The notes beneath the pieces are model-generated. The model worked only from the letters and a program-made list of their open reading frames with translations. It did no database searches and was not told the DNA's origin. This document shows positions 1-43,137 of a stretch of 43,137 bases of DNA, one piece after another. The stretch lies in contig FN649729.1 of assembly GCA_000310025.1 (NCBI GenBank), forward strand, positions 1,755,962 to 1,799,098. The letters run 5' to 3'. Source of the DNA: Ectocarpus siliculosus (lineage: Eukaryota > Sar > Phaeophyceae > Ectocarpales > Ectocarpaceae). The translations under genes and the position numbers were made by a program. Positions within the stretch are counted from its first letter, which is position 1. The number at the start of each line of letters is the position of its first letter.

Positions 1-2516
1 GGCCTTCTTCGGACGTAAACCGCCGCTCAACGTCGTCCCTTTTTTCCAGGAGGGGATGATGCGCGTGAAGCGCGCCAGCAAGGCGGACGTCCAATCCGTG
101 CGTTGCTTCTACATGCACGGAGCGCGCAACCACTCCGCCGCCACTGCCGTCGTTCTCCGCGCCGACACCGGAAGGATCTGCCTGTCCAACAACGTCGTGT
201 GGATCAACCGCCGCACCGCCGTGCCGGCGCCGGTACCGGCCAGCGGGGGGGGCTCTTCGGTCACCGCGGCGCCCTCGCCGGCCGCCGCCGTTCCTGCAGC
301 CGCTGCCGCACCGCCACCGCCATGGGCATCGCGGACGTACACCTACACCCCGCCCACAGCGACCACCGCTTCGCCGCCGCCCACTTCTCCGTCGATCTTC
401 ACAGGGTCCGGAGCCGCGTCGCCGATCTCCACGGCGTCTTCGAGTGCACCGCCGTCCACCGCAGCCACGCCGCACCCGTCCACCGCCGACACCCCCGCCC
501 GCAAGCGCCGCCGCTCCCCATCACCCGCCGCTTTCACAGCGAGCCGTCAGAGAATTGGGCGAGAAGGAAACCAGAGTGCATGGCCGTACGCGCGGCGACC
601 GAGTGCGCTTCATGGATGAGCAACAGCAACCGCCGTCGCCGTCAGGTGGCGGCACCGCTCTCCAACACCGCCTTGGGCTGCTGTCGATGATGGGCAAGGA
701 TGCGCTCGTCTCGTCGCTCGCCACCCGGGAGGCCGTCGATCAAGGACGTCGAGACCTGCCACCGTCCGCCAGCATCGCCCCTCCCGCTCCCCCACCGCCG
801 CAAGATACGAGTTTAGCAGGCCATGGGAGCGGGGGGGCCGCAGGAGCTGGAGGGCCGGGGGGCCTGCACATGTTCGCAGCAATGTTCGCCACCCGCGAGG
901 ACGTGGAAGCCACTCTTCGTGGCAAGCGCCCTCCTGACAAGATGCCGGACCTCCCTCACTGCCTCGCCAGCGACCTCCGCGTGCCGAAAACGTTCAAGGA
1001 GGCCATGCGGTCTCAACATTCAGAGTTGTGGGATGATGCAGTCGGTCGGGAGTTTTTCGGTCTGTTGGATGCAGGTACTTTTAGTCCGGTGTAGCAACCA
1101 GTAGAAAACTTCATCAACGCCAAGTGGGTATTCAACTGTAAGGCAGACGAGTACGGATGGCCGACGAAATTCAAGGCAAGACTTGTAGCGCGGGGGGACA
1201 TGCAGAGGGCTTCGATTGATTTTGGAGAATTGTTTGCACCCACCGTATCCGTGTCTAGTGTGCGTTTGTTGGCAGCTTTGGCATGTGAGCAGAACCTTGA
1301 CTTGTGTCATTTCGATATTCAGCAGGCGTTTGTGCAGTCTGAGCTTGAAGAGGATGTTTTCATGCGTCTCCCGCAAGGTTGTGGTAGGTTATCTGGACTG
1401 ATCGTGAAGCTATGCAAGAGTCTGTACGGTTTGAAGCAGGCGTCACGACAATGGCATGCGCACCTGACGAGGTGTTTGTTACTTTTAGGATTTGTGCAAT
1501 GTTTGGCGGATGCATGTGTTTTTCGATTTATGGAGGATGAATGTGTGATCATGATCATCGTGGTCCACGTGGATGACATTTTTGCCTTAGGGCAGAAGGA
1601 GAGATGTGACAAGTTTGGCAGAGACCTCAACGAGATGGTCCCCGTGAAGAACCTTGGGGAGTTGAGGTGGTACTCCGCGTGCTTTTACCAGAGAGATCTA
1701 GAGAGAGGCCTTTTGAGGATCTCGCAGCAAAGGTTTGCAGAAGAGTTGGCTGCAGAGTACGGCGTAGAGTGGGGGAAGAGTGTGCCCTTGCCTGTGAGCA
1801 TGAAGCTCACCGACTTTGACGAGGACGAAGCGTGTGCTGACGTCCCTTTCCGCGAGTTGGTAGGATCCCTGATGTGGTTGGCTACTCAAACCAGGCCGGA
1901 CATCGCGAATGCAGTACGAGCAGTAGCGCGGTATTGCGCGTCTCCCAAGATGGTGCACTGGAAGGCAGCACTTGGTATTTTAGGGTACGTGCGTAGGACG
2001 AGTTGGATGGGGATTACATTTGAGAGGGGTGTGGTGACTGGCATGAGCATGCAGGTGTTCGTGGATGCTGACTATGCGAGCAAGGCAGCAGACCGTAGGT
2101 CGGTTTCAGGAGGACTAGTGATGTGTGGGGGTGGGTGTGTGACTTGGTTTTCGAGGACGCAGAAGTGCGTTACGCTTTCCACAACGGAAGCAGAGTATGT
2201 GGCAATTGCCGACGTCTTGAAGGAGGTGCTTTTCTTGAGGCAAGTTTGGCGTTTTATGTTGCCAGATGCAGGTATGCCGTGCATTCAAATCTTCGAGGAT
2301 AATCAGGGAGCGATTCAGATTGCGCACAACCCGATCACGAACTCAAACTCGAAGCACATTGATGTACGGCATCACTTTATCAGGGAACTGGTAGAGAGGA
2401 AGGAGATTTCGATTACTCATGTGGCGTCGGAGTTTCAGCATGCAGATTTCTTGACGAAGGCTATCAGCAAGGAATCTTTTGCGTTGCACAGAGACTTTGT
2501 GATGAATTTGCAGTGA
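1..2516 (+). pseudogene. Ty1/copia retrotransposon pol, 3' part, disabled (integrase end, reverse transcriptase, RNase H)
   Basis: This is the downstream part of a copia-type polyprotein; it is already open at base 2, so the element starts outside the window. Bases 2 to about 400-530 read as the post-integrase region in the frame of base 2. A proline/alanine/serine-rich linker follows, and the frame then shifts by one to the frame used to the end. The RT domain (about 960-1900) shows HFDIQQAF and the catalytic VVHVDDI. RNase H (about 2050-2470) shows VFVDADY, STTEAEY, EDNQGA and KHIDVRHHF. The order integrase-RT-RNase H identifies copia rather than gypsy. One in-frame TAG at 1092-1094, just before the conserved INAKWVF motif, plus the frameshift upstream, make it non-autonomous. 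The RT-RNase H part from 1095 to the TGA at 2516 has no further break, so the copy is fairly young. Confidence 0.93.
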
Positions 2517-3200
2517 CAGAGGTGTTTTGGGATCAAATCGTGCTTTGCCGTTGAGTGGAAGAGAGAGGATATGTACGAGTTTGAACAAGAGATAGAGAGG
2601 GTCAAGTGGAGATGGTAGTGTTTTGGAAGGTTAATGTTCGGGATTTTTCTTGATGATTTGGAAGAGTTGGTATGCGATTGATTGTTTTTGGAGGTATTGT
2701 TTTGGTGTTGGAGTTTTCGATTTTGTCTTGGTTTTGATTTGTTTTGGGATGAACTGGTATGATAAGGATAACTTTGATATTTTGTTGGAGCATGACGATG
2801 CATACGAGCAGGGGGGCTATTCGATATACTCGTAGCATAGCATGGGGGTGGTATATTGCGTATACATATGCGGGGATTGCAGTGACGAACTACGGAGGGA
2901 CAAGAAGTTTCTTTGTGTTTTCCTTGGGAGTGTAGTAGATTGGTGGAGATTCATGGAGATTCGTTCTGGGTATTAAAGCGTTATGCGTGACTTGATGCCG
3001 TGATGGAATGACGAGCTCAAGCACGCCCCCGATGAATACAACACGTTTTTCACCACGTCTACGTCTTTACCTACCCTTGCGGCCCGACATGGCCGAGCTG
3101 CTCTACGCTCCCATCACACACAACTGAGCCACCCGAATTATCGATCAAATCCTTTACTGCAGACACGCCAAATGTTGTGGGATTACACGCGTAGCGATCC
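2517..3200 (+). repeat. Downstream flank of the copia element, possible 3' LTR
   Basis: This stretch directly after the pol stop is T/G-rich with no open gene. A purine-rich run (catgggggtgg, about 2841-2851) could be the polypurine tract. A segment starting TGGTATATTG at 2849 and ending in ACA at 3043 would fit the TG..CA ends of a short LTR, and it contains TATTAAAG at about 2972. The other LTR is outside the window, so the borders cannot be confirmed. The LTR could also start or end elsewhere up to about 3200. Confidence 0.3.
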
Positions 3201-3580
3201 CTGTAGACCCTGATGAAGACTCACTTGTTTATTAATCTCTTGGAACAGCAGTGCTTGCTGTTGCTTGCTCTCAAAGGTAGACTGAGCACAGAGGGGGAGG
3301 ACATGCTCCCTCTAAAAGGGGCCACAAAGGTCCTGTCCCCTGTTTTATCCTTCCATCGGGAGTTACGTCTCCCGCTCTTTCCTCTGGGAATTACTCCGCA
3401 ATACCGTTGGCACTGGCTACATTCAAATCCCATAACATCTATCAGTGTTTCTTGTACGGTTCCCCGAGCAGCACACGACAGCAATTCTCCCCTGTGGGTA
3501 ACAGAGGCTCCACGAACATCTTGTTTTTCAGATCTTGGGGTCTAGACTATCTACCTATTTACCAATTTTACAGTAAGTTG
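3201..3580. other. Non-genic stretch between the copia flank and the repeat cluster
   Basis: Only short open frames without recognisable motifs or codon structure are present. I see no gene, RNA or clear repeat here. Confidence 0.5.
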
Positions 3581-4468
3581 TTTCTGCTCCGGATGCATTT
3601 CCTCCACGGGGGACATTAGCATCCGACTTTTTGTGGTATTGACCGAAGGACACCGGGAGAAATCGCGTACATACATACTTCGAAGACATTGCATCCCCTT
3701 TCTTTCCGCCCAAGGACCACGGACGACTGGTTACGTTTTTGTGTAGGATCTTGTTGTAGGATTTTGCAATCTTCTGCCGATGCATTTTCTGCTCCGGAAA
3801 ATAAGCATACCACGAGAGGTATGACCGAAAGGACATCGGGAGAACCTCGGGCAGAACAGGAACTTTAATCAGTGAAATGATGGTGCGAAGGTGAACATGT
3901 CTATTCGCGACGCGAGCAAGCGCCCAATATTCACCTTCCGTGGCCATAAGCCGACAGGGCATTTTTTTTACGGGGTCCTTACCACATGTAGAGCGATGCG
4001 TGTTTTAGAAAGAAGGGAAGTTTGCCCCGCGTTTAACGCCTATCTACTACATAGAAGTACAGTAGAATATGATGCATTTATCGCATAATACCATCGCATT
4101 TCTTTCCGCTCACCACGGACGGACGTCACAACGTTGTGTGGTCTTGCCTTTTTGATATTGGGACCGATTTTTTTCTGCTCCGGATAGCTGCTTCAGCAGG
4201 GGAGATGATGAGCATACCACGTCCATCCGCGACCGATCCCAGAGAGCAATGCCCAGCCGCAATAGAATGATCGTATATTGTCTAGCAGAGCAGCTTCCGC
4301 TCATCATCATGCAAACGGACGGTACGTTTTCAGATTCTTGATTATATTTTGGATCTTGTTTTGGATCTTCGTGCAAGTATCTCCTGCCGATATCTGCTCC
4401 CGATTTATTTCTTCCGCAGGAGGGGGGACATTAGGATACCACGCGAGGTATTGACCGAAGGACACACC
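3581..4468 (+). repeat. Cluster of four degenerate copies of one repeat unit
   Basis: Four copies of the same block lie in the same orientation at about 3581-3661, 3787-3843, 4172-4250 and 4392-4468. The shared words, in order, are tTCTGCTCCGGAT, a GGGGACATTAGCATACCAC-like part, and GGTATTGACCGAAGGACA with CGGGAGAA. The sequence upstream of each copy also resembles the others (cCACGGACGG..TACGTTTT..GGATCTTG..TCTGCCGAT), so the full unit is about 200 bp or more. The copies differ by many substitutions and indels. It has no coding potential; it is probably an old tandem repeat or a decayed transposon. Confidence 0.7.
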
Positions 4469-4479
4469 GTTAATCCGCT

Positions 4480-6315
4480 GCTGCGAGCACGTCTGCACTG
4501 CTGTACCCCCAGAAACATTTCCCCTTGTTGGAGAAAGGTAACTGAGGAGACAAGAGATTCTAAGTTGGGCCGGTTAGAGATATATATTGATCCGTGGGAG
4601 GAGGAAAGCGACAAGAAACCACGACAGAGAGGCGATTCAGGTTTTGGCCTCATAGGTTACGAAGAAAGTGTGTGCCGACGCCGAGAAGCACTGGACACTC
4701 ACCCACTCAGGGTTGACAAAGAGGCTGAGAGAAAGGTACATGAGTGCTTCGACTACGGCTGAGTAGAACAGGCCTTCGTCTACCTGCGTTGTTCGGGTAT
4801 GTACATAGCATGTGTGCATTGTGGAGGATGTGCAAACTCGCGAGAAAATAATAACTGCTCGGCGGGCGGACGACCCTTTCGTGCTACCGGCTGAACTGAA
4901 AAAACAATAGTTGGTGTTGGTGGGTGTTGTTGGTGCGTTGGTGCGCTCATGTGTGCGTGAGCCTCTTGCTTGATCGGATGCTTGAATCGTGCTCGATATT
5001 CGCCGTTTCCCTTCCCCCCTGCATGCATGTATGTACAGTGATCTGGCGCCGGCAACACATGGAGTCTGGCGTGACCGCCGATGGCGGTAGCTGTGAATGG
5101 CCTTCCTACGATGCAAAGGTGACAAATGACGTGAAAAAGATATGTTCGGTGTTTGAACATGAGCAGCGCCGAGAGTAGCACGTTGCCCATGTGCCACATT
5201 TTTCGCGATGAGACCCATCACCTCATCAGACGTGCGATTTAGGAGGTAGAGCAATAGTCCGAGTGGACGCTGCCAAAACTGCAGGGCATCTTCGTCCTGC
5301 TGGTCTGCGAGATCACAAATTCAACGCGGCGGTCAACCATGGTATTTCCAGGGAGTCTAGATACGGTTTGCCTGCAAGCAATGCATGTGCCGAGCTATTC
5401 CCTGCAGTTCACATGCCTATCAGTTGTCCTACATAACCTCAAGGAAATACACATACATTCATGCAATCATGACATGCACCGCACCGATATGTGGTAGACT
5501 TTTGTATGCAGCAGTACATCTACACATTGCATATATGAGCTTCTTTTTGTCGCCGCTGAAACCGCAGCGCTATTTTCTTCCCTGCACTTTCGCTGGAGCC
5601 TCGACTCATTCCTCCGTTGTCTGTTTTTCATGAGTTCAAAGTTATGCATAAGCCGTACCTATGGGGCTCTTACGACTGATCATGTGCTTCAGCACAGCGA
5701 TCCTTACACTCTCGCCGTTGCTCTCGTCGCGCTGCATGTGAGATACTGCCGATGTATACAGTATTTTTGACCCGCTTGTGAGATTTGGGTTCTTCAACGT
5801 GACGCACGTATTGCTCCGCTGACGGAGCCTCCGCTTTGTGCACCTCCGCCTCCACAGCATTAAACGCTCGACGCTCCTTTGTCGGGCTGACCAGCAGCAC
5901 CAGCAAGAGTACCCATCTCCGCTGGGCCTGCTTGCCATTTTTGGTGCTGTCGCTCTCGCCCCCACACCACGAGGCTGTCAACGGGTGTGTGTATACGCAT
6001 CGGGACAGATTGTACCCGTGGGTCAAACGTGAACATTTTCTCCCCGAATTTTTCGCATTCGGCAGTAACAATTATTTCCTGCAACTTTCATATGCAGCGT
6101 ACTGAAATACTTCGAAGTAAGAAGGAAAAAAAACTGCTGGTTTCCGCGGGATCCACGCCAAAAAAAATTAGAACAACCCTTTACGTCGGTGTGTGCTGTG
6201 CTGTGCTTGACGTCAAAAGTGGATACAGTAGGTACGATTGCTGTTGGTAGACTGCAGACCAACTATTCTGCTGTTCGTTCCACCTATCATGTTATCTACG
6301 GTTTTTAATGTGAAG
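4480..6315. other. Non-genic stretch
   Basis: Several open frames of 60-200 codons exist on both strands, but they overlap each other and have no membrane, domain or repeat signature. They end without splice-supported continuation. A 12-bp perfect palindrome TACTTCGAAGTA lies at 6108-6119. No gene or RNA is recognised. Confidence 0.5.
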
Positions 6316-6342
6316 ACAACAACAACAACAACAACAACAACA
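6316..6342. repeat. (AAC)n microsatellite
   Basis: A nearly perfect run of about nine AAC/ACA triplets lies in non-coding sequence. A TTG run of similar length is found at 27135-27159, outside any gene. Confidence 0.95.
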
Positions 6343-6710
6343 ATGATGAAGGTCGACCTGTCCTGCGTCGTTCGGTTTAAAATGATAAATGCGAAAGATG
6401 GACTGCTAAAGATCCAGCGGTCTTTTTCGGCAGTGGCAAAGAAATATCCAATCACATGTCGCCAAAAAAATATTGAAGGTACTCGAGTAGACTAGTGTTT
6501 ACGCTCAAACAAACTGGCCCGAGGGGTCCGCAAGTCAATAGAAATCAAAGACAGATATTCTGGAGTCCTCCGCCCCCTCTGCGCGCTATGCGAGGTAACA
6601 ACTGAGACTACGAGTCAGCATCACGGGCCAGAGAGAAAGAGGTACACCCCCTTGCTTTAATCTTGGTGCTTCACACGCAAGCAGAGACTATAGGCCATCT
6701 GACACAGAAA

Positions 6711-6812
6711 AGAGAGAAAAAAGAGCGACCGAGAGAAAAAAATAAAAGGAAACAGGAAAAAAAGAGAAAAGAAAAGAAAAAGAAAAAGAGCGAGGACAAA
6801 AAGAGACCAGGC
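6711..6812. repeat. Purine-only (A/G) tract
   Basis: About 100 bases are almost exclusively A and G, with many AAAGAGAAA and GAAAAAGAA words and a few C/T interruptions. It is low-complexity sequence; the open frames running through it (Lys/Glu-rich on +, Phe/Leu/Ser-rich on -) are composition artefacts. Confidence 0.9.
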
Positions 6813-7650
6813 CGAACAGAACAAGAAATAAGAGACAGAATAAGGCACACGGTGGAGAGACCACTAACGAACGAACAAGCAAACACGCACAAATGGCCAC
6901 CAACCACCAATACATGGTAATGGTACGCCATCACTAATGGGGGGTTGGTGCAATGGTGCAGCGTTGGGGCGGGGGGATTGGCTACAAGAAATTCAATCCG
7001 GCACGTGTCACGCCACTCGGTCCATCTCTTCTCGTTTACTTTCTTCCCTCGCCGTCTCATCATGCCCACCTTCGACTTCCTTATCGACCAGACGCCGACT
7101 GTACATTGTGGAACTAGCTATGCTGTTACGGCATCTTCCACGCACCCACTCCTCCTACCCGTCCGTGCTGGTGTGTCGATTGGAGTCTTGTACGTCGGGA
7201 TACAGCAGAGAAATTCTCGGGTTCTTTATGGAAGCAAGTTTGTTTGCCTGCAACGGCGAGAGCACAGAATTGCATGCATGCATGCATATTATAGTATAAA
7301 TGTAGATCGCTCGATCACTGTTTGTTTATGCTTCACAGCAGTGTGGGCCAGACGCCGGACGACGTCCGCCTATTACGGCAGGCAACGACCATGACTGGAT
7401 GGGATACCTCCTGCGACGGCGAGCCATACTGCTGTTTTATTACTATGCGACGCAAACATCCGTGCGCGTGTCGTGCGCCTGCCACATGTCCGCCAACAGG
7501 TACACGCAGAGCTCCCGCTCTCTCTGTAGTTGTTGCCGCGCAAAGGCTTTCCTCGGGGATCTTCCACATCGTATATTCTACTGCGGTACTACTGTTCATA
7601 GAAGTCGTGATGGGAGTGTCGAGGTACTTGTGTTGTCACGGCAGCTTCCT
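6813..7650. other. Non-genic stretch with a GCAT microsatellite
   Basis: No gene is recognised. A short (GCAT)n run lies near 7272-7287. The open frames are short and lack motifs. Confidence 0.5.
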
Positions 7651-7852
7651 GCCGTTGCGATTGCTATGGTCGCTTAAGCGCTTGTGTCTTCAAACCTTCT
7701 TAGCCGGCCTTCAAACTTCTTCCTGATAAGTCTCTCTGTTAACTTCTCCGCGAATGAGTCATATGCAGTTATGACCTGCGCTTTGACTTTCACGATGGGT
7801 ATTTTACCTCCCCGTCTTGCATTGGTTAGTACCTGCGTTATAAGGAAGGATT
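7651..7852. repeat. Direct repeat, copy 1 of 2 (~200 bp)
   Basis: This copy is closely similar to 8059-8255, about 408 bp downstream in the same orientation. It contains long identical stretches such as TGTGTCTTCAAACCTTCT, AGCCGGCCTTCAAA, GACCTGCGCTTTGACTTTC and ACGATGGGTATTTTACCTCC. Copy 1 has about 8 extra bases around 7765-7772. Read on the minus strand both copies give the words LTN(A/V)RRGGKIPIVKVKAQVI and EGRLRRFEDT, so the unit may descend from a coding piece, possibly of a transposon. Confidence 0.85.
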
Positions 7853-8058
7853 GCATTAAAGTACGTTATTTTTTCCCTTGCGTTTCCTTCCCCTATCCTT
7901 CTTTGCGTACCACATGTGTGTCATCAATCGTCGTCGGCTTCCTCGATACTTGTGGATTACCGGTTGGAAATTGTGGGAATCCCTGCATTCCGAGAGCGCC
8001 ATAGGTCGGCAGCCGGCCTTTTCTTTTTTTGTATGCACTTTTCTTCTTGTGAAGTTTT

Positions 8059-8255
8059 GACGTTGCGCTTGCCATCCATCGTCGCTTCAAGTGTTTGTGT
8101 CTTCAAACCTTCTCAGCCGGCCTTCAAATTCTTGTTGATAAGTCTCCGTGGTAACTTCTCCGCGCATGAGTCTTATGACCTGCGCTTTGACTTTCACGAT
8201 GGGTATTTTACCTCCCCGTCTTACATTGGTGAGTACCTGCGTTATACGGAAGGAT
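8059..8255. repeat. Direct repeat, copy 2 of 2 (~200 bp)
   Basis: This is the second copy of the block at 7651-7852. The differences are scattered substitutions, the ~8-base indel and one further single-base indel. The two indels together restore the same minus-strand reading frame at both ends. The ~206 bp between the copies are not duplicated. Confidence 0.85.
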
Positions 8256-9389
8256 CGTTGCACGACGCAAACGACGTCTGTCTCCGTTTCTTTTTTGTTC
8301 CCTTCGCACTCCTTCCTTGCGGCGGTTTTCACACCGACTTCGAACGTGGGGTGCAATTTCCTCTCTTCGTACCTTCCTCGTCGGCCTTCTCCATCGTTAT
8401 GTACATAATGCATACCTCGATTTTTCGGCTTTTCGATTCGGATAGACAAGACTACGGACTGACATGTCCCTTTCTTCCCCGACGGGACCGCGCGCGCCCA
8501 TGGAGCGCCGAAAATTCTTCACCACTTCCTTGCCTCTCCCAACACCGCCCTTTCTTCCCGCCCCTACAAATCCTCTCCCTTTCTTCTTCTTTCCTTCCTC
8601 CCGGACACTCACCACCATCCGTCCTGGATGTTGGCCCCCAGCCCCATTGGGGGGCGGGGGGCCAATCCTTAACCCTAGTTAGACTACACACACAAAACTG
8701 TAATGTATGCCGGCTCAAGGGGGCACGAAAAAAATTCCTCACACAATCCCCCGCCCCGGTACGAAAAAAGTTTGATTTATTTCGTGGTACATATTGTACA
8801 TTGTTGGCTTTCTCCCTCTCCGTTGCGTGTGCTTGTATGTGCTGGCCAGGTACTTCTGAAGTATGTAGTTATTTGATGAGTTTGAGAGAATTAATGATGT
8901 GTACATCCGGCGCAGGAAGAAGATTGCAACACTTCGTATGATACAAAAGCTGTGATGGGCCGGGGGCAGTTCTGGTTAGTTTTCAAGTCTTGAAGCACGG
9001 TGGTTGGGGACAACCTCCCAAGGTAAACTAACTCAGAACTTCTCAATGTTTCTGCGACAAGTCCGCGACATTCGACATTGGGCGAATAGGGCGAAATAAC
9101 ACAATACAAACAAACGACACACCAGAACCAACCATAGGACACATAATAAATACCATACATCGAAACGTCATCAATCCAAGCATATTACTCAACTCGGCAA
9201 CATTATTCCGGAGAGGGGCTGTCGATGAGCGTACGGCGGTGGCATCACTTTCGCCACGTACGTGCAACGCCGTACACATGCAATTTGCCGTGCGTTGTAC
9301 TTATTCACTCCCCCAAGCCCCTCCACCTCCCTCAACAAAAAGACTAAACCGCCGTTTCTCCGAACGACTTCGCGTCGAGCGCCTTCACC
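8256..9389. other. Non-genic stretch
   Basis: It is pyrimidine-rich at 8470-8650, with C/T runs and a GGGGGGCGGGGGG-like patch near 8650. A near-palindrome TACTTCTGAAGTA lies at 8851-8863. The longest open frame here (341 codons, starting 7916) runs through the duplicated block and low-complexity sequence and shows no domain, so I do not call it a gene. Confidence 0.5.
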
Positions 9390-9500
9390 CCCCCCCTCTC
9401 CTCTTCCTCCTCCTCCTCCTCCTTCCTCCTCCTCCTTCCTCCTCCTCCTTCCTCCTCCTCTTCCGCCTTTGCCTCCCTGCCTGTCCGCCGCCTTCTCCTC
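9390..9500. repeat. (TCC)n / pyrimidine-rich minisatellite
   Basis: A C8 run is followed by repeated CTCCTCCTCCTTCC blocks of about 12-13 bp, giving a Leu/Pro/Ser-rich or Glu/Arg-rich artefactual translation on either strand. It is a low-complexity tract capable of forming triplex DNA, not a gene. Confidence 0.9.
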
Positions 9501-10199
9501 CTCGAAGTCCTCCTCCGACTCGGAGCTCTCGTCCTCAACGGAGTCCCCCTTCTCCGCTGACGGCTCGTCTCAGGTGACGCGTCGTCTGTACCAATACTGT
9601 ATCAACCCCCCCGCCCCCGGCGAGACCTTGCGGCGTGCTGCGGGGGCTTTACCAGCTGTACTCTTCTTGTGTGGGACCTTTCGGAGTGTGACAGGGGCTC
9701 TGACATCCGGAGGGCCGTCTTGTCGACGGGATCATTGATAGGGATCCCCTCCCAATGGAGACAGGGCTCATCGTGACCACTCTTCCCCAAGCTCTCTCTC
9801 TCTCTCTCTCCTCTGCTACGGACGGTACCGCGGCTGCGGTGCACTCAAGCTCGCCAGGGGCTACGTGGATTGTACTTTACCCCCGTGCATGAAATGCGCC
9901 CCCTCTATATATAGGATTTATTATAGGCTTGTTTATATAGGAAATTGTATGGCGTTGGGCGGGGGGGGATGGGGCCTTCGTACCCCCCCCCCCTTCGGAG
10001 AGGTCCAACATAAAGTTTTGTCGGGGAGGTGTCCGAAATATTTTTTTGTGTGCCCTTGACCGGCTGGCATCACTGACCCTTCGTGTACTCTACTCCCCTC
10101 TGGTCCGAAATAAGAAATAAATACTTCGAAGTACGAAAAAGATCGGTTGGGATGGTCCCAGGGTTGGAGATTGGGTATCAAGTTTCGATTCAATTTGGG
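9501..10199. other. Non-genic stretch with (CT)n run and G/C homopolymers
   Basis: A (CT)n microsatellite lies at about 9792-9812. A G8 run (9961-9968) and a C11 run (9983-9993), separated by 14 bases, could pair as a strong hairpin. A TACTTCGAAGTA palindrome lies at 10122-10133. No gene is recognised. Confidence 0.6.
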
Positions 10200-10299
10200 N
10201 NNNNNNNNNNNNNNNNNNNNNNNNNNNNNNNNNNNNNNNNNNNNNNNNNNNNNNNNNNNNNNNNNNNNNNNNNNNNNNNNNNNNNNNNNNNNNNNNNNN
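10200..10299. other. Assembly gap of exactly 100 N
   Basis: One hundred N bases are present. The round length suggests a placeholder of unknown true size. The flanking sequence is low-complexity and repeat-derived. Confidence 0.99.
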
Positions 10300-10639
10300 C
10301 TCGACGCTTGTTGGTTGCTTTCTACCGAGTACAAGTTCTTATTTTCGAAGTTCTTATTTGAGCAGGCATCCACCTGCAATAAACGGGATTGTTGTTCTTA
10401 TTCCTACACCGATTGCCCAATGCAGAAGACGCAGGTCTTTCTGAGTGGATTTCATCACGAGACACTACTTCTGTAAGAGTACAACAATGAAGTGGTAAAA
10501 TCCCCCTCTAGATGACAGTACCACATGTACGGTATGGGAGAGGAGAGGTTGCCGATAATGGCTTAGGAGGCGAAGTGGGCAAACGAAACTAGTTGATGTA
10601 CCAACCTACGGAGTGGGTTAAATGTTGCACATGACGCAT

Positions 10640-11045
10640 GGAAGGGGTTCGAAATCGACGGATGTCGAAGAAAGAATAGATTTAAGGAGTACCTTCATGG
10701 ACCAATGGATGCAGGGACAAAGCCGAAGGTCAAATTAAGGACTGGGGACAACGACCTTTGAGGACGTTTACGAACATTCAGGAAGGAAAACGATGAAGAC
10801 GACAAGTTCAAATGCGAATGCGACTCATAGTGCGAAGACCGGGTTCATGTTGTTGCGAAACGTCCGTGTTGGGCGACAAGGGTAGAGAAATGTACATGAC
10901 TGAGTTGGACAAGTAGAAGGAAAGGTATAGGGATATGCTTAAGGCATGGAATAGCCAGGAGAAGACGGTAGCTGTACTGGGGCACAGGAAGTGGGTTGAA
11001 AGGCGGGCAGTGGTGGTATCGATAGGACGGATAGGCTAGGGAAAA
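10640..11045 (+). pseudogene. Decayed non-LTR (LINE-type) retrotransposon fragment, C-terminal zinc-knuckle region
   Basis: Pieces of a protein can be read on the plus strand across stops and frameshifts. They are KFKCECD, then a stop, then CEDRVHVVAKRP (about 10804-10875); MYMTELDK, a stop, KERYRDMLKAWNSQ (about 10891-10960); and EKTVAVLGHRKWVER directly after. A C-x-C..C..H pattern followed by a short basic helix is the usual end of many LINE-like reverse transcriptases (zf-RVT type), so I read this as the tail of such an element. At least three stops and one frameshift make it dead. The assignment rests on motif memory, not on a search. Confidence 0.5.
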
Positions 11046-11490
11046 TATTTTTGAGACACCTTTGGCAATGTACTTCGAAGTATATACATATGTAGGAAGG
11101 AACGATTGGCACCAGGGATTGATCCTGTGGGAACAGTTATGCGTCCTCTCGAGGACGTATGGTCAATGGTCTAAGCGCGAAGGCATGCGAAACATGAGAG
11201 AGAGTACGCCCTCCCTACAATCATTTTATCACGAGGTCCTCTCCCCCCCCGCGCCTAGAATGTGAAACTAACTGCTTTTTGGGTCACCCCTAACCTTCCT
11301 GAGTTCTTATCTTGCAGCCACCGCGCTTTGGGGCTCTGTTCGTATCTGTATGCGCATTGATTGGTACGGCATGAGGGCGGGCTCTTGTTCTTATTGCCAC
11401 GTCGGAATTGAGCACATTTTCTTACGGACAAATTTCTAGATTTCGGGTTATTTGACGCTCAAGTTCTTAACTGCGAAGTTCTTAAGTGGT
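11046..11490. other. Non-genic stretch with recurring GTTCTTA words
   Basis: A TACTTCGAAGTA palindrome lies at 11071-11082. The paired motif AAGTTCTTA..GCGAAGTTCTTA at 11461-11484 resembles AAGTTCTTA..TCGAAGTTCTTA near 10331-10355, just after the gap. No gene is seen. Confidence 0.4.
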
Positions 11491-11494
11491 GGCG

Positions 11495-11930
11495 CGTTCT
11501 GTACGCGATATCGGTATCGCCGGTTTCCACGCCGATATATCTCGATACGAATCAGTATCGGTATCGAGATATCGGTATTCGATACCCTCCACACTGGTCC
11601 ATTCGGGGCCCCCGGGTGGCCGTTGATTTCGCCAGGCCGCCGTTTTTTCCTGTCCAAGGGGAGGTCGACATTACTTGACTGAACGGAAGCAAATGCAGAC
11701 GATTCATCACAGAGCCCCGCCTATGGTAGGGAGGCTGCCAGTCCTGATTGCTGTCAAAGGTTGATCCATGATGCTATTTGCTCCGAAAACAGAAAACAAC
11801 CCCCGTAACGGTTGTGTCGGTATCGAGCATCGGTACTCGCTACGTATCGAGCCATTTTCTGAATATCGAAGAAACTATCGGTATCGACGTTTTTTTGTCG
11901 AGACGGTTGGGGTATCGTATCGAACCTTAT
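11495..11930. repeat. Cluster of GGTATCG/CGATACC words
   Basis: The word GGTATCG or its complement occurs many times in two patches (about 11500-11590 and 11815-11920), with partial palindromes such as TATCGGTATCGAGATATCGG. The spacing is irregular. It is probably a decayed simple repeat or part of a transposon end. Confidence 0.6.
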
Positions 11931-12837
11931 TTCGGACCGATCTTCAACACTGGATGGTGCAATAACTATTGGAAGATGGGTCGGTTCTAGTTTATTTTGG
12001 TGTGTACTGTTCCTGTTGGAAATACTTATTGACATGATGCTCCGGGTAGCGCTGCTTTAGGTAATAAATAACACGGGGATGATGACATTTCCCTTCTCCC
12101 CCTGAGAATATCATTAACGCAGTCGGCAGTCATCTCAAGCGAAAATTGTCAGGAAATAAGTGCGTCGTTATTTCTGGTGCGCCCCCCCCAATACAATTAT
12201 CCGACGTTTGTTTTTCGCTGTAATGTTGGCTACTTGACCTAACCTGACCACAATAATTTTTCAATGGTTCGTACGTTTTCTTTGGTGCGGACTGGAAGCA
12301 AAGCGTCAGGGTGGCAAAAATGAGACACTTGGAGCGAGGCGAAAAGAAGGGAAGAAATATAGATTTGAAAACAACGAAGTGTTTCAGTGGAAAATAAATG
12401 TGTTTCGAGCGGGGATCGAACTCCGGGGCCTCCGCGATACAGCGTCTTCGTGAGAAGTTTCGCCCAGTGTCCGATCTCATAAAGTATTTTGGACCAGACG
12501 CAGTATTCTGTAAAAAGGCTCGACGCTTGTGAATGAATAATGGTGGTTGTTTCAGATCAACAAATGGCTGTCTTTCTGTACGAAAGTTCACATCGTCCAG
12601 AGGCAACGAGCGAGGGTGCCTCCGGCCTAGGGGATACCGTTGTCTCCAAGCCTGTCACCCTGATGTTGTTGTGATGGTGCCATGCATTATTTCGTGTATG
12701 ATGTAGTTGTCGGTCTCGGTCCGCATCCGTTTGGGACCTGTCGTAGTACTGTGTAGTGTCGTTCCTGTATTTCTGTGCTTCATTTGTGTCTCTACCTGAG
12801 GTTTCTTTCGTTCCTACTATTGACACTACCCGTGATC
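11931..12837. other. Upstream region of the channel gene; no other gene seen
   Basis: It holds a minus-strand tRNA-like box B word (GTTCGATCCCC) near 12408-12420. No convincing ORF and no clear TATA box are present. The promoter of the channel gene should lie here but cannot be pinpointed. Confidence 0.4.
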
Positions 12838-15800
12838 ATGGCGGTTTGGGTCGCAGAAACCTTCGTTCGGACTGCACCTAGTCACGCAAGCCGAACCCGT
12901 CGTCAATTCCCGTTTCTTCGTTCACCTCGTCTCCAGTGGAAGCAGCAGGCAATGTACGAGTTGCGCGCAGCCATTCGCGACCGTCAGAGTGTCGCGGAGG
13001 GGTACGCTCGTGTCGATAAAATTCCGGGCAAGATTTCAGAGTCGCTGATGCACCAAGCGTTGTTGGCGCGTGATCCCGAAGATGGCCAAAACCTCATGGC
13101 ATACGCTGCCAGATGGGGACGGGAGGAGTGGTTTCTTTACCTCGTCCAACACGTTCGAGACAAGGTGCGACACTAACTACACGCACGTCATTCAACAGCT
13201 TCAAGCTTGAATAGTATGAGATCAGATGCGACGCTCTGCACACCACAACTGCTTTTGGCTCAAGTACAGTAGTCATGTTCCACGGTTTAATCTGCGTGAC
13301 CGAGCGGAAGACGTGTTGGATCATGCAAGACGACACACATGATTTTGTCAACAGACCGTTGTTCCGATAACGGCGATCTCCGAGTTTACTGGACCAGAAA
13401 CGTTCGGGCTCAAAATTCAGGGTACCTGGCGCCATGCCAAGCAAAGTCATGTTAAGTGGGGCATTCGATCCCTGTGGTCTTCGAATGGGTTTGTTGCAAC
13501 CTCTCTGGATGCCCTCTGTCGATGGCTGCCTATACGCACATTCACGGTCTATTCGTGCATGTAACCGCGTCGCGCGCTTGTGTGTATGCGTGCCAGCTTG
13601 GGGTGGGTTGCCTCGTGAAGCAGCTACGAGCGTGGGACATCAACGGCACGCCCTTGCTGTTTCTGGCGATATCCAGCCGTAGCTCCGAAAACTGCTTCAA
13701 AGCGGTGTTTGATGAGCTCGTCACTGCCCTGGGGAAAGGTGAGCCAGGAGAAGCCCACCGTCGGCTCAATTGGTGCGTCTTCACAAGAATGATGATTTTC
13801 CTTATTTTCTACTAGTGAAAGTGGCGGCTTTGCCGGCGTCGTCCGCCCGAAGCACAAATATTCAAGCGTGAGCGTGTGTATGACAAACATATATCATGGC
13901 GCGTGGGATGAAAGGGTTGTTCAGGGTAAGGAAGGCAACACGACGCGGGGCGTGGAACCCGGGGAAGACGAATCGGCGTGCATTCGCATGCGCCCCCTTT
14001 CTTTGAATCAGGCGGCCTTGTGGAGCAGATTGCAGCAAGCGACGACTTGGGGAGAAACATCGTGATGTACGCTGCTCGAGGCAACAGTGTGGACGTCTTC
14101 AAACGCGCATGGAAAATGTACCACTATCATCAGCGCACGTTTTCCAGCCCAGTCGAGGGATGGGGGGGTGCTCCTTCGATCACACTGACCAAAGTCGACT
14201 ACACGGGAAGAAACTTGCTCCATCATGCCGCAGAAGCCGGCTGCCTGGACGTGCTTAACGAGATTCTTCTGATGGTAAGGAAACTCTCCGATTCCGCTAA
14301 CGGAACGATGCACAAGCCCGACAAGAATGGGCTAACACCCTTGCACCACCTGCTCCGCGCCAAGTACGGCGAGCCAGAGGTTCCAGGTGATATCGAAGAT
14401 CCAGCTGAGTTCCCGCAGAAGTTTGAAAAACTCTGGCTTTATGGCAGCAAAGGCAGCTTCATGGCACGCCGGAAGGTCATGGCATTGCCACGTGATGGCC
14501 GGGCTGACGTCGCTGTCTCGGCTATTACGGATGTCATCCACGCGGCACGCGGAGGCCTGCCTTCCCTGCAGCTGATTCTGGCCAAGATTTGCCTCACGAA
14601 GTTCTGGCAAGGAAAGCCCAACAACACGGTTGTTACGATCGAAGAAGCCCTGTGCGTGGCTGTGCACGAGACGATGGAAGGTGAAGACGAGACGGAGGAA
14701 GGCGAAGGCGAGACAAAGGAAGGCGAAGCCGCCCCCGAGCAAGGCGAGCTTGATGCGTGGGGGTGGGGCATGCTCTTGGCGGCTGCGGCGAAAGGTGGAC
14801 ATGTGGACGTTCTCGAACACGTTGTGCACGCAATTAAGGTGGGTTTGTGGGCGATTTCAGAAATCGTGATTTTCGACCTTCGATCAACATCATGAGGTTC
14901 CAGAGGTCCGCTAGGCTCCCGCAGGCAGGGTACGTTCCGGGCGCAATGACGTGTCACGCTTGCACCGATCTTGATTGCAACACGCGCGCGCTTGTTGGTC
15001 ATGTCTGGTTGACACAAACTGCTGAACGCCCCGCCCGACACTACCTTCTTCGTTGCTGGCCGATGTAGACTGGGAGCTTCGTTGAGGGTCTCTCCGACAG
15101 GAATGCCGACCAACTACATACGGTGTACACAAACCAGGAGCTTCAACGGGTGGACAGGGCAGTCGAGGCGATCGTATCGAGCGGAAGCTATTTGTTCGGT
15201 CAGGCCGTCCTGTCGGGCAAAGTCGAAGTGGTGCTGTGGGTCTACCAGTTCTTGGCTCAGCGATACCCTCAGGAGGTACGCGTACTTCCATTGAAAGTTG
15301 TGAGAGTTAATGGTTAAATGCTTTGTGTTGTTTGGTAGGGCCCTCTTTTACTGTCTGGGAAATGCGTCCAGACACACGCCTAAAAGTGCAGAAGCTGTCG
15401 TGCAGGACATCACTGTGCTCCTTTCCAGCGGCCGTGCACCTATTCCGTACAACTGGAAATTCAAACAGGATAGAAACCAACAAAGTCTGCTTGAGCACAT
15501 GCATACCGTAGTGTCTTACTTGAACATGTGTTTGATTCGCTTCATGAACTTTACTTTGCGGAAGTACAATCTGGTGGCGGCATGTTGCTCGCGTCCATGA
15601 AAGAATGGGCAGATTGTGGTCGAACAGTATACGGGGCGAGTCCAGCGTAGATTATTCTGACCCGCGCTTCTACTGTAATACACTGCAGTTGTGGAAGAAC
15701 GTCCGTGGAGCACAAGATAAGATCAACGCATTGACGTGCGCGTCGTCCGCGTCGATGAAATGCGAACGCCAAGGTGTCGAGGTTCTGGTGGCGGTGTACA

Positions 15801-18800
15801 GTTGCCTGCAGGAGGTAAGCGAAAATAAATAGTCTTGCCTTGTGGTGCTTGGCTACTGTTTCACCAAACCCTATCGCAGACAACGAATTTTGCGGGTCGA
15901 TTCACTTCTACGTCCCATGACTGCGAGCAGACGGACTCACCGCAGCCAAATACGGACAACTGGAAACAACCACGTCGCCGCTGCGTCACACCGTCCGAAC
16001 TGAGGATGGAAATTGTTCGGCACTTTTTTCCAGGGAGCAAAACGGTAACCCGTTTTCGGCCGGCCCGTGGTAGTCTTTCTCCTGCGCTGCATGTGTTGTC
16101 CGCTAGCACTCACGTTGAGAAACCACTGTGAAGTATTCTTACCATTGCTGGTGCTGTGTTGTTGCGGTCTTGACGTTTCTTGTACAGATCTTTCGTACCA
16201 CTTGTCCAAGTAATATCGTCTTCTCTCGGGTACTTAAGATTACAAGCAAGGGCTATGACCAATCGAGCCCACCCCAAAGGCGTCCCGTTACACCTTCGAA
16301 GGAATTTCTTCCCGAGTGCCTTCAGTGCATCTATGTGGGGGGAACCTCCTCGTCACCGCTCAGATCGTAGATGCGTGGTGATTCGCCTCCCATTATACCA
16401 GCTCTTGGTGGTTTGAAACCGCTTGGAGGAAACACACCGGCCTGTCTTGGTCACTCTTGGTTGGTCTTGCATAATCAAACCCTTACGTCGCTATACGATT
16501 AGCCACTGTGAAGGTCGCCGAAAAGTATCTCATCTGCGTGACGAGCGGCCACATCAAACGCGTACACCAAGTGCGAGACAGCAGACGTGAGGTGAGTGTC
16601 ATACAAACATCTTCCCGTGGAACTGATCAAAAACTCAACAGGGAACCCCGCCGACTGCAGTACAAGCACAAAATACAATCACTGACACCCATCGTTTCGC
16701 GGAACGACTAACGCTGCCGCAGGCTGCGAAATGTGAGTTTAAAACGCATGAGGATATCACTAGGAACCTCAAAGACCTGTTCGTGTCAAGGAGCCACACA
16801 ATGCAGCCTGCTGGAAGCAAGTCGTCGGCTCGTACGACGGTCAAGAGTAGCAGCACCCCGCTTGCCGGGGCGGCGCTGAGCGGGAACTGGGTGTTGTTCC
16901 AGAGGATTTACGAGATGTACGAGCGCCTCACCGACCAAAGATGGTCTCGAGAGGAGGTGGGGAGAACTTTGTCGAACCAATCACGTGTCCAATTTCGCAG
17001 ATCCGAACGCGTTTTGTTTATTGTTTTCAACGTTCAGTGTGAGGGGTCCCCTCAATTATGCAATTTCGCAGTGGCTCGTGCGGAAAGTGCGTAGCAGTCC
17101 TGTTTTTGAGTTGAGAAGATGGTGTAGTGTCATGAGGGAGTCAGTTACAACGAACGTTCATCCGTTGACCATTCTTGACACGAGTACCTCCTTCCCATCG
17201 CTGCCTTGCAATACATGTGCGTTGTACCAGCTGTTGCGCCATCTCCCAATAGCATCGCAGGACAAGATTATGCTAGGGCAATGCCAGGCCATGCATGAGT
17301 GCGGCCGACACGTGCACACGTCCTTCGGGCGGGGTGTGGGGAATGTGACGGCTGTCATTTGGCGGGACCTGGTCGAGGTACGCAAAATCTTCGATCCTCC
17401 GCGGCCATGCAGCTGTTTATGGTTCCAGAAGATGCCAGGGACCGCTTCTGCCAAATTCGAAGGGTTCACATTTCGTTGCCGTGCATAATTGTTTTTGTGA
17501 GGGTGGCTGTCACATAAGTCGTTGTCGCGGGCACCCTCTTACTGCTAGTTCAAGTCCTCGGCAAACTCGTGTTCTTCGTGAATATTATGTTGCGGCAGTC
17601 TCTCGTGGCGAACACTTGGTGACAGATGCGTGTGCGATGGAAAACCCGCATAATCTATGCCTGGTTTTCCGTAGGGTATCCATCCCCCTACGCGTTGCTC
17701 TCGCATGGTTTCTAGGCGTACCAACGTGCGGAGGTCACGAGCGCGGAAATCGAAGGCTCAGAGGAAGTGATATCGGACATTCCGTCGTGGCGAGACACGT
17801 TTAAGTCGCTCTCCAGGAAAGCGGTAAGGTTGGCGGCTGAAAGAGGGGCATTCGACGATCTGCGGTAAGTTACGCTCAACAGCAGCATTGATTTCATTGG
17901 CCATGTCAGCAACAAACCAAGAATAGCGCGAACGAACAACAGGCAGGACGTTCGATAGTTCTCTGTGCGGCAGGCGAATGAGGAAGTAATCACGTGATGA
18001 GGAATGAGGTTGCCGGAGATTGAAAAACACATCTTGCACTTTATGCACTCGCATCGTGGGAGTACCGTTGAGCAAGGCATGACCGTACACATTCTGATGA
18101 ATTCTGGTTTCGTCTACGACTTTACAGGGAACTTGTCAAAGCCGGACTTCCTCTACACGACGATCTGATCCCGACTCTCTTGACAAGGTGAAATGCTCAT
18201 GCGAGGGGAAAGTATCTTGGCGCGTTTGGACTTTATTCTCATATGTGGGCGTATATCCTTCTAGAGAGCAAAGGGTCGGGCAGCTTTTTGGCGGTACTCC
18301 ACGACAGTCTCCTGCTTCCTGTGCACTCAAAGTAAGTGAAAACAAAATCCCACGTGAAACCGACGTTGCACATCGCAGACAGGAGGGGAAACCAGAAGCA
18401 CTTGATCCACCTCTCAAGCTTGTACTTCGTTTCGTATTTCCTTGTCGTCATTTTTGTTCAGCGCTGAAGATGAAGACGAGGTCATGGATATCGTCTTGTA
18501 TGCGGTCGGCAACGCCAGGTAATTCCTAATCCCCTTGTTACTCTCATGCCTCCTGGGCATGCTTCGTGCGCTGCTGCTTCACGGCCTAGGTCCCCTCGTG
18601 CATGCCAGATCCTACGTCGAAGTCGTCCATGAGACCTTGCATGTGAGAGTCCCGTGCCAACCACGAGAACTACGCATAGGGCTGGCTTCTTGGTTAGGAA
18701 AAATCGTAGCCAGAGGTAAAGACATGTTATATCCAGAGGTGAAGACGTCCCGGTTGAATTCTACATGCGGCCAACGATCTGCGGAGCACTAGGCCTGACC

Positions 18801-21800
18801 TGATCGGGACTCCATATTCCCGTCATCGCAACGATTCCCGTCATCGCAACGAATCTATGTAGCAATCCGTTGGTCATGGGTGCGGGCGTATCCAAGAACC
18901 TGAGAAGAGCCGAAGTCGACTGCCCGATGCATCGCGCGAAACTCCGCTGCCTTCAGCGGATCGTCGATCATCTCATAAACCAGGTACGGGAGACTCTATT
19001 CCCGCAATAATGGCGGCATTTTTTCGTTCGCGTGGCAACCAAAGAGATTTGTGCGTGTAACGCCTCGCTAATTTGCCTCTGAAGTATTGAGCTCCTAGTC
19101 TATGTTTTCCAGCGGCTGTTCCGGGTGCAAGCCACGGGTCGAGCCCAACTTGCCTTGCATCCTCGTATTCTCTGCCCAGCTGCTGGACAAGCTACCTCAT
19201 ACTGTCAGAGGGATGGGCATGACGTTGCTTCGTCCCATGGTACCCCACCACCGTCTGCCTGGGCTTCAACAACACAGGCTAGATACCTTGGCGAACCTCG
19301 CCGGCTACATGGTCGTGGTGAGTCAACCCTGAATAGAGCATAACAAGCTGTCTTTGTCCGAAGGCATAGCGACATCGCTCGTGTCCCGGGTTGTGGTTGT
19401 GGCAGGTTTTGAGTTCATTTCATTCATGTGTTGTTTTCGGCGGCGATGCACATTCACACGGAAGGGCGTGTGTTTTCAGTCCATACCCTCGACGTTTGAA
19501 ACGATTTGAGGGACGACTTTAACATACTCCGACCATAAGCACAGATCGACTGGACGGCAACTGAAGTCGATAATAATTATCATGGGAAGCCCACAGCAAT
19601 GTGCGCAGAAGTCACATCCGAGCGGTCATACAAGAAACGATGTAACCTATTTGCCCTCTGCGCAATTATTTTGTTCGTTTGTGGGTACAGGAGTGGATCC
19701 TGGAACCGCGGCTTCTGAACCGGCAAGCGACCGTTGGCAAGAGGTGAACATGGTTTACCGTTTTCGATCATCGCTGACATTGCTCCACTCCCATCATGCC
19801 GAGAGCAAAAAAGCAACTATCTTGTTTCTTGTTTCAAGTATACTCCCAAAAGCTGTTCCAGTAAAGTAGAGGCGTTCTCTACGTTTCGAAACGTGGCGCC
19901 TTCTGCAAAACCGGTGGCCCACCATCACTTTCAAACGGTTGCCGGGTCGGCAGGTACAACGGTCCCGACTACATGGACCCACTGCAGCGCGCTCTGGACA
20001 GGGGGTCAAAGGCACTCGACTTCGTGGATTCGCCTCTGGTTTTGGACTACATCCATGTCAAGTTTTCCTGCACTCTGCCAAACTGGGCCTCGAGTAGCTC
20101 CATCCCAAAGACGATCAACGCGGGATTCTACACGTACAATGCTTTCGACGAGTACAACTTTTCTGAGGTTTTGTCGGTGAGGCCGGAACCGCCTGAGGCA
20201 AACCCAGGGGGCGGTTCGCAGCCGTGCAACTCCAAGAAGTGGGACGATCGCCTCCTCAGGTAAAACAATACTCCTGGCCATACGGAGCCTGCTTGAAAGG
20301 TCACTTCCACCTCGAACTTGCACGTGCTGCACACCGTGTACCGACCGGTGGTAGTGCTTCGGTTTCTTAACCCTACCCAACTCCACCACTTTGAAGCCGT
20401 GACGAGTCCTACTTGTTTTCCCATGCGATCGCGTGCCAGATTCCTCCAAGGATGGAACCCCACGGACATGAACCCGGAAGAACAACCGCGCGGCAAATCG
20501 ACGAGACGGTCGGATCGGAACAAGTTGCCACACACCACGATATTACCTATGCTGCAGTTCTCCCTGGCGGGGCTTATTGGGAAGCCGGCAGTGTTCTACA
20601 ATGTGCCTGCCGTCCGGTTTGCCCTCGAGTTCTTGCACTATCTGTGAGAAACGTCCCGAATACTGCAGTTGTACTCTCGGTCTTTGGTTGAAATGTCCAA
20701 AATGAATGATATCGCTGATCTTGAACTCCAAGAGCGATTCCATCTAACTGACGGGTCTAACAATTTTCGATGAAACGCTACTGATCACCACTACATGCAT
20801 GTATACATGTACCAACCAACTCGTGGTTGTTGCGATCGAGAGTATCACACCCCAAACGTTCTCGCCATACCCTCGTCGTTCAGGGTGATGTTGGGGCTGT
20901 TTTGCTCTTGCGTCAAGCTGCAGGACAGCTACAGGATCCCACCCGCCGAGGTTGCATTCTACGTCTTCATGGCGGTGAGCAGCTTTTTCGAGCAGGATAT
21001 AAGACCGACTTTTGCAGACTGGTTCGACCCTATTTTTGACGAAATGAAAACGTTCCGCTTTTTTCTTAGTACTGTATTTCTTGGGTTACAAGCAGGCTTT
21101 ACTAACCCTCAATAGGGAATACACCAGATATATCAAGGAGAAAAAAGCGACACGAGAAATAACACAAATGAAGGTCGGAGGGGAAATCATGATTGAATAA
21201 GGCCCAGATTCATACGAGATAAGACATGTAGAGCTCATCGCTTCCACTAGGCACGCGAGGCTACGCCAGAAACCATCGAAGGAAAAAGGAGACCACAAAT
21301 CAAGACAGATCAGCTCATGATATCGTTGTTCACCATATTCTACCGGACGCCGAAAAAGGTCCGAAAATGATTCTCGCGGTAGATTCAAATCCACGTTTGG
21401 GTGCTTCCCTCGACAGTGTGCGATTCCACGAAGGCGGAGTTGATTAAAACTCAATGTCGTCCATGCACAACGGAAAGCATTCCCTCCGACAAACGTTTTC
21501 ACGCAATTTCTCTGCGAATCAAGGGCACACTTTGGCGAGAGATCCTCGAGTTCTGCGACGGTGTACCAGCCCGTCACCGGCGGCACAGGAAGAACAAGCA
21601 CATCAAAGAGGGGAATCAGGCGAACATGGCTACTGCGGTTCAGGGGGCGTCGAGCAAACGATCTGACATGGTTGACTATGGGCAAGGGAGGGGTCTGAAG
21701 CGAGTGGCGTCTGCAATCACCAGGTGCTACAATCGGTGGTTTTCGTCCTCTGGATATGCATGGTCTGGTTTTGCCTGCACCCAACATTTATAGCCGTTCA

Positions 21801-24800
21801 ACCTCTCGAGCTTTCGTGCTTCAAAGGCGGGGCTTGCACAAGGCAGCTCCTTCTACTACATATCCTCATGTCGATTTCGTCTCGCGCCAATTTCTCCATA
21901 CGACACGAGGTGACATTCTGTCCACGCCACGGTCGTGGTCGCCGCCGGTTGTTTTCCGCCCGCCCCCGCCTGCACGTACCGGCGAATGGTTGCACTGTTG
22001 TAACTATCCGCTCCCTCGGCAGATATCTCTTTTACGACACTTGGAACTTGTTGGACACGCTGACTCTATCGACGGTTTTCCTGGCCTTCGTTTTCCGCCT
22101 GCTGGGAATACGCGAGTTCGGGGGACCTACAGACCCGGGGGACTACTTCTTTGTGGCCCAGTTCTTCCTAGCCGTCAGGTATGCGGGTAGGAGAAACCAC
22201 GACGGACGTGTAGCAAGAAGAAGTCCAACCATTGATGTGCGCTTGCCTCCAACCCACCTGGCCCTGCTCCATCCGTCTTTGGTGCCACTGGTCTCTATCT
22301 GACTGCAGCTACGCATTGCACCCACTCCTACCTGCGGCTTGTATTGCTCCTCTAGACAGCTTGCATACGCTTTTCAGAGGAAATGATGGCTGTCGTTGTT
22401 TATCCTTTCGAAACGGGACACCTTGTTTATCCTTCCGGAAAGGGACACGTGATAGAGGCCGTCGCCTCTTCACTACCGTTGAAAGGGAAAGACTGTGTTC
22501 AGCCAAACATATGCCAACCGACCCGCACTCCACCTTACACCTCGCTTGCCATCTTACAGCGCGCCCCTACTGTTCGCTAGGCTGTTGCGACTTTCCCAGA
22601 TTGACAACACGCTGGGGCCCATGATTCAGGTGAGAAATATGTCGATGATTGATCCACGATTTCTTGTTTGCCCATCCTCCGGGCGTATTTTCTAAGCGTT
22701 TAACTGGGTTGAGTGAAGCCCACCCGAATCTCCATTGCAATTGCTCCGTGAGCAAGAGGTAACGAGCATTCCCCGTGCCGATTATTCTGTCCTTCCTGCC
22801 AGATAATCTGGAGAATGCTGTCCCAGACCCTCCGCTTCGGAGTGTTCATAGTGGTGGTCATGGCAGGCTTCGCCCTTGCGTTCAACGCCGTGTTTGGGTC
22901 TTGCGACGCCGGGAGTGGCCTTGACGAGAGCTACGGCTCCTTCGGCACAGCACTCCTTACCGTCTTTAAAGCGCCGCTCGGGGAGTTTAAGTTCGAGGAC
23001 TTCGATGACGTCGGCGGCCAGTGCCCGTACAACCCTTCACCGGGGCGGGCTAGCGATGCAGGCACCTTCCTGCTGGTGGTGAGTGGGTGGTTCGTCTGCA
23101 GGGTTGTATCGAACACCATCCGGTGGGGCTCAGGTGGGGTTGATATTATCCGCAAACCTTTTTTTGTACGAACCTGTAGGTCTTAAAAAGATCTCGATTG
23201 TTGTCAGATTCTTATCGTCTGGGAGGCGCGTAAGTCCTCGGCTCGGGTTCCACGGCCATGATACCGTTAGGCCGCAAAAACACCACTGTCACGATTGCTA
23301 CGTCGTAATATGGTCGAATCCCTTACAGCCATTTCTCGTGTTGATGAGCGATTTTCAAAATAGCCAGCACGCAATAATTCCACTATTCTGCGATACCTCT
23401 CACAAATGCTTCCCTCCACAACACTTTCGCCCCTCTCACCGTGCCAATATTCGTCTCTGCAAATGTTGACCACCAGGCGTACTTGATTGTTCTTGCGGTT
23501 GTCATGCTCAACCTTCTCATCGCCGTCCTCAGCACGGCTCACGGAGAGGTAAGGGAGACCCCCAGCAACAGCTCACGGAAAATCCGTACCCACGGTCGAT
23601 GCGCACGGTCACGGGGCACCCAGCAAGCCACCACTACAACACTAGAACGATTGGCCGTCGTACCCTACAAGACATTCAGTCAGCGACCTCAAGTCTCCCC
23701 CTTCCACCACCCACAACAAGCTGTTAAACAAGTTTCCCTCGATTCTTAGGTCAACGCCAACGGTGAAAAGGAATTCCACCTCGCCCGCACGAGGTTGATT
23801 CTACAGAGTGCGCGCGCGGTTGCACACCGACGCATTCCGCCACCGTTCAATCTGGTCCAGCTGGTGATGGGCTTCCTGTTGGATGGGGTCAGTGAGCTAA
23901 CTTGGTGGGCGGGGGTTGACGCGGGCAGGTAAGGGGCGGAGAACGGAATCAAGGGTCGGGCAATAAGCGAGATTCACATGGCGAAGACCCGGAAACAATG
24001 CGTGTATGTTTGTGTAGGCGAAGCATGTTCAGATGTGGGGGTTGTTTGCCGGTTCGCAATGACATTCGCGCTAAGACTGAACTGGCACGGCGTCTGATCG
24101 GCGTTCAGGTGTGGACTGCGTCAGCAAGAAAAGACCCTTGCGCCGATTACTTCCACGTATGGCTGGCACACCTTCGACGGATTGCTGCAAAGGCTTCTTT
24201 TCGCGTCAACGATGGGTTTGGTCGCAGTGGCGCTCAATGCGCTGCTCTGGGTGCTGTCCCTTCCGTGGGTGGCGTGGAGACTCGTTTGCTGGGTGTCGTA
24301 CAACGTGAGGGAGACCAAAGTCTACATGTGGTGACGTTCCTTTGCAGGAGGCCAACCAATCTATGCCCCCAACTAAAGCTCCCGAAAAAAGGAACTGTCA
24401 CTCAAGAAATAAAGACAGTCGACAGAATGCTTCAGATTCTTTGTCAATTTTACACTTTCAATCATCTTACAAAACTTGAGACCTGAACCCTTCCCCCCTC
24501 CCCCCTCCCATACGTTGGCGTCATCGACGTGAAACTACCACTACATCGGGGGGATCTGTGATCTAAACATGACAGGTCGTCAAAAACCCCGACGATGAGG
24601 TTGAGACGTTTATGTCGATCAAGCTTAAGGACAAGAAAGGAAAATTCAGAGCGTTTCTGTGGGTCCTGGGGGGCATTATAGCTTGCCTGTTCGCGCTGTT
24701 CTTCGCTGCGGTACTTTGCGCGGTCTGCGTTGCCGGATCCCTCGTTCTTTGGTTGCGTGGCGTGTGCAACGTGTTCGAGTGGGCTCACTGGAGACGTTCC

Positions 24801-26051
24801 GAAGAAGGGAGGTTTGTTTCAGGCGAAACCAAGGAAGGCCCTTGTCCCACGGCAATGCCCGGGCAGGAACGCGGCCAGAATTGGCGGCATGCCTGGAAGT
24901 ACGTTGCGAAAGCCCGGAACTTCCGGATCAGTCACGAGCACGACTCGGAGCACTTTCATGTCGGCCCATTACTGCAGGCTACGACGGGGCTTGACATGGA
25001 GCAGTTATGTCTTCGCGCCAAGGAAAAATTCATCGACCAAAAGCAGGAGCACCGGGCGGACGCGCCAAGCGCAGGAAAATGTGTTGGTGGTGGATGCCTG
25101 GACGATCTGGACCCAGGCGCAGATGACAGTTCGGTTCCCCGTACGCAGGCAAGTGCAGACGTACGAGACAGCGCGTGCAGTAGTTGGAACTTCCTCCAAG
25201 CATGCTACATTGTCGCACGCGCAAAGTACATCCTCCCCGTAAGGCTTCTGGGCAGTCTTGAACACTGTGCTATCTTTGAAGCTGTTGAACCAATATTGCG
25301 CAAGATGTACGGAGTCAAGCTCTGTTGGAGATGGGCTGCGTTTCATGTTCATAGCTTGAGCCCACCGGGTGGAGCATCGACACGTCCCCGATAAGGTTGA
25401 GACAACAATGATGGAGATCCACCATGACACACACTGGGGATGGTTGATCTGTCTGGCTTAGCACAACTATCGTTGACGGCGTCGGTGGTTCCTCCCAAGC
25501 CCTGATCATCGAAAGACACGACATATGGTGATGTTTTCAAGTATGGCGGTCGTGCCCTGTCGTACCCTCAGGCGGACGAAGCACCACAGCATTCCGGTAC
25601 GAGTCGCATGGATCTCTCGCCAGATTTCGAGACCAATGTGGAGAAATTCTTGTCAACGGTGACGACCCGGATGAGGGAAAATACCGCAGCCACCGAGATC
25701 GATGGGGGCGAAGAGAAAATTGCACCAACCACTCCACCACCTCACGATCTCGGGCAACATCAGGATAGGGGAAGGGCTCATAAAGGAATCCAAGTGCCAT
25801 GTTTCGGCGGCGAGGGAGTTTCGACAGACCGAGATGGAACAGCGGTGTTTTCACGTGGTGGTGGCGCCGAGAAGGGCAGCACGGATAGCCCCGACAATGA
25901 ACCAACGGAAAGCATCGTCAGCGGCGATTGCACTTCGCCCGATTCTAACCTGCCAGGAATCTTGGGGCTCCGTTCAGTTTGTGAAAGGGCTAGCCCACAA
26001 AGAGGGGCCAATTTGCTAGGATCAATGGATGGGAGTTCCCGAAGAACGTAG
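12838..26051 (+). CDS. Ankyrin-repeat TRP-like ion channel, about 28 exons
   Basis: This is a large membrane channel of about 1,950 residues. ATG 12838 (atcATGgcg) is a good start context and opens exon 1 directly. The N-terminal ~1,000 residues are degenerate ankyrin repeats, for example GRNLLHHAAEAGCLDVL. A conserved linker follows (SPLVLDYIHVKFSCTLPNW), then an S1-S6 ion-transport core with a pore loop and the S6 motif VVMLNLLIAVLSTAHGE. After it come a basic TRP-box-like helix, extra membrane segments and a hydrophilic tail ending at TAG 26049-26051. Exon phases agree throughout: phase 0 in the ankyrin part, mostly phase 2 around the linker and S1-S4, phase 0 at the pore. The fold (ankyrin plus 6TM with NLLIAVLS) is typical of TRP channels, which pass cations across plasma or organelle membranes; ion choice and stimulus cannot be read. 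No stop or frameshift was found in the chosen exons. One stretch (15406-15626) is unresolved. Confidence 0.87.
15406..15626 (+). other. Possible extra exon(s) of the channel gene, frame unresolved
   Basis: Between two well-supported exons, two overlapping open stretches look coding. One is in the frame of 15406 (ITVLLSSGRAPIPYNWKFK); the other is in the frame of 15513 (VLLEHVFDSLHELYFAEVQ and GGGMLLASMKEWADCGRT, ending at a possible donor after 15626). They are in different frames. A tiny intron, a frameshift or an alternative exon would be needed to join them. Skipping both leaves the main reading frame intact, because the flanking exons are phase 0 to phase 0. Confidence 0.4.
18816..18851. 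repeat. 18-bp perfect tandem duplication in a channel-gene intron
   Basis: The word ATTCCCGTCATCGCAACG occurs twice head to tail, 12 bases before the acceptor of the exon at 18863. It is probably replication slippage. It lies where the polypyrimidine tract would be. Confidence 0.9.
19136..23548 (+). other. Channel gene: exons of the linker and S1-S6 pore core
   Basis: The exons are about 19136-19317, 19691-19743, 19954-20259, 20440-20643, 20884-20974, 21524-21723, 22023-22178, 22560-22629, 22803-23078 and 23477-23548. Phases join correctly at every border. I read S1 around VMLGLFCSCV, S2 around VAFYVFMAGTLWREILEF, S3 as LLDTLTLSTVFLAFVFRLLG, and S4 as FFVAQFFLAV joined to APLLFARLLRLSQ. S5 is FGVFIVVVMAGFALAFNAVF, the pore is SFGTALLTVFKAPLGEFKF, and S6 is AYLIVLAVVMLNLLIAVLS. 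The S3 and S4 borders lie in different exons (22023-22178 and 22560-22629). S4 has only two arginines, unlike voltage-gated channels, which favours a TRP-like assignment. Confidence 0.85.
22391..22449. repeat. Two-copy ~27-bp tandem repeat in a channel-gene intron
   Basis: Two copies of TTGTTTATCCTTnCGnAA(A)GGGACACn lie head to tail with three or four differences, inside the intron between the S3 and S4-S5 exons. Confidence 0.8.
23750..26051 (+). other. Channel gene: C-terminal exons with TRP-box-like helix and extra membrane segments
   Basis: The exons are 23750-23928, 24109-24304, 24576-25238 and 25542-26051. The first encodes a helix after S6 (EFHLARTRLILQSARAVAHR). The second contains a hydrophobic stretch LLFASTMGLVAVALNALLWV running into further hydrophobic sequence. 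The third contains LWVLGGIIACLFALFFAAVL followed by CAVCVAGSLVLWL. The fourth is hydrophilic, Ser/Thr/Glu/Gly-rich, and carries the stop. The donor at 25239 (ccc|gtaagg) and the acceptor at 25540-25541 are inferred. Reading past 25238 would instead stop at 25394. Confidence 0.7.
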
Positions 26052-26656
26052 GTGTGACATAGATCAACGTCCCACCCCCCACATGTGTCCGGAGAAAATT
26101 GCAGCTTTCAGGGATTCGTGTGCTGTAGGGCGGTAGATGTCGTTCGAATGGCCTCGTCTTACTTTCCGAGGATTGGATATGCAACCTTTGTATTGTTGCA
26201 CACCTTTGTACTCTTGAGGGGCGTTACCGTGGAAAGCGCGCTTGCAGTTTCAGCCATAAAGCTATACGTGCACACGTCCAGCATGAGTACACGTGGTAAA
26301 TGTAGACCGTTACAATAGTCATCCGCGGGCTCGATTCCCGTCCATTGTTTCCACAGATGTGGTCCATGCTTGAGCCGGATCACCTCCACATTGGTGGAAC
26401 TCGTGTAATATGCCTGTGTAATTATTGAACGTTCCATCTTAAATGCTGGTATGCATACACTTCTTGATTTGAATTCATACGTCGATATGTGCCGCCGTTT
26501 GCACGCTGCTGCAGAGCATATATTGTCTACTTGTATATATATTGTTTGTGGTACTTGGATATGAGTCCGATCTGTGCATCCTCTGTGGGGGATACGCGTA
26601 TGGGAAGTGTGAGTGTGATGGGTACGTATGCGGTTGGGGTCCACGTGCGCCCCCCC

Positions 26657-26684
26657 CCGGGTGAGCACACGGCGGTGTGCTCCC
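26657..26684. repeat. Perfect inverted repeat (hairpin)
   Basis: GAGCACAC and GTGTGCTC pair around the loop GGCG, extended by an outer CCGG/CCGG. It sits directly before the minisatellite. The function is unknown, and it is too isolated to call a terminator. Confidence 0.75.
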
Positions 26685-26777
26685 GGCACTTGCCTCAGGG
26701 GCTTGCGTGTCGGATACCAGCTTGCCCGAGGAGCTTGCGTGTTGTACCAGCTTGCCTGAGGGGCTTGCGTGACGGAT
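26685..26777. repeat. Three-copy ~31-bp minisatellite
   Basis: Three consecutive copies of the unit (ACCA)GCTTGCCTGAGGGGCTTGCGTG plus a short spacer differ by a few bases. Within each unit CTTGC itself occurs twice. Confidence 0.85.
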
Positions 26778-27134
26778 ATATATAATACATGGTCCTTTTT
26801 CATCTGCTGTTCCTGGAATAACATAGTACCCTGAGGGCGGCAGTGCACACTTACATATATCTCTGTAGAGCCTGAAGGTGGCATGTAGTAGTTCGTGATG
26901 TACGTCGTTACTCCCAGACGCATGTTACTCGCTCGCACTGCGAGTAGTGCGTATGCAACCCTGGGTCACGTTGGTTGCACTTTCGTTTTGCCGCACTGCA
27001 GAGAGAGATGCTTCGATCCCTCACTGTGATAGTCTACTGCAGCAGTCTGCGTTGACTACCGTAAGCTGTCTACAATCTCTGTGGAGTGTGCGGACGCCCG
27101 AGGCGCGCGACCACATATATATCTGAAAACGACT

Positions 27135-27159
27135 GTTGTTGTTGTTGTTGTTGTTGTTG
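27135..27159. repeat. (TTG)n microsatellite
   Basis: Eight uninterrupted TTG triplets lie in intergenic sequence. Confidence 0.95.
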
Positions 27160-27960
27160 CCTTTACATCAAAAACCGGTCTCTGCTCAGTACGTTCTTCA
27201 CACCATACCCGAACAATACATATGTAATAATCGACATCACGGCCTTTGAGGGAAAGTTACGCTGAATTATGGTCGCGATAATTAATGAAAGCAATAGCAC
27301 CGCAGAAGAGAATTCAACTCCTGTGTGGGCTTCCTGCTGTGTGACCCCGGCTGGTGCGTCCAGAATTGTGCCCGTGGAAGATGTAAGGACAACGTCCAGA
27401 GAGACCTGGCCGAATCTACAAGGGGTACATACAGTACACCAGTGTGCAGTTCCTCCCGCCCCCACATGTAGTCTGTGTAGTCGCCATGTATAGTCGAAGG
27501 GTACATTTACGAGTCTACTGCTGTTGGGCACCGACCGTAAGGTTCAGTGAGGAGTACAATAAGCGCAGCTTCCGGCCCTGTCGGTGCATCTTCCCGTTCT
27601 GGGCCAAACTCATGTAATGTCTATGTCGTGGATCCACGCCGCTCGCGACTCCCGAGCATGGTTTCGTACGTAGAGAGCGTGCGATGCGAGGACACGCGTG
27701 GAATGCAGCAGGAGTGACGGTCCCGTGCTGTGCATGCCGCACCTGGAAACCCGGCAACTGCCATACAAACCGCGGAGCCCCCATGGGCAGTTGCGAGTAC
27801 GGGCGAGTACACTGACTGCAGTGAGTGTGCCTGGTGCAAGTGCTTCCTGGCGAGAAGGCTGTACTCGGCTTCCAGTGTGACGAACGCACTCATCGACTTG
27901 CCTGGACGAAGAGCTCTTGAAGCACTCACTGCTGTAGCCGGAGGTACTGCTGGGGTTGTG

Positions 27961-30900
27961 ATGTCTTTTGTGCGGACGGTCAGGATGCGGGTCCCTGCTG
28001 GCACCGCCAAGCCTGGACCGGCCATCGGACAGGCGCTTGGTCCTCTGGGCATCAACATGATGGAGTTCTGCAAGAAGTTCAACGAAGAGACCAAGCACAT
28101 CGTGCAGAACACGCCCATGCCTTGTGTGAGTCAAGTATGCATGCTGTGTAGGGCGATGCTGCGGCAGTCAATCCATGTACGGGAGGTGACCTACAGCAGT
28201 ATGTAGCACCGTAAGGTCCCACTCCTGGAGCGATTTGCAAAGCTCGATGCAAAGCTCGATACTCCGCTGCAAAAGCAGCGGTGGTGCTGATAGTGGCGGC
28301 GTTGGAATTGCCTCATCGATAGCGTTCCGAAAACTCATTTGATCTACATATGTATCCTCTTCGTCGTGGTGTAATCGAGCTATCAAAACGGTCCAGGGGA
28401 TGTGATATCTTACGTCACATACAGCGGTACATCTCGGATGGCTACGGGAGGCACTGGTGTAACGGTGCCCCTCTATTTGTCCTACAGTATGCCCAGCGTC
28501 CTATGCCAAGAGGGTGAAGTAATATCTACTGCTTTCACCGCCGGCGTTTTGCTGTTGGTTGCTCATGTCATTGCTGCTGCTTACCTGCGATACATTGACC
28601 GCAGCATGTTGCTCATGGCAAACATCTGTGCTTGTACCGAGCTCGGAAAAGATCTACAGCAGACGTTGGTAACACTACAGCAGTAATCCAGCAGTTGCAG
28701 CTGCTTGGCCTCTAAATTTCATGTACTGCTTGCAGCCTAGTTGGGAATGGGCCACACGCCACACGAAACATTTGGCATTGCTCGTGTTCCCGTTATTGTC
28801 CTGTGCTGGTATCCTGTATACCAGCTGAGAAAAACACGGCCGGCATGTTGGTGCCCACAGCGCTCTTCGGAGGTATGCGCTTGGCTGCACTATTAGATAT
28901 GTGCCGACATCGGAACGGCTACTCGTACCGGCATGCTTCTTGCAGTTGGCGTGCCACGCGGAGCTCATTTCCGTTGCTTTTTCCGAAGTATGGAATGGTC
29001 TGGTACTGCATCCGGCCAGCTCCCTCCTCGGATCGGTTCCTTCCACATGTCCTGAAGTCTTCAAGCGACTGCTCTGCTTGAACTGAACCGAAGAAAACGC
29101 CAACTCGTGTGGATGAGAGAGCTTCCCATCACCGTGAAGCTGCCTTGGAGGCAGTTAATCACAGCAGGAAACGGCCGTACCTAGCAATGGGTAGGCGTAG
29201 ATACGAAGAACGTCTGAAGAGTTTATACCAGCCTTGCAGTTCGAACGATCCTGTCCCCCGCAATCAGCATCACCTAAGGTACACGGTTTGGCCTGGTTTT
29301 CTTGTGCCCTCTGTGCTGAAGGTGCTGCGCCATGAACACGAACGTACTAGCTTCTTTCATGTCTTCCTCTTGCGCGCACCACTGTTTTCCCGCTACGAGG
29401 GAGGTGCCTGCCTTGTGGTCTCGTGTGGTGCATGCTGCAGCAGGCAGTTTTTTTTGCTCGAACACCGGTGGTGGGAGTTTGGCGAAAAACGAAGATAGTT
29501 CCTCCTCTCTGTTTGTTTCTTGCTGTCTCTATTTTTGTTTTTCCTTCTCCCGTGCATATACAAACCCGTGATCGATCGGTATAGGAGCACGCGAACGATT
29601 GCCCAGATGCCCAATAGAGCATTTATTGAAAGAAAGAGGCCAGAGACGGAGACAGATCAGCACTTAGAGAGACGGAGAGACAGAGGAAGGGAGATGATCG
29701 AGAGAGAGAGAGGTTTTGTTCCACCATGCGAGCGAGATTGCCGGTCGGCAGCAAGTTTTTATGTTCATGATGGGACGCTCGTTGTACGCATGAATCCATG
29801 AGAAGAACGCCACGGGTGTAGGAAATTGAGAACGTGGTTACTCTTGCATCACGCCCGTACCCCTGCCCCCCCAAACGCATTGGCAGGCCTTCAGTCTTTC
29901 AAAGGAGCCCGATACATTACTGGCCGTCCTGTTGTACCCGCCCTCATCTCCCTCAACATGCTAAATAGCCTGGTGCGCGTCTATCTGCCCCTGCAGGCGT
30001 CGACTGCCCCTTTCTAACCCCCCGCTCCCTCGTCACGATGTCATGTGATTGCCTGTCCGTTTCAGGAACTGACGGCCTACACCGACAGAAGCTTTACGTT
30101 CAAACTGAGCACGCCGCAGACGACGTGGATGCTCAAGCGGTGCGCGGGTGTAGAGAAGGTCAGTGTCGCATCCACACAGGAGTTTTTTCGGCTGACTCCA
30201 CGATACACATGGTGCTGTAAGCAGCCATGGGTGACATTCCAAACAAAGGAACCAATACAGCAAGCGTTGCGCCTGGTTCTGTTTCGAAGTGCATCAGGTG
30301 AGAGAGCAGTTTTCAGCTGCTGGAGTACCCGTGCCCACCTTGTTCGCTAGCCGAGCTGCGTTTCGATACAAGATTGGGGTCGCAAGGGTTTGAAATGTCA
30401 CATGCATGTACGCAGTTGTCTCTCCCTGTTTTGCCTTTCTCTTGTTGAGCCTTAAGTCAACGGTGGCTTTATATTGGAGTGCGGATACCGTGCCCCCTCT
30501 TCCCGACTTCGCGCGGAAACGGGAGCCTAGCCTTTGACAGACAGGATCAAACAATATGGTGCCCGTTGTGCACGTTGAATCGTTCCGTGTGCTGGTGTTT
30601 CAGAGTTAAGGGAAAATACTGACCGTCCTTTCTCCTTCTGGTTGCCGTTTTTCTTCTGTTGTCTTTCAGGGCGGGTCCAGAGCCGGTCACGAGTATTGCG
30701 GAAAGGTGAGGGAGCGGGGGCATGTCTTACTGTGCCATTACTGTGCCACGGATTGCTCCGCGTGTTCATGGGGTTATTATTGGACACGAGCAAATCGTGC
30801 CGTGGGCACGGTATTCGGCTCCTTCCTAGCTGGTGTTTTGTGTGAGTTGGTCTGCGACAGGTATTTACTCGCTTCGTTGACATACCCGGGACGGTGTACC

Positions 30901-31887
30901 GGGCCCGCTTGCTTGTTTTTTTGCTGCTCTGCTCTTACACGCCCTATCTCGTGCAGAATACTCAAGCGACGTACACCTAGTTTCACTCGCGCCTTCAATC
31001 CGAGGGGCACTTGTTGGTCGGTTTGGTGCGCAAGGGACGAGGATAGATGTTGTTCTTGCGGAGCCACAGACTTCTGGATCAGCCGCGAGTCAGCCGTATT
31101 TTTTGGTGGATGCCTGGCAGGATAGTTTCAGGGTACGCTGGCATGCTCATGTCGCCACGCCTCCTTGTTTCAATTTCCTGGTGGAGCGAGTAAAAGCGGT
31201 TGCTGGACGAACCGAGGTGCTCTGCTCGTCTATTTGAGGCGTCAGATATTCTTGGTGTTCGATTTTACCCAAAGTTCTCGGGGTGATTTCACCCCTAGAC
31301 GTGTTGGACACGCTTCGTTTGCATGCAAGGTTTTCCCAGGATGGACAGATGGATTTTTCTGCGCGAACTTCTCAGGGTGAAATTCGCCCTACCCGAATGG
31401 TAGCCCTGATGCTTACCGAGCGCAAGTCAGTCCGCCGAGGGCAGTAGAAGACGCGCGGACAACGAAAGACATTGCCTTGTTTTGTCCCGTGGAAATCCCG
31501 TTCGTGTCGACTCTCGAAAACGAGTCTTCCGCATTTGTTTCTCATGGGACTTCCGACCAGGAGCAACACGTAAATCTAAGGCCAGACCCGTCGTGTTTTC
31601 TGGATCCCCCCCCCCGGAATAGTCCCATTACCTGTAGCGGTCAATTGTTTCTATCTTCACGTCTGGCGCTTTTCGTTTAACCCTCTCGCCCGACGAATGA
31701 CTGACTGCGAGTCCAGGTCGGTCTCAAGGCCCTGTACGAGATCGCAAAGGTGAAGAACGCAGAGGACCACAGCGTGCTGCTTCCCCTGGAGAGCGTTTGC
31801 AAGTCCGTGAGGGCGACGGCCCTGTCGATGGGGCTGGAGATAGTGGACGACAGAGAGTCTCTCAAGCAGAAGGGCGGCGGCTTGTGA
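27961..31887 (+). CDS. MRPL11: Mitochondrial-type 50S/large-subunit ribosomal protein L11 (uL11m), four exons
   Basis: The four exons are 27961-28125, 30066-30158, 30670-30705 and 31717-31887. All junctions are phase 0 with GT..AG borders. They give 154 residues, close to the ~142 of bacterial L11 plus a short extension. L11 binds the GTPase-centre region of large-subunit rRNA. Family signatures are visible: the N-terminal [20 protein letters not shown] and [14 protein letters not shown], then [14 protein letters not shown] and a [11 protein letters not shown] segment. The C-terminal domain has [20 protein letters not shown] and [13 protein letters not shown]. The eukaryotic organellar style ([14 protein letters not shown] start, no long transit peptide) matches mitochondrial rather than cytosolic L12 or plastid L11. 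The start was chosen at 27961 because it sits just before the conserved MRVPAG. The frame stays open further upstream, so a longer N-terminus cannot be excluded. Intron 1 is unusually long (1.94 kb). Confidence 0.94.
28402..28686 (+). other. Hydrophobic open frame inside L11 intron 1, nature unknown
   Basis: This open frame of 94 codons contains a strongly hydrophobic helix ([20 protein letters not shown]) followed by [10 protein letters not shown]. It is in the sense orientation of the L11 gene but lies within its intron. It weakly resembles the minus-strand frame at 27163-27531. It may be a relic of a mobile or viral gene, or chance. Confidence 0.2.
29626..29713. repeat. Purine-rich GA tract in L11 intron 1
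   Basis: About 85 bases are mostly G and A (GAGAGACGGAGAGACAGAGG style). Low complexity. Confidence 0.85.
31278..31390. repeat. Two related short hairpins in L11 intron 3
   Basis: GGGGTGATTTCACCCC (about 31280-31295) is a near-perfect palindrome. A related GGGTGAAATTCGCCC occurs about 95 bases downstream. Both are preceded by CTTCTC/GTTCTC. They may be remnants of one small inverted-repeat element. Confidence 0.5.
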
Positions 31888-34180
31888 TCTCGATGGGTTG
31901 CGGTAGTGTTGCGCTCTGTTTCAAGTCATATGAAGCTTTCGGTCTTATGTTTTTTATGTGTGGCAGCGAATGGGCAGGTTTGATTGTTTGGGGTAGGAGT
32001 CATGGGGGTGTAATAGTTCATAGAAGTAGTGATGTCGTGGTACCGAAGTATGAATATTTTTCATTGCGTTGTATGCATACGTATCCCATTCTTGCTGCGT
32101 TTGGGTGCAGGACTGTGGCTAAAAGAACTTGCCATTTCGGATTGCAGTATTCCAAATTGTGGCTAGGGATATCCGCTGGGCTGTTCGGCCGTGCAGGGTA
32201 CGAGTCTGGTGAGAACCTGCTGTGTTGAAGAGCGGCGCCAGCACCTACCAATAAATATGTTCATTTTTTTTCAGTATCGTCGTGTTGGCACATTTCTCGG
32301 TTGAAAGAAGTTGTTGGGTTCGAAACCAGCTGTTGAAAAGGTTATTCATATCTGAGCCCCAAGCCACAGGCGGAAACACGAAGTGCAAGACACCCTGCAG
32401 CAGAGTCGAAAAGACCGGCAGGTACACGTAAATGTTGTTCATTCTGAAAGGTTTCCACGAAGAATTCAGCTTTTCCTTGTTTTGAGCCTGTAACAAACGC
32501 AATGATGCCCGGAGGGGCAACGTCATGAGTGATTTCTGTCCATTCGATGTGCGCGTTTCCAAAGATCTAGACACGTGTTGACGGTATATTCTCCAACAGG
32601 TATTTCGCCCCCCACAGGGATTTTGATCGTCAGCAACGTGCATGAATGCCGGGCCGACGTGAGTGCTACAGTTTTTCGGCTGAAACCCTGGTCGCTTTGA
32701 CGGAGTGAAAGACATGATTGTTCGACAAGAGATCACGGCGTTCACTCACAATGTTCGCGTAGATCGTACATGAGGTTCAAAACTCGAGGGGTCTGTACGT
32801 TTCAAATCTCAAGCGCACTTATTCAAAGCTGGCCATCGACGTGCGATCATGACCGCACATATTGTAGCACACCAGGTAGTTTTTTTTCGAAAGAATATAT
32901 GGTGTGTCTCTACAAAGTCCGAAATCGGGTGGAGTCGTCAACGGAGGGACGTCCGCCATCGCCCGTGTTGTGTGTCCGCCACAAACAACGTTACGTCATG
33001 CGCCTGTCCGCCGAAAAAAAATGCATGCTTGACAGTGAGCGACGATCAACAGCAGGTGGCATACTGTAGCAGAGGGCGGGGACCAGCGGATGCACCCAAT
33101 CCAACATTTGGCCCCAAGGGATTTCATTTGCGCCATCCAAATGTTGCCTCAGAAAACCTACATGTACAGGCGGTTTGCACTTCGTCTTGTGTAGTTCACA
33201 ATGTAATTTTAGCACCAAGCCCCTCACGCTCACGAGCCTCATACTACGCGTGTTTCTGTTGAAGTCATTATATAAGAACTTGAGCAGAGCTAGGTGATAG
33301 TGATTGTCGGTTTATGTCTCGTGTGTTCACTGAACAAGTCTGATCTCAACTTCCTGCTGCTGATGTGGTATTTTGCGTACCCAGGAATTCGCGTCCACAT
33401 TCATTTATGACCGATTCACGCCAGGACCTCCCTCCCATTGCCGAACAAGCAGAGGTGCAGCCATGATGGGGGGGTTCTGTATGCGAGAATAGGCAAATAT
33501 ATATGTGAAGATGGACGGCCTACATGTAGGAGAGTGAACGACGGCCTGCTATATACCTACTGTGCCAACAAGTTTTGGCGACCAAACGGTGAACTCAGGC
33601 CTTCCCAACTGCATTTTCGGAGAAGGATATCAGGCTCGAAAGGGAAAAGTATCGAGCTCGTTCATACAATAATCACGATGACCGACAGGGTTACATTTTG
33701 CAGCGGTCAAGGTGGGCCTGGCATAAGGGGCTCCGTCACTCAATAGCACTCGTTGGGTCGAAGAAATTACATATCGAAGCGATTCCATGTTTTCGCGTTG
33801 GGCATCAAACTCACCTCATTGGGACCTATGTTCTCCCTGTGAATGCCTTACCCAGGTTGGTAGTAGGCGTTGTTGATTTCAGTGCAAGCGTGTGTCATCC
33901 TTTGTTGAACATGGCGATTTCATCTTCTTCGGCGAAAGGTCAGGATCACGGACAGCAGACAGCAGTGACTATTGTGTGGTGATTTGAGGCCTATCGTCAT
34001 ACTGAATACCATGGCTTGTCGTGAGAAGAGGTACATCGTACATCGTTCTGACCCGGGTCGAAGAGAAAATATTGGTTGTGGACCCAACCTCCGCGGAATT
34101 AAGGTAGTCTCAGAAAGCGTAGAGAGGGTGAGAATGGCATGCGGAGCGGGGGGGCTCCGACATATCATACTTTCTCCTGC
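31888..34180. other. Intergenic stretch, no gene seen
   Basis: Open frames are short, overlap antisense frames and carry no motif. The 3' untranslated region of the L11 gene should occupy its start. No RNA gene is recognised. Confidence 0.5.
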
Positions 34181-34430
34181 CACACAGATGGAGGTCGACG
34201 CCCCTTCCCCAAAATGTCGGATGCCCTCGCCCCCTTGTGCAGACCTTGACAAGGTCGAACACCTTGGAGAAGACAAGCAAGGCCTCGAAAGGGGAGAATT
34301 CGAGGTATTTTTGAGGCCTTGGTTGTCTTCTCCAAGCAAGGTGTTCGACCTTGTCAAGATCAAGGTCTCCATAACGGGGCGAAAGCATCCGACATTTTGG
34401 GGAAGGGGGGTCGACCTCCACCTGTGCACG
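34181..34430. repeat. Foldback (inverted-repeat) element, MITE-like
   Basis: Two arms of about 110 bp are complementary and meet near 34295-34310. Left-arm words GGAGGTCGACG, CCTTCCCCAAAATGTCGGATG, ACCTTGACAAGGTCGAACACC and GGAGAAGACAA return as complements in reverse order in the right arm (34316-34425). The arms differ by substitutions and small indels. Because of the symmetry, both strands translate into the same peptide words (PSPKCRM, HPTFWGRGVDLHLC), which are not evidence of a gene. Each arm also contains an inner palindrome CCTTGACAAGG. It is probably a non-autonomous DNA transposon. Confidence 0.85.
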
Positions 34431-35052
34431 TACCATTTAGACACTGATAGTGTAGACCCCGTAGATCGGTGTCACCACCGAGTGCACGAAATAGCCTAAA
34501 TCGAGGGGCTTTTTGGCGGAGTTCACAGATGAATGCAGTGATTCGCGGGCCGTAAGAGTGAGAATTCACACTCCAACAACTGGGTGAATTCATATGGCCT
34601 CGGGCTCGCTTTGGGAATAACGATTGGATGGGTTGGACGTTCTGTGGGCCAAAACACTCGAAGGCAGACCCTCGGCAAGAAGGCTCAGCCGCGGGAGGAG
34701 GCGGCGGGCTCGTTTCGCGAGCTGAGAGAAATTGCTACAGAACTCATAGTGCCGGTTTTCGGTGATTGTTGAGTGAAACTCCGATTTTCAATTTGGGAAC
34801 AGCGAAGCTTCGCCACTGCTTCTTTATTCGTTTTAAAGGATGTTTGCTCTCCCCCCGCACACCCGACGACAACGGGTTGTCGAGAGTTTTCCCGACCAGA
34901 AACAAATGAAATTCGCTGTTTTCCGACCTCTGCACGGTATCAACACATCACAACATGCTTCCATCGATATTATGTAGGTTGTAGGCTCGCGGACCCTCCT
35001 ACACATCATGTCATCTAATTTTCAGTATTCAGCCATGCTGCCAGCTTTACAG
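34431..35052. other. Intergenic stretch, no gene seen
   Basis: No recognisable coding sequence, RNA or repeat is present in this interval. Confidence 0.5.
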
Positions 35053-35332
35053 GATTCGATGTCAAACGAAAAACACATACCATGTCTCCGCGTTTTGAGC
35101 AACACAGGCATACATAAAAATAAATTGGATTCAAGTATAGAGATAAGACTAAAATACTGGGTCAACACGAAATTACACCGAACTGCCCAGCCGATTCGAT
35201 GTCAAACGAAAAACACATACCATGTCTCCGCGTTTTGAGCAACACAGGCATACATACCAATAAATCGGATTCAAGTATGGAGATCAGACTAAAATACTGG
35301 GTCAACACGAAATCACACTGAACCGCCCAGCC
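35053..35332. repeat. 140-bp tandem duplication
   Basis: Two copies (35053-35192 and 35193-35332) lie head to tail, starting GATTCGATGTCAAACG and ending near GCCCAGCC. They differ at only about eight positions, so the duplication is recent. It is non-coding. Confidence 0.95.
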
Positions 35333-36262
35333 CGCACCCAAAACCATGAACGGGGCATCATAAACTCTATTGCCCGTGACACCGGCGTTTGCCCTTCCAG
35401 GCCAAAGCGGAAGATAACACCCGGACGCTCCAAAGCGCCGCTGAAAAACACAAAGGTTGCGTACAAAAGACCGCGTGAATACAGGAGCAATGAATCAACT
35501 GATGCTACGATACTGAAGATGTGGTTCTGCGACCGTTCTTCCTCCAGTCCCCAAGGCCCTGCTCCGAAGAAAACAAAATACACTATATCTACAAATAGGT
35601 GCGTTGTGTTTATCCCTATCAAAGGACCACAGGCATTTCCCTTGTACTTTCATCTCCTTCTATCTCCGGCACCTGCAGCCCCCATCTCGCCTGGAGATTT
35701 CTCGTCACTCACTAGACTAGTACGCCGTCGGTCTCCCCAATGAAATCTAACAACGTCGCGACTCCAACTGGCGGCTTGTGTGTGTGGATGCATTCAAATA
35801 CGATCGTGTTCCGTGGCTGAATCCTATGTAGTACATGCCATTCTGTACTGGCTGCGATACTACGGTTACATCAAGGGACATAGAGACGGAGACACAGAGC
35901 TGTCGGTTGCTCCCTCGTGTGTCTAAGCCGCACCTTCGACGAACAGGGAACTGGTACGACTCTTCAAGGTGGCGGTCTCGTGCCTGAGACCGGCTATCCC
36001 CGGTTTGCACTAAAAACAAAACACCTGAAAAAAGCAAGAAAGAGGACCCTGAGACGCCTGTCCACTGCTGTGAACGTACCACTCGTATTCCTGTTCACCT
36101 ATCGTTCGGTTCACGTGCCAATGTGCTATTCGAGCGTACCGTGACGGCTTGTCCATACTCTGCGCTCAAATCAAGCCAAGACCCGATCTCTAGACATCAG
36201 CTCGAGGGACAAAGAGAGTAGAGAGAAAACTAAGGAATACAAGCTCAGGTCTCCGTGCGTCG
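35333..36262. other. 3' flank of the LNR gene; no other gene seen
   Basis: This stretch lies downstream of the minus-strand stop and should contain the 3' untranslated region and poly(A) signal of the LNR gene. No coding sequence is recognised. Confidence 0.5.
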
Positions 36263-37440
36263 TCAGCGTTCGCCTTCAGAGGGCCGGTACAAAGGTGACA
36301 ACTTAGGGCCTTTGACCGCTACTTCATTTACTTCCCGTACCCCCGTGTCAACCTCATCTCCCGACCGTTCGTCACTCGTCGCCGAAACGTCGTCGCCGGC
36401 AACATTGTCGTCTCCTCCAGCAGCATCGACGTTTGGCGCATCATCCCCCGGAACAGCGGCAGCCTCGGCAACATCAGCGCTCGGCGCGCCATCGACGCTC
36501 CCAGCACCGACGCTCCCAGCACCATCGCCAACATCTTCAGCACCGCCGTTGCTGCCAACATCGCTCACGTCCGCTGCCACGTTCTCATGCTCTTCTCCGC
36601 TCTTTGTCTCGCCGCCACCCTCACCACGACCGCTGTGAAACACGCCGCCAGGCTCCGCCTTTCCTTGCCCTTCGGTCTCTTCTACGCCGGCGTCGGCACT
36701 CTCTTGGCCGACAGCGGCGGGGTCCTGATGCGCGTTGTTCGCCGGGGAGGCCTGCCGGTCATCTCCTGGAATGGCGGCAGCCTCCGCAGCTGTCGAAACA
36801 CCAGCACCTGGCGCATCATCGACGTTTGCAGCACCATCGACGCTCGCAGCTACGCCGACGTCCTCACTCTCTTGGCCAACAGCAACAGCAACAGCAACGG
36901 CTGGGGAGGCTTGCCGGTCATCTCCTGGAATGGCGGCAGCCCCGGCAGCTGCCGCAGCACCAGCGTCTAGCGCACCATCGACGCTTGCATCACCATCGAC
37001 GCTTGCAGCCCCACCGCTGAGTTCTGTAACCCCATCGCCAGGTTCTGTAGCACCGCCGTTGCTGCTGGCAAACATGCCGTGCGCTTCTTCGGTCTTGGTC
37101 TCGTCCCAACCGCCGCTACGCCCTCCGCCAAACGTGCGGCCAAGCTCCACCTCACCGTCGCCTTTGGTCTCCTCTACCCCGGTGTTAGCACTCCTGCTGA
37201 CCACGGCGGGGTCGTCGTACGTGTTGTAGGTCGGAGTTGCATGCCGGTTATCCCCCGGAAGAGCCAACGCGGCAGCCACGGTCGCATCCAACGGGGGGCG
37301 GGACGGTGAACTCCGCCGGCCCCCCCGCGACTTGACGGAATACCGTCCGCGCTCGGTCGAGGGTCGTGGGCGGCGCTGCTGGTGAGCATTGAGAGAAGTC
37401 CTGTTGAGCGTGGCGGCGGCAGCTGGGGAGCCTCCTCCCG
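36263..37440 (-). other. Acidic repetitive cytoplasmic tail of the LNR protein
   Basis: About 390 residues after the membrane helix are Ala/Gly/Asp/Glu-rich and predicted disordered. Related blocks recur: ALPGDNRHATP or IPGDDRQASP (three copies), then DPAVV/DPAAV, then NTGVEET or DAGVEET, then a Gly/Glu-rich part. DNA copies (for example around 36750 and 36910) are about 159 bp apart. A GTTGCT-type run gives AVAVAVAVG. The repeats suggest expansion and contraction by slippage, so length may vary between strains. Confidence 0.8.
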
Positions 37441-40400
37441 TCTCTTCCTCTTCCCCGAATACCTTCTTGCGGAACACGCCACAGACGGCCCAAGCGCCGC
37501 ACCCGAGCATGCAGAAGCCCCAGAAGGACAACGCAAGTATTCCTCCCAACTCGGTTTTCGAGACGCTCATTTCCGAGTAGCTTGGCAGGGACAGCTCCTC
37601 CGTGACAACGACCGGGGTCGGCGTGAATGAGAAGGCACCACGCTCGTCGTAGTCGTCGTCGCCGTAGGAGTCGTCGCTGTCGGAACTTTCGCCGCTTGTG
37701 CTCCCGTAGCAGAGAGAGGTCTGGTCAAGGCAATAGTAGCCAACCACCCCGCACTCGTAAACCTCGCCGTAATCGTAGCAGTCGCACTCGCAACAATCAC
37801 CTGCCGTATTCATTCGTGACCAGAAAACGCCGCCAAGCAAAAGTTCAAGAGAAGGTATATATCTATTTATCACTCCCGTTCATCAGGTAACGCGTTGAAG
37901 TTCTCAGCGAGTTGATGGAATGGTGATGCATGCAGAAATCCCGGAGAGACCAAGCGTCGCTAGACTCGGGCCCAAGCCAACAACGATCAAACTGGATCAT
38001 GTCCGTCGTGTTCGGTTACTTCGGCCAATCGGCAAAACAGAAAGAGCGGTGACTCGTACTCACCGCCGTCGTAGTCACAGGCTGCGTTGTTATTCCCGGA
38101 ATCGCACTTTCCGTCTGACACGGCCCAGTCGCCATCGAAACACCCCGAAGACACGCTATCAGCGTCGGAGCTTGTAAGGTATGTGCTGAAGGTCGAGGTG
38201 GAGACGTCGTTGTCACCATAGTAGGTGGTGATGGAGTCGCAGCCGTAGATCGGATCAAGGCAGGTAGTGCTCGAGCAGCCATAAGCGCAACAGTCACCTG
38301 TGGCGTTGTTTCGTTCGGCGTGGTGTGGCGAACGCGACACTCAGCGGTGAAGGGAACGGGTTGACTGTGCAGACAAGCTTGCGCATCTCCGGATGGTGGG
38401 AGAAAATGGGGGAAAGAATAGCTGGGAAAAGAGTCGGGTATTTGAGAGTACAGGTTGCTGCACGATTGGTGTTTGCGTGGTGGGCAAGCAAAAATCACCA
38501 AACACAGAACTCGGAACGTTGGTCGAAGGTGGTCAAACATGATCTACAGCACTTCCTACTAGGCGCCACATGATGTTGGTCGGCAAGCATGGGCATGAGA
38601 ACTTGTGCAACAGCCAGAGATCGAAACATGCGCTCATGGATGTTGCTGGCAGATGGGATGAACGCCGTTGGTGAAAGCTCTGAAGGAGGCGGGCGAAAAA
38701 ATCAAACTAGGCAATGCTGGTGCTGTGCATGCGAAAACTAACGACCGCCGCACAAACGGCGCCTCTCCGCCATTGGAAAACAAAACAACAAGTAGCCGTC
38801 GTATATATGTAGCCGACTCTCGCTTTCACACATAAATTTGTTTGGAAAACAACCCACCTCCATCCCAGTCACAGTCCTCGGTATTGTAGTAAGAATCACA
38901 ATAGCCGTCCGATGCCCAAGGGCAGTAGGGAGTGGGACTTGGTGTGGTGCAGTTGGCGTTCGGATCCTGGCAGTCCATGCTGTAGGAGCTACACGAGTAG
39001 TAGGAGGACCCTGGGATGGATAGCATGCAACGGGCGAGCAGCGGCAGGTGTTTATTGGCGGACGGAGGCATTGGTCTGATGTCACAAAATAGCCGGAATT
39101 GGCTTGGCCGGTCGGGAACAAAATGTCCCTCCCAAAAACGAATAATACGGTCAAAATCAAAGTCAAACAACACTAGCGTTGATGGCCATGCGCAAACGAG
39201 TCACCACCGCCCTGGACATTGCACCTCGCTGGGTGCGTGATGTCGTTCAACTTCCGGAAGTTTTTTGACAACGCCACAGGCGGCCAACACGCGCGAGCAC
39301 CCTGAGGGACCTATCGCAATCTGAATGAAGTACAGCACATCTACGGGCTGAAGCCGAAACCCGTGCAAGCATACAAATCGGATTGGTCAATCAAACATGC
39401 GACAACAGGGCCCAGACCATGGATCCCGTCACAAAGGGAAGGCCTTTGCCTCCGACGCACGCGGGAGACACGGACATCCCTTTCGCCAAGCAAGCCGAAA
39501 AGTGACATTGTTCAGTCTTCCGTGCTACCCGTGCGCTAAATACGACGGTTGTGACGAGAAGACATCACGTAGGGTAGCAACGTTCACCAACGATCCGCGC
39601 GTACAGACAAAGCGACAGAGTACAGGCACAGGGCGAGAGTAGCAACGAATGCCATCAACAACAACAACAACAGCAACAGCAGAGGCAACGCCACACCTTC
39701 GCACGTGCAGGAACAGCAGTCACCCCCGTCCCAATCGCATTCCTCGTTGTTGTTGTAGTAGTCGCAGGACCTGCCGCGGGGAAACATCGCATGCAGATTC
39801 CTCTCAGGACGCGTCTCGGTGCGAAAAAGCTCTCCTGCATAATACACAACCTAAACCTTGAAGACACCAATATCGGGTGCCACCCACGCAAGGGGTCTGG
39901 TGGAAGTGGGCGAGCTTTCGAACGCGACGGTGACAAATCATTGGTCTAGTCTCGCCCCTATACTGTAAGGCTTTGTGTCTCGTAGCAAGACAAGGCACCA
40001 ACAGCCTGAACGGGTGGCATGTCCGGCTAACATGGTACACATTCGTCGTACCCTTTGATAACCTCCTCACGCACCCGTCTCCAATCATGTAGATGTAACC
40101 CTCGCATTCCGGCCAGTCGGTCCCCGCGGCAGGGCTAGGCGTCGGGCTGTCCGTGCTGCAACTGCTGGGGGCGTCGGGGTCCATGCAGTCGTACCCGTAG
40201 TAGCCGCAGTTGGTGTAGTACCCCCACGAATTGTAGTCTCGACACGTGCAGCGGCAGCAGTCGCCTGCGACCACGACGGCAAAGCGAGACGCGCAACGAC
40301 ACAAGCACACAATAAGATGACGAAACCCGCCGGGTGTTTCGACACCGTCATGGAACGCATGGCGACTCGAAAGGCAGCCAAAGGGCTCGGCAAAGGCCTC

Positions 40401-41763
40401 GCACCCCCCGCCAAAGGATAACCCCACACACCAGACTGCCAGATTTTTCCGTGCCCCAAGCTCAGGTCACTGCTGCACCGCGGCACTCACCCCCGTCGTA
40501 GCCACACTCGGCGGTGTTGAGATTGTCGTCGCAAACTCCGTCCTGCCACTCGTACAAGTACTCCTCGCAGTCCGGATAGCCGATTGCAGCGGCCGGGCTG
40601 GGTGTAACGCCGCAGTCGTCGGGCACGTCCGGGTCGAGGCAGTCGTAGCCGTCCCCCAGCTGTCCGCAAGGGTGCGCAAGTTCCTCGTCGCTGTCCGAGC
40701 CACAGGTACAGGCGCAGCAATCGCCTGCGATGGAGTGACAAAACGACCGGTTAAAAAATTGAAGCACACGGAGCATTTGGTTGTTTCTTTGTCTCGATCG
40801 GGCGCCAGTCTGCTCTTCGGTGTGTGTTTGAAGCAGCAGCTGGGTCACATCCAACAGTGCCGCTAGAAAAAATCGAACCAACCATGCGAGGAGGCGGATC
40901 GTCGTATCATCCTCCCATCGATGAAAGGATGCTATATCACCAGCCACGCTGTAAAACACGGCACTCTACCTTTCACACGGTGGCAAACAAAAACCCACCC
41001 ATATGGAGTTTGAGCACGCAGGGAGACAACGTGTGCGAAGCACGTAATATATTAACTGTCTACTACCGGTGTATTGTCAATACGTCGGATACAACAAAAA
41101 ACGGACATACTCCGCGTACGAGGAGCGAGTGTTTGCCCCCCCTCCCCCGTGATTTCCCTATTAACGACTGTGCCACGGCAATACCTACATGCGCATTGAA
41201 CCGACGGTAAGAACGCGCCCACCAGCTGGCATGCTTTCGCGAACAGTGAGATGCGGGTACGCCGCACAGTCAGCCGATATGTAGGACGAGCGACACGCCA
41301 CCCCTCAACTCCCTCTCTCCAAGACGGTGCGACCGCATTCGTGTCGGCATGGTGCAAACAAAACAATTCGGCGAAAAACACGCCATCGGGTGGCAGGGAG
41401 CAGCAACCAGCCCCACTCACCCCCATCCCATCCACACTCCGCGTTGTTGAGGTCCGTGTCGCAGTACCCATCCTTTATGTGATTGGTGTAGCCGAGGCAG
41501 CCAAGATACTCGGGCGAGCCATCCGAGGGTGCCGGAGTCGGGATCTCCGCAGATTCTCCGGTCTCCGGAGATTCGGTCGCCAGATCTCCGGTCGCCGGAG
41601 CCGCGGTCTGCGGAGCCGCGGTCGGACTCAACGCAGCGTTGTCGTCGTCCTCGCTAGTTGTTGCAAACACGCCCGCGTTTTGTCGGACTAGGAGCATGCA
41701 GCAGCAGGTGACAACAACCAAGCCTAGCCACCGCACGGGGCGAGGGCGGCGTTGTCGAGCCAT
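36263..41763 (-). CDS. LNR (Lin-12/Notch repeat)-containing type I membrane protein, seven exons
   Basis: The exons, in gene order, are 41763-41421, 40724-40491, 40264-40075, 39770-39697, 39010-38858, 38297-38064 and 37800-36263. Their lengths sum to 2766 bases, that is 921 codons plus stop, with correct phase at every junction (mostly phase 1). ATG 41763 is followed by a signal peptide (MARQRRPRPVRWLGLVVVTC and more hydrophobic residues). Outside the cell lie five modules of the form C..DG.CD..xN..EC.WDGGDCC, for example DGYCDTDLNNAECGWDGG. Each is followed by a second cysteine cluster (CxCxC..DCxDP..C) and a Thr/Ser/Pro linker. One membrane helix (GGILALSFWGFCMLGCGAWA) is followed by RKK. 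Introns mostly split the DGG|DCC site. LNRs in Notch bind calcium and guard a cleavage site. Here there are no EGF repeats, and the ligand is unknown. A role as receptor or adhesion protein is inference. Confidence 0.92.
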
Positions 41764-43107
41764 GATATAATGTGACAGGCGGGTATGTAACCCGCGCGCG
41801 CCCCGCCCGTAGAAAGTTGTCTGCCACACGGAGGTTTAACTCACTTCCCTGCGAAGGCCACGTTTTTCGAGAGGGTGTGCGAACGCCGAAACGGGGGTGT
41901 GCCATTGAAAAAAAAAGTTGTACAAGCATTTTCGGTGCTGGGTGAGGAATGATTTACTCTAAACAATTAAGACCACAACGAAAGGGTACTTTTTTATACT
42001 GATGTGCTCTAGCTTCATCAAGCATAGACAGTCATTTTGGTTTTACACAAATCTTGTTTTGCTGCTCGCCTTGACCGTTGACGTAGGTCGTGGCCGTCGC
42101 CTGCACGGCGGTGGCATCCGTACATCTACGCGCCGATGACGGCAAACTCGGACAATGTCATTAAAAAAAGGGCCATAAGGCTGGGAGCAGCACATGAAAA
42201 AAAAAAAATCCAGCGAGAGCAGCCAGCCCATTCCCTGTTAATATTCGGATTGCAAGAGCTTCGGCTGTGATGATCCAATTTTTCGCCGACTTCCAAGAAG
42301 GTCGGTCTGGTGCATCAACTGCCGTCCGTAATATGACGAAGAGACACAGCAGTAAACGAGTCCTTCCAGGCAATCCAACTCGCCTGAAAGTAATTATTGT
42401 ACCAGTTTTGAATCCAGCAAAACTTGGAGGCTCCATGTGTCTTTGAACCTGCTCATGCCAAAGCTTCGGTCTGCTGCTGCGTTTGTTGCTATTCAGGGTC
42501 GCCAGTCATGTTGTACCACGTCGTGATGGCCATCCGAAGAAATCACCATGATAATTCCAACACCTGCGCATATGCTGCTTCGCCTGCCGCGGAAGCGCTG
42601 ATGGACAACTATTGTTCCACACTCACTCCCAACACACCTCCCAAACTGCTGTCAAGTTTGTTTTCCTGTCTTCGCATTGGTGCCGCCATTTGGCGACTCG
42701 GAGCACCGTTTCGTTCTTTCTTTGAGTTTTTTCCCAGATGCTTCGCTCGCATTCTGCAATGGCATGCAAAAGATCTGAAGAGCGCTTCAGCGTTTTTGGT
42801 CGACTTGGCGTGGCAAAACTGCCTCGCGCTGATTGACCGAACAACTATCTCTTCCGCGCGCCGTTCGCTCATCTCTTCTCCAAACAAGAAAAGGGTACAT
42901 GTATTATTGTATTGGAGATGAAAGCTATACCCCAAGGTGCCACAAGCATCTAGCGCTTTTTGTTGCAAGGGCAGAGTTACACGAGGTTCCCAGGGCGAAA
43001 AATGTCAGTCCCTCACGTGGCTTCTCAAACACACGGGCTGGTTGTTCTAGACGACCTTCACTTGCTCTTCGACCTGGCGTGAATAAGGTTGCTGAGCGGC
43101 TTCCCAA
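41764..43107. other. Upstream region of the LNR gene; no other gene seen
   Basis: The minus-strand promoter of the LNR gene should start here. A small hairpin GCGGGT-atgta-ACCCGC lies at about 41779-41795, just upstream of the start codon. The 165-codon plus-strand frame (42424-42921) has an antisense frame of similar length and no recognisable domain, so I do not call it. Confidence 0.45.
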
Positions 43108-43131
43108 CCCCCCCCCCCCCCCCCCCCCCCC
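43108..43131. repeat. Run of 24 C at the window end
   Basis: An uninterrupted C24 is followed by GGGTTT. A homopolymer this long at a sequence end may be real or may mark a sequencing or assembly limit. Confidence 0.9.
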
Positions 43132-43137
43132 GGGTTT

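Follow-up and report, generated by a model that had tools for sequence, protein, structure and literature searches.

Tandem four-cysteine LNR modules with cysteine-rich appendices on a predicted surface protein of Ectocarpus siliculosus

The window analysed here, a stretch of 43,137 nucleotides from the brown alga Ectocarpus siliculosus (contig FN649729.1), holds a predicted gene with five LNR modules, each of which carries four cysteines and is directly followed by a second cysteine-rich segment, called the appendix in the following. The reading in which we have good though not full confidence is that these represent five tandem composite units, each consisting of a two-disulfide LNR and its appendix, on an algal surface protein. 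The two-disulfide LNR as such is already known from LNR3 of PAPP-A, and the composite unit with its appendix is the element added here.

Gene Model and Protein Architecture

The gene model is supported by GT/AG borders and matching phases throughout, with phases of 1, 1, 2, 1, 1, and 1 at the six exon joins according to a script reading (Table 1). Five of the six introns are thus of phase 1, four of them cutting the DGG|DC motif and one cutting appendix 3, and the sixth, of phase 2, lies immediately ahead of C3 in module 3. The initial annotation had let the feature end at position 38064; the model continues to position 36263 and thereby gains a hydrophobic segment and a 402-residue tail. The product is likely a type I membrane protein, as predicted from a putative signal peptide, whose end at residue 34 is a guess, and a putative membrane span, hydrophobic over residues 494-516, followed by RKK. 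PF00066 is the sole Pfam family found over residues 1-523 (48.4 bits, E 1.2e-12, five stretches), and no Pfam family was found at E 0.1 in the tail (residues 520-921). From residue 35 to the membrane segment, the ectodomain contains 48 cysteines, all of them within the five units of LNR and appendix. The number per unit is even throughout (10, 10, 10, 8, and 10), with 20 cysteines located in the LNRs and 28 in the appendices. The genome of 189 Mb, which features 82 matches to the chlorophyll-binding family PF00504, is accordingly that of a photosynthetic organism.

Table 1. Positions in the window of the predicted gene and of the segments of its product.
Feature	Residues	Positions	Strand	Remarks
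Whole gene, predicted model		36263..41763	minus	7 exons, 921 aa; GT/AG borders and matching phases, script-read
Exons		41763-41421, 40724-40491, 40264-40075, 39770-39697, 39010-38858, 38297-38064, 37800-36263	minus	
Putative signal peptide	1-34	41662..41763	minus	Hydropathy up to 1.78 over 19 residues; end guessed
LNR module 1	89-117	40717..41499	minus	PF00066 27.9 bits; intron in DGG|DC
Appendix 1	118-152	40612..40716	minus	Six cysteines, C7-C12; no Pfam family
LNR module 2	167-195	40257..40569	minus	PF00066 24.8 bits; intron in DGG|DC
Appendix 2	196-228	40158..40256	minus	Six cysteines; no Pfam family
LNR module 3	246-274	39716..40106	minus	PF00066 23.5 bits; intron just before C3
Appendix 3	275-301	38949..39715	minus	Six cysteines; intron-split
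LNR module 4	310-334	38290..38924	minus	PF00066 21.0 bits; N-terminal cysteine 7 before C3
Appendix 4	335-351	38239..38289	minus	Short, four cysteines; C8 and C10 missing together
LNR module 5	384-412	37793..38142	minus	PF00066 21.7 bits; intron in DGG|DC
Appendix 5	413-440	37709..37792	minus	Six cysteines
Putative membrane span	494-519	37472..37549	minus	Hydropathy 1.80; followed by RKK
Ala/Gly/acid-rich tail	520-921	36266..37471	minus	402 residues, zero cysteine

Five LNR Modules Without C4

The five modules lie on the minus strand where the initial annotation had placed them, and its observation of four cysteines per module also holds: C4 is absent from all five (CDTDLN, CDDNLN, CDYYNN, CDSYYN, CDSGNN), none of which therefore has the six-cysteine, three-disulfide form of the Notch LNR. 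Taken singly, four modules score above the curated Pfam cut-off of PF00066 (21.2 bits) and module 4 falls marginally below it. The N-terminal cysteine precedes C3 by 11 residues in modules 1, 2, 3, and 5. That this cysteine is the first canonical one, as had been supposed, is an assumption, since the profile alignments disagree: against the LNRs of GNPTAB, one profile pairs it with the first cysteine and another one with the second. The name C1 used here follows solely from the logic of partners, C5 being kept and C4 being gone. Residues D19, N23, D30, and D33, i.e., the aspartate after C3, the asparagine, and the aspartates of DGGD, are invariant in all five modules and of the calcium-ligand type; we take them to be the calcium ligands of LNR modules. 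In lacking C4, retaining C3, C5, and C6, and continuing with a second cysteine right after the last of these, all modules follow the pattern of PAPP-A LNR3. Other splice borders, envisaged before as a possible source of the missing cysteines, cannot add C2 or C4 because in every module both positions fall within an exon.

The Cysteine-Rich Appendix

The repeat extends beyond DGGDC, the last motif listed in the initial annotation. Each module runs on into a second cysteine (DGGDC-C) and the appendix that starts with it, which in most of the five reads C-x-C-T-C...C...D-C-L-D-P-x(3-5)-C; appendix 5 shows the variants CECDC and CLDQ. Appendices 1 and 2, searched alone, matched no Pfam family, and the appendix of one paralogue had no PDB match at E 10. 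Three whole units likewise matched nothing in NCBIfam, which carries little weight, since even their LNR part was missed. Within the bounds of the collection and the terms used, the literature searched gave no earlier account of such an appendix, nor of a split between C4 and the second cysteine.

The distribution of cysteines over the appendices gives some indication of their bonding. In 27 algal appendices, C8 and C12 were both present in 20, both absent in 4, and mixed in 3 (Fisher p 0.004). These were picked by hand from 45 rows; near-copies were dropped, as were rows lacking a C-x-x-P-like motif, one row was swapped for its spliced form, and C12 was limited by eye to 11 residues. Given that paralogues are not independent and that the limits were set by eye, this co-occurrence is at most suggestive of a C8-C12 bond in the algal appendices. 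The link is not found in 20 bacterial and phage units, where C8 occurs in 1 of 20 and C12 in 12 of the 19 lacking C8, so that a C8-C12 bond, as far as cysteine patterns indicate, is not general.

Further Modules in the Ectocarpus Genome

A DNA pattern neutral with respect to C4 (N-xxx-C-xx-DGG) gave 134 matches over the genome versus 70 for its reversed control, and narrowing it to an aromatic-type codon before DGG left 93 versus 7. A pattern demanding C4 showed no excess over the whole genome (16 matches versus 25 in the reversed control). After identical copies had been collapsed and near-copies retained, 73 distinct matches to the narrowed pattern were read by script; the part of the 93 sites left out mostly shares the same 29 letters with included ones. 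C3 was in frame in 36 of the 73, four of which are modules of the gene described here, and C4 was present in none of these 36. Within the 16 residues before C3, a single cysteine was found in 35 of them and two in the remaining one, where the farther cysteine was assigned to the preceding appendix. The N-terminal cysteine sits 7-15 residues ahead of C3 among these genome modules. The residue after DGGDC was cysteine in 25 of the 73 matches, glutamate in 8, and lysine in 1, and DGGDC was unreadable in frame in 39, for most of them because an intron follows. The second cysteine is hence replaced by glutamate or lysine in 9 of the 73 algal matches, most of which have their C3 in an exon outside the reading. 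Among the other 37 matches, C4 was seen once (site C6:2618823); this candidate for a six-cysteine LNR was rejected as a chance match, as there is no upstream in-frame DGxC and a stop follows.

Bacterial and Viral Relatives

When genome contigs were scanned with the unit profile, 24 stretches matched and 16 loci were confirmed, showing that C4-less LNRs with an appendix related to the algal one occur in bacteria. These loci belong to Neomarinimicrobiota, Myxococcales, an uncultured proteobacterium, and two unplaced bacterial MAGs, several being marine by name. All 35 modules read by script from these 16 loci lack C4 and have the second cysteine, the latter (DGGDCC) being required by the scan pattern itself. 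To reduce this bias, PF00066 was searched in the 11 scanned genomes and, for two of these, across their phyla, with matches at E 0.01 in 9 genomes out of 245 for one phylum and 9 out of 282 for the other. The 47 bacterial modules obtained (46 loci, L102-L147) divide sharply: 38 lack C4, all 38 with the second cysteine, and 9 have C4, none of them with the second cysteine. The p-value of 7e-10 for this split overstates independence, as 37 of the 38 modules without C4 come from the 11 DGGDCC-scanned genomes, 17 of them from a single genome (G005). The newly drawn genomes contribute one of the 38 (G180) and all 9 modules with C4 (G448 and G314). Over the 14 residues ahead of C3, the C4-less modules carry one cysteine in 23 cases, none in 10, and two in 5, so the term "four-cysteine" strictly fits 23 of the 38, for which a single cysteine precedes C3. 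All 9 C4-bearing modules have two cysteines in this stretch. Six loci missed by the script were read by eye: in agreement with the split, L112 has the second cysteine but no C4, and L127 and L128 have C4 but no second cysteine; L129-L131 showed no readable LNR.

Two modules on viral contigs (L003 and L004), followed by a similar appendix, have C4 and the second cysteine together. In L004, a C1-x4-C2 arrangement with a plausible C2 is combined with C4 and the appendix, and adjoining frames resemble tail-sheath genes by eye; no relatives of its unit were found at E 0.01 in the phage collection. A six-cysteine form with appendix would accordingly exist, meaning that the C2-C4 pair is separable from the appendix and that C4 and the second cysteine do not strictly exclude each other. 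The 9 algal matches with glutamate or lysine after DGGDC likewise depart from the link. Six-cysteine homologues had been named initially as evidence that would speak against a separate LNR subclass. They are represented in part, by C4 in both viral modules and a plausible C2 in one, and by none of the 36 readable modules of the Ectocarpus genome.

Comparison With Known LNR Proteins

The closest counterpart is LNR3 of human PAPP-A (PDB 8hgg and 8a7d), which over a stretch of 22 residues has C3, C5, and C6 in register, lacks C4, and shows the second cysteine; the alignment does not reach as far as its N-terminal cysteine. According to the PAPP-A cryo-EM paper, LNR3 has two disulfides paired 1-3/2-4, and calcium density was seen for LNR1 and LNR3. 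Like the algal modules, it continues into a cysteine-bearing tail with C-R-D-P. It differs from them in being a single copy that ends a metalloprotease and in a tail without the CTC motif. The second cysteine, C1584, is placed outside LNR3 by the PAPP-A numbering. LNR1 of the same protein is a different variant, with C4 kept and C5 missing as aligned. Whole-unit profiles align across the PAPP-A tail, which has cysteines and C-x-D-P in common with the appendix. A profile of the appendix only scored -3.8 and -2.3 bits on this tail, where 1741 and 1526 of 2000 shuffles reached at least the score, and homology of the two segments is unproven at the sequence level.

Notch LNRs (PDB 3i08, 3eto, 4zlp, 2oo4) share the DGxCD..N..xC..DG.DC core, with profile E-values from about 1e-11 (Notch1) to 9e-6 (Notch2), but have six cysteines and three disulfides and neither a second cysteine nor an appendix. 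The LNRs of GNPTAB (PDB 7s05) share the core as well, the unit profile giving E 5e-8, but both contain C4 as aligned, and their DGGDC or DAGDC is not followed by another cysteine. In the copepod Oithona nana, 156 of 178 LNR domains were classed as LNR-like with two cysteines lost; unlike the algal protein, several of the proteins concerned are joined to proteases (PMC8301441).

Interpretation of the Composite Unit

The initial annotation had proposed a two-disulfide LNR subclass rather than decay. The second half of this claim stands, given the absence of C4 from all 36 readable genome modules, from 38 of the 47 bacterial ones, and from PAPP-A LNR3. The novelty of the subclass does not, as LNRs with two disulfides or two fewer cysteines had been reported before, in PAPP-A LNR3 and in the LNR-like domains of Oithona. 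The proposed chemical coherence of the loss fits the two disulfides and the calcium density reported for PAPP-A LNR3. That the modules are ordinary degenerate LNRs, i.e., remnants in a single protein which lost the C2-C4 disulfide by relaxed selection, is highly improbable, even though module 4 with its score below the Pfam cut-off, odd C1 spacing, and shortened appendix has the look of such a remnant: the same four cysteines recur in all five modules, every unit holds an even number of them, and the lack of C4 extends to the genome-wide and bacterial sets just named.

In the favoured composite unit, each LNR would form the pairs C1-C5 and C3-C6 and bind calcium through the conserved asparagine and aspartate residues. 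The appendix, beginning at the cysteine after DGGDC, may add two to three further disulfides, and with the Notch-type C2-C4 bond absent, it is probably the appendix that stabilises the unit instead. The N-terminal cysteine could also be C2 and be paired in its own way, for instance with the appendix, which would make this a differently wired domain and not a Notch LNR minus one bond. Its position 7-15 residues before C3, its alignment with either N-terminal cysteine of GNPTAB, and the second cysteine that accompanies a missing C4 among the bacterial modules agree with such wiring. It is nevertheless an unlikely arrangement, as PAPP-A LNR3, with the same pattern of C3, C5, and C6, has 1-3/2-4 disulfides and C1584 lies outside the module. 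With C1-C5 and C3-C6 retained as the preferred pairs, a unit can be pictured as a rigid calcium-stabilised bead with the appendix as an added turn holding its own bonds, and five such beads on Ser/Pro/Ala-containing linkers would give an extended ectodomain.

The architecture suggests a surface or wall-facing function, most likely that of a calcium-stabilised recognition ectodomain and not of a Notch-type protease switch; a contribution to adhesion or signalling is conceivable. A true Notch-like switch, in which the LNRs cover a membrane-proximal cleavage site and the tail acts as a signalling domain once released, has little probability, somewhat below that of the alternative wiring. A likely type I topology with the LNRs ahead of the membrane and a long tail would suit it, as would the Presenilin and Nicastrin reported in Ectocarpus gametes. 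A Notch receptor combines EGF repeats, LNRs, a membrane span, and ankyrin repeats in this order, which the algal protein does not; EGF, NOD, RAM, and ankyrin domains were not found by Pfam in its ectodomain or tail. In addition, its LNRs are strung along the ectodomain and not packed on a membrane-proximal domain. The recognition role is further favoured since the Ectocarpus literature describes Notch-domain (IPR000800) genes, 16 of them in gamete transcripts, without a Notch receptor. These genes, including Esi0061_0098 of the etoile study, likewise encode LNR-type domains, and their cysteine pattern is not discussed in the text portions covered.

A broader reading is put forward tentatively and with less than even confidence. 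The C4-less LNR and its DCCxxTC...C...DCLDP appendix may together form a single composite disulfide domain of ancient origin. It would differ from the three-disulfide Notch LNR in that C2-C4 gave way to the bonds of a second turn starting at the cysteine after DGGDC. It would be common to bacteria, to phage-like contigs, where C4 is still present, and to brown algae, where its amplification would have produced a surface repertoire spread over the genome; its animal relative would be PAPP-A LNR3. This reading is weakened by the genome dependence of the 38 bacterial modules and by the strict count of 23 among them. Should the composite domain be real, counts of "Notch building blocks" outside animals that rely on LNRs would lump together two modules with different wiring, and the proper comparison for the algal surface proteins would be PAPP-A LNR3 and the repeats of bacteria, not the Notch switch. 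It would also provide a candidate sequence rule of a simple kind for sorting LNRs, namely the presence of either C4 or a second cysteine after DGGDC, and a domain lacking from Pfam. Lin-Notch transmembrane proteins are said to be repressed in the cell-communication mutant etoile.

LNR modules outside the gene under study

The LNR gene has a neighbour of the same family, since a further LNR module, encoded on the opposite strand, lies about 20 kb past the window end (see table). Elsewhere in the source genome, LNR exons terminating in DGGDCE occur on contigs C18 (2.70-3.37 Mb), C69, C145 and C26, and these exons, each read on its own, lack both the second cysteine, which directly follows DGGDC, and the LNR cysteine C4. 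LNR exons on contigs C11, C17 and C164 form near-identical pairs or arrays, a pattern that points to local duplication in the recent past or to copies made in the assembly.

Beyond the genome, an LNR-appendix protein is encoded by the phage-like contig IMGVR_UViG_3300010883_025529, and a search of the phage collection found no relative of its unit (E 0.01). By eye, the frames downstream of this protein resemble tail-sheath genes. In the tandem LNRs of a bacterial locus (L093, about 3560-5200), a single cysteine, the second cysteine (C7), stands between DGGDC and the following DGxC, and thus this C7 may serve the next module as its C1.

Other frames of the window

The reverse transcriptase frame at the window start represents a Copia-type retroelement, either a copy or a remnant. 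Later frames (window 21676-22302 and 24573-25394, the latter with no Pfam match) contain membrane-like stretches recognized by eye, and on the same visual basis both may be parts of an ankyrin channel gene.

Features of the window and LNR exons of the source genome (G000)
Feature	Position	Strand	Match
RVT_2 reverse transcriptase open frame	window 1095-2516	+	PF07727, E 2.9e-38
Ankyrin-repeat open frame	window 13930-14895	+	PF12796, E 1.3e-7
Further LNR module CTSSFVGDGWCDTYNNHADCEWDGG	G000:C4:1819549-1819632	+	
Near-identical LNR exons	C11:2488568 and C11:2522611		
Near-identical LNR exons	C17:5652565 and 5685676		
Near-identical LNR exons	C164 copies
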